A stretch of DNA of 64,000 bases, from contig JAKFAO010000008.1 of assembly GCA_021527695.1 (NCBI GenBank), positions 496,001 to 560,000 of the forward strand, read 5' to 3'. Each line of letters begins with the position of its first letter. Positions within the stretch are counted from its first letter, which is position 1. The position numbers and the translations under genes were made by a program. The stretch comes from Naematelia aurantialba (Eukaryota; Basidiomycota; Tremellomycetes; Tremellales; Naemateliaceae). Under the pieces are notes generated by a model, which was not told where the DNA came from, did not search any database, and worked only from the letters and a program-made list of their open reading frames with translations. Positions 1 through 64,000 of the stretch are shown here, one piece after another.

Positions 1-2
1 CA

Positions 3-1349
3 CTCTTTCTGCTGCTGTGTCAGCTCATCGCCTATCTCGTGCAGACGTTTGAGATGACGGCATGCCGGCTGGGGCTCATGCTGTATTCGCGACGCTTCTG
101 TCGGCTCTTCCTCCTTGACGAGGGCCTGGTCATGATGGAAACGAACGATGCCTCGCTCTTGGGCGGCGGCGGCAACACTACGTATTCGTTGCTCGACTTG
201 AAGCTCCGGTTCAGCAATAGCAGCGACTACTGCCCGCACGCCTTTGGTAAACCTCGCAAAGGCAACAGGCCGAGTATGCTCGACGACGCGAGCGTCAACA
301 CTTTTCTCGACTTTCTGTGCTCGGCCATCGATATCCTCGTCGACTGCCCCTTTGTCGATGTCGGACGAGACCACCTCGACGGGCAGAGCAAGGTCACGGC
401 GCATGGCCGCGCCACGGCCAGCCCCGGCTATGGGGTTTCCCTTCTGCCCTCTGCGTTCCACGAAGACTCGCATGTCAATCAGGTCGAGAGAGCGACCGCT
501 GTCTGGGGAGCAAGGCGTAGCGTCGAATCCGCGCTGGCACAGTATCCCGAGCTCCTCAGCAGGATCAATCAGTCCAAAAAGGGTGGTAAACCTGGCATGG
601 AAGAGAGTGGAGCAGGGGGCGGGGGCGGCGACGACAGGCATGGTCCAACGGACGGACGAGGAGGCAACCAAGGGAGGGGAGGGGCTGGCGGGGGCGGTAC
701 TGGCGAAGAAGATAATGCCGGCGGGCAAAGTCATCTCGGCGAGGACGCGGCTCCAGAGCGTGGAAGTGGGGGCCAAGGTCAGGGAGGTCGAGCTGGCGAC
801 GGTGCTGGCGACAGTCACGGTTACTACCTGTCCCAGGAGGAGGGTGGAGGTGCTGGGCACAGGGATGGTCACGACGAGAAAGGGCCCAGCAATGGAAGGG
901 GGCGTGGCGGTGACGATGACCAAGGTCAAGGCGACGATCGCGACGACAGTGATGACCGTGATGACAAAGATGGCCGTGATGACACCAATGACAATCATGA
1001 CAGTGATGACAGTGACGACAGTGACGACAGTGACGACAGTGACGATAGCGATGAAGGCGGGAGAGACGACCACCGGCCTGCGGCCCTCGACCTTAATTAC
1101 CGCGCGCTAGACCGCCTTGGCCTGCGCATCTTATTCTGCACCCCAGAAGAGATGACGCGGATTGTGCATGACCATGTCCGAAATGTGCAGTGCGCCGTCC
1201 GAGCCATCAACACCAAGCAGACGGGAGTCGAGCTGGCGGCTCGGGATCGACCAATCGACACACACAAGCCTGGGCAGCCCGAAAAGCCCGCCGAGAAACC
1301 AGCGCCGGTTAGCAAGCCGACCGAGAGTGATGGCGGGGACTATGGATAA
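3..1349 (+). CDS. 3' end of an unrecognised gene with acidic, Gly/Asp/Ser-rich tail (5' end outside window)
   Basis: The reading frame is open from the left edge to a TAA at 1347-1349, so the start lies outside the window. About the first 190 visible residues have normal composition, with a hydrophobic opening (LFLLLCQLIAYL) and short patches such as RLGLMLYSRRFCRLFLLDEG. From about 600 the protein becomes Gly/Asp-rich and then runs into tandem DDS triplets at 998-1054. A short non-repetitive stretch (LDRLGLRILFCTPEEMTRI) follows, and then a Pro/Lys-rich end. The opening patch weakly recalls the region upstream of the kinase fold in fungal FunK1-type proteins, but that is only an impression and no kinase motif is visible here. 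Function is unknown. It is convergent with ARP5. Confidence 0.5.
   Translation, partial: LFLLLCQLIAYLVQTFEMTACRLGLMLYSRRFCRLFLLDEGLVMMETNDASLLGGGGNTTYSLLDLKLRFSNSSDYCPHAFGKPRKGNRPSMLDDASVNTFLDFLCSAIDILVDCPFVDVGRDHLDGQSKVTAHGRATASPGYGVSLLPSAFHEDSHVNQVERATAVWGARRSVESALAQYPELLSRINQSKKGGKPGMEESGAGGGGGDDRHGPTDGRGGNQGRGGAGGGGTGEEDNAGGQSHLGEDAAPERGSGGQGQGGRAGDGAGDSHGYYLSQEEGGGAGHRDGHDEKGPSNGRGRGGDDDQGQGDDRDDSDDRDDKDGRDDTNDNHDSDDSDDSDDSDDSDDSDEGGRDDHRPAALDLNYRALDRLGLRILFCTPEEMTRIVHDHVRNVQCAVRAINTKQTGVELAARDRPIDTHKPGQPEKPAEKPAPVSKPTESDGGDYG
998..1054 (+). repeat. 9-bp coding repeat (Asp-Asp-Ser)
   Basis: Tandem GACGACAGT-type units encode DDS triplets inside the left-edge gene. Units at the edges are degenerate. 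The array lies in the acidic tail and probably varies in length between strains. Confidence 0.8.
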
Positions 1350-1892
1350 GGGGTGGGGATGCCTCGCTTTGTTCCGTTGTGATTCGTCGGGATCCGAGGG
1401 TACGGCCACGGCGATGACGACGGAGACGGCCCGCCGTGAAGCAAAGCAAAGGGTGGACGGTGGACGGTGGACGATGGGCGGTGGGTTGGTTTGTGCATGT
1501 TACCCATATTGTATATTGTGCATACTATCTATGCCTTGCGTTGTGCTTTGTACAGTATATACCATGCATCCCATATACCGAGCCCCTGTACCTGTTCCTG
1601 GGCCGCTGGGACGCATTCGATGCATGTTTGCTGCTCGCTCACATCGGGTTCTCTGGATGGCGATTCAACAACCACGTTGAGCTCCATGTCGGGGAGCAAG
1701 CAGCCCCGTTCTCCAGTTGTCATTACAGTATATTCCCAGTTCCGTTCGTCTGGTTCCGCCTGTTGACGCCCCCTTGCCAAATCCCGGTTGCGCTCTTGCG
1801 TTCTTGCAGCGCGCGGATCGCGGCAGCCAAAGACGGCAGATGACGCCGACCCATCAACTAGTGGAGTTCGGGTCGCGTATGCATGCAGGTCG
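1350..1892. other. Convergent intergenic region (3' ends of left-edge gene and ARP5)
   Basis: No gene was recognised. The first part is GGTGGAC-repetitive (about 1450-1480). About 1505-1580 is AT-richer than the surroundings (TATTGTATATTGTGCATA), as expected for 3' untranslated and polyadenylation sequence of two converging genes. Confidence 0.5.
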
Positions 1893-4726
1893 CTATGGAG
1901 GTGGATTGCCCCACGCATGCTCTTTAAGCCACTCTGAGCCATGCTCGTCGTATTCCTGCCTCGTCACCCGTGCCGCCTTGGCCTCGGCGGTCCTGCTCCA
2001 TTCGGCCATGCCTTTCCACGCCTCCAGACGCGGGTCGCCGCCGTCGTGAGAGGACACGATCTTGAGAGGCGCACGGAACGGCAGGACGGGGACCAGCGCG
2101 TTGCGCAACCTAGGAAGCAGATTTGGTATATTCGCACCCCCACCTGTCACCATCACGCACTGTGATTCTGTCAGCCAGACCGCTACACCAGAGAGCAGAA
2201 ACACATACCTGCATGAGGCGTTTCCTCTCTTCCTCTTCATAGCCATTCAAAACCCAACCAGCTACTTCACCCAGCCCTGCACAGTCGAGACCAACCATGC
2301 TGGGCTGGAACCACGTCTCTGGAACCCTGATCCGCTCCACGTTGAGGTGGAGCTGGTGATTTTGCGCGGCATCTTCAGGGTTGTACCGCTCGGGATTACC
2401 GCCCCTCACAAAGGCGTTTATCAGCGCATTCTTCAGGTGCTCGCGCCCTTCAAGTGTGTGTTCTTCAGTAAAAGAAGGGTCATATTGAAGCAGTCTAGTC
2501 TCGAGGGACTCGAGCTGTGCAACATCTTCTTCCTCCGCTTCCGACTCGTCGTCACCACCCTACCACATCAGCTCGTTGCAAGTAATAACCGGCGAGGCTG
2601 ACAATTTCCCGATATACAGCCCAATCGGAGTCGTCTTTCCCAAAACCGTCGTCCTTTTCTATGTGACATTAGCTCTGTGGTGCCCACCTTGTTCAGTGAT
2701 CTCACCTCCTTCGCCTTTCTTCTTCTTCTTGGTAGGCGGTCCTTCAGCGGCCAGCGAAGCGATCGACTTCATCCGGCTCTGGGCTGCCGCAGACTTCCGA
2801 TCGCCTAATTGAGCCCTCTTTTTCTTCCTTTCCTGCATGCGTGCGATCACAGCCTGTATGATCTTCAGTGCTGAGGACCCAAGATGATGAGCAGACACAC
2901 CTCTTGTTCTGCTCTGAGCTTTGCACTCCAGATCTCCGGGGTATGTATTCTCTCATTCTCCTCTTTTTGTCGCAAATCCTCCTATATACCGTGAACTCAG
3001 TTGCAAAGATATCGCAGTTCCTCGACTTACCAGCCTCTCCTTCTCCCTCTTTTTCTCTTCTCTGATCTTGACCCTTGCTTCCCAGCCAGCCTTCATCAAC
3101 CTTTGCTTCCGCTTCTCCTTGATCTCATCCTCATTGAGCTCCTCATCCGGCCGATCGACAAGCGGGAACGATGGTTCCTCTTCGACTTCTTCCTCGCCCA
3201 GATCCTTTTTCTGTTTGCGCCGGATGTCCAATTCCGTCCGTTTCACCCAGGCCTCTAATTCCGCCTCGGTCTCGAAAGGCGTTGTCTCGGTGATCCGGAG
3301 CAGGTAATCGGCACGCTTTATGCTCGGTCGATCGGCGATCAGGGCCTTGTATTCCTCAAGTTCAGCAGCCTTGGCAGCGAGCTAATGTGGTTATTAGATG
3401 CAAGGCGTTTGCGAGGTATGATCGGCAACTAAGTCAACTTACCTTCTCTGCGCGCTGTTTCGCTTGCATGTCCTGCAATCTCTTGCCCTGTTCTCGCCTT
3501 CTTTCTGCGGCGGCAGCTAATTCAGCCTCTGTCTTCTCAACAACATCCTATATGAGAGTCAGGTTATTCTACAACCCGAGTGATCTGACTGACTGCTGTT
3601 GTGAAAGGGAACTGAACGACCTTGGTCATCTCGCTCAATTTCGCAGGATCACCAAGTTGTCGTAGTTCTTCGTCGTAGTCTGACGAGAAGTACCATGTCT
3701 CCCTTGCCATGAACTGTGTGACATATGAGGTCAGTATTCCTCGTCTATGATGTTCGATTGCTCACAGTGGCTTGCGACGACGTGACTTTCGTAGGAAAGC
3801 CAGGATATTTCAGCTGTGCTAACCGAAGCATCAGATCGGTCGCTTGTGCTCCACCCCATGGGATCCTGTTGAGGGTTAGAAATACTCTGTTGTTAGGGAA
3901 ATTAGGCCCACCGCTTCGAGCGGCTCAATATCCCTCTGCCGTCGACTACCGGTATGACTGTTGTAGCATTATGGCCCATGTTAATCGCTAGTCCATCTGG
4001 GTGTTTGTGCCGCGAGAACGCGAAAAGCGAGTCGATCCCATAGGTGACGGAAGGTGCACCATACAGCTCGAAAAGAAGCTCAGACGTCACTGAAAGGTCA
4101 GTCTGTGCCAAAGGCCATTTAATATGTTGTTGAAAGAAAGGGGCTCACTGGCGCGGGTGAACAGAGGGTTCCCCAGGCGTTCAGTCATGACGACAGGATG
4201 GTCAACGCGTGCTCCGGTGATGCCCAATTGTAGAAATGTAAAGTCCAGTGCACATTCCTAATTGCAACATCAGCGGAGACCGTTTTGAATTGCGCCGTGC
4301 CGATCAGAGAGCACCAGCTGGTTAGACTCACCAACAAATCTCCGTGGACGAGCATATCTCCATCAAACATATACCGCGTATTGGATCTCGAAGTTGCATC
4401 TGCTTCGACGTCGGAGCCAAACAGCATCATGTTCCGTAGGTTCTTTCTGTCTCGATAGCGGGAGATGACGTTGAGCCTATCGATATACGGTGAAGACATT
4501 GTCGAATAGCCTGCACGCCATGAGTGAGAACCTGACGCCTGTCAGTGTGAACGCAGTGTGAGTGGTCGACGAAGTCACCATTGTCGATGCATATCGCTGT
4601 ATCGCTGTCTGGCAGGGACGCGGAGCCGATGGCAGCCTGTGGTGCAGCTTCAAAGGGTGTGTCGCGAATGTAGATGCGATTGGCCCTCGGGGTCGACGAA
4701 GACGCTGCGGCGTTGTTGATAGCCAT
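1893..4726 (-). CDS. ARP5: Actin-related protein 5, INO80 chromatin-remodelling complex subunit
   Basis: ARP5 is the actin-fold subunit that, with Ies6, couples INO80 ATPase activity to nucleosome sliding. The ATG is at 4726. Exon 1 carries DTPFEAAP and the actin nucleotide-site start ICIDNG. It is spliced to SHSWRAGYST and then to VISRYRDRKN and MLFGSDVEADATSRSNTR, the characteristic ARP5 N-terminus. LLFELYGAPSVTYGIDSLF and VIPVVDG lie at 3902-4111. Charged, Lys/Glu-rich exons at about 2660-3250 match the long helical insertion that distinguishes ARP5 from actin. The C-terminal actin lobe (RIRVPETWFQPSMVGLD, then VMVTGGGANIPN) is at 1893-2409, with TAG at 1893-1895. There are at least eight exons. 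It shares a 349-bp divergent promoter with MSH1. Family identity is strong; individual splice sites in the insertion are less certain. Confidence 0.9.
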
Positions 4727-5075
4727 CGTATAGTATCAACTCGTGGGGGAATCTTGTAGCCCGTTACTGCCAGCTATCCTACTCGGCAGGCTGAAGGCTA
4801 GACGCTGCCGTGTACAACCTAACCCAGTGCTGTAAGAGAACAACAACTGAAAGGGAACATCCCAAAAGTCACGAGAGACGCCGACGGAGCAGCGCACGTG
4901 GATACCACGTGACATAGATGGTGCCTGGCCGACGAGCTCTTGAAATGTAAAGGGGGACGAGGACTTCTTATATATCATACGTCTGGCAAGGGGGCTACCC
5001 TCGTGGACGACATGATGGCCCCGATTTGTCTCCTTGTCATCTCATCCGGCCGGTGAGCTACATCAAGCCTTTGCC
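4727..5075. promoter_or_regulatory. Divergent promoter ARP5 / MSH1
   Basis: A 349-bp gap separates the two start codons. A TATA-like CTTATATATCAT sits at 4967-4978, about 100 bp upstream of the MSH1 ATG. No further element was identified. A bidirectional promoter is inferred from the layout only. Confidence 0.5.
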
Positions 5076-8000
5076 ATGTCTTTCCTGGGATCCCGGCCGA
5101 TGGCTGCTGTCTTCGCACAGTCCTCCGGCTTCAGAGGATCCTGTGGAAGCAGCCATAGGAGACATGCTTGCCGGTGCGTACTACAGCACCATCTGAGATT
5201 GGTGGAGCTCCGGTGTGGTGCTATTGGTCTTCCCGGCCCGTCATACGTCGCTCGTCGACAGAACAGCCAAGTGGCATCAACCAGCGGGCCGAAGGCGCCT
5301 GCAGAGGCGAACGGTCGTGCTGCACGGGCTGGCACCGAGACGAAGCCAAAAAAGAAGGGAATTAGGCAGGTCACTTTGCTCAGTGAGCTTCCCGGAGCCT
5401 CTGCGGGGCCAGCACTAGGCGCTTGGGACGCCATCAAAGGACGATCGGTTTCCCGTGAGTATCGGTCTCCACTTCCCAGCTTGACCAATGTAGTTCGAAG
5501 AGCTGAGGCTTTCAAGGCTCTCGATCGTCTACACCTAAGAAAGAGGGCCACAGTGTGACTCCCGTGCCTGCAGATGACGACGGGTACCGAGCAGCTGTCG
5601 ATGTAGGTCGGATCCCGGATACCGATCTTTCAAGAGTAGTGTGGAAGCACTGGCTGAGATTTCCCGGTTGTGTCGTACTTATTCGTGTTGGCAAATTCTA
5701 CGAAGTACGTCCTGCTTTATCATACCGAGCATAGGATCTGATCGTCATGCCTAGTCGTACTATGAGAAGGCCCCAATCGTTTCTCACCTGATTGGGACCA
5801 AGATGGTACACAAGAAGTTTTCAGACAAATCCAAATCGGGTTCCGAGGGCAAGTCGCGGCTGTTTCCCTTTACGGGATTCCCGTTCACCCATCTGGACAA
5901 GTATCTGAAGATCCTTGTTCAAGAGCACGGTCAGACCGTGGTTCTGGTTGAAGAGTATGCCGGTGAGAGACCGCCAGAGGAAATCACCGGTCCGGTGCCT
6001 AGGCGGGTGGGACGAGTCATCACGCCTGGGACATTGATCGATGAGAGCTGGCTCAATGGCGGAGAGAGCCGTTACCTTTTGGCCATATCGGTAGGCGAGC
6101 CCAAGCCGACCTCGGATGCAGAAGAGCCCGAAGAAGGAGGGAGTGCCGTTGAAAAAACGCAAGTTTCTCTTGCCTACACCGACGTCTCCACCGGCGAGTA
6201 TTTCGTTCGAGAGACGACGCTGGCGTACATCGAGGACGAACTCGCCAGGATCTCACCAAGGGAAGTGGTAATCGAGCAGTCCTTGGAGACCCTCTGGAAC
6301 TCGCCCAATATGCCAGACGACGATTCATCGCCAAACCAAGCGTTACTCGGCCTCCTGCGCGTCTTTGGTATCCATGTCTCGTTTGCCGATCCCGTCACTC
6401 CACCCGAGCTGGAAGGGATCAGCTTCCCACTACATGCACCTCCTTCGGATAGCACGAATCTTGAGACCCAAGCGCTCACGCTCTTGCGACACCACCTGCA
6501 ATATGCGCTTCGCGATGCGATGCCAAGACTCCCGTCCGAGCCACACCGGATGTTCAACGAGCGGCACATGCAGATCGACGCGGCTACGCTCCACGCGCTG
6601 GAGATTCGACACGCTCTGCGCCCGGGTAGCCTGGTATCGCCGACGGGCTATGGACCTGCTACAAGTCCCCTTTCTGTCCGAGGTACTCTGTTATCTGTAC
6701 TGAATCGCACCGTCACGGCTTCCGGGCATCGGCTCCTGATTCGCACAGTCACTGCTCCATTCACCGAGCTCAAGGCGATCAATTCCCGCCTTGCCCTTGT
6801 CCAGGCATTTTACGATCGGGATGAGCTGCGGGATGATCTGCGGCAGCACATCAAGCAATTTGGAGATGTCATGAGGCGGGTACAGAAATTTCGTTCGCGA
6901 CAAGGGGATAGACACGATGTCTGGGAGACAGCACGTTGGATACGATCTGCAACCAAGGTGCTGCGGCGAATCAAGGAAGAACTTGTGTCTGAGGACGACA
7001 ACTCTATTGGAACATTGGCAGAGGGCAGGCAGAGGCTGGAGGAGTTCATGGACGAGTTTACGCCGGTGGAGGAGATGGCGGAGATGATTGAAGGGGCGCT
7101 TGACGAGGACATGATGTCCAAGCCGATGACAGAGGAAGGAGATGAAGGAGACGCCCTACCGGGCGGAGCAGAAATGGACAATGCGCAAGCGCAGGCAAAG
7201 AATAAGAACAAGGACTGGCTGGAAAGAGAGAACGAATTTTGGTGGCTGAAGCCCGGGTGAGCATTACCTTTCGCAACTCATAACGGCGGACTGACGTGAT
7301 GTTAGTGTTTCACCCACAATCCAGCATCTCCATGAGGAAAGAGCGCTGTTGACGGAGGAGATGGCCCAGCTGCAAAATCGCTTGCTCGAACGATTTGGTA
7401 CGACACAAATTACGGCGCTGACTGAAAGCTGACAGCATCGGCATTTACAGGCATGAAGAGTCCAAAACAGCTCATGCTGAACAAATCAGATCGACATGGA
7501 TGGCACGTCGTTCTTACGAGGAAGGCAGACTACAACAAGCTCAACAAAGATGCGGACTTTGAGCCAATCTACGAGACTAAAAGTAGCAGGTGCTACGCAT
7601 ATAATGTGAGCCTTTCGACAACAGCCGCTGTGGTGTTGGCCGCCGCTAAGGCTCGTTCAGGCGTGGTCTGCTTTGGGTGCGAGGCGAGAGAACATCGTGC
7701 AGACGTTGATTGTCGAGCAAACTGCCGCGTTCAGGGCGATTCGGGATAAGGTACGGAGCCGAGCTGTGGTGCTAAACTAACGCAAGATCGCCGAATGGGC
7801 CGAACTGATCCAGCACAACGCGGAGCTGATTGACGAGTTGGACGTGGCGATGGGCTTTGCCCAGGTGGCAGTGGAAAGCAACTACGTTCGACCTGTTCTC
7901 AACGAGGGGTGAGTGTGGCGTAACCGACAACGATTCTGGGGATGCGAATCCATGACAGGTGCTGACGAGTCGACAGGACCGAGATGAAGATTATCAGTGG

Positions 8001-9329
8001 CCGGCACCCATCAGTGGAGTCTGGACTCCTCTCCAGCTCACGCCTGTTCACCCCGAATTCGACCACTCTGACGTCCAAATCGCATCTACACGTCATCACA
8101 GGACCGAACCAGGGTGGAAAGTCGACGCTGTTGCGGCAGACTGCGGTCATCGCCATCCTGGCACAGTCGGGTAGCTTTGTGCCTGCCGACTACGCCGAGA
8201 TAGGTATCGTCGACAAGGTGTTCAGCCGTGTTGGCGCACGGGACGACTTGTATCGCGATAGAAGCACGTTCATGTTGGAGATGGTCGAGTGGGTGCTGGC
8301 TGTGGCTGTGACATTGAAACGCTGACGATGTGCAGAACTGCCGCTATTCTACGACACGCGACGGACCGATCCCTGGTCATCATGGACGAGTGAGTTCTGT
8401 TTCTCCTTGGTGCTTGTAGAGGGGACGGGGTGGCGGGGGGCTGGTGGCGGGGGGGGGGGGGGGGGAGGTAGTTGCCCAGGCCTGCTCGGGGCCGCTCACG
8501 GTCCCCCCATCTCCCGTGCCCGGGGAACGGAGTGAAGTTGGAGAAGAGGGATCGCAGTTGACGAGGTGCAGGATCGGGCGAGGCACCACCCTCCAGGCTG
8601 GAGTCTCCATTGCCTATGCCACACTGGACCACATCCTTTCGCACATCAAGTGCCGGACGTTGTTCGCGACGCATTACCATGAACTCGCACATATGCTGGG
8701 TCTGCACGGCTCGGCGGGCGCCAAGGGCGGGGGTCGACGCCGGCGGCGCCACAGCCAGATGGGCGTACGGGACGGAGTCGAGTTTTGGTGTACCGACATT
8801 GATGAGATGGTGAGCGGCGTTCTCGCCTCTCTTTCTCCCTCTCTCTTGCTCTCTTCCTCCCCTGTACATCCCCTGTACATCCCCTCGGCTTCGCAAGTAC
8901 CCCCGTTCGCCTTGCCATCGCCCTCTCCCCTTTCCCTCCAGAGCCATCGTCCAGAATCGTCGCACAGAGTTGCATCGTCCAGAGTCACATCCAGAGTCAC
9001 CTCTAGAGTCACATCCAGAGCCACATCCAGAGTCACCGTGTCGCAAATCGCTTTTCTCCAATTACAGTCGCTGATCGCGTCGCGCTATAGGACGGCGGCG
9101 GCTTCTCGTACTCGTACAAGCTGAAACCCGGGGTAAACCACGACTCGCACGCCATTGTCAGTACCACACGTTTTGCTCCTTCGGCACCGTGGCCAAAGCG
9201 ATACGAACAATGGCTGACGCGATGCAGAAAGCCGCTCGGCTCGCGGGAATGCCCGAGTCGTTCTTGCACGTCGCAGAAGACACGCTCGCGTCCCTCGAAA
9301 CCACGCCGGCCGCCATCGTTGAACCCTAA
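5076..9329 (+). CDS. MSH1: Mitochondrial MutS homologue MSH1
   Basis: MSH1 binds mispaired or damaged mitochondrial DNA. The ATG at 5076 opens an Arg/Ser-rich, acid-poor N-terminus consistent with a mitochondrial presequence. The mismatch-binding motif RVGKFYE (with Phe and Glu of F-x-E) is at about 5680-5702 and continues after an intron as SYYEKAP. A long exon at about 5757-7258 covers the connector, core and lever domains. The ATPase domain follows: GPNQGGKST (8101-8127), [17 protein letters not shown] (about 8206-8256), Walker B LVIMDE spliced to IGRGTT (intron 8390-8571), and [13 protein letters not shown]. The end is at TAA 9327-9329. DDLY and the FSRVGA context favour MSH1 over nuclear MSH proteins. 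Oddities are Gln instead of the usual Met in Walker A, a G17 tract in one intron and a 12-bp minisatellite in another. Confidence 0.92.
8449..8465 (+). repeat. G17 homopolymer in an MSH1 intron
   Basis: Seventeen consecutive G follow a G-rich lead-in inside the intron at 8390-8571, which splits the Walker B motif. It lies on the transcribed (RNA-like) strand, so the pre-mRNA would carry it. Length is likely unstable and the run may also be a sequencing weak point. Confidence 0.9.
8979..9038 (+). repeat. 12-bp minisatellite in an MSH1 intron
   Basis: Five tandem copies of a CCAGAGTCACAT-type unit start at 8979, 8991, 9003, 9015 and 9027, with one or two differences each. They are inside the intron at 8810-9090, which follows the exon ending TDIDEM. 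Confidence 0.85.
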
Positions 9330-9619
9330 GTGCGTAGCTGGGCTCATACGCACCAGCGTCAAGGCGTCAAGGCGAAGGCGATCAGAGCTAAAACAAAGCA
9401 GTCACACTTGGCAGACACGGCCCGCACATGCTCCCGGTCTGCCTGCGACATGCTTGTCACCATTGGTTTATCGGCTACCATGACGCCAGCGCCTCTAGGT
9501 AATTGAAGTCCTCTAGGTAATTGAAGTCAACGAAAGAGATGATCATCCGTTATCGAATATCGGATATTGAATGTCGAATGTCAAATATTGATATTACCCA
9601 AAATCACATGCATCACACA

Positions 9620-12223
9620 TCATCTGTCGGCGTCTGGCTGCTTCTGACCCGACTGACATAGTCCCCAGTCGACCTCGTCCGACGCCCATGTCTGGGTGCC
9701 GACGAAGAGCTCCAGCTCGCACATCTTGTGCTCGAAAAATCCAGACTGCTGGCAATCCACATGATCGACGGCGTACACCTCGTCACTGACGGTTCAGCAC
9801 GATCCATGATCACGTCGACAGCAATGTCAGCGAGAGTCATCACTCACTTGATCAACACCCGCACATACTCCTTCTTCCCGTCCGTCTCCCTTCCACCCCC
9901 TTCATCAGTCCCTCTGTCTCCGTCTCCACCTCCGTCTCCACCGCCGTCCGCGTCTCCCCCTCCGTCTCCCGCAGAACCACCGGCGTCTCCTCCGTCTCCT
10001 CCGTCTCCGTCTCCGCCACTACCACCAGCGTCTGGGTCCGGCTCCCAGCCCGCCATGTTACAGCCTATCCGCTCGACGACGACTCGCGACCCGAACGGAA
10101 TCAGCGAGGACGTCAGGAACGTGCGCTTGTCGGGCACCGCGTCGGTCGGTAATGGCCGGTATTGCTGCCACGTCAGCGCTGGGAGAACAGGGTGATGGGC
10201 GCCGGCAATGGAGACTGGCACTGACTGGAATGACATTCATGGCCGTGAGGACCTCGATCATCTCGTTATCGTGCGTAAAGTCCTGTCCATGAGCACTGAG
10301 CGCTGAGTAGATTCATAGTCTTGTCATAGCCGTTGGTGAAAGGGTGAGGAGATAGGAGTGCCGGATGTCAGATTCAACACGATCGACTCACCACGAACAC
10401 TCTCCGCGCGCCTCTGGGAAACGTCGCCTCGTCGCCGTCCAGCGTTCTATTGACCGTTGTCTGATCCCTCACTTCTCGGTCCCCCAGCCTCGCAAGCAAC
10501 TCGTTGATCCACCCAGCACCCATGGTCTTGCCGTAGACGCTCCCCTCCCCGACCTCGTAGTACCGCTTCACGTCCTTGACGTGCCCTAGAATCTCCCATT
10601 CAGCTCTATCGAACATCCCGCACCACTTGGACCACCCCTTCCAGTCGGGGCCGCCGCCCTGCGAGTCGTACGGGCACATGTCGGCGAGACAGAGGAGGTC
10701 GGCGTGCTCGAGCGGTGGCGAGGGATGGAGCACGGCGTTGAGTCGGTCCCGGGCGTGGTCTAAGAGGGGGAAGAGAGAGTCTTGCTCGGCTATTCCTGGT
10801 GCGGGATCACTGTATTTTATCAGCCCTTGTCCACGAACAGGTGGCGTAACGCAGATGTAGATCCCGACACCGATCGACTGACCATTCTGCATACGCCTGG
10901 CAATTGTGCACGGCTAGCGTATTGTTATATGTCTGCCCCATGAGCGCATGCCAAATGCGAGTGACCGATCGCTCACCTCGCCTTCGGGCAGAACCACATC
11001 GACCTGCGACAAGCTGGTGACAGGTTGGCGGCGGAACGACAGGCCGTCAAGGCCCTCCCATTCAGTCAGCCGAAGAAGTATGAGGTGTCGCAATCGTGAC
11101 AAGAGACGGTGCGCTCACTTGAAGCCAGTACCCTGCGCTCTCAACCACTCGCGCCCCGCCTGCTGAGCGGATGAACAGGCCGTCCCCTGTCTTGAGCAGA
11201 TGCCTGTACACTCCCACCAGTTCCTTCCCCGACTCCCAAGCCCTAGTCGTCTGTCAGCTTCCTGCACGTTACGGGGGAGGGAGGAAGAGCAAAACGCGTG
11301 CGCTGGAGGCGTGTAGCAGTGCACTTCTGGGACGCGGGAATGTCCAAGAAGCGGTAAGAGTGTTCGAATAGGAGGTAGGGTGTAAGAAGCAGGAGGAGTA
11401 TTAAGCGGTAGAGTTTAGGAGTGAGACGCAGGAATGAGGGGAGGAAAGGTAGGAGTGCATGATCAGAGGTGAAAGGGTGCCAGTGCATAAGAATATAGGA
11501 ACGAGACATACGCCTTGCGACCCTGATCCGTGAGCTGGTCAAACTGCCACCCCTTCATCGTCAAGTCCGCTCGACCGAGGAACGCCAGCTCCGGGTGTCG
11601 CCTCGGGACATCGACGCCTCGATGCTCGAGCTTTGCCAGAGCGCGCTGCATGCATCGCCCTGCGTTTGTGGTGGGATACCGAGCGGTATGTCTGTGGAGC
11701 TGGTCCAGGCCGCCGGGCCGTCACTCAGCACTTTCTTCTCGTACTCTTCCTCTTACTCGCATTGGCTCTCGGTGCATCCCCTACGCACCAGCGTTGTGTG
11801 ACTTGGACTCACGATATTGACTTGGTCAATCGCACACCCTCGGGGCAAGTTTCTCGCTCCGCCCCCCTGGCCCATCGCCCGCCTTGGCGCATAGGCTCCG
11901 CTATTCCGCCACCACACATCCGCCAGGCTTTCTCTGCCCTCGCCCAGCACCTGGCACAGTGGCTGTACAAAGCAGTTGCCGAGCGACGAGCTGTCCCAAA
12001 CGATGAATGCGAAAAACGCCAGCAGCGAGCACGTCAGCAGAGCTGGGAAGTAGTATACCGGTGGAGACCGGCGACGACGGCGCAGGTTCCTGCTGGGGCC
12101 GAGTGCCAACGCTCGACTGGTTGTGGTTGCGTTGGGTGACGGCGACGGCGACGGCGAGCGTGAACGCGGGTGCGCGGAGAGGAGAGGGGTCGTAGCTGAT
12201 GGTCCGGGGAGAATCGACGACAT
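9620..12223 (-). CDS. Histidine acid phosphatase, phytase type, with N-terminal membrane anchor
   Basis: Enzymes of this family remove phosphate from phytate and other monoesters through a phosphohistidine intermediate. The ATG is at 12223. A Ser/Pro/Arg-rich cytosolic-type N-terminus precedes one hydrophobic segment (YYFPALLTCSLLAFFAFIVW), suggesting a type II membrane anchor with the catalytic domain outside. Exon 1 ends QVNI at 11813 and exon 2 starts at 11699 with LHRHTARYP, the RHGxRxP-type active site with Thr in place of Gly. Later exons give LFIRSAG, then GAGWINELLARL and VNRTLDGDEATFP, and DFTHDNEM (the proton-donor HD motif) at about 10256-10287. The C-terminus matches phytases, ending VDWGLCQSG. 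The stop is at 9620-9622. A Gly/Asp-rich stretch of about 45 residues interrupts the C-terminal domain. Substrate is not established. Confidence 0.85.
9895..10032 (-). repeat. Coding GGAGAC-type repeat (Gly/Asp-rich insert in the phosphatase)
   Basis: On the plus strand this is a run of TCCGTCTCC-like units. On the coding strand it gives GGDGDGGDGG-type sequence between NMAGWEPD and KKEYVRVLI. The reading frame stays open, so it is a low-complexity insert and not a break. Confidence 0.85.
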
Positions 12224-12604
12224 GCCACGCTACCACTCTCTAGATGCTATGCTGTGGAATGGGAGCAGCGCATCGTCAATGTATCGTCTACGATGATGAA
12301 TGCAGCGACAGCAACACGAAGTATGGCACGTTTTGATTCCAGCATTCCAACGGAAGCTGGAGTAGAGTTGGGTGGCGAATTCAAACGTGCGCCAGCAAGT
12401 GTAGCTGCCAGCATGAGCATGGTTCTGGGAAGAGGCTGGGGCGGGCGATTCCACACTCGGTACATCAAGGTCGAGCGTACTACTACAACTATATGCCAGT
12501 CTTGACGAGACAATATTTATACGGCCCCAGACATTTTGTATACCCAGCTAGTCATACGAACGCAGACGGGACGAACCCGCTTGCTTGACGGCCTACTCGT
12601 CTCG
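12224..12604. other. Intergenic: promoter side of phosphatase, 3' side of BTB gene
   Basis: The region is 381 bp long. It begins with the upstream sequence of the phosphatase ATG and ends at the stop of the next minus-strand gene. No recognisable element or gene was seen. Confidence 0.4.
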
Positions 12605-14225
12605 CTATCTGGCCGGAGTGAACTCTTCCGCCAGCTTCGCCCACTCGATCTCTGGTCTCCCGTCCTTGGCTTGTTTCCCTGTAGAGCACATGCGAATCTT
12701 GAGAAGAGCATTGACCAGGCCGGCCAGGTACTCTCTCGTGACCTCGCCAACCCGCTCGGCCGTCCACGCACCCTCGACGAGCCATCCCTGGTGTGCAGAG
12801 CTCATGAGACCCAGCGCCTTCTTGGCGAGAAGGACATCGTCCAAGTGACTGGCGAGCACGAAGATCGTCCAAAGCCTTTGCGAGGCCGGCGCGAGGTTAC
12901 GGTGTAACCGCAGCACGAGGCGCTCGTGCGCGATCGCGCATTTGTACAGCTTGAGTAGCGCAATCAAGGCGATCACATCGCTTAGCGGTCGCGAGGTCGA
13001 CCGGTCCTGACCTACGATCAGGTGCAGAAACGAGGATAGGATAGGCGATGGCGCGTCGATGGTGATGGGCTCGTGGGTGAAACCTTCTGGTTTCGGCGGC
13101 AGGCCCTCGAGCGTCTCGCGGAATACCGAGCTGCGGGTGTCAGCGCTGTCCTCATCAAGGGACTCTGCTAGGTTGGCGGTGTTTAGTTCGTCTCCAAGTA
13201 CAGATGGAAACTGAGATGGTGTATCATGATGCGATTGAGATTGTCCCCGCAAGGAGGTGGTCCGTATATGTGCGGGTATTCGGTGTCTGGGATGACTGAG
13301 TGAGAGGATGACCCGGACTGAGGGGACTCGGTGTGCGGGGACTCATTGTGAGAGGTGACCCTGGTGACAGGATGACCAGAGTGAGGCCACTGGTGCTTTG
13401 AAACTCCACTCACCTACTCGCCCGGAGAAAGTACGAATGAACGCAAAAGATCTGCCCGTCGCTCGAACATATCCGCAAGTCCGCAGTGGCATCTCCAAAC
13501 TCGTCATTCACTGTGCCCTCCATCCCGCTGAGCCCATAGAACTCGTCGGCCCGGCTCCGGCGGGGCGGCGGGTTACTCTCGTGGGGTGGCGACGCGGCCC
13601 ACGCCGATGTGGGTGCAGATGTGTATGCTGGCGTGGGGGTGGGCGGGGATGTGGGCAGGGATAGTGGGTTGAGGGTTGATGTGGTAATTGCGTTGAGGGT
13701 TGATGTGGCAGCTGGATTGCCAGTGGATAGCGGAGACGTCGAGGGCAGGGACGTGGACACTGGGTAGAGTGCCGAAGGTAGTTCCGGAAGAGAGGTGGAT
13801 GTGCAGGACGACGAGGGGGAAGAGGACGAGGGGGAAGAGGACGAGGGGGAAGAGGACGAGGGGGAAGAGGACGAAGGGGAAGAGGACGAGGGGGAGGAGG
13901 ACGAGGAGGAAGTGAGTGACGAGGGGAACGAAGAGGGGGATGGGGAAGAAGAGGACAAGGGAGAAGAAGACGACGAGGGGGACGCCGATGAGGCGGAAAT
14001 GGACGTGGATGCAGATGTCGCGACGGTACTGGCGCTAGCCGGGGAGCAGGATCTCGAATGGGACGCAGCGGTCGTGGTGGACGACTCGCTCGATACCCCT
14101 AGTGACCGACTCCGCGCGCTCTGACCTGTTCCGGGCATCAACGGCCATCGCGTTTCGTCCTGCATCATCATCCTGCACCAGTATCCTGACCATCCCTCTG
14201 CGACCATCATCCTGCCTTCAGACAT
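12605..14225 (-). CDS. BTB/POZ-like protein with Ser/Pro-rich N-terminus
   Basis: A two-exon model fits. Exon 1, from an ATG at 14225 or more plausibly a later one near 14138 (MPGTGQSARS), encodes a very Ser/Pro-rich stretch. It ends in the start of a BTB-type fold: DATADLRICSSDGQIFCVHSYFLRAS. Exon 2 (about 13133 to 12605) continues SSVFRETLEGL, then PSPILSSFLHLIVG and LIALLKLYKCAI, which resembles the second half of a BTB domain plus following helices. The TAG is at 12605-12607. Joining across the intron restores an uninterrupted BTB-like FLRASSSVFRETL. BTB proteins of fungi often act as adaptors or are uncharacterised; no partner is suggested here. The true start, and possible further 5' exons towards 15230, are uncertain. 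Confidence 0.6.
13133..13411 (-). repeat. Intron with degenerate GAGTGA/TGACC-type repeats
   Basis: This is the intron between the two BTB-gene exons (donor GTGAGT at about 13411, acceptor CAG just above 13133). Its first half contains loosely repeated words such as ACTGAGGGGACT and GGTGACCCTGGTGAC. It is longer than most introns in the window. Confidence 0.5.
13807..13912 (+). repeat. 15-bp coding minisatellite (Ser-Ser-Ser-Ser-Pro)
   Basis: About seven copies of GAGGACGAGGGGGAA (plus strand) read as SSSSP on the minus strand inside the BTB-like gene. Several units are perfect. Confidence 0.9.
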
Positions 14226-15349
14226 CTGCAGTCATACTGCCTTCGTTTGCAACCATCATCCTGACCATCCCTTTGCAACCATCGTCACGACCATCCATCT
14301 GTCACATCCCTCTGCAACCATCTTGCTCAACCATCATCCTCAACCATCATCCACCATCTGGACATCCCATCCATCACTCATCGTCCGCCATCACGCCACA
14401 CCGACCGAGTGATCATGCAGGCGACTTACCGGTGTTGCGCGATGTTTCAGCAGTGAGCTTGACCCATCTGTCCTGGTGAGCTTCTCCACTGAGCAGGAGC
14501 ACGTTGAGAACCCATCCTCAAGCACGAATCACTCCCACCCGATCACCCAAGTTCCCATCGCTCCGACCAGAGCTCCCAAGTACCAATCATTTCGCCGTAG
14601 CGACCATTCTGAAGCACCGACCGTCTGACCGGAATGCCAACCATGGGCGCGGTAGGCGTGCTAGACGAGGAAGACGAGGAAGACGAGGAAGACGTGCTAG
14701 ACGAGCGAGACGAGGATGACGTGCTAGACAAGGAAGACGTGCTAGGTGAGGAAGACGAGCTAGACAAGGAAGACGAGCTAGACAGGGAAGAAGTGCTAGA
14801 CGAGGAAGACGGGAACACAAGAAACACGTACGATACAGACGAGCGCCGCTCAAAGCCCCGCATCAACTCCCTCGACCAGTCATTCATGACCATGCCTGAT
14901 CGTGGCCCTCTGGCCTAGCTCCTGGCAGCGGCGGCGGGACGACACCCGACGAGCGACGAGCCCACAGGCGACGAGCGACGGTACCAACACCACGAGCCCA
15001 CAATCTGCTCACTAGACAGCCTGCTGGCGGCTGCTGCGGCTGCTGCGGTAGTGGCGACCAAGCAATGCACGTCGACGTCGACGGAACAGGCAACGAGAGC
15101 GACCACAGGCCAATGATGAGAGTATACGAGAATAGCCTTTTCATCACTCCACTCGATCACGGGGTCTCCACACTCACCCCGGAAATAGACACGGAGAAAT
15201 GCTTCCGCTGCCGCGCCGGCTCGGAGCATTTCCCCAATCAACCTTCCCTTTCATCATCCATCAATTAATCAATTGTGGCAGCCATCTCCAACGTGGCTCT
15301 ATACATCTGCTCATCCATTCGCGCGGCTCCGGGTGCATCGCAGCAAAAA
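14226..15349. other. Repeat-rich region between BTB-like gene and 5S remnant
   Basis: 14160-14400 is an imperfect array of CAACCATCATCC-type words, and 14640-14815 is an acidic-codon repeat (separate entry). At about 15229 on the minus strand an ATG opens a short frame (MLRAGAAAEAFLRVYF) followed by a GGTGAGT donor-like site. It could be a 5' exon of the BTB-like gene, but I cannot connect it. No other supported gene was found. Confidence 0.4.
14657..14815. repeat. GACGAGGAAGACGTGCTA-type tandem repeat
   Basis: Units of 9 to 24 bp built from GACGAGGAA and GACGTGCTA. All frames on the plus strand read as acidic repeats and the minus strand as Ser-rich repeats, so openness here is not evidence for coding. 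Confidence 0.8.
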
Positions 15350-15424
15350 CTTCAACACCCAGGATTCGGAAGTGGTCCCCCACCTTCCTACTGACTAGGC
15401 GGTATCGTGCTTAGCTGCGCAGAG
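15350..15424 (-). rRNA. 5S rRNA gene, 3' portion (split by retrotransposons)
   Basis: Read on the minus strand from 15424 it runs CTCTGCGCAG, CTAAGCACGATACCGCC, GGTGGGGGACCAC and AATCCTGGGTGTTGAAG, the middle and 3' end of fungal 5S rRNA. A T5 run at 15345-15349 follows and fits a Pol III terminator. GAAG at the 3' end can pair with CTTC at the 5' end of the other fragment (23913-23963), as in 5S helix I. The two fragments overlap by the 10-bp CTCTGCGCAG; together they give about 116 nt, the usual 5S size. The internal control region (A box, intermediate element, C box) falls in this part. Confidence 0.9.
15415..15424 (-). repeat. Target-site copy 1 (CTCTGCGCAG) at 3' end of element A
   Basis: The 10 bp are identical to 19549-19558 and 23913-23922. 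Here it joins the 3' tail of element A to the remaining 5S sequence. The identity extends to 12 bp (CTCTGCGCAGCT) with the copy at 23911-23922. Confidence 0.9.
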
Positions 15425-15508
15425 TTAGATACATGTCTGTGTGCTTGGAGGGCATTGTCCGGGGCTGGCTATGTTACAGGAGTGTTGGCTGGGTGAGACT
15501 CATCTATT

Positions 15509-18500
15509 CTACTCTACTCGGAAGGTGCGGCCTCTAGCCTTAGCTAGAGCAACTGCTATACTCGTTGTCATCCATCCCAGGGCCTGTGGTGAGACCCCCC
15601 ATCGCTGCCATGTTCTCAGCTTCTCACTTGTTGCCTTCTCTTGTATGCCACCGGTGGAGAAGACCAGGGGGAGGAAGGGCGTGGCTCCACGGTCGAAGGA
15701 CTTTGGGAGGGCATCGACCTTGCGCTTGGCTTGGTAGGACAGGGTGCGGTGTATCCTCGCAGAGATCTCCTGGGATCGGGATGGGTCAGTTTCGTGTGTG
15801 GGTGGGAGGCCCGTAGCCATGTGCTGCTGGTGGGTTGGGGCAAAGAGGGAGACCACCTTGAGGTCATACTCCTCGGCCAGGAATGGGCGGTCATCCCCTG
15901 TGTGGGTTAGGCGAATGTCATTCCGCCTGTCAAGGCCAGCCATGACGGGTTCGATTGTGACGTCCAGGCAGGCGGCTGAGCGGAGTCCGGCGGCTATGTG
16001 GTGTTTTATAGCTTCGTGCCGCCTGACTCGATAGTCCTTTCTGGCTGGGCAGACTTCATCGTGACCAAGATGGTTGGGCTGGGAACACAGAGTGCAGAAC
16101 CCTGTGTGGCCTGGGAGAAGGGTTCTGTAAAAGAGGTTGGCCTGGATGTCGGTATCTGAGAGGGAAAAGCGGGCAGAGGACGGGACTGCGGTGAGCCATC
16201 TCCGGCCGAGCTGGCTGGCCGCTTCAGTGAGGGCTGTCTGCTCTGTAAGATGGAGGGTTGCAATGAGCGCATCCCGTCGTTCGGAGAATGCGATGTGGCA
16301 GAGGTCTTTCTGAGTGGCTGGGGCAGAGTCGGTGTCGGTTCTGAGGCCGGGGACGAGAGAGGCTGCAAGGACTGAGTCGGCAAGGGAGGATGCGGAGTCG
16401 TATGCCATGGGGGCACACTCGGTATGGGAAAGCAGGCCTAGACCTCCCATCGAGGGGGGCAGCGAGAGTATGGATCTGTCTCGATCTTGGAGTGCATGGG
16501 GGGGAGCCATACCCCGAAGGGAGTCAAGGGTCGTAAAGAGGGAGGTGTCAAGGTCATCCCAGAGCTCGGTAAGGTCATCCGATCGAAGGGTGCGGAGGAG
16601 ATGTCGGAGTCTGTGTTGGTATGACTGTCGGAGGATGAGGAGTGCGTGCTGTCGTGGGAGCGAGAGCAGGGGTGTGAGCTGGGATTGGAGCACGGAGATT
16701 TTGTCGGCAAGGAATTTCGTGCGGGCCTGCCGGGAGCCAATGCAGGTGCCCAGCAGGTGGATGGGGTTGGTGCTGGTGTTGGTGAGGTCGTAGAGTTTGC
16801 ATTTGTTGGGGTTCAGCTGGATGGGGGAGGAGGGTCGGGAGAAGAAAGTGACGGCAGTCGTGAGTGCATCGGGGTTGGGGGCAAGGATGAAGATGTCATC
16901 GAGGTAGGCCAAAACCAGGTGGTCGGGGCCAAGGAGAAGTTGTAGGTCATCAATGAGGTCACGGATGGCAATTGAGAAGAGGAGTGGGCCCATGGGGTCC
17001 CCTTGACGGATGCCCTGGGCAGAGGTGAGGTGAAGGGTGGCCTCGTTGGAATGGACCAGGAGTGGGGTCGGAGTGTTGTGGGCCCATGAAGCAAGGCGGA
17101 GTAGTTGGGGAGCATGTCGGCGGATGGCACTGGCCATATGGGTGCGGGAAAGAGCGTTGAAGGCATTGGAGAAGTCGAGGCTAACCAGGTGCGTGTGGGG
17201 GAAAAGCTGGTGGTGGTCGACTGCATGTTGTACTGCCCTGGTGATGGGCTCAGTGCCCCCCTTGGTGCCCACACCAAACTGGTGTGGGGACAGGAATTCT
17301 GGCTTGAAGTTGGCAGTGAAGAGTGCTTTCATAGCTAGGCGGTAGAAAAGCTCCCCAACTGCGATGGGACGAATTCCCCCATCGGGCTTGAGGAGAGGGG
17401 TGATGCGGGCGGTGCAGAGGAGGGACTGGCAGGGGGCGGTTCCAGCTGCAATCTGGGTAACCAGTGTGCGGTAGAACACCTTAAAGGCCGTTGAGGAGAG
17501 GGCAAGGGAAAGGAGCTTGACGGTCCAGCCTGTGGGGCCCGGAGTGGTGTCAGGCTTGAAGGATTTGAGGGCGAGGATGATGTCTTCGGGGCCCGGAGTG
17601 GTGGGAAACGGGGCGGAGTGTGCGATGGGGTTGTCGAACGGGTTCTGCTCGCCTGCTGGGTGTTTGTGGCGGAGGGAATCTTCCGTTTGAGGGTTAAGGG
17701 CTGCGACGCCTATGTTGTCGGAGAGAGTGCGGCCAGCCTTGCCAACCAGCCCCGCCTCGACCTGGGCGGTGGCCCTCTTGTAGGTGTTGGGGGGGGTGGG
17801 GGTGGGGTCTTGGGGGGTTGCGGTGGGGGGGAGGACCTTGGGGTATGCGGCGAGCCTTGCGGTGGTAGCCTTGTGGCCCTGTCGGAGGGCAGGCACAAGA
17901 CCCAATTTGATGAGGGCAAGGATGTCGAAGAGCTTGGCATCAGAGGGGGAGGCATTATAGTCGGAGGCAAGCCTATCGGTGCAGGCTATGAAGGGGCCGA
18001 CCAGGCTAGGGTGCAGGTGTTTGCTGGAGCCTGGGAGGGGAAGTAGTTCCGCTAGGGTGGAGGGGGGGAGAGCCCGGGGAGGGGAGGGGCTGGGGGGGGG
18101 TGCAGGGGTCATGGATGTCCCCAGGCGGCTGGGTGGGGTGCTCCGGGCACCTGATGGTGGGCGGGAAGGGTGCGAGAGTGATGTGGGGGCGGAAGGGAAA
18201 CGGCGGAGGGGAGTGGAGAATGGGGAGATGCCCGAGCGCCCCTTTGCATCTGCAACTGGGGAGCCAGCAAGTCGGGCGGTCATGGCTGCTGTGCGTCCCT
18301 GGCAGTAATTCGACTTGTGGCTATTGAGGGCTTTGGCGGAAGGTTTGGTGGTACCACCACAGTCGGTGCAGACCATGACAGATCCTTCGGGGAAGTCGGA
18401 AGCGAGGAAGGGGTACCCAGGGTGGGATTTGCGGAGGTGTTGGAATAGCCCCCCCTTGCTTTGGGGGCATAGGGGGCATCGGGGTGTGGCTGGCATGGCA

Positions 18501-18673
18501 TGGAAGAGGTCTCCATCCGGAGAGGCAGAAGGGTGGGGTGGGGACTGGCCCGGGGGTGGGCTCCTGTGCTCTGCCTGCTCAGGTGTGGTGCCGGTGGTCT
18601 GGGTGGTGGGTCCAGCAGTCGGCCCGGGAGAAGGCGAGTGGTTGTGGGGGGAGGGGATGGCGGCGTGAGGCAT
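15509..18673 (-). CDS. ORF2 of element A: zinc fingers, reverse transcriptase, restriction-like endonuclease (intact)
   Basis: An uninterrupted 1054-residue frame from the ATG at 18673. The first 40 residues are Pro-rich. Two zinc-finger-like motifs follow: CPLCPQSKGGLFQHLRKSH and a CTDC...H...C motif. The RT domain shows LLKPDGGIRPIAVGELFYR (fingers), VSLDFSNAFNAL (motif A aspartate), IRQGDPMGPLLFS (motif B) and AYLDDIFIL (catalytic YLDD). Downstream comes a CCHC knuckle, CTLCSQPNHLGHDEVC, then a conserved RHEA helix. Next are RRNDI and EEYDLKVV, matching the D...DxK core of the endonuclease that nicks target DNA for target-primed reverse transcription. All key residues are present. The frame overlaps the end of ORF1 by about 95 bp. 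Confidence 0.88.
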   Translation of the reverse strand: MPHAAIPSPHNHSPSPGPTAGPTTQTTGTTPEQAEHRSPPPGQSPPHPSASPDGDLFHAMPATPRCPLCPQSKGGLFQHLRKSHPGYPFLASDFPEGSVMVCTDCGGTTKPSAKALNSHKSNYCQGRTAAMTARLAGSPVADAKGRSGISPFSTPLRRFPSAPTSLSHPSRPPSGARSTPPSRLGTSMTPAPPPSPSPPRALPPSTLAELLPLPGSSKHLHPSLVGPFIACTDRLASDYNASPSDAKLFDILALIKLGLVPALRQGHKATTARLAAYPKVLPPTATPQDPTPTPPNTYKRATAQVEAGLVGKAGRTLSDNIGVAALNPQTEDSLRHKHPAGEQNPFDNPIAHSAPFPTTPGPEDIILALKSFKPDTTPGPTGWTVKLLSLALSSTAFKVFYRTLVTQIAAGTAPCQSLLCTARITPLLKPDGGIRPIAVGELFYRLAMKALFTANFKPEFLSPHQFGVGTKGGTEPITRAVQHAVDHHQLFPHTHLVSLDFSNAFNALSRTHMASAIRRHAPQLLRLASWAHNTPTPLLVHSNEATLHLTSAQGIRQGDPMGPLLFSIAIRDLIDDLQLLLGPDHLVLAYLDDIFILAPNPDALTTAVTFFSRPSSPIQLNPNKCKLYDLTNTSTNPIHLLGTCIGSRQARTKFLADKISVLQSQLTPLLSLPRQHALLILRQSYQHRLRHLLRTLRSDDLTELWDDLDTSLFTTLDSLRGMAPPHALQDRDRSILSLPPSMGGLGLLSHTECAPMAYDSASSLADSVLAASLVPGLRTDTDSAPATQKDLCHIAFSERRDALIATLHLTEQTALTEAASQLGRRWLTAVPSSARFSLSDTDIQANLFYRTLLPGHTGFCTLCSQPNHLGHDEVCPARKDYRVRRHEAIKHHIAAGLRSAACLDVTIEPVMAGLDRRNDIRLTHTGDDRPFLAEEYDLKVVSLFAPTHQQHMATGLPPTHETDPSRSQEISARIHRTLSYQAKRKVDALPKSFDRGATPFLPLVFSTGGIQEKATSEKLRTWQRWGVSPQALGWMTTSIAVALAKARGRTFRVE

Positions 18674-19532
18674 TGTGTTGGTGTGCACCGGGTGGGAGGT
18701 AGGGGTGGGGGAGAGAGTGGGGTACTGTGGTAGTCACGTGACTACCGCGGTAATATTTGCCTGCGGTCGTTGCAGGGGGGATTGCCCAAAGGGGAGATTT
18801 TCTACTACCGCGGTAGTGCACAGGGTACCGCGGTACTCGAGTGGAAGTTCGTTCAACTCCCTCTATTGCGAGTAGAATCTCGATCAACTGTTGACGCGAC
18901 AGGAGGTATAGAAGGCGATGTGGGTGGTGGTCTCGTCGAGGGGGCTGTGCTGGTTTGTGGGGGGTTGGCAGGGGTGGTAGGTCTGGTGACCAGGGGGAGT
19001 AAGCCGCCAGGCGAGAGGTGGTCCGGCGTTGGGGTTCGTGGTGGGGTGGGGCCCGTTCTGTGGTCACAGGAGGGAGGGTGTATGGGGGGCGAGATTGGCG
19101 AGTTGCCTCAAGTGATGTTGAGCGGGGTGGGAGGGGAGTTCTGGGCCGGGGAGGTAGGCTGGGGAGGGCCTGGGTGGGGGGAAGGGCTCGTCTGGCTGCG
19201 GGAGGGTGTCGGGGAGGGCGAGGGAGGGCAGAGACAGCGTGGGCGAATCGCTGGACCTTGAGGGCCAGGTCTGTCAGCCTGGTTGTCTGGTGGGGGGAGG
19301 GTGTGGTGTCGCTGGGGAGGGGTGTTGGGTTGTTAGGCCTGGCAGGTGTTGGGGGAGGCAGTGGGGAGTCCGGCAGGGGACTAGGGAGGCTGGGGGAGAC
19401 CTGGGAGGTCTCGGGGAGGGTTGTAGTCGATAGGTTCTTTGGTAGGGCCGGTAGCTTTGGTAGCTTTGTGGGGTCGACAGCGGTTGTCGAGCACGCCTGC
19501 GGTGATGTCGAGGACCGCAGGTTGTACGGCAT
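18579..19532 (-). CDS. ORF1 of element A: Pro/Arg-rich basic protein
   Basis: An open frame from ATG 19532 (MPYNLRSSTS) to a stop at 18579, about 317 residues, very rich in Pro, Ser, Thr and Arg with no recognised domain. An in-frame ATG also lies upstream at 19568, inside the 3' tail of element B. A segment LLYLLSRQQLIEILLAIEG resembles LREYLLERRRLIDNL near the end of the element B counterpart, supporting homology. Its last third reads through the palindrome cluster and into ORF2 in another frame, so its natural end may have been earlier. By analogy with other non-LTR elements it might bind nucleic acid; that is inference. Confidence 0.5.
   Translation of the reverse strand: MPYNLRSSTSPQACSTTAVDPTKLPKLPALPKNLSTTTLPETSQVSPSLPSPLPDSPLPPPTPARPNNPTPLPSDTTPSPHQTTRLTDLALKVQRFAHAVSALPRPPRHPPAARRALPPTQALPSLPPRPRTPLPPRSTSLEATRQSRPPYTLPPVTTERAPPHHEPQRRTTSRLAAYSPWSPDLPPLPTPHKPAQPPRRDHHPHRLLYLLSRQQLIEILLAIEGVERTSTRVPRYPVHYRGSRKSPLWAIPPATTAGKYYRGSHVTTTVPHSLPHPYLPPGAHQHNASRRHPLPPQPLAFSRADCWTHHPDHRHHT
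18729..18835. repeat. Palindrome cluster (TACCGCGGTA) of element A
   Basis: TACCGCGGTA occurs at 18743-18752, 18806-18815 and 18826-18835. An 18-bp perfect palindrome GGTAGTCACGTGACTACC lies at 18729-18746, overlapping the first. Start-to-start spacings are 63 and 20 bp. The cluster sits just upstream of the ORF2 start and inside the ORF1 frame. Equivalent motifs occur at the same place in element B. Confidence 0.85.
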
Positions 19533-19548
19533 AAGGCCTTGTGGTCCC

Positions 19549-19558
19549 CTGCGCAGAG
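19549..19558 (-). repeat. Target-site copy 2 (CTCTGCGCAG) between elements B and A
   Basis: It lies exactly between the 3' terminus of element B and the first base of element A. The plus strand continues CCCCTGCGCAGAG, so on the minus strand element A begins GGGACCAC. Confidence 0.9.
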
Positions 19559-22504
19559 TTAGATACATGTCGGAGCATTTCTGTGCGATTTCTACTGAGG
19601 CTGCGTAAGGGAAAGAATCAATGTCCTAGGTGTCGTCTCCTGAGTCATAAGTGTGGCCCCTGGCCTTGGCTAGAGCGACGGAGATGCTGAGCAACATCCA
19701 GGCGTGAGCCGCCGCCGGGAGCCCCCACTTCTTCCATTGTAACATCTTCTCCCTCGTCTTCTCCTCTTGAATCCCCCCACTTGAGAATACCAGCGGGAGG
19801 AACGGGGTGGGGGCGGTATCGGTCGCTGGGAGGGCATCCACCTTGCGCTTGGCCTGGTATCCCAGGACCGACTTGATACGGAGGTCGATGTCCTCAGTGG
19901 TTGAGCGCTCCGTTTGAGGGAGACGGGCCGACTGCAGGGCGTGGAGGTGGGTTGGGGCCGAGAGGGCAATGATCTTGAGGTCATACTCCTCGGTTAATAC
20001 CGGAGCGTCACCGTTATTAGAGATGCGGATGTCGTTGCGTCGACGCAGCCCTTTAATGAAAGGCTCCACCTGTACCGAGAAGAGTGGTGTTGCCCTGAGC
20101 CCAGCCGCTAGGTGATGTTTGACGGCTTCGTGGCGGTTGGTGCGGTAGTCCTTGCGTCCCAGGCAGGCCTCGTCATGGCCAACGACATTTGGGGCATTGC
20201 ATTTGCGGCAGTGCGTGGAGTGGCTTGGGATGAGGGTGCAGTAGCGGAGGTTGCACTGCACATGGGCATTGGAGAGGGAGAAGCGTGGGGCCGAGGGGAT
20301 TGCTGTAAGCCATTTCCGGCCCAACTGGGAAGCCGCCTCTGTAACAAGCATCTTCTCGTTCATGTCTAGCGAGCCCAATAGTTGGGTATGTCTGGTGGTA
20401 AAGGCTTCTAGACAGAGTGATCGTTGATTGCTGACCTCATGGTCAAGGTCAAGGCCAGGGATGAATTTGGAGAGGACGGTGTTGGCAAGGTCCCCTGCAG
20501 CTTGATAGGCATGAGGTGCACATTCCAGATGTGAGAGAACTCCAAGGCCACCCATGGATGGGGGGAGAGATAGGATTGCCCTGTCGCGAGTGAGAGAGGT
20601 TGGGGGGACTGTGGTGCCTCGGATTGAGTCCATGGCAGACCAGAGGATGTTATCGAGGCGTGCCCACTGGGTGCCAAGGTCATTCGATTGAAGGGTGCGC
20701 TGAAGGTGCCGCAGCTTCTGCTGAATGGACCGGCGGAGGAGGAGGAGGGCGTGTTGCTTGGGCAAGAGGTGTAGGTCTGACACTGCCTCCTCAATGAGGT
20801 CGATTTTGGAGTCGAGGAAGGCCGCCCTGCCTTGAGTGGATCCCAGGCAGGTGCCCAAGAGCGTGATGGAGTGTTCGCGTATGTGGTCGATGGACACAGA
20901 CTTGCACTTGCTGGGATTGAGGTGGAGTGGGCTGTCTGGGGATGCAAAGAAGTCGATGGCCTTTGGGAGGGCTGTATCATCGGGGCTGAGGATGAAGATG
21001 TCATCAAGATATGCCATGACGAGGTGGGTGGGGCCAAGCTTGTCCTGGAGTTCCTCAAGACGGTCCCGGATCGCAATCGAGAAGAAGAGGGGACCCATTG
21101 GGTCCCCTTGGCGGACACCCTCGGCAGACTGAATGACCTGGGTGGTTCCATTGGCATGAAGGTAGAGTGGGCTGGGTGAGGCAAATGCCCAATAGGCAAC
21201 CCGCTGGAGATCGGGCGCGAATCTGCGGATTGCCTGAGCCAAGTGGGTACGGGGAAGTGCGTTGAAGGCATTGATGGCATCCAGGGAGGTAACGTGGGTA
21301 AAAGGAAAGTTTGGGTTGCCATCTAGGCAGTGCTGGATGGCTCGAGTAATCGGCTCAACACCGCCGACAGTGCCAATGCCCATTTGGCATGGGGAGAGGA
21401 AGTCTGGGCGAAAGTTGGCGGTGAAGATAGCCTTCATTGCCACTCTGTAGAAGATCTCGCCAACTGCGATGGGGCGGACACCCCCGTCGGGTTTGAGGAG
21501 GGGCGTGAGGCGTGCCGCACATAGGAGATGGCGCCCTGGTGCTGTTCCCGTAGCGACGCCTGTGACCAGGGAAGTGAAGAAGGCCGCAAAGGTGTCGGAG
21601 GCCAGGGCTAGGTTGAGGAGGTTTACAGTCCATCCTGAGGGTCCCGGAGAAGTTTCTTTGCCGATGGTGTCCAAGGCCTGGAGAATCTCTTCCTTACCCG
21701 GGACCGAGGGGAAGGTATTGGTGGCGTGAATTGGGGGGAACGCGCCTGGGTTGCCTTCGGGGTGCTTCGAGAGGAGTTGGGAAATGGTGTCTTGTGAGAG
21801 AGGGGCAATCTTGGCAGAATTGTTGAGGCTGCGTTCAGCTTTGCCGATGAGACCACATGCAACAAGTTCTTGGGCTCGAGTGTGTCGGTTGCGCTCGAAG
21901 CGAGTGGATGGGGGGGGAGTGGGCCATTGGACATCGGGGTAGGCATCCAGGCGGGCCACCGTGGCTTGGTGACCTTTGACAAGCCCTGGGGCTAGACCCA
22001 CTTTGATGAGGGCCAAGATGTGAAAGAGATTGGTGTCCGTGGGGTCGTCGATGTAAGATTGGGAGATTTTGGTGACGCAGTGTAGGAAGGGGCCAATGAG
22101 GGCGGGGTGGAGGTGCTTGTATGTGCCTGGGAGTGGCAGGAGGTCAGGCAATGAGCGTTGGGGCATGAGCTCTGGTAGGAGGGGTAGGTTGGTGGGGGTG
22201 GAGTCTGGTTCAGGGGCTTCTTGTCGGGAGGGTGTATCGGGTGCCTGGTGGTGGGCGGTCTCGGATGGGTTTACGACTAGGTTTTGGAGGGATGTGGCAG
22301 ATGCAGAGGGCCTCACTCCAGACACACTGCGGCCACGGTGGTCTGTGGGGTGGCCTCCCGCCAGTCTCATCCGCATGGCATCGGTGCGGCCTAGACATAG
22401 GCTCCTGGAATGGACTGTGAGGGCCGAGGGGGAGGGTTTGAGGACCGCTCCACAGTCTGGGCAACAGACGACTAGCCCAGTAGGGAAGTCAGAGGCCAGG
22501 AAGG

Positions 22505-22509
22505 GGTAG
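22505..22509. repeat. Target duplication GGTAG, left copy
   Basis: Direct 5-bp repeat matching 22922-22926 on the other side of the solo LTR. Removing the LTR and one copy restores the ORF2 frame of element B. Confidence 0.85.
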
Positions 22510-22921
22510 TGTCACGATGCTCCGGTCTAACTTCGGTGACCTGGGACCGCTGCACAACGACTGGCTTGGAATTGGACGAGTTCCGCGCGAACTCGTTGAG
22601 AGGATGAGGAAAGCCTTGACTTGGGACTAGGACGTGGAGTTGGGGGACGTGGACTGAGACTTGGGCGATCTAGAAGAACTCAGATGAGTGGTTGTAGACC
22701 CGTCGAAGTTAGAACGAGATCGTTGGGTCTTGGACTATGGGACTCAATCGAGGATCGCTGAGGAACCTCACTACAATCCGGTAAATTCTATATACTCTCG
22801 TCGAGACGAGTAGATACTCGCTCAACCTAGACGAGTTCCTCAAGCCCCACGTGACAGCCATGCCGCCATCCCGGTCGCGTGGATAGTCACGTGACGACTC
22901 GACGACGTCTCCGTCATGACA
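22510..22921. mobile_element. Solo LTR (412 bp) nested in element B
   Basis: It starts TGTCACGATGC and ends CCGTCATGACA, so the ends are TG...CA with TGTCA/TGACA inverted repeats. It is flanked by the 5-bp direct repeat GGTAG (22505-22509 and 22922-22926). No internal retroviral-type coding region is present, so it is a single LTR left after recombination between two LTRs. It carries TATATA at about 22790 and CACGTGAC words near 22850 and 22888. Orientation and superfamily (Ty3 or Ty1 type) cannot be fixed without a full-length copy. Confidence 0.88.
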
Positions 22922-22926
22922 GGTAG
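22922..22926. repeat. Target duplication GGTAG, right copy
   Basis: Right-hand partner of 22505-22509, directly after the terminal CA of the LTR. Confidence 0.85.
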
Positions 22927-23221
22927 CCCCGGTGGGCCTTGCGGCAGTGTTGGAAGAGTTCCCCATGCTTCTTGAGAGGACAGAGAGGGCACGATGGCTT
23001 TGGGGTGGCAGGAGTGGTCGTTGCCGTTGATGTTGATGCCAGTCGGGGGGAGGTGCGTCGTTCAACCCGGGGGGATTGGGGGGCCTGAGTGCTGCCCGCC
23101 GCTGTCTTGGGCTCTGGCTGTGAGTCGGATGGGGATACAGGATCATATGCAGGAGGAGGGGAGGTCATAGTGGGTGAGAGGGGTTGTGGGGCTCCGGGAG
23201 GTGGAGGTGGGGAATGTGGGA

Positions 23222-23293
23222 TACCGTGGTAGATTGCCACTTTACCGTGGTAAACTGCCACTTTACCGCGGTAAAGCGGCGATTACCGTGGTA
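23222..23293. repeat. Phased palindrome array (TACCGYGGTA) of element B
   Basis: TACCGTGGTA at 23222-23231, 23243-23252 and 23284-23293, and TACCGCGGTA at 23264-23273. Start spacings are 21, 21 and 20 bp. The array lies between the ORF1 stop (23306) and the ORF2 ATG (23168), as in element A. Confidence 0.88.
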
Positions 23294-23305
23294 GTGCCTG
23301 AATTT

Positions 23306-23902
23306 CTACTTTGAGAGAGAGGAGACGAGGTTTCGTAGATTGTCAATCAACCTTCGTCTCTCGAGTAGATATTCTCTCAACTGTTTGCGTTGGGAGTGGC
23401 GGGATGTTGTGGGCTGGGCTGTAGGATGGGGTTGTCGGGGGTTGGTGGTGAGGGCGATCGCGTACGTGCGGAATGCCACCGTTTGGGGGGCAAGGGATGG
23501 TCTGGGGCGTGTCGGCGTTGGTGGTACTTGGGTACCGGGATGGGTCTGGGCAGTGGTCCTGGGCCAGGTGGTGTGGGTGATGGTTATGATCTTGGCAGCC
23601 AGGAGGTGGATGCGTGCTTCGATCGGGATCTGTTGGGTTTCGGCGGGGAGCAGTGGCCAGCGGGGTAGCGACGGTAGCTGGGCTAGGTTTGCTTTGGGGG
23701 CCGGGTGCCTCTTGCCTCGTCTCTTGCGAGTCCCGGGTGGAGTGCGAGTGCTGTTCTTGGAGGGGACCCCCGAGGGGGGTCCTGGTGGCTGCGGCGGTGC
23801 TCCTCCCAGCGTCAAGGGGATCCAGGCGGGTCGGGGCGGGAGTGAGGGGTGTCTTGGCGGTGTGCTTGTAGTCGTTATGCTTGTGTCTAGTCTAGCTACC
23901 AT
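23306..23902 (-). CDS. ORF1 of element B: Pro/Thr/Arg-rich protein
   Basis: A 198-residue frame from the ATG at 23902 (MVARLDTSIT), only about 10 nt after the 5S/element junction, to a stop at 23306. It is basic and Pro-rich, with a Leu/Arg-rich end (QLREYLLERRRLIDNL) that may form a helix. There is no recognised domain. It ends about 12 bp before the palindrome array, which is probably the ancestral arrangement, while the element A counterpart reads on. A role in RNA binding is inference only. Confidence 0.5.
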   Translation of the reverse strand: MVARLDTSITTTSTPPRHPSLPPRPAWIPLTLGGAPPQPPGPPSGVPSKNSTRTPPGTRKRRGKRHPAPKANLAQLPSLPRWPLLPAETQQIPIEARIHLLAAKIITITHTTWPRTTAQTHPGTQVPPTPTRPRPSLAPQTVAFRTYAIALTTNPRQPHPTAQPTTSRHSQRKQLREYLLERRRLIDNLRNLVSSLSK

Positions 23903-23912
23903 AAAGGCTGAG

Positions 23913-23922
23913 CTGCGCAGAG
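23913..23922 (-). repeat. Target-site copy 3 (CTCTGCGCAG) at 5' end of element B
   Basis: Third copy of the shared 10 bp, here in its natural 5S context. The minus strand continues CT and then leaves the 5S sequence (CAGCCTTTATG), entering element B. Confidence 0.9.
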
Positions 23923-23963
23923 CAGACGGGATGCGGCGCTTTCACGATCCTATGGCCGAAGAT
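23913..23963 (-). rRNA. 5S rRNA gene, 5' portion
   Basis: Read on the minus strand from 23963 it gives ATCTTCGGCCATAGGA, TGAAAGCGCCGCATCCCGTC and CTCTGCGCAG, the first 50-odd nucleotides of fungal 5S rRNA. CTTCGGC can pair with the 3' end of the other fragment at 15350-15356. The fragment stops within loop/helix sequence just before the A box, where element B begins. This half alone has no complete internal Pol III promoter. Confidence 0.9.
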
Positions 23964-24203
23964 GATTGTTGGGGCTCTAAGAGGTATCAAATACCGCTTT
24001 CGACAAAGCCGCCGCCCCACGGATGTCCTAGGCTGAATGTTTGAGAGACGTCTAATGCCTACAAAGTGGTGCGTCCAGCTGCCTGCTGGTTGAAAGTAAA
24101 AACTACAAGGTCAAGACCCTCCGTCATGTCGTCAACTATCGTATATCGTATACCACTCGTCTTAGTCGCGTTCAAATCGTACTCAGTGACACTCATCGGC
24201 AGT
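23964..24203. other. 5S upstream flank and 3' region of MDM31
   Basis: The minus strand just upstream of the 5S start contains GGTATTTGATACC (a small palindrome with TATTTGATA) about 25-35 nt before the gene. It might act as an upstream TATA-like element of the 5S gene. The rest is the 3' side of the next gene. Confidence 0.35.
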
Positions 24204-26649
24204 CTAAAACGGCGCAAGAAGCTGGTTGTGCGCTGGATCCACCACGTTCCTAACAGCGTCAAGCAAGACTTCTGCCCCGCGCTGAATGCCCCAGACCGAG
24301 ACCTGGCGAATCCGTTTCGAGTTGGCCGTCTCGGACGATACGTGGTACGCCAGGGCCGCGTAAATCTGCTCGGAAATGGAGGCCATCAGACCAGCTGAGA
24401 ACGGTCAGCGTTCTGCCGTGATGCCAAACAAACAAGAGCGCAACTTACTCTCAAACAACTGGTCGCGAAAACAAGGAAGAAACGAGTAATCCGTCAGCGT
24501 GATACAAGAAAGCATGGCAGCGCACTCACAGTCCAGGAACCGTCAAAGTCTGACAGATCAGCAGTAACCTGGCAGTGGATGGGCACAAGTGTTCTGTTCG
24601 AGCTGCAGCAATGTAAGCTCGTATGCACACACAGCACTTCACTCACTTGATGAACGCCACGATTGGCCGTATGAGCGCATTGTTCGTCACGCTCAGATCG
24701 CTCGTGAACACCGGCACCGCCGCCCGGAGGTCTCTGAACCTCAGATCGATGTCAACCACCACCTCGCGCCTCGTCTCCCTTTCTTCCTCGGACAGCTCGG
24801 ACGGCGGGGCACTGGGCGCGCGGAGTGGCGGTCTCGCCAACCTCGGCGAACCAGGAATGACATCTTGTGGACTTGCGGCTTGCGCGGCGGCCACCATGTC
24901 ACTGGCAGGTGAATCGGGAACAGTACCCTGTGTGGTGATGTTTACGACATTGCGGCTGATCTCGTCGAGTATTGCTTTGATATCCACCTCGTCGTCAGGG
25001 TGATGTGGGAACTTGATATCCAATACAGCATCGAGTTTGCCAGAGGTGATCCACGACATGGGCGGCGTATGGCCGGTAGCGTACTGGGCGTGCTCAATTG
25101 GCAGGCCGTCGATCCGGAAACGAGCCTGTTTCATCAGCAAGAGCAGGCGTCAACTGACTCGATGGTCAACGCACCATTCGCTTTATCATCCCATCCTTGT
25201 GCTGCGCCTTGCCCAATTTCTGGGGCATGTGCAAGCTGAAGAGACAGTTGTCGATCTGTCCCGTGATCGCCTCGGCGCTCATGAGATCGAAGAATAGCCA
25301 CCGTTTCCGCAGCGGCCCGACAGCGGCGTTGAATATCGAGACGTTGTAAGGACGCTGACCACCCGGTTGGTACACTGTCACCAGGGCATCCTCAACATGG
25401 AACGACTCGAGCTCAAAGTCGCCTTTCTGAGTCGGACGGCGGAAATCTGCTGGTTTATGTGTCTTCGACGTGTCCCACCAGACCGATCTGCGATCTTCGG
25501 CGTATCAGCTACCGCCTGTATGGGTGAGAAACCGTAAGACTCACCGACAACACCGCGGACACCTTTGAGTTTGGCATCCTTCAGCAGACCCTTGCCGTCC
25601 AGCCACCTCATAAAGCTCAGCGTGACCTCCACCTCATCGACGTTGATGTCAAACATTGTATAGTTGTCAGTCTCGGCTGCAGGCGGAACGTTCAGGTACG
25701 TGTCCGGCGACATGGCCGAGGTGAGCGAAGGTACCGGAGCGGGTGGCGTGGCCGTCGATGTCTTTCGTTTGTGCGGTGCGGCATCTGCGCTGTTCTCATC
25801 CTTCGGTCTACGAGATATGTAAACGTTGCGGAATGTGATGGACGACGCGCCCCACTTGGGCACGATCGCCGATTCGAAGCTACAGAGATCAGAACGTGGC
25901 AAGTGCGCTGCGTGTTCCAGACTTACATGACGGTGACTCCGGTCTCCGAGGTCAAATAATCAGAAATCCCTCTGGCGACGTATTCTTGCAACGACAGAGA
26001 ATTGAGGGTGAAGAGAACAGCCGAGACGAAGGTCGTCGTCCCGATCAGGATCCAGATAGCTAATCTGATCAACTCTACGCTTATAAGACCTGGATGATCA
26101 GGACTCACTGTTTCCCACGACGAACCAGCTCGCAAAAGCGCTGAAGTCATCCGTGTTGAACCGCCTCCATCCTCTGATAGTGAACCATTTCAGCCGGATT
26201 CTCAGCCGCTCCCACCAACTTCCCGCTGCAGCTAGGAGCTCATCCTTCGTCGGACGGTGTGGCGAGTTGGAAGCCAAGCCTTTCGACTTGCTGATGAGGC
26301 GTCGTATGAATGGCGTGTAATCTTGCGCATGATCTAGCGTCGGAGTGTGCGGTCCATCGGGCTTGACATGCACATTCGTCGCATCGTTCTCGCACTTGGG
26401 GCACGTCGGCCTGGGCTTCGGCGTAGTCGATTCGAAGCGCCGCTGAAGCGACCCGTACGGCCCAAAGGTTCTCGACGGTCTGGAGGGAAGGCGAGGATGA
26501 GCGCATTGAGATGCTTGTCGCGTGAAGAATGTGTGGAGGGCGAGATAGCGGTCCGCCTGGGCGGAGCGGATCCCGAGGCGCGAGGAGCTTGCTCGGATCG
26601 GTGCGCGAAGAGCTTGCAGCTGTCGAGCAATCTGCATGGCTCCTGCCAT
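24204..26649 (-). CDS. MDM31: MDM31/MDM32-type mitochondrial inner-membrane protein
   Basis: Mdm31 and Mdm32 are inner-membrane proteins needed for mitochondrial shape, mtDNA nucleoid stability and cardiolipin homeostasis in yeast. The first ATG is 26649 (MAGAMQIARQLQALRAPIRA), an Arg-rich, acid-free presequence. TFGPYGSLQRRF, ELLAAAGSWWERLR and FSAFASWFVVGN follow. A membrane segment (TTTFVSAVLFTLNSLSL) is next, and then the conserved block GVTVMFESAIVPKWGASSI. TMFDINVDEVEVTLSFMRWL and KGVRGVVGESYG match the family, as do LVTVYQPGGQRPYNVSIFNA and FFDLMSAEAITGQIDNCLF. The C-terminus is at a stop at 24204. At least eight exons are present. MDM31 is preferred over MDM32 only because basidiomycetes usually show one such gene. 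Confidence 0.88.
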
Positions 26650-26990
26650 TGAGCCACGCAGGAATGGGATGCACCTGCGTCCGAAAGAGCTGCGAGCAAC
26701 CTGTTGAAGAACTCTTTGAGCTGCTGAAGAAGAAAACGGTGACGAACTTGTGCCGCCTAAAAAATCGGCAGCGGCGGCGATCACCCTCGGAAACGAGTGG
26801 AGGATTGATACATCTACTTCCGTGCCACGTCACTGCGTCAACCTCGGAGTATTGCGTGCTGTCAGGAACCGCTTGCAGTCGACTCAAATCTCAAAAATCC
26901 ACATAAGACACCCACTCTCGTTCGACCTCTTTGTGTAAGATATCCATCAGTCGTTGATCTCGAGTACTCTTCTTTGACGTTGTGCTCACC
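26650..26990. promoter_or_regulatory. Divergent promoter MDM31 / cystathionine lyase-mevalonate kinase gene
   Basis: 341 bp between start codons. The part near the plus-strand gene is pyrimidine-rich (CTCTCGTTCGACCTCTTTGTG), a common feature of basidiomycete starts. No specific factor site was identified. Confidence 0.4.
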
Positions 26991-29900
26991 ATGACGAGCC
27001 CACCATCGCCGTCGGACACTTCCCTAGCAACATCCATCTACTCTGACCCCGTCTCCAAGACCGCTTCAGTCGCCGAGCAGCGCTTGGCTAGAGCAGCCAC
27101 ATGGCGCTTTTCAACCCTGTGTGCCGCGGTTGACAGCAAGGACCAGTATGGATCAAGCTCGACTCCAATCTACCAAACAGCCACCTTCAAAGGTATGGAC
27201 GGGCAGTATGACTACACCCGTTCGGGCAATCCAACACGAGGCGCTCTCGGTACGTCCCCATTGGATATGATAAGATACGGACAGATCAACTAACGGATGG
27301 ATGTGTGCAGAATCACACTTGGCGCGGCTGTATGGCGCCCGACAGGCGTTCGCCTTGTCCACGGGCATGACGTGTCTCGACACTATCCTCCGGCTCGTCA
27401 AGCCTGGTGAAACGGTATTGGCCGGGGACGATTTGTATGGCGGAACCAACCGCTTGCTCACTTACCTCGGAACGCACGGCGGCGTCGATGTCCGGCACAT
27501 TGACACGACTTGCGTCGACGAACTTCTTCCCCATCTCGGTCCAGGCAACAAGTGAGCTCCTCCCCTGCTGGCACAAGCTTTCATTCGCTGACGTTCCTCA
27601 GCGTCAAGATGGTCCTGCTCGAATCCCCTACCAACCCCTTGCTGAAAATCGCGGACATCGCCGAAATCTGTCAGACAGTGAAGAAGGCCAGTCCAGGCGC
27701 CATCGTCGTCGTGGACAACACCATGATGTCGCCGTACCTCCAGCGCCCAATCGAGCTCGGCGCCGATATCGTGTATGATTCCGGCACAAAGTACCTATCC
27801 GGCCACCACGATCTCATGGCAGGCATCATCGCTGCCTCGGACCCCGAACTGTGCAAATCCATCGCATTCCTCATCAACGCTGTGGGATCAGGCTTGGCCC
27901 CGTTCGACTCGTTCCTCCTCCTGCGCGGCGTCAAGACCATGTCAATCAGAATGGACCGGCAGATGTCAACGGCGCAGCTGGTCGCGGTCTATCTCGACCA
28001 ACTGGGTTTCTTGGTGCATTACCCCGGATTGCCCAGTCATCCCAAGTACGACGTGCATTGGCGTCAGGCAACGGGAGCTGGAGCCGTGCTGAGTTTTGTG
28101 ACTGACGACAAGGCACTCAGCGAGCGGATTGTGGGCGGCACAAGGCTGTGGGGTATCTCCGTCTCTTTCGGCGCTGTCAACAGTCTGATCTCGATGCCTT
28201 GTCTCATGTCGTGAGTTTTAATCGGTCTCTCAGTCAAGTTGTACTGATGTGTCCCCAGTCACGCGTCCATCTCAGCTGCTGTTAGAGCTGAGCGTGGACT
28301 TCCCGAGAACCTCATCCGATTATGCGTCGGTATTGAGGACCCACGGGACCTGTTCGACGATCTTGAACACTCGCTCCTTGCTGCGGGTGCTATCGTTCCC
28401 AACCATGCACACCCCCTTCTCTCAGATGATCGGTCTGCAGAGTTGTACAGCATCGACCCAGAAGCCTGGATCACCGAGCGAGCGAAAGCATTCAAACGTC
28501 CTGGAGCTACGAGCGCGGTGGGGAAGCTGGTCGATGGCGTGAAGCGAAGTCTTGGATTCGCCGAGGAACCAAAAACCATCCAGGGTGATATCGTCGTCTC
28601 TGCGCCGGGTAAGGTCATCTTGTTCGGAGAACATGCAGTGGTCTATGGAGTGGTAGGTTTTCTACACTAAAGGAAAGGCCGCTTCTGACGAAATCAGACT
28701 GCAGTCGCCACCTCGGTCAACCTTCGATGCTATGCTGTCTTATCACCACGTTCAGACGCCAAAATCGGACTTGAAGTCCCGGATCTGGGCCTTGAGCTGG
28801 AATGGGACATTGCATCCTTGCCATGGGGTCTACTACCCGTCGGATCTGACAGTGTGAAACGAGCTGCAGACAAAGAGATTGATGCGCCGCTCCTCACTGC
28901 TCTCGAGGGCCTTATACCACAAGCCCATAAAGCGGGCCTCGGAGCGGCGCTGTCCTTCTTGTATCTCTACATGGTCATGGCCGGCGGGCCTTCGGATGCG
29001 TACGTCCCGCTTGTCCTCCAAACTCTAGCGCTGATGTGAGCAGCCTCAGCGTGACTCTGACCGCATCATCGAACCTTCCTATTGGCGCTGGACTCGGTTC
29101 ATCCGCTGCCTACTCGACCTGCGTAGCTTCCACGCTCTTACAAGCGCACAAACACCTCTCCCTACCCTCCACATCAATCCACATTAGCCCGCGCGATGTG
29201 GATCTGGTGGATGGATGGGCATTCTTAAGTGAGAAAATCCTGCACGGGACTCCAAGCGGGATCGACAACGCGGTATCTGTGCGGGGAGGTGCTGTGGCAT
29301 TTACACGAGCCGTCGGAGGCCGGAAAGGCGGTATGGACGGGCTACACGGGTGAGCTAATCATTCACCACCGCGCGGAATGACAATGTTAACTGACGTCGT
29401 GCGTCAGATTTTCGTCAATCCGGCTACTGTTGACCAATACTCTGGTTCCGCGGGATACCAAGACCCTAGTTGCTGGCGTTGCGGCGAAACGACTGGCCGA
29501 GCCGCAGGTCGTCGACCCGATTCTCTCGGCGATTCAGACGATCAGTACTGAGGCGCAGTCATTACTCGGCGGAAACGAAAGCCCAGACCGACAGTATCTC
29601 GTCTCGCGCCTCGAGGTGAGTCTCAGCCTGCCTGATAAGGCGGTCAGGTAGCACCAGCTTATAGTCTGTAGACTTTGATACAGGAAAACCAGCAGCACCT
29701 TGTGCAGCTTGGCGTGTCTCATTCTTCGTTGGAGATGATCGTCCAAGCGACGGCTTCACCACCTTTCAACCTCAGTACCAAGTTGACCGGTGCTGGCGGC
29801 GGAGGTTGTGCAGTCACGTTAATCCCTGATGGTGAGTTCGGTCGCAAAGAGATTCCACCTCGGGTTTCACTATGACTCGACAGAGGCTTCACTGAGGCTT

Positions 29901-30217
29901 GACTATGACTCGGCTGAGACTTGACTGAGACCTTGAGATCGTGACTGATCACTCGCTCAGACTTCCCGGAAGCATCACTCAACTCTTTGCAAGAGACCTT
30001 ACGCAACTTGGGATTCGAGCCTCACCTGACGACACTCGGCGGACCAGGGCTGGGAATCCTCCGTCCCGCCAGAGGGAGTGTGGACGAGGTCAACGTCCCG
30101 GAAGAGGATGAGGGTGATGGGATGGTCGTGCCTAAACGGGCTGCCCTCAGGCAGGCAGGTCGAGACGGTGTCGAACGATGGGCATTGGGGCTCGAGGGGA
30201 AGTGGGTGCATACTTAG
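26991..30217 (+). CDS. Fusion protein: cystathionine beta-lyase (N-terminal) + mevalonate kinase (C-terminal)
   Basis: ATG at 26991, nine exons, about 900 residues. The N-terminal half is a PLP-dependent cystathionine beta-lyase: YDYTRSGNPTRGAL, LDTILRLVKPGETVLAGDD, VVVDNTMMSPYLQRPI, SGTKYLSGHHD (PLP lysine) and a C-terminal LIRLCVGIEDPRDLFDDLE. Exon 4 (28259-28652) runs without a stop from that block through a linker of about 60 residues into SAPGKVILFGEHAVVYGV, the first mevalonate kinase motif. Later exons supply LPIGAGLGSSAAYS (ATP loop), LHGTPSGIDNAVSVRGG and KLTGAGGGGCAVTL. The TAG is at 30215-30217. No in-frame ATG lies near the kinase start. The lyase makes homocysteine from cystathionine; the kinase phosphorylates mevalonate on the sterol route. 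Both domains look complete. Confidence 0.87.
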
Positions 30218-30740
30218 GTTTACTGAAGTCTGCACCGCGAGGTCGGGGGGCGGGACGATCTGTCGAGGTCTGGGTCCCTTTCAGCTCGCGGAGCAGAGAG
30301 GAACAGGCCAGTTGTAGATGACAGGCAGCTTGTTGAGCTGGCTGTTGGAGCTGTCCAAAGACAATTGCCATGTATCATAGTTGCTCGAGCGACCCACACG
30401 GAATTGGCGGAAGGGGGATTTTGACCTACGTTGTCCGCGGATCAAAATTGTCCGTTCCCGCCCGATCATCTAACAAGTCACGTGGTTTGTCGAAAAGTTC
30501 AAAGTACCGCTGCTGGCCCCATCGCAGCCAAACGGTAGCAGGTGCATTTTGTGCAGCAACCGTATCCGCACACCTGCCTCGACAGCTCTGCTTCCTCCTG
30601 GGTCACCGAAGTAGCGCGCCAATAGCTGCGAGCGATAGCAAAACTTGTTTTTGTGCGACCCGAGCGTCTCTCGATCAGTCGCTGGAAACGCTGAAACAAG
30701 GTCGAAGGTGACGATTTCGGGCTGGTTTCTCGGCTGCAAC
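30218..30740. other. Intergenic between the fusion gene and CLU1
   Basis: 523 bp between two plus-strand genes, holding the 3' end of one and the promoter of the other. No gene, RNA or clear motif was recognised. Confidence 0.4.
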
Positions 30741-33700
30741 ATGTCAGATCGGGAGGAGAATGTCGAGGCTGAGGTTCTCGAGGGCACGTCAGTAGTGGAT
30801 GGCGAGGCGGGGGATGAGGAGCAGGCTTCTGCTGGTACGTCCCCAGCGGCCCAATTTCCCATCCAACCTTCCTCTCCCCCTCCCCCCGGGAGGGAAGAGC
30901 CGCGGGGGGGGGGGGGGGGCGAGTCTATATAGCTGCATGGGACGAAATATCTCAATAGCTGTAGAGTTATGCGGGGAAGTGGGCGGAAAATGCTGACTTG
31001 CGTAGTTCAACCCATCATCGTCCGCCTGCCTTCGCCAACGCACGCCCGCACGCTGCCGAAGAGCACGAAAGACACCAGTTTCTCAACACTGACGATCCTG
31101 CCCCAAGCGAACGAGACGATCCAAGAGCTCAAGCTCGCGATCAACGAGTGGGTCGGCGGCTACTGGCTCGGTCCTTATGCCCTGCGGATACCCAAGACCT
31201 CGGCGACTGCGAACGGAGATGCGCCAGCGGCCAATGGCGACAGCCACGTCGAGCGGAAAAAAGGAGACGTCAAGGCGGAGATATGTCCTGGCGAACGGCT
31301 CAGCGATTACCTCGAAGTCGGCGACGTCTTTGTCCACCATGCCCAGGAGGAAGAACGGGTGCTCGAGGTCGTTAGGGGTGAGTCACTGGCACTGTCGTGA
31401 ATGCCATCGTCGGCGTCGGCGTCGATGTCGGCGCTGTATCTACTGCTGGCATGCTGGGAGCTGACGTGTCAGAACCATACACGGATTTCACTGCTCGACA
31501 GACGGTGCTCCGGCTGATCGAGGTCATCTCTCCAGCCGGCACGACGTCCAACCACCTTGCCATTCCTGTAGCGGTGTCACCAGGTGCGAGCATCTACGAG
31601 TCTGTGCGCGATGGCGTCAGCACCGCAGAGACGGTGTACGAGGAGGTCGAGGTCGCATTGGCCGGAAAGAAGGGCAAGGGCAAGAAGGAGATGGTCAAGG
31701 TGAAGCGCGAGGCACCTGAGAAGGCCCACGCCTTTGCCGACTGGGCAGAGCGGGGCTCGGCAGCCTCGACGTCACTCGCGAATCTGCCGATGGGCCAACG
31801 AGCCATCGAGACGCTACCGTGCGTCAAGAGCATCCAGATGTCGCCTTTCAACCCACCACCAGCGCATCTGCGCCAAAAGGGCCACCAGCTCTATATCCAG
31901 GTGACCACGCTCGAGGGTGATGTCCTGACGCTCATCTGCTGCTCGCGCGGCTGGTTCGTGTCAAAGTCCAATGTGCACCACTTTGACCCGAGCCCGCGAG
32001 ACGCTTCTGCCCCCTTTCACTCCCTGCTCGACCTGCTCCACGCATGCTCGCCGCTCTTTTCAGAGCGCCTGGGGCGTTTACCCCCCCTCTCGACGGAAGC
32101 ACCAAAGCTCGAGCCTATCACGACGGTCCCGATCCCGCAATGCGAACCCGCCTACCCGTGGCTCGTTGCGCCGCCCAAGGCGCCCGAAGCCGAGATCCTG
32201 CGCACCCAAATGGCATACCTGCATACCGGCGCTACCACTGCGGAGGGCCTCGACAGCGCGCGCGACTGGAACGAAGAGATACAAGGTGTGCGAGAACTGC
32301 CAAAGTCCACGATGCAGGAGCGCGTGGTACGCGAGAAGATTGCACAGAAAACATGGGCAGAGTTCACCTCTGCCTCGGTTCGCTCGGTCCTGGCTGTCGC
32401 GGTATGTGTCTTGCTCGTTTCATTCTGCCTTCGAGAAAGCCTTGGCATGGCCAATTTGGCTGATTTCATGCTCAGCGCGGCGATGTGCCACCCCTCAACC
32501 CCAACGAGGAGGCTCGCGCCCACATGTTCCTTCATTCAAACATCTTCATCACCAAGGCCGTCGACTCGATCGATGCCTACTCGCACGTCGGGGGCGACGC
32601 GGCTGCTCATGTCAACCACGCAAAAGACGCCGTCGGTGTGAAACTGCTCAACAAGCTCGATGTGGATGGCATTTCGATGCTCGGCCATACCGTTGTGGAC
32701 TGGGAGGGCGAGCGATGGGTCTGCCAGAGTGTGCTTCCTGGGATCTTTGGGCGGCGCATAAGCGACGAAGAAAAGGAGATTGAGGGTCAAGTCGAAGAGC
32801 CGACGAGGAAGGACAAGGAGGACAGTGACGGCAAGGAATGGGTCAATGTGGACGGCTCCCCGAAATCAGTAGCCAACGGAGACGATGTTCCTGCAGCTGC
32901 AGCTGCAGGTGCGGTTGCAGAGGACGACAAGGAGGAGCCGAACCCTCTCATCATCTACGGCTACGACTCTGAATCGCCCTCGATCGTGCACTACGACGCC
33001 GTGACTCACAAGCTCATGCGCAAGATCGCCGACGCGTACCACCTCGTGCCGCACAACATCACCGACGGCGAGGGCGTCGAGCGCGAGTTTTACGCGTCAG
33101 CCGACGTCAAGGGGCTCAAAGGCATGGACGGCAGGCGATACCTGCTCGACTTGCCGCGATTGATGCCGGTCGATGTCGAGTTTCTGCAAAATGACCTCGA
33201 TGGACCTGCAATCAACGGAGGCGAGGCTGGCAAGTACCCCCATCGCGTTGTTCTTCTCCGACCGGAGCTCGTTGAGACGTACTGGGAGAGCGAGCTGAAG
33301 CGCTGGGCTCGCGGCGTCGTCGCCGAGCAAGCTGAGCAAGCCAAGGGCGACGCCGAGTCGTCCGAGCAAGCCCAGAAGACGGACGAGGGCGAGACGACCG
33401 AACCGTCAGAAGAGGACATGGCGACTTCGACTGCAGACCTCGCGCCCGCAGCATCGACGTTCGCTTCAGAGCGAGCCGAGGCTGAGAAACCCCTGCCATC
33501 GGCTATGGATACGGAGAAGCTCAAGAACTTTGAACTGCGCTTCAACCCAGATGCCTTTGTCGACCTCCCGCCTTCCAAGAATGCCGACGGCTCCGTGGCT
33601 CTCCAGGAACCGCTGAGCGACGAGACGCAGCCGGCCGTCAAGGCCGTTCGCGATGCCAGTGTGTTTTTGCGCACAGTCACGATCCCCGCGTTGGCGCTCG

Positions 33701-36024
33701 ATGTGTTGACGGGCGCGACGACGGGCGTGATGGATGGCGCTTCGCTGAGCCGGATCATGCATGCGCGCGGGATCAACATCCGCTACCTCGGGTACATCCT
33801 CGACAGAATCAACACGTTCAGTCAAGGCGCCGACGGTCAGCCACGGGGCGAGCTTGGCCATCTCGGCGCGTTCAAGGTGAGCATGCGTTCTGGCGTCGCG
33901 CCTTTCCCCTCAACCCCACACCTAAAGCAAAAGAATACCCCCGCCTCTCCTCTGTGCATCTGCTCCGCTCTGATCCTCGGCACTGACCGACTGTCCAGGC
34001 TATTGTGAAGCAAGAGCTGGTCTTCCGAGCCTGCAAGCATGTCCTCCGGCGCTTGGTCGCCGGCCTCCGCTCGGAGCACGTCCCCGCAGCCGTATCGCAC
34101 TTCCTCAACTGCCTGCTGGGCAGCGCTTACAACCCGTCGCCGAAAGCTGTGTTCGAGCCAGTCTCCCTAGACATCGACGAAACCAAGCCGGCCTACGTCA
34201 CGCTCACCCCGGAGACGCTGCGTGCCGACTTGCTTTCCGAGATCCAGACGCGCTACCGCTGGACCATGTCTGATTCGGAGCTCGTGCAAATTCGGAAACC
34301 CCAGTTGTTGCGCGAACTTGCTATGCGTACTGCATTCCAGCTCGTTCACCGCGATTACGCCTTTGAGCGGACCGGCGAGGTGCCGCATGATGGGCACGCG
34401 AGTGAGGAAGACAAGGTCGATAAGGTTGGCAAGAAGGAGAAGAAGGATGCCAAGGACAAGAGCAAGAGCAAGGCCAAGCCGTCGGTCAGGACGACGACCT
34501 TTGAGCCAGAGGATGTGGTCTGCTGGGTCCCAGTTGTCAAGTCGACGTCTCCGGGAGTGAGTGCTTTTGCTCTGGATCGTGACTCCAATGCCCCAAGATC
34601 CAGACTCGAGACTCCGCGACACTGAGACTCTGAGACGCTAAGAGGAACGGGAGCTGACCAAGGGCAGTGTTCTGTGGCAGAGGAGATCTTCGACGCTGGG
34701 CGGGCGACAATCAACCGCGGCTCAGTCGAGTTGGGCCTCGACTTTTTGCTAGAGGCGGTACAGATCTACGAAAACGTGCACCAGTTCATCCACCCCGAAG
34801 TGGCGGCAATCTACAACCAATACGCATCGACGATCCACCAGCTCGCGCGGCTCAAGATCGCTCAGGTGGCGCAGGCCGCCGCGCAGGGAGACAGCAGCGA
34901 GGCGGACCAGCCGCTCGGTATCGATATTTCCACGGCACTCAAGTTGCAGCGCCAGGCCGTCATCATTGCCGAACGCACGTTGGGCGTCTGGCACGCAGAG
35001 ACCATCAGCTATTATTTCAATCTTGCCATGCTGGAGAACTTGGATGGAAACGTCCAGGCCAGTTTGCGGTACCTCCGCCACGTGATAAATGGATGGGACG
35101 TGGTCTACGGCAAAGGTCATCCCGAGACCGCCACGGTCTTGGTTAGTCTTCCTCTCTCTCTCCTTCCTCATTTTTCTCTCTGTTATCTCTTTCCTCGCCC
35201 TCTCCTCCCTCGCTCCTTTCCTTCCTTCCTCTGCGGCGTCATTGTCGCTACGAAGTCCCACTCCGTTTGGCAACAATACTGACCCTACAGTCCAGTCCAA
35301 CGCAGCGATCATCCTGCAGTCTCTCCCGGATCCATCACTGTCCCTCTCGCTCCTTACCGAGTCGCACGCACTGACCGTCTCCCTCTTCGGCGACTCGCAC
35401 TTGCAGACCGCGCAGTCGATGCACCAGCTCACACAAGCGCACTTTTTGTCCAACGACGTCCCGGCCGCGCTGGCATCCGCCACCGACGCACTGGGGATCT
35501 TTGAGAAACGACTCGGCGCCGAACACCCACAGACCAAAGAGGCAGGCAAGAATGTCGAGCTGCTGAGAGCCGTGGTGGAAGGGGTGGAGCGACAGAAGAC
35601 GCAGGTCGAGGAACAGAAGAAACGCCAGATCGAGAGACTGCATGCCGCCCAGGCTAGAGTCGGCTCGGCGGCAGCGCGAAAGAGGCTCGGCGTCGGCGCA
35701 GCGGCGCTCGGTGCAGGTCTTCTCGATCGCGCAGCCGCGGCGGGTGCGGGGGCCGGTGCGACGGCATCGGCGTCGGCAGCGGCAGCGGCATCGGCATCGG
35801 GATTGGCAGCGGCGTCGGTGCCGGCGCCGAATGGTTCGGCTGCCGCCGTCGCGGGCAGCAAGGCCGCCCAGATGGTGTCGGAAGAGGTGTCTCGGATCGG
35901 CGAGCGGGGCCACCTGGACGTCGACGAGCTGGTCAGGTTCATCCAGGGCAGTCCGGCAAAGACCCCCGCCTCGCGCGGCTCAAAGGGCTTGCGGGGGAAG
36001 AGGCGGACCGGCGCCAAGAGATGA
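30741..36024 (+). CDS. CLU1: Clustered mitochondria protein (CLU1/CluA/TIF31 family)
   Basis: CLU proteins are large cytosolic mRNA-binding proteins needed for normal mitochondrial distribution; yeast Clu1 also co-purifies with eIF3. The ATG is at 30741 (MSDREENVEAEVLEG). The N-terminal CLU region shows NETIQELKLAINEW and DFTARQTVLRLIEVI. HQLYIQVTTLEGDVLTLICC and SKSNVHHFDPSPRDAS follow. The central Clu domain includes GVKLLNKLDVDGISML and the block RGINIRYLGYILDRIN. The C-terminal TPR region has SVELGLDFLLEAVQIYE, HPEVAAIYNQYASTIHQLAR and ISYYFNLAMLENLDGN. The last exon continues the repeats and ends in an Ala-rich tail and KGLRGKRRTGAKR, with TGA at 36022-36024. The first intron holds a G16 tract. 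The length of about 1,500 residues is usual for the family. Confidence 0.9.
30904..30919 (+). repeat. G16 homopolymer in CLU1 intron 1
   Basis: Sixteen G preceded by a C-rich stretch (CTCCCCCTCCCCCCGGGAGG) in the intron following the exon that ends near 30835. It has the same strand relation to transcription as the MSH1 tract. Confidence 0.9.
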
Positions 36025-36423
36025 GAACAAGACTCGCGGGGCACCGTCGAGACGGAGAGTCTCGCTGCGGACCCAGTCAACTTGATCTTCCCGAGGCTTT
36101 CCCAGAGTCTGGGTTCAATAGGAGCAGGAGGGAGGACGGTCTTAGTGGGACCTGTCAGGACGGGGACGGAGAACGAAGCATGGCAAGAGGTGTACTAGCT
36201 CGCATTGCATTTGAAGCATTTAAGACTCCCTACTCTATGCATCTGCCATCTCGACACTGCGTGTCGGCAGCTAGTCTCGACTCTTGGCCGCAGATCCTTT
36301 CACACAGATATCTACCTGACAATAGCGCCTCCCACATGATCTCCTGCTTATATTTCCGTTGCGCCCGAGCAGGCGGAAACTCGTCCCCCGCGCCTGAGCG
36401 TTCCTGCCTGAGCGTTGCTGCTT
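36025..36423. other. Convergent intergenic region CLU1 / Zn2Cys6 gene
   Basis: 399 bp between two stop codons of converging genes. Nothing but presumed 3' untranslated sequence was recognised. Confidence 0.4.
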
Positions 36424-38924
36424 TCACCCCCAGCCCTGCCACGTATTGTCCGTGGCAAATGCAAATGGGTCGTCTGTGCTGATTTGCGTCTCGCCGAGAA
36501 AGTTGAGCAGGTCTTGTGCGTCTAGCAGGTACTGCGGCGTATTGGCTGCAGCGGGATCGTAGCGATCGTGACTGAGCAAGAAACCAGGCGTGTTCAAGTT
36601 ATCCGAAGTCGCCAGGCCTGTCGTTTCTGACGAAACCACGGTCTGTGAATGTAGCACAGTTGAAGCAGGCGTTAATGGATTTTGCTTTGAAGGCAGAGGA
36701 CGTGCAGTGGCGCCCGGGCTTCCGGCCACGTCAAAATCGCCCCTTGTCGCTCGCTCGAGCTGGGTTCTGATGATTTCGATACCGCGCTTGATGCCGGGCC
36801 CCTGGTGCGATGCCTTTTCGAGAATATCGAGCGAGAGAAGAACTCGATTTAGAGCGTCCTTGCGCATCGCCGCTGTCCCAACGCGAAGGAGAAGAACGTC
36901 TACCCCACTGCATACATTCAGCATGGGATTACGGAGGAAGAAGGAGAACCGATGGAGGATCGAGACTCACGCTGCAACGAAACAGCTGTACATCATCAAG
37001 AACACCATGTTGATCTGACCGAACGTGCGGCCCCAAAGGGAGAGAATCTCATTGACGGCCACCGCAGCTGATCTGCATTTGTCCAAAGCTGACGATATGA
37101 CGTCGGAAGGCTGATGTTGTGCCGTCAGAAGCGGGCGGAACAAGAGGATTTGCATGACGTGATAGAGCAGACTCCGGGTCAGCGTGAAGCACAGAAACAG
37201 CGCTCACTTTAGGGAGACTATGTGGGTCGGGGGAGCCGTTGCTGGAAGAGCGTCAATGTCGAGCCGTAGTACTCGGGGCAGGTTTTTCAGCCAGCTGACG
37301 AGGCGGTCGTCGGCCGTCCGGATAAATGACAAGCTGCGTGCATTTGGCCGTTCGATCGAATACATGTTGGTAAGGATCGACTCGAGGATAATATTCAGGT
37401 GGCACGAGTGGCGAAGGGTGAATGTGGTGAGTCGTGGGTGATGGGGATAGTTGCTACATGATCTCAGCAAGGACGGGGACAGCGAGACGTACGAGGCTGT
37501 AGGGGGTGGCGTCGCACCGGGAGGGTAATAAGGCACCCAAGGTGCTTGATCGTCAGATTCATCGTGTATGCGATCAGGTGAATCGCCATTGCGACACAGC
37601 AGCGCCGGTTCTCGTCCAAGCGATAACCCAAGGGTTTTGTCCCAGCAATATGCTGGCCCATAAGTCCGAGTCACCTGCTGGCATGTCACACTTACCGCTC
37701 CAATACAGCCGAGTCCGCATCTCTCGTTCTTCAGCTGTGAACCGAGAGTCGGCACGATCATCGTGCGGGAGATGTATCCCCATCTATAAGATCAGCGGAC
37801 CTACATTCCACGCACATACGTCCTGCATCATTCGGATACCCTTACATCAGCTGAGCTAAGCCTGAGCCTCACCATGCCGGTCAAGAGCCAGGCTTGACTG
37901 TTGTTCCCCACAGATGCGTGCCGTCCGGCCAGCCCGATGAGTGCCTCTACATGACTCAGCACCCCAGTATTTCCGGGTAAACGCTCGAGCAAGAGACCTA
38001 CGGATAGTCGGTATACTACTTGGCTTTGTGATTTCCTGGGCCATCATGCCCATGGCAATGGTCACTAGGCGGTCGCCTCGTGTTTCTCGTTCTTCCTCAC
38101 TCAGCCCCACGGCAAACCTGATGGCCGAGATATAGACGACTACTAGAAGAAATGTGGAGAAATACGGCCCGTCGAAAGCCATATCCCCTGTTCGCGTGTT
38201 ATCCGGGAGAACGGTAGTGGGCCAGGTAGACTTACGGATGAAGGATGGGCGATAGATTGCATTGTAGGTTGGACTTGCCCAGCAGAAATACGCATCGAGG
38301 TACATCTCGCCTTCCTCTGGGGAGACGTATCGGTGCTTGGACTTGCATAGTGCTCTCAGCCGCGCCATTGACCAAGAACTGCCATCTCCGACTGCCAAAA
38401 TCATGTCGGGCGACGCCTTTCCTAGCGGAGTATCGAAATCATTGTGCATCGACGTTTCGCCATGATATACAGGTCTGTCTAGTGACCCAAACGCATATCT
38501 AGGATGATCAAGGGACGATCTCTGGACTTTGATGTCTTCCCGGTCCTCGAGTGGCGACTCGTCATCGTCTTCAATACCTAGGATAGCCTCGACCCGACGC
38601 ATCCGCTCTTCGAGACCAAGGCGCCCTGGTGCCTTTGAGGTCAACGGCGTTCGCGCTCGTTTAGTTCTGGTCGACGATGAGGGGATGCAAGTAATGGACG
38701 CATGACGGCAGCCTTGGCATGGTGGTCTCTCGCCCCCTTCGCATTTGATCTTGCGTTCTCGGCATGGCTATGAGGTCAGGACTTCGAGCCGGCACAAGCA
38801 AACTGCAGGCGGCCACTGCAATTGAGCTCACGAGGCATGCAACGGCGTATCGCCTCTTCTTGTACGAGGTCCCTTCATGAGACGATTGTCTGTAAGACCA
38901 TGCTGAGTCGTCTGTGGTTGCCAT
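36424..38924 (-). CDS. Zn2Cys6 (fungal binuclear cluster) transcription factor
   Basis: ATG at 38924 (MATTDDSAWSYRQSS). A Lys/Arg patch leads into the zinc cluster, which is split by an intron: ACL joins PCRERKIKCEGGERPPC, then QGCRHASITC. This gives Cys spacing C-x2-C-x6-C-x7-C-x2-C-x6-C, the canonical pattern. A basic linker (TRTKRARTP) and a heptad-like LGLEERMRRVEAILG, a likely dimerisation coil, follow. The middle region (YLDAYFCWASPTYNAIYRPSF) matches the fungal-specific transcription factor domain. The C-terminus has RGIEIIRTQLERATRGDFDV and an acidic/Gln-containing end (LNFLGETQISTDDPFAF) that could activate transcription. The stop is at 36424-36426. Target genes are unknown. It is divergent from GMP synthase. 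Confidence 0.85.
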
Positions 38925-39326
38925 CGCTATATTTTGGTCTGTCTCGTCCTGTCAGGACAAGTTGATCTTTGCTCGGGTTTCGGCGTTCGGTATTCAAGTG
39001 GAATGATTTTTCAAACGCTCCAATGAGATTCCTGGCATTACAGAGGGTGCAGTTGCCCACAACGGCCTGCTGCCGAATGCTGCGCCTACTTGTATGTCGC
39101 TGGCGATGAGGATACCTATGCTGACAAGAGCAGGCTTAGAGTCGTTGCTCGACATCGTCAAAGCAGAGGCAGCCATGACGTGGCATTTTGGAAGTCGATA
39201 AGCAAATCAGTCTCCGAACGCGTCGGCAATCAGAGTTCAGAGATAATTTTGTGTAGACTCCGGGAAGCACTGGACGATCTCATCTGTCATACTACCTCGT
39301 ACTGTCACCACACGGTCCAGCTCGCC
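38925..39326. promoter_or_regulatory. Divergent promoter Zn2Cys6 factor / GMP synthase
   Basis: 402 bp between start codons. No CGG half-site pair that would argue for autoregulation was picked out by eye. Otherwise there is nothing specific. Confidence 0.35.
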
Positions 39327-41570
39327 ATGCCAGCCGACGAGATCCACAACCTCTACGACACCATCCTGATTCTGGACTTTGGATCGCAGGTCAGCCCCCT
39401 CTCTGGCCTCGTACCGCTTCTCTTCAGACGACTGACCAAAATTTGTAGTACTCACACTTGATCACCCGACGATGCCGGGAGCTGAATGTGAGGACCTGGC
39501 CATACGTCCAAAGGGCATTGTTGATGGCTTGATAGGTGTACTGCGAGATGCTGCCTTGCACCCAGAAGATTGCTGATCTGAGCTGGAAGCCAAAAGGTCT
39601 GCCGAGTATCTGCAGCGATTCGTTGTGCAAGACTTATATTCCCGTAGGTATCATCTTGTCCGGCTCGCCCTACTCGGTCTACGCTCCGGACGCTCCTCAT
39701 GTGGACCCGGCTGTATTTGAAGCTGGGGTCCCTGTGATGGGTATTTGCTACGGTCTGCAAGAGATCGCGAGGACATTCGGCGGAGATGTCGAGGCGCACT
39801 CCCATCGGGAGTATGGATACGCAAAGATCAAGGTGGAGAAGACTGGTGTGGCTCATGCGGACCGGATGTTCAAAGACATTGAGATGGAGGAGGATGGAGG
39901 GTTGCAGGTAAGCTGGTCTGTATGTCGTCCTGACGGGAAAACAGGTCTGGATGTCCCATGGAGATCAATTGACTTCCCTTCCTCCTCATTTTGTCACCAT
40001 CGCCTCAACTCCTACCTCCCCCTACACAGCAATCGCCCATGAGTCTAAAGAGATCTATGGTGTCCAGTTCCACCCCGAGGTGTCCCACAGTCCAAAGGGT
40101 AAGGAAGTGATTGCCGCGTTTGTGCGTAATGTCTGCGGTATCCACGGAGGATGGAGTATGGTTAGTGGCATTCTGACTAGGCGCTACAGTGCTGAGGTTT
40201 CGCTGACAACGACAGGAATCATTCATCCCGAAGGAGATTGCTCGGATACGAGAGATCTGTGGGCCAAAGGGCCAGGTTATTGGTGCTGTCAGTGGAGGTG
40301 TGGACTCGACGGTCGCAGCAAAGATCATGCACGAGGCGATCGGTGACCGGTACGACTGTCTCACGCCGTACTACCTGCCCAGCTGACGGGTTAGGTTCCA
40401 CGCGATCATGGTCGACAACGGTGTGCTGCGAAAGGACGAAGGTGCCAAGGTGCACAAGATGTTGACCGAGGACCTCGGTGTCAACCTCACCGTCATCGAC
40501 GCATCCGAGCTCTTCCTCTCTCGCCTCAAGGGTGTCGAGGACCCCGAGAAGAAGCGGAAGATCATTGGAAACACCTTTATCGAGGTCTTCGAGGCCGAGG
40601 CTTTGAAGCTGGAAGCAGCGGCGGAGAAGGAGGTCGCAGAGAAAGGCGGCGATGCAAAGGGGAAGATCGAGTGGCTATTGCAGGGAACGCTGTATCCCGA
40701 CGTTATTGAGAGTATCAGTTTCAAGGGACCGAGCGCGACCATCAAGACGCATCACAACGTCGGTGGTTTACTGGCGGACATGAAGCTCAAGCTCATCGAG
40801 CCGCTGCGGGAGCTGTTCAAAGGTGAGACTCTCTCTCTCACCGTCTCATGCAATACGATCCCGGGAATCCAGAACTCAAGTTGACGCACTTTGCACAGAC
40901 GAGGTCCGCGCGCTTGGTCGGCTACTCGATATCCCCGCGCACCTGGTTGGCCGTCATCCGTTCCCCGGGCCCGGTCTGGCGATTCGTATCCTCGGCGAAG
41001 TGACGCGCGAGCAGATTGCCATCCTCCAGCACGCAGACGATATCTACATTGAAGAGATCCGCGCGGCCGGATTGTACGATAACATCTCACAGGCGTTTGT
41101 GGCGCTGCTTCCCGTCAAAGCGGTGGGCGTGGCAGGAGACGCACGGACATATGACCAGGTGAGTGTCGTAGTCGTCTTAGTCGTCTCCCTCGCCCACAAT
41201 CTTCAACCGCCGTCTGGGCTGTCTTGGTGTCGTCCCATTTCCCCTGCACTAGATTCAAGCTCACGCTCAAACAGGTCGTCGCTCTTCGTGCAGTTTCGAC
41301 AGAGGACTTTATGACTGCAGATTGGTGAGTCATAACTCGTCACCTCCCCGCGATCCTACGGGCCGACGATCGGAGAGCTCACGTTGTCAGGTTCGTCTTC
41401 CCACCGCAAGTGTTGAAGAAGATCTCGTCGAGGATCACCAACGAGGTCAAAGGCGTCAACCGAGTCGTGTACGACGTTACGTCGAAGCCACCGGGAACGT
41501 AAGTCGCTGAGAAGTGGACACGCGAGGACGAACAGCTGATCTATTACATGGCAGTGTCGAGTGGCTGTAG
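39327..41570 (+). CDS. GUA1: GMP synthase (glutamine-hydrolysing)
   Basis: Converts XMP to GMP with glutamine and ATP, the last step of guanine nucleotide synthesis. ATG at 39327 ([21 protein letters not shown]), continuing by splicing to [13 protein letters not shown] and [15 protein letters not shown]. The class I glutamine amidotransferase shows [24 protein letters not shown] (nucleophile Cys) and [10 protein letters not shown] (His, Glu of the triad). The ATP-pyrophosphatase P-loop is [15 protein letters not shown]. Exons at about 40397-40820 and from 40900 carry [40 protein letters not shown] and DARTYDQ. The end is KPPGTVEWL with TAG at 41568-41570. All catalytic motifs are intact. At least eight short introns. 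Convergent with NMD3, 285 bp apart. Confidence 0.95.
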
Positions 41571-41855
41571 ACTGCATTCGTTTTGGGTGTGCGATAGCGC
41601 GATGCAATAGACCTGAGCATGTACTCTTGTTGACCATTTACTCAGGTCTGAGCCGGGCTAGGCAGCAGGAAGAGTGCAGCAGCAAAAGTTTACCCTCCTT
41701 GCACGCTAAAGTAAGACGGCGCCCGGTCCTGAATGAGTGTGAGAATGCTACATGCAGATGATATAGTGTAAAAGTGGCTATGAACTCGATATGTGTCAGG
41801 AGACGCGGCCGGTTCCGGGCCTCGGAGGACATCGCTGGTATGCGGGCTCAAAGCA

Positions 41856-44190
41856 CTAGTTGACCTCCTCGCCGCCGTCGAGCTCGTCCCGCATGTCCAT
41901 GTCCTCAAAGTGTTCGAGGAGCTCGTCCATCTCGATTTCCGGAAAGTCCTCCTCCTCTTCCTCGTCGTCAGCCTCGACCTCTGCGTCCGTCTCTGGCGCC
42001 AGAACGTCATCCTCGACGTCCATGTGGGCGTCTGCTGCTGATACTGCCTGCTGCTTTGCGCCTGTCCGTCGTTTGCCGCCTGCCATGCCTGAGCCCGACT
42101 TTCTAGCGGCGGCAGCGTCGGCGGCGGCGCCCATCTCGACGTCGCCGCTTGCGTCCTTGCGGACCGGCTCCGTGCGGTAGAGGTTGATCGCTGCGCGCAT
42201 CTCGCGGTCCTCCTCGAGGTCCCGCAGGAACAGCTCGTAGTCCCGCTCGACGTTCTTCTGGTCGTTTCCGCCGCGCCGGCCGAGCGCGCCGCGGCCGACG
42301 ACGTTGGTGTCGTTGGCGGCGTCCTCGGCCTCCTTGGCAATCGACCGCAGCTTCCAGTTTCGGGGCCGGGACTTCCTGCGGCGGTTCGGGTACGTCTTCT
42401 TGACGAGGACGACGTCGGGGATGCGCGTCTGCTCGAGCGCCTCAAAGGCGTCGCTGTTGAAGTTGGCGTTGGTCAGGTGGTAGCCCAGCACCGTGTCGCC
42501 AGGCTGCAGAATCGACCCGAGGTGGGTGCGCGTGTGGTAGACCCCGTCATCGCCCATCCCCTCCTGATCCGCCTTGGATCCAGAGGACGACGCTCGCGTC
42601 ACCTGCGCATCGGCGAGCACGTACTTGCCCCGCACGGGTCCTGAAGGCTCAATGTCCAGAATCACAAACTCCACCAAATCCGACACGGTCGCGAGCGAGT
42701 CGAACGGCTGCCGCCAGTAGATGGGTGCAGTGACATCCGTCTGTTGCAGTGTCATTGGGTCGAGCAGGTGGATAGTGTTGCCGACACGGGAGCAGATCGT
42801 CAACGGGCTGAGCATGTTTAGCTAACGATACACGTGACAAACCAATGGGACGTACGAGATGTTTCCCCAGGCTTTGGCTTGGGCTTTGGGGAGAACGACG
42901 AGATCGTCTTTGCAGACCGGCACGATTTCGACCGAGTATGTAAACTTGTAATTCGCCGTGTTGCTGTGGGTATCTGACGAGATCAACTGCTCCGAGCCTT
43001 TCGTGCTGAGTGCGTCAGTGATAAGTGGGCAACTACCTGATGGCGATCATGCTCACCGGACAGGCACCACGCCTGCGAGGAACTCGACCATCTTGATCGC
43101 TGCGTTGCGTTCCGTGTAGAAAAAGTCGAGCCCATCGCGCTTCTCGTTGATGTTAATCGTATCCCTGTGACCATGTCAGCTAGCGGTTCGTCTCGATTCG
43201 AGACGCGACAGTTGAGGCACAGCGAGTCGAGCCAGACACGGCACAGATATTCGAGGTAAAATGGAGGTAGAGCGGGGAAGCACCCACTTGTGGGCATTAT
43301 GCTTCAGGATCAACTGCTCCAACCACAAAAACGTCCGTTTGTGCGTGACCTTCTGCCTGACCTGGACGGCGGCCTTCCACGTGTTCTTCGCTGCGAGGCG
43401 GGTACAGCTCGGACATTGTCCCGTGTGCACCACGAGGGTGAGCACGAATGTCTGCTGCAGGACCGTGTTGGCGAGGACCTCCTTTTGGACCGAGATTTTG
43501 ATTTTGATTCGGCGGGAATGGGGCTCGGTCCACACGAACGAGGCGTCGATGAGGCGGACTTTTTGGAGCGGTCGGGCGATCTTTTTGAGGCAGATTGCTG
43601 AGAGGAGGGGAATGTCAGCGGGGCAAGTCAAGCGCCGTGGCGATTCCGCGGGCCGGAAGAAGCCCGGTGTCGGGGAGAGTGAAGACGTCGCTGGACATGG
43701 TCCTGAAATATGCCCTGGACAGACGGACTCACCGAGCAACTCTCGCGATTCAGGCTGGGCGTGCATCCACGCCTGGGGAGGCGACAAGAACCGCTCGCAC
43801 CCTCGGCAAAAGTTGAGCGTCGCCTCTTTCGGTATCCCCTCTGTGATGTCGACGGTGTTGCGTAGGCAGCCGACGCCTGCGGAGTCAGCACGTATGCGAG
43901 GCAGACTGAGCCAGAGAGGAAGAGAAGAGGCAATAGCAACAAAGACAGCGACAAGGTAATACAAGCACGACAAAATCCTCGACGCAGACAAGACAAAGGT
44001 GGTCGAGACGAAGCACGAGAGTCGAGGCAGAAAAGTATACGAAAGCGCCAAGGTGGCCGAGGCAAACACCCTCGCAGATAAACTCACATAGCCCAGCACC
44101 GTTCGACGAAGGGATGACCGTCCCGCAGTCCGCACAGAGGATATAGCTCTCCTGGCCCTGCGCATCTGGCTGATACTCCATTGCCACCAT
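41856..44190 (-). CDS. NMD3: 60S ribosomal export protein NMD3
   Basis: NMD3 is the adaptor that loads nascent 60S subunits onto the Crm1 exporter. ATG at 44190 (MVAMEYQPDAQG); a second in-frame ATG at 44181 is possible. The N-terminal zinc region is YILCADCGTVIP, then AGLC spliced to VGCLRNTVDITEGIPKEATL and NFCRGCERFL, the hallmark Cys pattern. Next come KVRLIDASFVWTEPHSRRIK and VLTLVVHTGQCPSCTRLA, then LDFFYTERNAAIKMVEFL and LISSDTHSNTANYKFTYS. The long last exon holds SVIGNTIHLLDP-like sequence (SRVGNTIHLLDPMTL), VILDIEP and DVVLVKKTYPNRRRKSR. The acidic Met/Leu-rich end (EMDELLEHFEDMDMRDELD) fits the leucine-rich export signal. The stop is at 41856-41858. Confidence 0.94.
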
Positions 44191-44966
44191 ATGTCGCTGT
44201 CGTTCCACGCTGCTGTTCCAAGCTCTTGTCGTTCGGGTTCACTGGGCTCCAAGCTGGGCTTTTACGCCTGCTCGTACTCTAGCTCTTTTCCCTTTTTTTG
44301 CTCTTGCTCTCACTCTTGCTCTCACTCTTGCTTCTGCTGTTGCTCTGCTTGCACTTGCTCGTTGCAACTTCAAATCCGATCGAATAGTACTCCACGCCTG
44401 GATCTTCGGTTCGAGGACGGATCGACTTTAGCCACGCGGTGCGACGATGTGGGTTCTGGTCTATTCGAAGCCCACGAGGGATAAAGCAGAACACAATACG
44501 TACGAGCGCAGATGCAATGCTGAAAAAAGTTGAGCGGAAATCTTATCAAGCGGTGGCGGCGATACATCTCTTACCGGGTCACACAATTAAGTTTTACCAA
44601 GACCTCGTTATGCCTCTTCAGACGCAGACAAGTCAGAGCACATAGCACAGCACTCGATGAACCATGAACCATGCACCATGCGCCATGCACCATGCAGACT
44701 ATCTGCCTCGTTGTGCATCATACACATCCACGACAAGATCGTACAAGACTAGATGCATCGTGAACATCATACAGTCTATCCTGCGCTCCCGTATCAGAAG
44801 CCAACAAGACAAGTCAAGTCATAAGAACCAGACACCAGAACTGGTGATCCCAACAAACCCAAGGCTACAGTCAACGTAAAACAATCGCGTCTCAGCCAGC
44901 ACACAGTATTTCCCACCCTCGCACCTCTTTGTGCTCTGTTCGCCAAACTGCCCACTCCTCCTCTCG
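44191..44966. other. Intergenic upstream of NMD3, downstream of PHD-finger gene
   Basis: 776 bp. It holds CTTGCT-type repeats at about 44296-44350 and a CCATGMAC array (separate entry). No gene or RNA was recognised. Confidence 0.4.
44656..44698 (+). repeat. 7-8-bp tandem repeat (ACCATG-type)
   Basis: ATGAACC ATGAACC ATGCACC ATGCGCC ATGCACC ATGCAG, six units of seven bases, in the NMD3/PHD intergenic region. Confidence 0.75.
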
Positions 44967-47793
44967 TTATACCTCGTCCTCGCCCTCGGCATCGCTGTCG
45001 AAAGCTTCGTGTCCCAGTCCGCTCTTTGAGCTCGACCGCATACTGCTCAGCTTGTTGCCAGACAGATTCCGCTTGTGTCCGAACGGGCTCGGCGAGACGT
45101 TGTGCGCTCCCAGCAGCTGATGCGGCCATCGGGACGGCGTCGCCGGCAATGCTGCACCAGCCACCAAACCACCTCCACCTCCGCTTCCCCCGGTCGTCGC
45201 CTCCTTGTTGAGCTCCTTCAAGAAATCGTGGCGGGAAGGGATAGCGTCCGCGGCACCGCCAAGGTTGCGCGCACGGAGAGGCGTGCCATCCAAGAGCAGT
45301 GCCGAGGGCAGTCGGCCGCGTCCACCCAGAGGCGTGAGCGAGAACAGGGACGGCTGCGCAAAGTTGAAATCGAGATGCCGGGACGGCGTGGAAGTCACGT
45401 CGAACGGCGCCTCGTCAATACGCGGCGTTGAGAATCGGTCCGGACGAGCAGCAGGTGCTGGGGTAGTCGGTGTCGGTGCTCCGTCTTCGGTGTAGGCCCA
45501 CATATCGGTGCCGTATGAGAGGATGCGTGACCGATGGTTGCGCGACGTCGGCGAGCCAACAGTCCGATTCATTGGTGTACGCGCAAGAGACATGCCCTGT
45601 GCATAGTTGGTGCTGAACATCGGAGAAGGCGCAAGGGCAATGTTGGTCATTTCGCCCTTGAATGCCGACGACCGTTCATCCGATTGGTTGAACCCTCTAG
45701 AACTCGTTGCAGGCGTAGACATGACCATAGCAGCCGAAGTTCGACAATCGGGACACCACCATGAGCTCGTGATCTCATTCTCGTCCTGAATACCGAGACA
45801 TGCGAGATGATGCCAAGTCTTGCACGACGAGCATTGCGCCATGACACCCGAATTGAGCGTATCGTACGACCCGCACCGGCAGCCGACCTTCATGATCGGT
45901 AAGCATCGGTTTCGCACTGCTATGCGCAGTGCATCCAGGGCGTTGGCGCTGGGTGTGTCCCACCTATTGCGGGGTCGACAGGCCAGCTCCTCTCGGACCA
46001 ATGGCACGATGCTCTTACCTCGTCCGCTTGCAAACCGTTGGGGACGAATATTCTCGTCCTCGGAATCCGAGTCACTGGCCGTCTCCAGATATCGCTTGAG
46101 CAGAGCCGCTCTCTCCAACTCTTCCTTCTGTCTCTTTTCTCGACGGCTGCCTCCCGCCAACGCCCAGGGCGCCTCATGATCTGGCCAGCTCGGTCGGACG
46201 ACAGTCTTTAAGCTGCCACCAGTCGGAGCCTCCACCCATTCCTCCTCTTCTTCATCCTTGACTTCCTCAACGACAAGAGCTTCCGAGCTCAATTCAAGGA
46301 ACTTGATGGCCACGTCCTTCCGCACCGCCACCCTTCCAAACACCTCGATTCGGGTGGAAACCATCGGCTCTTCAATCTTGTTGTCATCTGCAAAGGCCGC
46401 AAGCCTCCGAGCCATTCTCGCCGCCTTCGTCCTAGGCGTGTCGTCTTCCAGAATGGCGGCTGCGCTACTTGTCACTGGCGTACGGAGATGGGTGTTGTCT
46501 GACGACGAAGGAGGGGTTTGGCCCCGAGCACTGTCTTCCAACCAGGCCATTTCGGATTCGAGTACCTCATCAGTACTGAGGGTGGCATACCCTGCTGCGC
46601 TGGTGCTGATAACGGGCATGAGGATGGTCCGAGGTGACAAACGAGCATCGTTGCTCGCAGAAGAAGATTCAGCCTGTTGAGCGGGCCCAACGATGCTGAG
46701 TTTCCTTCCTTCACCTTCCAGATGCGTTACAACCACACCCCTGCGCTTCTCTGTCGGTGAGCTTAACTCGACGCTCTGCTGCACCGGCCCGGTTGAATCT
46801 GGGATTTGACTGTGAGAATGGCCCATCTGAGCGCCAGCAAGCTCCTTGCCAGTCGAAGGTGGGGTTGGCAGTTGCATGGGCATGGGCGTAGGCATGGGCA
46901 TGGGCGATGCTTCGGCCTTGCTCGTTCTGATTCGCTTGGACGCACGCCCAGACTCGGGCTCTTCCTCCTGCTTGGGCCGCTTGGGAGTTTTGAGTGCCTT
47001 TCCTCCCGGGACCTCGTTGCTCTTGGTCCGCTTCCGCTTAGCCGCTTCAGCTCTGCCTTTGTCCGGAGTCTGGATCCAGCGACTGTCGGTAACTATAGGG
47101 TAGTACTGCGGAATGGTCTGCTCGTACGGTCTTGCGAGAGTGGCAGTGGTGAGAAGCGGTGTGGCGTCGAGTTCTGGCTGAACAACAAAGCCTTGCCCTT
47201 GCTGCTCTGCGGCGGCCTGGAGAGAGGGAGGTGGCCTTGGTCGGGATGGACCGGCTTGAGGGGTCTGGTAAACGTCGTACTCGCCGCCGGGATAGTATGC
47301 GGCGTGGTGGCCCGAGAATCGAGCATGTTGGTTGTTGGCGGTGGTAGAGGATTGATGAGGGATGACGGAATGGGGATGTGGAGTTGTATTCAAATGAGCA
47401 GGGAAGGGCGACGACGTCGAGTCCACAGGGGATACATTCGAGTAAGCGGGAGACGATTGTGGCTGGTCTTCGTTCAATCTTCTGCATCGTCAGCGATGCA
47501 TGGTCTAGAGGGGGAACTGGTACTTACGGAGCTTTGTTGCGCCTCATGCTGGACATGCCGCTGATGCTGGTCGTCCAATCTGTCAAGAGTTCTTGTGTGT
47601 GCATGGGCGGGTGGACGCTCGTCTCGTACATCAGCCCGCCAGACATCCCAGGGCGATGTAGCAGGTTGGGGTTGATGTGATGGAAGGCCCGTGCTACGAG
47701 GATGAGTGACTGCCCGAACGATGGGGTGGACCAGCGACGACAGGGGTGGGGAGAGTCTCGGGACGAGAGCCGGGAAGGGAAGATGTCTAGCAT
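44967..47793 (-). CDS. PHD-finger protein, otherwise disordered
   Basis: A two-exon model: ATG at 47793 or, equally plausible, 47646 (MSGGLMYETSVHP). Exon 1 ends MRRNKAP at about 47528. An intron (GTAAGT...GCAG) follows, then exon 2 resumes RLNEDQPQSSPAYS and stays open for about 2.5 kb to the stop at 44967. The only clear domain is a PHD finger: CRCGSYDTLNSGVMAQC, SSCKTWHHLACLGIQ and SSWWCPDC, a complete C4HC3 set at about 45740-45895. PHD fingers of this type read histone H3 tail methylation. Before it are AT-hook-like or nuclear-signal patches (KRKRTKSN, TPKRPKQEEE, SKRIRTSK). The C-terminus is Ser/Pro/Gly-rich and ends DSDAEGEDEV. The specific complex is unknown. Confidence 0.75.
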
Positions 47794-48646
47794 GACGAGG
47801 AACAGGTATAGACGAGGATGCCGGATATGAGGCGTGCGCTTCAGATGATGACGATGGTACAGACGACGATGAGGGTATGGTCGCCGAGCAAGAGCAGCGG
47901 CGAGGAAGAGGAGACATGAGGTGAGGAGGAACCTGGTGTGGCGTGTACAGCTGAGAAAGCTCGAGACTCAAAAGAAGGAAGGAAAGAAAGAGAGACGAGA
48001 GACTAGGCGGCTCGCTCTGTGAGACTGGGCAGCAATCTCTCTGAGACTGGGTTATAGGCCCTCGCCGTTGTGATTGCGGCCGAGTGACGAGGAAAACGAC
48101 AATTGATGGCTGGTCCCTCGTCCTGGCCCATAACGCCAGATAATAAGATGAAACTGGATCCTGTATACTGTGGCTCGGGAAGGATGGTCGAGGTTGAAAT
48201 ATTTGGACAATACGAGGCGAGAGACACTCACAAAGACTGTCGCTGTCCCCAAGCTCCTTCTACTGTATACTGTCTTCGACACCGTCAGGCTCCTGCTGTG
48301 GATGCGGCGATGCTGTGTGCTGTTCAAGCAGTTGACCGAGCGTGAAGGCAAACGGTAGACGAACGAGGGATGAAAAATGGAAAGGGCAATAGGGCCAGGG
48401 GATCGATTGGCGGCCCGAGAGCGCTGATCGTCAATGCGTTCTCTCCGGTGGAGTGGTGGATGGCCAGAATTCGTGCGCCTCGAGAATCTCAGCGAACGGG
48501 TTCTGCAGAGCTTGGGGGACCTCGAGGTCGAGGGCAAGTAGAAGGGTAAAGCGGTGGGGTCGGATGGAATGCCTCCGGAGAGCAGTAACGTGTGAGACCA
48601 AGTGGTTCCGAGCGGCCGCCGAGCGTGACACGTTATACAGTTGAAT

Positions 48647-48688
48647 GAGCGTTGAGCGTTGGACGTTGGGCGTTGGACGTTGAGCGTG
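48647..48688. repeat. Short GAGCGTT/GGACGTT repeat
   Basis: Seven- to eight-base units (GAGCGTT, GAGCGTTG, GACGTTGG, GCGTTGGA, CGTTGAGCGTG) in tandem in the gene-poor region. Confidence 0.7.
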
Positions 48689-49533
48689 AATGGTCGTCGA
48701 CGTTGATGGCGAATAGCGTAACGATGAGAGTCGAGTGGAGAGCAGCGGCGAGGTGATACTAGACAGAGCCCGTAATAGGGTTCATGAGATGGATGCGGGA
48801 CTAGCGATGCAGGAATTCGGGGCTGGACATAGAGTTCCTTGGCTACCGCCTTGCCGGCTGGTCCTCGAAACCTGTCCTTCAGAGTGCCCTTGCGTCTTCC
48901 CTTTGCCCAGGTAGAGATAGACCCTATAATGGACCTTGATCGCCACAATGACTCAAGCTCCAGTGCGTGCTCCGTACTCTCTGTCCTCTATGGAAAGTGT
49001 GGTGGTGGCTGCTGCTGCTGCTCGCTCTGGGCCGCGTGCAATGTGACTTGTCCAAGGGAATTAAGAACCGCCGCCATACGAGAGGGAGAAAAAAAAGGAA
49101 AAATCTAGGGTCCCGCCGGAAACTCACTCCCTCGCACTTTCTGCACCTCCTTGGCGGCGTCGAAAGACTTCTGATACCCTCTTGTTAACGCCCGACTACC
49201 GGCGCCTCTTTCGAGGTCGAATGCGCAGCACAGACAGAGCACGAGGTAGGACTAGATGGCGATTAGCCAACGATGGTCAAAGTGACGACTGCAACTAGAG
49301 GCAAGGTTCCTCGGAAGAGACATATACAGCAGCCCTTTCGTTCGTCTCACGGACCATGTCTTCTGGCGTTCTACTCTCCCCCCCTCCACCTCTGTGTGTG
49401 CCTCCTCTTGACCTCTGGCAAGCAGAGACGGAATCTGCTCAGAGGAGACACACTCCCACTCCACAGGTCCATACTCCCTTCCAGAAGCGATCGCTGATCG
49501 GAGAAGCATGATGCGCAACTCCGGCCACTCGGT

Positions 49534-49625
49534 CTCCTCCCTTTCCCTCTCCTTCTCCTTCCCTCTCTCCTTCTACTCCCTCCTCTCCTCCTTCCAGCTC
49601 TCCAGCTCTCCTGCTGCATCATCTG
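49534..49625. repeat. Pyrimidine (CT-rich) tract
   Basis: About 90 bases almost wholly C/T on the plus strand (CCTTTCCCTCTCCTTCTCC and similar). It is interrupted only briefly by A or G. Confidence 0.75.
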
Positions 49626-51110
49626 ACATCCCAATCATTCTCCGACCATCAACCTACCCCCCTTGTTCCTCCTCGACTCCGTCCCCTCCCCTCCCAATTT
49701 TTCTCCTCCCCAGCGTGACGCGTGACGCGCCTCGATTCTGAAGAAAACTCAATTTCCTCGACGCGTTCACGCGTGCGGAGCTGATAAAACTTGCCTCATG
49801 TGGTAAGAATTTGCGTTGGAATTTCGTTGGTCCAGAACTTTGTTCTACCGGAATAACTCGCGTCATGGTGGCACGTCGCCTTCGTGGCGCATGACATTCC
49901 AATGTTCTAAAGATCATGAGAACGGACCAGCGACAGGGCCGAGAGTCTGTTGCTGTCAGTGCTATCAAGTCATAGCAACGTGGTGCAGCCGGGCCGGGTC
50001 GGGAGGGACGGGACGCGCAATGGGACATTGACGGGGCTGAGGTGGGTGGGCAGTCAACGATCAGTACCCTCACGCCGAGGTCGGCATGTAGTCTGCTGGG
50101 TGAGCGAGGGTCACTCTGGCATGCCAACACGACCGCAACCGGGACTTACCAGTAAGATCAGCATGCACGGTGTGTCGAGGTGTCAAGTCAGCTTAACAAG
50201 CTGGTCGGAATACAGTCGATGAGGTGGTCTGAATATAATCGCGGTCGAGTCACCGAACGGACGCGTTGGCGGTCCTGCGGTGACCAGGTCACAGTCTATA
50301 TCGTGCTGCCGGGTGTCCAGCTTGACCACATCACAGCCATGTATGATGGGACGCTCAACAACGACGACAAACGCGTGACAATAAGCGGTGAGGAGAATCT
50401 GGGTATGCGCAGGCAAGAAAGAGAGACGATGCAGACGGCAAGAGAGAAAGACGATGCAGACGGCAGAGTAGATACAGATGATAAATAGAGAACTGCAAGT
50501 CGAGTCGCGACGAGCCGGTGGCTTGACGAGGACACGACACGACACGACACGATGCACAGACGGACGCGAAGCCAGGGTCGAAGCGGCCCCGTGACAATCG
50601 CACAGCACACAACGCGACCGACGTGATTCCACCCTCGTGTCGTGTCGTTGGTGTTGATGATTCACTGGGATCTAGGACCTGAAACGGATCTGCGAGGCCT
50701 AGAGCGGCCCTCTCCTGCGGAGATCTGATCTCACGTGTTGGAACGGCACCATGCCTAAGCATCCATGCCTCCCAGACACATGGACAGAAAGTCGAATCTT
50801 GCGCAGAACAACTGCAGTTTACTACGTTTACTACTGAAGCGCTCTCAGTGTCTGAGCCTGTAGGTCATCGCAGTAGGGCCCTGCTATGCGTGCCAACGGT
50901 GTGCTCGATGACCCTGCTGTGGAATGTAACCTCCGCGTCATAGTGACAGAATCCCACGACGGTGCATTGGGGAAATCCCAGTTTTGCCACGTGTCGTATC
51001 TTATCAAACGCTCCGAGTGGTCACGTATGCCAAGCGTAGACGCCAGTATCACCCTTGCTTCTTCCTTTTTTCCCTCTTTCTTGTATTTGACTACCCCGCC
51101 AACTGCAATC

Positions 51111-52562
51111 ATGGCGTCCGAGTCTAGTTTTGTAAGGTCGCCTTCTCCAGCGCCCTCGTCGTCGCCTTCGGGTGGGTGGGTCGAAGTCGACGAGAACCCC
51201 ACCTCGAACCTCACAACCGTCGATGTCTTCCCCACGGCAACCGCTGACGAGCCGACCGCAACCGCTGACGAGCCGACCGCAACCGCTACCGCAACTGGTG
51301 CTACCGCCACTGACGGCACTACTGGGGAACCCCCTGCCACCCCCGATCCAAGCAGCGTCTCTGCCTTGCGCATCCTCTCGGCGACCGACCTCGCCTCTCT
51401 CCTCCCGTCCATCCCGCCTTCCACCCTCCTCTCCTCCCAATCTGCAGTTTTCCGCGCCTTCTCCGCCCAGTCGCCGACCATCCAGACACCCCAGCGCATC
51501 TCCCTTACCTCGGATGAGCAGACGGTGCTATTCATGCCGGCGCGCGCCGGCGACGATATGGCAGTCAAGATCGTCTCGGTCCCGAGCGGCGGGAGCGACG
51601 GACTCCCAGGCAGCACGGTCGTTCTGGATGCTCACAGCGGCAAGGTCAAGGGGATGGTAAACGCTAGGCTATTGACGGCGCTGCGGAATGCTGCTGGTGC
51701 GTTCATGACGAGACACCCGCGTCTTTCAGACTCCCGCCTCATGCAATTCCCCACTTGACGCTGATCATGCTTCACCTCTCTCACAGGCTCCGCACTGTTC
51801 CTGCAAGAGTTCCCGACCGCCGCTCCACCGACTCACCTGGTCATCTTCGGCTCTGGAGCCCAGGCGGAGGCGCACGCGGCCCTGCTCCTGACCCTGTACC
51901 CGTCATTCGAAACGTGTACCATCATCGTGCGTTCCGCCACGCCGCGCGCCGAAGGGCTCATCTCCACTCTTAACCCCCTCTTCCCCAACGTCGCGATCAC
52001 GCTCGGCGTATCCTCGTCGGCCGAGTTCAACCTCTCACAGGCGGTGCACAACGCCAACGTCATTGTCACCGCTACGCCGTCGACGGCGCCCCTGTTCAAC
52101 TCTGTCGACGTCACGTCTGGCACGCGGGTAGTGTGCGTCGGGTCCTACAAGCCGCACATGCACGAGATTCAGGCCGAGCTGGTCCACCGTGCGGGGCTGG
52201 TGGTCGCTGATTCTCGCGAGGCGTGTGCCATAGAGGCCGGAGAGCTCATCGCTGCCGGCGTACCCAAGGACGGCATGGTAGAGCTCGGCGAGATACTGAC
52301 CGCGTACAACGACGACCCAGAGCTACAGAGCACGGGTGAGGCCAGTGAGGCAAGTAACGCCAAAGAGACTTGCGAAGCCCTCAAGGCCAAGGTCGTCCAG
52401 AGTGGAGACATCGTGCTGTTCAAATCGGTGAGTTGTGTGAAGCAAGGGGCGCGGCTGAGCGTGCAGGTCGGGATCGGAATCCAGGACGTGGCTGTCGCCA
52501 AGCTCGTGCTGGACGAGGCTGAGCAGAGGGGGGTCGGGACCGTTATTGCGGACTACGACTAG
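51111..52562 (+). CDS. Ornithine cyclodeaminase / mu-crystallin family protein
   Basis: The family contains NAD(P)-dependent imine reductases and cyclodeaminases, so the substrate is not certain. ATG at 51111 follows a CT-rich stretch; the frame is open further upstream, but that part lacks conservation features. The N-terminus is Thr/Ala-rich with TADEPTA repeated. The fold then begins ALRILSATDLASLLPSIP. FMPARAGDDMAVKIVSVPSG and VVLDAHSGKVKGMVNARLL are conserved family blocks. After an intron (about 51696-51786) the Rossmann segment shows HLVIFGSGAQAEAHAALLL and ANVIVTATPSTAPLF, then VVCVGSYKPHMHEI. A 39-nt intron-like stretch at 52429-52467 separates FKS from VGIGIQDVAVAKLV. TAG is at 52560-52562. 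Confidence 0.85.
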
Positions 52563-55500
52563 GCTCAGCGAGTGTACAGCTTGTAAGTTGAGCTGCAGGT
52601 GACGATTTCCCGGACGCCGGTCGCATGGGTATGTGGCGCCGCAGCTGTATGGGCCACGACTCTGTGCATCTGCCCATCTGGAGTTTGTAAATGCTGTCGG
52701 TACGTGATAGATGACACGAAAAACGAGAATCGCGAGAATGCATGCCTTGGCCGTGCTCGCAGAATCCTCGTCTCGTCTACATCGCTTACCGTCCATGTTG
52801 CACGGACCTTGGACCTCTTTTTTTTCTAGTAGTCCATCTGCCAGGCGGCGGACAGCTGCTCAGAGTCGTCCCAGCAGTCGTCTGCAAACTCGCGCGGGCG
52901 AGGCGTGTGACGTACGTTGTCCCAAGAGTCAAAGGGAGATACTGCGGCCCGGCATCAAATTGAGAATTGGAGGGAATGACACGATGTACGGTTCCGGCAA
53001 CAACGAGAGAAAGGGGGGAGAGAGGGGGCGGCGGCGGCGGCGAAATGGACAAAGGGGGGAAGCGATTCGGATTCGAGTCAATTGCTCGCCGGTCATCCTC
53101 CTTGGCCCCCTCCTCCTCCCTGCCAACGACGACGACGTTGACAACGACAGTCGAGCACGCTCAAAGGACGGTCCTCGGATTCAGGCGGCCCCTGTCGACT
53201 CCCCAGCGTCATCAAATGCCTCATGCTGCGGCATCGGGTCGGCGTAGCGTGTGTCTGTAGCGTGTAGAGTGGCATGGCGGAGCGAACAGTACAGGCAAAG
53301 ACGTGTGCGGTCGTGGGACGATGCTCTGCCCTTCCTCGAGGTCCTGCGTTTGACCGCTTCACCGATGCAAGCGCATCCCTCGTTTCCCGAGCCCTTGCAG
53401 CCCTTGCTCTCTTACTGGGGGGGAGATGGATGCATGGCGCTGGACAGTACGATGTGGCTCGTTCGGACTCACTTTCTGGTGCGAGGCGTTGATGGCAAAG
53501 GGGCCATTCCAAAGGATACACCCCGGATCATGAACCTAAGAGTTACAATGTGTTTGTGCCCTTGCCCCCAAGGTGCAAGGTGTTGCCCATCACTGACCTG
53601 GCACACGTTCCTTTTCCTCAATGGGCTATTTAGGACAAGAAGCAAGGGGGGAGCGAGCCGTGGAGAGGCGGCGACTCGCATATCGCTACAGTACCGCAGA
53701 CCGACCAGCGGGGGAAATCACACTGGCGATACCCATCACACAGCGACGAGCACACGAGCACCGACGAAGCATCGATATCGACAACGACAGCACCGCCAAC
53801 CACCCACACAATCGGGCACGCACAGTGCAAGCTACCCACACGGTACGCCGTCATCCACACAGACACACCCGCGCGAACCGCCGAACTCGCCGTGCTCGCT
53901 ACCGCCCTCGGGCCCTGAGCGATCTGCCTCGCTCTCGGGCGGCCAGTGGCCTCGGTACCGTACCGGCAGCAGCAATCGTACCAGCACCGACGGCCGCGGC
54001 GGGGCGTTCCATGCGTCTGACGACCCTTGATCCCGTCCTTGTCCCACAGCTGCCGCCGTCGTGATAGTGCCCGTCGCCCGGCTACCTTTCTTCTTTCCTT
54101 TCCTTCTTCTGTCTTGCTTTTCCCTTCTCGTTGGATCGTGGGATCGAAGCGTTATCGGTATTGTCGACCAAGCGAGGGAGGAGAGACGATCGCGCTCGTC
54201 GGGAGCGTCGCCGAGCCCAGTGCGGGAGCAGACGGTGAGTTGGCGCCATGGGGGTGGTGGTCGGACCTTTCAACCCCGCAACCACCCTCCTGTAGATGGG
54301 ATCCGCGCTGCCACCCCCCTTTTTATCGCCTCCCATGTGGTCTTGAGATCGACAGGGCATGTCCACAACGAGGGCGCAGGCTGCGTCGTGCAGGACTCAC
54401 CCCCCTCTCTCTCCGGGCCAGCCAGCAGCCGGCCGACAACAACGATATCCTTTGTGCATCTTCTATAATTTGAGAAAGCGATAGAGCAGGCGGGACACTC
54501 GCCCGCCTCTGCGCCATCACCCAACCATACATAAACCCCACTTGGAAATCCCCTGTATCTGCACCCCTCGACCCCGCGGCCACTCTTTCCTTCTTCGGTC
54601 AGAACCCCCTCCTGAGCTCTTGATAGAAGATTCTACTATCGCACGGAGGCTGACCTTTTTGACTTGAAGCTCAGCAGGCGACACAGTGGAAGAAGCACGA
54701 GGAGAAACACGGTGACGGCAACAATTCTCGCCTTCGCGCACTGCTCTTCCCTCGCCTCGTTGGTCGTCGGCGGTACGAGCAATCTTCTGACCATCTCCAC
54801 CCTTCTTGTCTCGCTGCCCTCCTTTTACCTTCATTGTCGGGCGCCCAAAGAAATCGCCTGTATATCGCCGAGTCTCCATTGGGACAGTAGCGTCGCGTTC
54901 TTCGTTCTTCGAGGTCGCAGATCCAGATCCTGAGCGAAAGAGGGCCAGTGAGCGGGCGCGTCAGAACAAGGGGGGGCGGCAAACGTTCATGTCGATCCAT
55001 TGGGGCTTCCTTTAGCGGACGGGTAAAGTGAGTACATCAGCAAAGTACGACCCCTGCACGCTGAACTACAAATAGCCAAGCCGCAACATCGCTTTCGCCC
55101 TACCCTTAGCGGCCCCAATTCAAACTTCGGTAGTGCCTCCCCCCTTCTCATCCCCAAAGCCTTCCCACTCGGTGCGCCATTTTGTCCAGCAATCTAGCAC
55201 CTCGAGCGTCTCCAACCCCCCGTAGTCCCGATCGAAGCCAAGCCACAGTGTCCGCCTGATTGTCGCGGTCCTTATCAAAAAGGACACACGAGCCAAACTG
55301 CCCGCAGCCAAAGTGGTGTCCTTTACCACGACTGGACTCCACACTCCACAAGAGCGCGTAAGTTATATTACAGGCGCAGGGATTTCACCCTCCCGGTCGA
55401 CATCGCAAGTGCCCATCATGCTTATATTGTGCCAGCAATGTGCCTCCTTCTCTGACATAATTGCAGACGGCACGCTCCCCCTATACCTGGGCAAAGCCGC

Positions 55501-56824
55501 GACAGCCTTCTCCTTTTATCCGACCATCAACGATCTCATCGCTTCCATCCGCTTCGAAGCGGAGTTGGCGACATTCGCCGTAACGAGACAGAGAGAGTGA
55601 GTGAGAGTGAGAGAGCGCACTGCTTCTTATCCCCATCTCCACCTCGCCACACTTTCTGCCCCCCCCCCTCTTGTTTCATGTTTCATTCAGTGCCTTGCGT
55701 TCTTGGGCTGTGGACCTGTCTTGCACATCATCAATTGTTCCATGAAACGTAGGCGAATTTCCAGCCATGGACCGCCTCTTTTGTTTCCTAAATCCTCCGC
55801 GGCAGGGTTTTTCGTACTCTATCTCCACCCTCCGAACCGCGTTCGCGTGGGCGCGCGACGTGGGTTTCCGGAATTAGTCCGGCGGGTAGAGCCGAAAGGT
55901 TCTCTGTAACCGTCGAGTAATGCTCGGTACCATCTCCCCAGTCCTTACTCTGCGTGGCTGCCCCCTCACCAACCCTTTTACCAGCTGGGATTGGACAGCC
56001 CAAAGTGATGAACCGTGTGAGGCCGCGGAAAGTCTCGGAGAGAGAGACCTGAGCGTGGAAAGGGGGCGGATGTTAGATTACGACACTGGGCTTTGCTAAG
56101 GGGGAGGGGGCAGACGACGCCTCAGTGATCATCAGGGCAGCCACATCACCGCCCGCGTGCGAGAAGCATTTGCTACGCTCGGACGGTTCCCGGGGAAAAT
56201 TTCTGTGATTGCGGCACGATCAGGGTCACAAGGAGCGAGAAGTAAAGATGTACTGATTGCTTATATTGCTTACTAGCATCCCCTTGGGTAAAAAAACCTC
56301 TCTTGCTCTCGCTGTGCCCGTCAAGCGCTTGTTCGGGCTCACAGTCTGGGCGAAGGGGGGGAATCCCACCTGATCAAGCCGCCCGAGGCGCCTGCACGAC
56401 CGTCGACGCCCCAACTCAAAGCCTCGCCCAGGGCATTTGTTAGGGTTACCTACTCGGGCCCTGAGGCCTCTATCACCACGGGAAAAATAGTCGACGGACC
56501 GCGAGCAGCTGGTCTCTTCCAACGAAGATCTCCGGACCTGGTGAGTGACAGACAAAAAAAACCTTTGACCCCTCGAGAGACCCTATCTTAACATTGACAA
56601 TGCTTCATGCTCCTTTCAACACTGTCGCCCCTCTGATATTGATACCATCCATAGAAGGCGCAGCGCTCCTGCTCACGTGCTTCCGCGGATACTGAAGGAA
56701 AAAATACCCCGCTCGGAACGGGGGTCTACAGAGGTGGCTGTGAGCCCGTTTCCTGTGAAACCCCTCGCGTCAGGCGGTGGAACGCCATGAAGCTGATGCT
56801 CGGTCAATTTTAGTGTTTGTCGGG
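52563..56824. other. Long gene-poor region upstream of the homeobox gene
   Basis: 4.3 kb with no supported gene. It holds a (GGC)n stretch near 53030 and a C10 run at 55659-55668. Many short open frames exist, including one of 259 codons from 53251 (plus), but none shows a domain, codon regularity or splice structure that I trust. Such length upstream of a homeobox regulator suggests extended regulation or a long leader, which is inference. Confidence 0.4.
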
Positions 56825-58704
56825 ATGGGAGAGCAGCCGCGAGCGCTTCACACACCACCGAGCTCGTCCTCGAGCTCGACCCGGGGACATTCGCATGGCG
56901 GGCGGAAGAGGTCGTCAAGCAGCACGCCTCGGCCCGAGCTGCAAATGTCGACGTTTGCCCGGGTCGAATCCAGTCATTCCGCGGGGCAACAGAAAGCCGA
57001 CCGACCCGCCCCTCCTCGCTTCCATCAGTACGCGCCGCCTCCGCTCGCGCCTTATGTCGGCAGGGAAGAGCGCTTCCTACCGCCCACCCCGTCAACAGAC
57101 GGTTGGCGGCGCGAGACTGCAATCCATTCGGCTCACCCTTCCATTCCCCCTCCTCAACGACCGCCTCCTCCTCATATTCCACCACCGCCGCGCGCCAGGC
57201 ATGACACGGCGCCGCCGCCCTCGCCACCGGCTTCGCGTGGCCAATATCCCACCGACAAGGGAAGGGAAGCATCCTCGGACTACGCTCCCCGAGCACACTC
57301 AGCTGGGTCAGGTCATTCGGGCTACAGTGCATCGCCAGGGAGATTAGAGCGTGCTGCGTCGTCCAGCTCTAGTGAGGGAGCACACCTCCGAGGTTCTGCT
57401 GCCCCGTCTCAGTCCATTCCGAGCGGCTCAGGTTCCGGGCAAACCGAGCCCAAGCCAAGAAAACGGACAAGGGTCTTGATGACACATATGCAGCAAACTC
57501 GCTTAGTCGATCTTTGGCGTGGCGTGGGTGACATACTGTGGCATAAACGGGATATCGCTCATGTTATCTTAGAATCGTTTCCCATCAACCCAGCAACGAG
57601 AGGAGCTAGGTGCAGAAGTTGGCTTGACACCGAGGCAGGTGCAGGTGTGGTTCCAGGTGAGCCTGATTTTGCCGAGGTTTTGGACAACAACACCCAAATA
57701 CTGACGTGTGTGCAGAACCGGCGGCAGAATGCCCGCAAGGAGATCCAGCAGAAGGGTATCCCCGAGGGAGCCAATGCCGCTGAATACGAGGATCTGCAGA
57801 AATCGCCACGATCAAGGCGTTTGTCGATGGAGTCGTCCGCTCAGGAGGACAGGACGTCACGGTGGGCGGCTAGTTCTTCAACTGGCTACACGAACATTTC
57901 GTCGTACTCTCGGGTATCTGGTGTCGGTCTCTCATCTATCGGCGAGAGTGCAAGTGAGTCGCTGCGCTCAATCCTCAGCATTGCCTGCTGGTCAAGAGCT
58001 GACGGGAAAAATAAGTCGCCGAGGCCAAACGCTATCATCCAGGACCGCCGCCTTTATCAGCCGGGACTTCGTATTCTCAACCGCATTCTGGAGGCAGTCT
58101 GAGTCCTGTCATACGGGACACAATGGAGGATCGGCACCCGTTTGCATGGCAGCGAACCTACTCTGATCGTCCGCCTACTGCGGTCTCGTCAAATTCGTCC
58201 CTCTCACCACTCCGTCCAACGACCTTCAACCCTCCTCGGCCATCGATGTATCACCCGGTCCTTTCGCCACCACCGACAGCAGAGTCTGACATCCCACTCT
58301 TCTACCGGCACCAGCCGCCACCTGCCTCTGTTCCTGCGGCTCCGCCGCCGCTGCGGCGATTTGGGTCTCAAGGCAACCTCCGTCACGAAGCCCAGGCACC
58401 AATGAATATCGCCTCGCGCCCTGAACGCCGGTCCTTGTCCCCCGACACGAACCGCCATTCCAGCCTGCCGCCGAGCCTGGCGGCACTGATGATCACTCGC
58501 CCCCGAATAGAAGGGCCCAGGCTGCCCAGCATGGACGCGCCAAGTGAAGATGTCGTGATGGACGCGTATGCGGGCGACAGGGCCGAGCCCCGGCGACTGC
58601 GCGAGCCGGTCGACCGAGAACGGGAGCGTAGTGCTTCGGCGGCTGCGTCAGGGCGTTCAGGTAGTGCTGATCGCTTGCCGAGTCTGCGTTCAATGTTCCA
58701 TTGA
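56825..58704 (+). CDS. Homeodomain transcription factor
   Basis: First ATG at 56825 (MGEQPRALHTPPSSSS). About 210 Ser/Pro-rich residues precede the homeodomain, which is assembled from three exons. Exon 1 ends KPRKRTRVLMTHMQQ and TRLVDLWRG (57450-57523). Exon 2 is NRFPSTQQREELGAEVGLTP with RQVQVWFQ (about 57575-57654). Exon 3 starts NRRQNARKEIQQKG (57715). WFQNRR with Asn in the recognition helix is diagnostic. A further intron (from about 57950 to 58014) leads to AEAKRYHPGPPP and the final exon. That exon has MEDRHPFAWQRTYSDRP, long disordered sequence and a stop at 58702-58704. The loop length looks like a typical 60-residue domain. I cannot assign it to a named fungal homeobox gene. Confidence 0.85.
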
Positions 58705-60035
58705 GACTCGCGGTGCAAACCCACCACACCAAGGGGTGTCAAAATGTGACCTCACCCAAACCCAATCCCCACCCAGCATGCGCAGAACGTTCCGAATCTC
58801 AGGCGTCGGAAGATTCGCGTCAGGGCATCCATTGGGCATCCATGTGCACGACTCGTTGTTTTCGCGCCCGCATGTCAAGTATCGCAGAAGTTTTATTGGC
58901 CAACGCATGTCAAGTGTGCACAAATTTGTCTTCGAACCGCGTGGCGCGGCGTACCGCTCTCGCCTAGACACTAGGCAGCATGTTCGACCTTGTCGCGTGT
59001 CGTTTCGCTCTGGACATTCTGCTCGTCGTCACATACAGCATACGTGCGGAAGTATCGCACCGTTCGGGTTTCGCCACTTTACACCACTTGCGACCTGTGC
59101 GCTGCATCTTCAGCTCTCGACTCGGCCCACGACTCGGCCCACAGAGCACAGCTCACACCTTGTGCCACACCCCGAGCTCACACCTTGTGTCACAAACCGA
59201 GCTCACACCTTGTGCCTCACACCAAGCACCCACCTTGTGCACACATCGCTCGTGTCGCCAGATCCTGGACCATTTAATACCGCTGTTGATCGCTCGCTGG
59301 AAATCAGACCCATATTCGCATAGGCGCGGCTTGCATAGGTGTCGCGCGGGAAGAAAAGTAGAGTGAAAATCGTGAACATGGCCCTCGAGAGACATGGCCA
59401 CCACTGTGCCTGCGCTGCCGCCACTCTACGCGGCTCATCGCAGCAGTACTCACAGCACTCGCAGTACTGCGACTGGTCGTACAGAGACTGCTTGGAAACT
59501 GGTGGTGGACTGGAGACAGGCTGGGAGTCGGACCGACGCCTTGGCATGAAAACTCGCCTCTAGTAGGAAAGAGCCGCGAGTTGGAGAACAGGCCACGGGT
59601 TGGAAACTGGCGTTGGAGGCGGACACCAGACATGGTATTGAAAGCCTAACGACGGCGACGGACAGCAGCAGCGGCGCCATCTTATCGAATCTCCACCTCT
59701 ATACATTACGACCTCACGATGCATATTCTGGGCATAGAGACGGGCCTTCGGGATCATCCTACTGTGTTTCCTTTGCTGCATCTGACCCGTCAATATGCCA
59801 CTGTCCACAGAGGCGCACATACACAAGACGGAATGCATGCAGATGTCGTCGTGAGGGCGTCAAATCAGATGATGATGCTACATATGTACAGGCATGAATG
59901 AGAACGGGACAAGTCGATGCCGGATGCCGGATGCGTGGTATCATGTGTGTCGAATCAAGAAGAGCCACAGTCCATAGGAGACAGAGACCAAAGCGCAGAC
60001 ACCGGTCTGACGTCTGACGTCTCACATCTCACGTC
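58705..60035. other. Convergent intergenic region homeobox gene / Red1-like gene
   Basis: 1.3 kb with no supported coding sequence. It contains the 25-bp tandem repeat at 59151-59250 and a looser AACTGG/GGAGAC-rich stretch at about 59495-59620. Confidence 0.4.
59151..59250 (+). repeat. 25-bp tandem repeat, four copies
   Basis: GCTCACACCTTGTG-containing units begin at 59151, 59176, 59201 and 59226, exactly 25 bp apart. The last is degenerate (GCACCCACCTTGTG). Confidence 0.85.
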
Positions 60036-63000
60036 TCAGCGGCGGAGAAGGAGTCCCACCTGGCGGATAAGTATTTCCAACTCAGCGCTAGAAGCCGAGA
60101 CCACATCTGTCGGTAGAGGCTTGGGCTTGTTTGGCTTCACCTTGTCACCGCGTTGCCCTTGAGTCAGATGCAATTTGGCAGCCACCACTGCTGCGTTGAT
60201 GGTTGACTTGCTAGGACCAGGAGGTGCGAGCACCTGGGCAATGTACTCGCTCACGTCCTCGACTATGCCTTGCTCAGCGGCGAGTCGTCCCACAGCCATC
60301 CCAGATGTGGACGTACAGGTAGGTTGCAGACCCTTGTCCAAATGCACATCGCCGCATGTCGGATCCGCACACTGTCCTCCGCTCGCCTCTGAGCGGCACA
60401 TGACTGCACTAGGATCCCGACGAAGTCTGTTAGTTAAGGAGATAGTAGACAAGAGGCTGTTATTGATGGTCTGTAGAGTGGCGACCAGGTGATCTTGGGC
60501 CGGCATAGGAGGGAGAGGAACCATGGGCAAAGCAGACATCATAGCAGAGCTGTTGACAAGTTGTGGATACCGCGGCAGCATGGGCTGATATGCTTGGAAA
60601 TTCTAAAGTTCTCAGTGCTCGAACAGCGTAGCACATACGGCTTGTGGCGACGTCGACAGATCGGGTGTACCGACGGGTACAGGGGATACCGTGTCATCAG
60701 GCTGAATTCGGTCAGTCTCTCGTCAATCTTCCGAGCGACACTCTGATATTAGCGCACCTCGGCCAATCGTGCTGTCGCGCAATCAGCGGCCTTCGAATGG
60801 AGACGTACCAGTCGTGACGCCCGTCGCGCTTCCTACTATCCCATCAGTATGTCCATCAGAGCAGCCGGTAAGTACGGACCGGGTTCTGTGTCCTGTCAGC
60901 GGGGATAAAGCTTCATGCGCACCTGTTGTGGCCTCCTCAGTTATGGCAACCGCTCCCTCTGCGAACAGTCAGAGGAGAAGGGTCTACGAGCTTACCGTTA
61001 GCGGGCTGGACTCGCCCGATCTCGTCTCGCACAACGTCCAACTTGTAACTGTCGCTCAGAGTCGGAATCATGGGTAATGATGTTGGAGTTGCGGTCGCTC
61101 CTCGCTGCTTGGCCTTCATCTTGGCAGCTATCAAGTCCTTCAGTCTGCGGATCTCCCGCTCTTTTTCTTCCATCAATCGCTGCCTCTCGCTGTCACTAGT
61201 AGAGACCCCATCTTCATCACCAGAGTCAGAATCCGAGTCGTCGAGGGGAAGGAGGAGTCTATGGGGACGCTGTAAGGCACCGAATAGTCGTCGCTTAGGA
61301 GCAAGCGCTCGACTAGGAGCAGAGATAGGTCGACCATCAAGCTCCTCGGCAACAGGTCTCTTCAAGCCTCGAGGTGGGCGATCAGGAAGCGCCGCCACTG
61401 CCGCTGTGATGCGGGGCCCGGTAGGCGGGATTATTGGCGGTGAAGGAGTGGAGGAGCTGATCTCGCCTTCTTCCGAATCTTCGTCTGCATCGATGGGTTT
61501 AGGTGCTGACTGAGAAGTCGATGCTGCTTGAAGACTCAGTACTTCTTGCTCCAGATCGGCGACCTCGTCTTCGATAGATTTCTCCGCTGTAGGAGTTGGT
61601 GCGATAACGGTTACTTGCACAGCAGAGCTGTCGTGTATCGTTTTCGTGTCAAGCGCGGCCCGTCGAGCACGCATGCTTTCAAGCACTTTGCGCCGAGTCT
61701 CCAGAAGAGCATTCTTGGTTGCGATTTCCGAGTCAGCTGAGGGGTTGTGGCTGATAGGAGTGTCATGGTTGACAGGTACGAATGGAGCTGGTCCGTTGCT
61801 GCGATTGGCGAACGCGACTGGATGTCCTGGGAGTATGGGTCTGGGGATCGCATGGGCAGGAGATCCATTCTGGCCTGGTCGCAAAGCTGATTGGGGAACA
61901 GATTTTGGCCAATCGCGAGATAGCCTGACGTCTTGGACTGGTGTTGCAGTGAGCCGCAAGGGGATGGTTTGCGGATTCGGAGGAGTAGAGAGGCTTTCGA
62001 GTTTCAGTGGATGTTCTGTTGCCTGTTTGGGAGTTGAGGCTCTCGATGTCGGTGTCCATGAGGATGAAGGAAGTAAACGGAAAGTCGTTCTTCGAGGTGG
62101 ACTGATTGATTCTAGCAGCACGTTTTCCGCCGAACCCTCCGAAGAAATGCTATTTGACCGCCTCATAGAAACAGTCATGTCGATCTCGGGACTGGGAGAC
62201 CGTTCGGTTTTGGCTGGCGGCGACATTGCCGAGTCCAAACTAGTAGCTTGGGCCGAGTCCCTAGAGATCATCCATACAGATTTGTGTTTACTGGTTCCCT
62301 TCACGATCTCTTCACAAACAGCCTTGACGTATTTTGCCGTGGCGCCCCGTCGGATCAGATCGTCCGGGCTGAAACCTTCTTGTAGCAGTTTACGGATAAC
62401 GTCCATGTACTGCCTGGCTTCGGAGGGTGAAATATCTGGAGAATCATCAGTGGCCTCACAACACGTGCACGCATCGAAAGAAGCGTGCAAGTTGGGACTC
62501 ACCTGTTGGTGCTGATGCGACTGGACCTGGAGATACCTCTTTGCCTTTTCCTTTACGATCAGGTCGGGGTTGTGGTATTGCCAGGGTACTGGTTGAACCG
62601 GACGACTGCACAGATGACCTCCGCGGACGGTACTCAGCTGAGAATGAGGGCCCAGACGAGCTTGAATGATGTCGAGGTGGTGAATACCGACGTTGTCGAC
62701 TGCGGTCCTCCATTTGCATCTCAAAGGGCATCTCTTCGTCTTCGCTAATCTCTCCTTCCTCCTTCTCTTCTTCCTGCGATTTGTCGACCTTTGAGATATC
62801 GACGTTTGCCAGTGGAGCGATCAAGTTCGACATGGACCGGTTGTCAGATGAAGCGTACGTGGGCTCGCTTGGTGAGTCATCTGCGGTCATGGTCACCTTC
62901 TGTCGCTTTGCGCTATACAATGCTGCCGAGCGCAAAGAGGCGATGTCGGTTCGGGACGCTTGAGGTCGGAAAACCTGAGCGGGCGCAGAAGAGGCGAGGG

Positions 63001-63088
63001 ACCCAGGGATAGAGGGGGCAGCAGCATGACTATATGATACAGTAGGGATGGGGCTTCGCGTTGGGGCCGGACTGGCGCTCATTCTCAT
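60036..63088 (-). CDS. Red1/ZFC3H1-like protein with C-terminal zinc finger (probable nuclear RNA-decay scaffold)
   Basis: ATG at 63088 (MRMSASPAPTRSPIP). The N-terminus is disordered, with acidic EEEKEEGEISEDEE. A long exon (about 62440 to 61000) includes SPSEARQYMDVIRKLLQEGF and EDSEEGEISSS. Two coiled-coil-like stretches follow: EDEVADLEQEVLSLQ and EEKEREIRRLKDLIAAKMKA. Near the C-terminus MCRSEASGGQCADPTCGDVH gives C-x8-C-x4-C-x3-H. This is the pattern of the small zinc finger found in fission yeast Red1 and human ZFC3H1, scaffolds that link the Mtr4-type helicase to nuclear RNA decay. GEIS motifs and helical regions fit that family. The stop is at 60036-60038. The assignment rests on the finger and architecture only. 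Confidence 0.6.
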
Positions 63089-63527
63089 TGATATTTCACG
63101 TCCCAATCTCCTCGGCCCGCCTGGCTGTTCTCCGACGCGTTGTACGGTCTATCAATCGATCTCAGCTCTGACGTTGATTCCTCTGGACTCCAAGCGTCCA
63201 GAGCTTTGTGGGTTTTATCTCATGGCCACGTCGGCAGAGTCAGAGAGACAGAGAGTGAGAGAAATTGACAGAGAGAGAGAGAGAGAAAGGAGAGTGAGGG
63301 AGAAGAGAGAGTAAAAAAACCAAGTCCTTTCAGATACCCAGTCTGAAAATTGCCTAAAGCGGCAAGTGTTTCAGCCTGAGGAATGCACTTGTAGTCGCCG
63401 ATGTTCTGGTGGCTGCTGCACACTCATCGTGACAAGCGGCCAGACGCTTTATGGACGATAGATGTGCATGCAGGTGAGAGTGAACAGATTCTCAATCTAC
63501 GGACCAGGCAAAGTCCTCCTTGCTCCA
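63089..63527. other. Intergenic between Red1-like gene and right-edge gene
   Basis: 439 bp, promoter side of the Red1-like gene and 3' side of the next minus-strand gene. It contains the GA-rich tract at 63236-63313. Confidence 0.4.
63236..63313 (+). repeat. GA-rich microsatellite
   Basis: Mostly GAGA with AGAGAGTGAGAGA variants, including an uninterrupted (GA)9-type run near 63270-63288. Confidence 0.85.
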
Positions 63528-64000
63528 TCATGGCTTCTTCTCGGTGGCCGAGCCTCGCAGCCAAGACGGCAAACAGCTCAAGAGATATTGGCTCCATGTG
63601 ATGGCTTTGCCCTTCTCCCAGTCCTGGACCCAGTCTGGCGGCGCCACCTCTACCTTGGACTTTATCCTCCAGTCGTGACCGTCGGGGAAGATCTTCTCCA
63701 GCACAAGGTACTCGACAACACGTCTACTGTGCTCAACAGGCGGTTTTAAGCCGTTATGGGTGGTTAATACCTGTGGTGTTTCCGATCAGCGGAACGCGAC
63801 CTGGACTGTACAACTACACTCAAGAACACAAATAGAGTTTTCAACGCACCTGAGTTGTATCGAAGCGCACGCATATTTGCGCAACGCTGTGATCAGGATC
63901 GTCTGGAAAAGGCGCCGTTGCCGCCCATCTGATTTGGGGTCGGGAGCCCTTTCCGCCCTCTTCCTTGGTCTTTATTCGCCAACTCATCCTGCGTCCCATC
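63528..64000 (-). CDS. C-terminus of a probable MBA1/mL45-like mitochondrial protein (5' end outside window)
   Basis: Three exons on the minus strand. The outermost, from the window edge to about 63870, reads PQIRWAATAPFPDDP and VAQICVRFDTTQ. A small exon near 63770-63804 follows. The last exon gives SRRVVEYLVLEKIFPDGHDW and KVEVAPPDWVQDWEKGKAI, ending TEKKP with TGA at 63528-63530. The combination of a beta-strand ending FDTxQ followed by RxVEYLVLEK is typical of the MBA1/mL45 fold. That fold (Tim44-related) docks mitochondrial ribosomes to the inner membrane. The middle exon is short and its borders are uncertain. The call is tentative. Confidence 0.45.

Follow-up and report, generated by a model that had tools for sequence, protein, structure and literature searches.

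The minus strand of the window (the 64,000-nucleotide stretch of Naematelia aurantialba DNA analysed here) carries a single 5S rRNA gene with two sense-oriented non-LTR elements inside it (15345–23963), which raises the question of whether these elements belong to a family that inserts specifically into 5S genes. The features of the locus are as follows.

23911–23963, minus strand: 5′ part of the split 5S gene, nt 1–53 (final 10–12 nt = first copy of the target-site duplication)
23913–23922, minus strand: target-site duplication copy 1, CTCTGCGCAG, 12 bp when CT at 23911–23912 is counted
19559–23910, minus strand: element B, upstream, inactive; ORF2 62% identical to those of the C1 and C8 elements
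23306–23902, minus strand: ORF1 of B, 198 aa, Pro-rich, beginning MVARLDTSITTT
22914–23168, minus strand: 5′ fragment of B ORF2 that includes the first zinc finger; its stop is reached inside the inserted LTR
22510–22921, minus strand: solo LTR, 412 bp, Ty3/Gypsy-type, TG...CA, flanked by CTACC (22922–22926 and 22505–22509)
19626–22376, minus strand: main part of B ORF2 with RT, CCHC and endonuclease motif; open frame, N-terminus severed by the LTR
19559–19571, minus strand: 3′ end motif GACATGTATCTAA of B
19549–19558, minus strand: target-site duplication copy 2, at the border of B and A
15425–19548, minus strand: element A, downstream, ORF2 open
18579–19532, minus strand: ORF1-like frame of A, Pro-rich, 317 aa from the ATG at 19532
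15509–18673, minus strand: A ORF2 from its first ATG, with two zinc fingers, RT (YLDD), CCHC and RHE...EP...RND...EEYDLK
15425–15437, minus strand: 3′ end motif GACATGTATCTAA of A
15415–15424, minus strand: target-site duplication copy 3
15345–15424, minus strand: 3′ part of the 5S gene, from nt 42 onwards, plus T5 terminator (15349–15345)

A 5S rRNA gene split after nucleotide 41

The 5S gene is a Pol III gene common to all eukaryotes, and its internal promoter region falls in the 3′ part of the split gene. A preliminary description had placed the two 5S pieces at 23963–23913 and 15424–15350, followed by a T5 terminator, and these positions were borne out. At its gathering threshold Rfam called neither half of the block, scoring them at 18.8 and 24.4 bits where 38 was required, and their 5S identity was therefore based on the genome's own 5S genes. 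Against a 121-base query assembled from these genes, both flanks aligned, the 5′ half over nt 1–57 (95% identity, E 1.4e-18) and the 3′ half over nt 43–121 (99%, E 3.6e-33), and the 9 full 5S genes matched the same query at 91–98%.

A search of the whole 21.0 Mb genome recovered at least 9 intact, 1 decayed and 3 split 5S genes. All three split genes were broken after nt 41 by the same element family, always in sense orientation; the target was thus 5S and not 28S at 3/3 loci, which lay away from contig ends, and was neither a telomere repeat nor a spliced leader. Nucleotide 42 is C at the window locus (C14) and A at the other two (C1 and C8), in agreement with the 5′ half of each locus, and in every case the variable helix positions of one half still pair with those of the other (GATCGTG/CACGAT, GATCTTG/CAAGAT), indicating that each split locus was once one gene.

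The word CTCTGCGCAG, claimed earlier for both outer junctions and the border between the elements, was confirmed at all three places. Among the four long elements at the three loci, the 3′ junction was identical (GACATGTATCTAA, then 5S nt 42), the duplications measured 8–12 bp, and the elements had no LTRs of their own. As a weak side observation, a 9-nt word of 5S, GGGGACCAC, stands at the 5′ start of A; since 8-mers of 5S were no commoner in A than those of shuffled 5S (6 observed versus 7.7), only the position of this word is of note.

An ORF1 or ORF1-like frame precedes ORF2 in both elements, and the first 30 codons of B ORF1 are nearly invariant relative to the C1 element. Element B is dead, because the 412-bp solo LTR, with its 5-bp duplication CTACC, broke its ORF2 within the zinc-finger region. 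Judged from their ORF2 sequences (53% identity), A and B are different subfamilies and not sister duplicates. The initial reading of a tandem pair of sense-oriented elements stands, with the death of B and the subfamily difference between the two as points that it had missed.

The ORF2 protein carries a putative restriction-like endonuclease

Pfam detected RVT_1 in both window ORF2 frames (2e-16 and 1e-16); among the four frames searched it reported RT only, and no apurinic-type endonuclease family. Both window frames contain YLDD and CCHC...RHE...E...ND...D, with the endonuclease spacing C-X2-C-X7-H-X3-C-X9-RHE-X20-E. N-terminal zinc fingers number two each in A, C1 and C8, and are split by the LTR in B; in the more distant C9 ORF2 (see below), zinc fingers were not matched by the pattern. 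Eleven residues (C865, C868, H876, C880, R890, H891, E913, P914, N923, D924 and D942) were invariant in 8/8 aligned relatives. At the PD-(D/E)XK position, ND replaces PD in all eight rows, and the last D stands in D-X-K in the 5S, C3, C4 and C9 rows and in D-X-S in C15 and C13.

When a profile of the relatives was compared with solved structures, R2 proteins came first (E 9.7e-19), followed by an RNA-directed DNA polymerase (8c8j) and LINE-1, and the CCHC/RH/EP stretch gave a weak collinear alignment to the R2 C-terminus. NCBIfam matches were confined to group II intron RTs and lay far under the cut-off (25.2 and 20.6 bits, where 300 is required), and structure prediction of ORF2, with the two window proteins as its only input, reached a mean pLDDT of 32, too low for use. 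The domain architecture first proposed was thus recovered, with zinc fingers, RVT_1, YLDD and CCHC found as such, and the motif together with the collinear R2 match supports a putative restriction-like endonuclease. R2 itself, which targets the 28S gene of animals, shares this domain order (zinc fingers, a single RT, CCHC, restriction-like endonuclease motif), but differs in its target, in having FADD where the alignment shows YLDD here, and with regard to the separate upstream ORF1 of the 5S family.

A somewhat better than even case can be made for membership of the family in the CRE clade, with a shift of its target from telomere repeats to 5S, which would be compatible with 5S-specific insertion. 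The fungal elements Cnl1, MoTeR and FoTeR, grouped with CRE/SLACS, have an endonuclease motif order and spacing nearly equal to those of the 5S family, the published CRE/MoTeR pattern being C-C-H-C, RHD/N, E, R/KPD or RAD, D/E, and in FoTeR and MoTeR1, too, RT and endonuclease are encoded by a long ORF (PMC12857005). However, the 5S family reads RND where the published pattern gives R/KPD or RAD, and RHE where it gives RHD/N, and it occupies 5S genes, whereas these elements are telomere-associated. The matches to R2, which come from a comparison with solved structures, do not decide this placement.

Close copies occupy the same 5S position

The close family was defined as long copies with an ORF2 at least 50% identical to that of B, which yielded four copies (B, A, C1 and C8) at three loci. 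The genome's 5S genes and ORF2 homologues were collected as the preliminary description had suggested, and 4/4 of these long copies were sense-oriented and followed one and the same nucleotide of 5S. The elements at C1 and C8, both with open ORFs, differed at 4 of 3,914 columns and lay in different 5S genes with differing flanks, which shows recent, site-specific movement. Just 2 changes separated their ORF2s, both nonsynonymous and too few for showing selection. Between subfamilies, uncorrected ORF2 differences per nonsynonymous site (0.26 for B/C1, 0.34 for A/C1) were lower than those per synonymous site (0.69 and 0.66, respectively). The sample for specificity comprises 3 insertion loci in one genome.

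Copies at random sites, which had been named as a refuting result, did not occur among the long close copies; two other relatives do lie off 5S, namely a 5′-truncated copy (C3, 48% identical to B and grouping with A in the tree) and a relic of 77 aa (C11, 52%). Searches for 5S remnants at C3, C4, C8b and the C11 relics gave best scores of 27–32, no higher than shuffled 5S could reach (20 controls for each site, maxima 32–39).

It is very unlikely that B and A derive from one event, by unequal exchange or template jumping, and not from two insertions at the same site. Their head-to-tail arrangement with the target 10-mer between them, and the tandem relatives at C9 and C15, which resemble recent tandem copies, would suit such an origin. 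However, an ORF2 identity of 53% implies that the two were separate subfamilies before they met, and the locus agrees with two separate insertions into one site, the second having met 5S sequence on one side only.

Still less probable, and close to negligible, is that the element itself includes the 5S pieces, as a 5S-derived head or tail carried along, and that they are not its target. Precedents exist in 5S-like SINEs and Cassandra LTR elements (PMC10886601 and PMC11202950), and the C8 locus has additional 5S fragments at its 5′ junction. Against this, the halves vary among loci as intact 5S genes do (nt 42 A or C; helix G-C or U-A), the C1 and C8 elements inside them are nearly identical, the border of B and A holds just the 10-bp site, and the target's own 5S variant is seen on both sides of the insertion.

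That general non-LTR elements acquired 5S flanks by chance landing or an assembly join is barely conceivable: although only three loci are known and C3 and C11 are located elsewhere, the close family recurs at exactly one base in 3/3 loci, the flanks differ among loci, and the helix bases of the halves match within each locus. If uniform landing over 21 Mb is assumed, three loci out of three would fall within 13 × 121 bp with a probability of about 4e-13 (about 6e-9 by the same formula for the two further loci, without the window locus from which the family was defined).

Distant relatives at other targets

Relatives with 35–38% identity were located at the only U2 snRNA gene found, in TTTTAC repeats and in CACTCTT repeats. 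At the U2 gene (C9), the downstream U2 sequence runs from nt 65, with a 127–129 bp repeat, and the tandem relatives there showed 7 differences in 3,408 bp; those at C15 were about 96–98% identical. A U4 snRNA gene beside a C11 relic was considered as a further target and rejected, as it lies on the opposite strand and was taken as coincidence. In viral contigs, 0/2 and 0/105 pattern stretches were confirmed as relatives.

We consider it rather probable that, within one 21-Mb genome, a single restriction-like-endonuclease lineage has given rise to subfamilies whose targets bear no relation to one another, namely 5S, the U2 snRNA gene, and microsatellites with hexamer or heptamer units. On this reading, the U2 subfamily would make a target duplication of 127–129 bp and so rebuild, on the upstream side of its insertion, the one U2 gene identified. 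Rebuilt in this manner, an essential single-copy gene would be usable as a safe target.

A proposed mechanism of insertion

Taken together, these elements very probably form a 5S-specific family that inserts at nt 41/42 by target-primed reverse transcription. Within this mechanism, we infer the binding partners, the order of nicking and the production of element RNA. The ORF2 protein would bind the 3′ end of the element RNA and, with its zinc fingers directing it, reach the 5S gene, where it may nick the bottom strand between nt 41 and 42 and prime reverse transcription, which would yield one exact 3′ junction. A cut of the top strand about 8–12 bases downstream would duplicate (A/C)TCTGCGC(AG) and leave the 5′ junction looser. 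As nt 42–121 are left intact behind the element, the internal Pol III promoter region and the terminator of the target remain joined.

Pol III transcription of the element was considered as a source of its RNA and rejected, as TTTT runs were not clearly depleted relative to 200 dinucleotide shuffles (1 in B, with 25/200 shuffles as low or lower; 1 in C1, 38/200; 5 in A, 174/200). R2 has an HDV-like ribozyme at its 5′ end; no ribozyme was found in 15300–24050, where Rfam, searched up to E 5, gave 4 matches, namely both halves of the 5S gene and two sRNA families of bacteria. Neither the 5′ fold of the element (z –1.04) nor the four 3′-end pieces (z 0.35 to 1.48) folded better than shuffles.

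Comparison with other elements at small RNA genes

A search of the openly accessible literature found no restriction-like-endonuclease element in 5S. Mutsu of zebrafish shares the 5S target, but it has an animal host and an apurinic-type endonuclease, whereas the 5S family has a restriction-like motif. Mutsu is described as a non-LTR-type element in 5S genes with two ORFs (PMC11202950). Dada-5S DNA transposons (fish) and Jockey-like elements (Tribolium freemani 5S arrays) are associated with 5S, and TRE5 (Dictyostelium) and Ty1 and Tj1 (yeasts) lie upstream of it; these differ from the 5S family in class or endonuclease, or in a site outside the gene.

Utopia and YURE combine a restriction-like endonuclease with a small-RNA-gene target (U2 snRNA) and occasional tandem insertion; the available text of PMC4640811 names no fungal host for them. 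The U2 target is common to them and the C9 relatives, although the downstream U2 sequence begins at nt 39 in Phytophthora Utopia versus nt 65 at C9, with the repeat described above. According to the same text, R2 and Utopia have exact 3′ and varied 5′ junctions, as in the 5S family.

Significance

The 5S target adds a Pol III gene to the range of R2-kind elements. Site-specific elements of this kind serve as models for target-primed reverse transcription, and their use in inserting DNA at repeated sites is under study. The small genome offers two nearly identical open-ORF copies (C1 and C8) together with relatives at other targets, and comparison of the N-termini among these relatives could reveal target-setting residues. 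If the multi-target reading is true, the lineage would be a natural series for how such proteins change target. With the element in three of about a dozen dispersed 5S genes, the finding also bears on the tolerance of the host.

A 5S rRNA gene split by two non-LTR elements

The window, on contig C14, carries two parts of a 5S rRNA gene and, between them, two non-LTR elements, of which B lies upstream and A downstream:

23963-23911, minus strand: 5′ part of the 5S rRNA gene, nt 1-53 (sequence reading and the genome's own 5S genes)
19559-23910, minus strand, sense of the 5S gene: element B, between the 5S halves
22510-22921: LTR inserted in B, 412 bp, TG...CA, duplication CTACC, interrupting the zinc-finger region of B
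15425-19548, minus strand, sense of the 5S gene: element A, between the 5S halves
15509-18688, minus strand: ORF2 (long RT frame) of A, an open frame, 1059 aa when counted from the first start listed; first ATG at 18673
15424-15345, minus strand: 3′ part of the 5S rRNA gene, nt 42 to the T5 terminator (sequence reading and the genome's own 5S genes)

Rfam, at its cut-off, called neither half (scores of 18.8 and 24.4 bits). A query built from the genome's own 5S genes matched the halves at 95% (E 1.4e-18) and 99% (E 3.6e-33) identity, and by this comparison we consider their identity as 5S settled. The two flanking 5S pieces and the two sense-oriented elements of the preliminary description are thus borne out, as is the sequence said to be shared by both junctions and the inter-element border: CTCTGCGCAG was present at either end of the A+B block and at the B/A border.

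Genome-wide specificity for 5S genes

A protein search of the genome with the ORF2 of B yielded at least 16 matches (counts being lower bounds), and the long copies with at least 50% ORF2 identity among the matches listed were four, namely B itself, A, and the elements on contigs C1 and C8. Searching the genome for 5S likewise gave 16 matches, comprising 9 full-length genes, one decayed copy on contig C13 (87%) and six halves. In this assembly, the 9 intact genes (extracted pieces L038-L046) are dispersed over 9 separate places and form no tandem array; a TATA-like stretch lies ~20-30 bases upstream of each.

The six halves make up three split genes (in the window, on C1 and on C8), all interrupted at the same position, by this family and in sense orientation. 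The 3′ junction was identical in 4/4 elements, with GACATGTATCTAA followed by 5S nt 42. This base is C in the window and A at C1 and C8, in agreement with the upstream half of each locus, and at helix bases that vary among 5S genes the halves still pair in all three split loci. The C1 and C8 elements differ in 4 columns out of 3,914, and their blastn match extends over the 5S parts (99.4%). The 3′ motif CATGTATCTAA occurred five times in the genome, four times at these element ends (reversed control pattern: once). A query with the C1 element's 5′ end found three genomic places, each of them at 5S. The chance of 3/3 loci lying at 5S under uniform landing is ~4e-13 with the window's locus counted; by our arithmetic, the same formula gives about 6e-9 when it is applied to the other two alone.

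Collecting 5S genes and ORF2 homologues, as had been proposed, placed every long copy with an ORF2 identity of 50% or more at one 5S position in sense orientation. The case named beforehand as refuting, copies away from 5S, was seen among close copies for two fragments only: no 5S was found beside the C3 relative (48% identity, 5′-truncated, grouping with A in the tree with support 0.986) or beside a 77-aa relic on C11 (52%). Both count as exceptions to strict 5S specificity and, both being fragments, may have lost their original sites. Within the one genome covered, the 5S split is real and the 5S-targeting reading holds.

History of the A+B block

Sharing only 53% identity in ORF2, A and B are two subfamilies that entered one 5S gene successively. 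In either order, the second insertion had 5S sequence on one side of its site only. Insertion of B before A is favoured: B holds the LTR, and the 12-bp duplication of B agrees with 5S on both sides. With this 412-bp LTR in its zinc-finger region, B is dead. Neither the LTR nor the divergence between A and B featured in the preliminary description.

An LTR pair on C13, 98% identical to the window's LTR and mutually identical (412/412; L037 5599-6010 and L033 4020-4431), encloses a Gypsy-type element that encodes RT, RNase H, integrase and chromodomain, and the LTR in B is a solo LTR of this kind. The C13 Gypsy-type element is itself inserted in, and splits, the C13 relative of the 5S elements, an event that is recent, since its own two LTRs are identical.

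Element anatomy

The ORF2 of A contains, in order, two zinc fingers, RT with YLDD, CCHC, RHE, EP, RND and EEYDLK. Pfam detected RVT_1 in the ORF2 frames of A and B; the four frames searched, both ORF2 included, contained no further domain. When eight relatives within this genome were aligned, the CCHC, RH, EP, ND and D positions did not vary, and the lysine following D was replaced by S in the C15 and C13 sequences. When the profile of this alignment was compared with solved structures, R2 proteins ranked first (E 9.7e-19), with a further, weak match of CCHC-RH-EP within their C-terminal part. The zinc fingers, YLDD-bearing RT, CCHC and putative endonuclease motif series, with R2 as top structure match, agree with the R2/CRE-type architecture initially assigned to ORF2. 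In PMC12857005, the CRE/MoTeR endonuclease pattern has a spacing that fits this family, whereas its R/KPD or RAD is RND here.

An upstream ORF1 of ~200 aa, Pro-rich and with a basic C-terminal stretch, is common to B, C1 and C8, and a diverged Pro-rich frame takes its place in A. Between B and C1, the first 30 ORF1 codons differ by 0.20 per synonymous site versus 0.65 in the remainder, so the element 5′ end seems to be constrained as nucleic acid. Palindromic repeats TACC(A/G)CGGTA lie between the ORF1 and ORF2 regions in A (three, 18743-18835) and B (four, 23222-23293), and are absent in the C1 and C8 elements.

Probable insertion mechanism

The exact 3′ junction, short duplication and loose 5′ junction are marks of target-primed reverse transcription. 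The bottom strand would be nicked between 5S nt 41 and 42, and the top strand cut 8-12 bases on. At the C8 5′ junction (L026), two additional partial 5S copies, covering nt about 31-53 and 45-53, stand between the 5S half and the element, which suggests slippage or template jumping during 5′-end joining. The C8 5S 3′ half also has one extra C compared to intact 5S genes.

As the 5S internal promoter region lies within nt 42-121, which the downstream half retains, the element directly precedes an intact Pol III control region. T-run counts in the elements showed no sign of Pol III transcription.

Relatives at other targets

Contig C9 holds a tandem pair with 38% identity to B, the two copies showing 7 differences over 3,408 bp. 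The pair is located directly downstream of the single U2 snRNA gene detected genome-wide (L029 3469-3659). This gene is complete, and each element is followed by a repeat of the U2 stretch from nt 65 to just beyond the gene end, 127 bp long (129 if two shared bases are counted), with 0 and 2 mismatches:

L030 1567-1693: U2 3′-part repeat after one C9 element
L030 5102-5228: U2 3′-part repeat after the other

The repeat looks like a long target duplication leaving the U2 gene whole. On C15, two tandem copies (L031/L032; 35-36% identity) lie within TTTTAC repeats, flanked on both sides; the C13 copy (L033/L037; 37%) has CACTCTT-type repeats on both sides, and the 5′ side of the C4 relative carries a 15-bp minisatellite (11.6 perfect copies, L028 8076-8249), which may be a target or an internal repeat. 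A tree of ten ORF2 sequences gave support of 1.00 to the 5S group (with C3), to C15+C13 and to C4+C8b (C8b being a second relative on C8), with weak branching order among groups (0.59). A U4 snRNA gene and an RT relic on opposite strands of C11 are ~0.2 kb apart (L035 4612-4767 and 4163-4399), probably by coincidence.

Relation to known elements

The Mutsu endonuclease is of the apurinic type. 5S is a known site for Mutsu and Jockey-like non-LTR elements (PMC11202950) and is used by Dada-5S DNA transposons (PMC8869645), and TRE5, Ty1 and Tj1 insert upstream of it (PMC5911963); elements with a restriction-like endonuclease (RLE) target rRNA genes, spliced leaders, U2 and microsatellites (PMC4640811), and those of fungi telomeres (PMC12857005). 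A literature search of mainly open papers (titles and abstract starts) found no description of an RLE element in 5S genes; an earlier one, in Repbase for example, is possible. The family may belong to the CRE clade, and would combine an R2/CRE-like mechanism with a 5S target.
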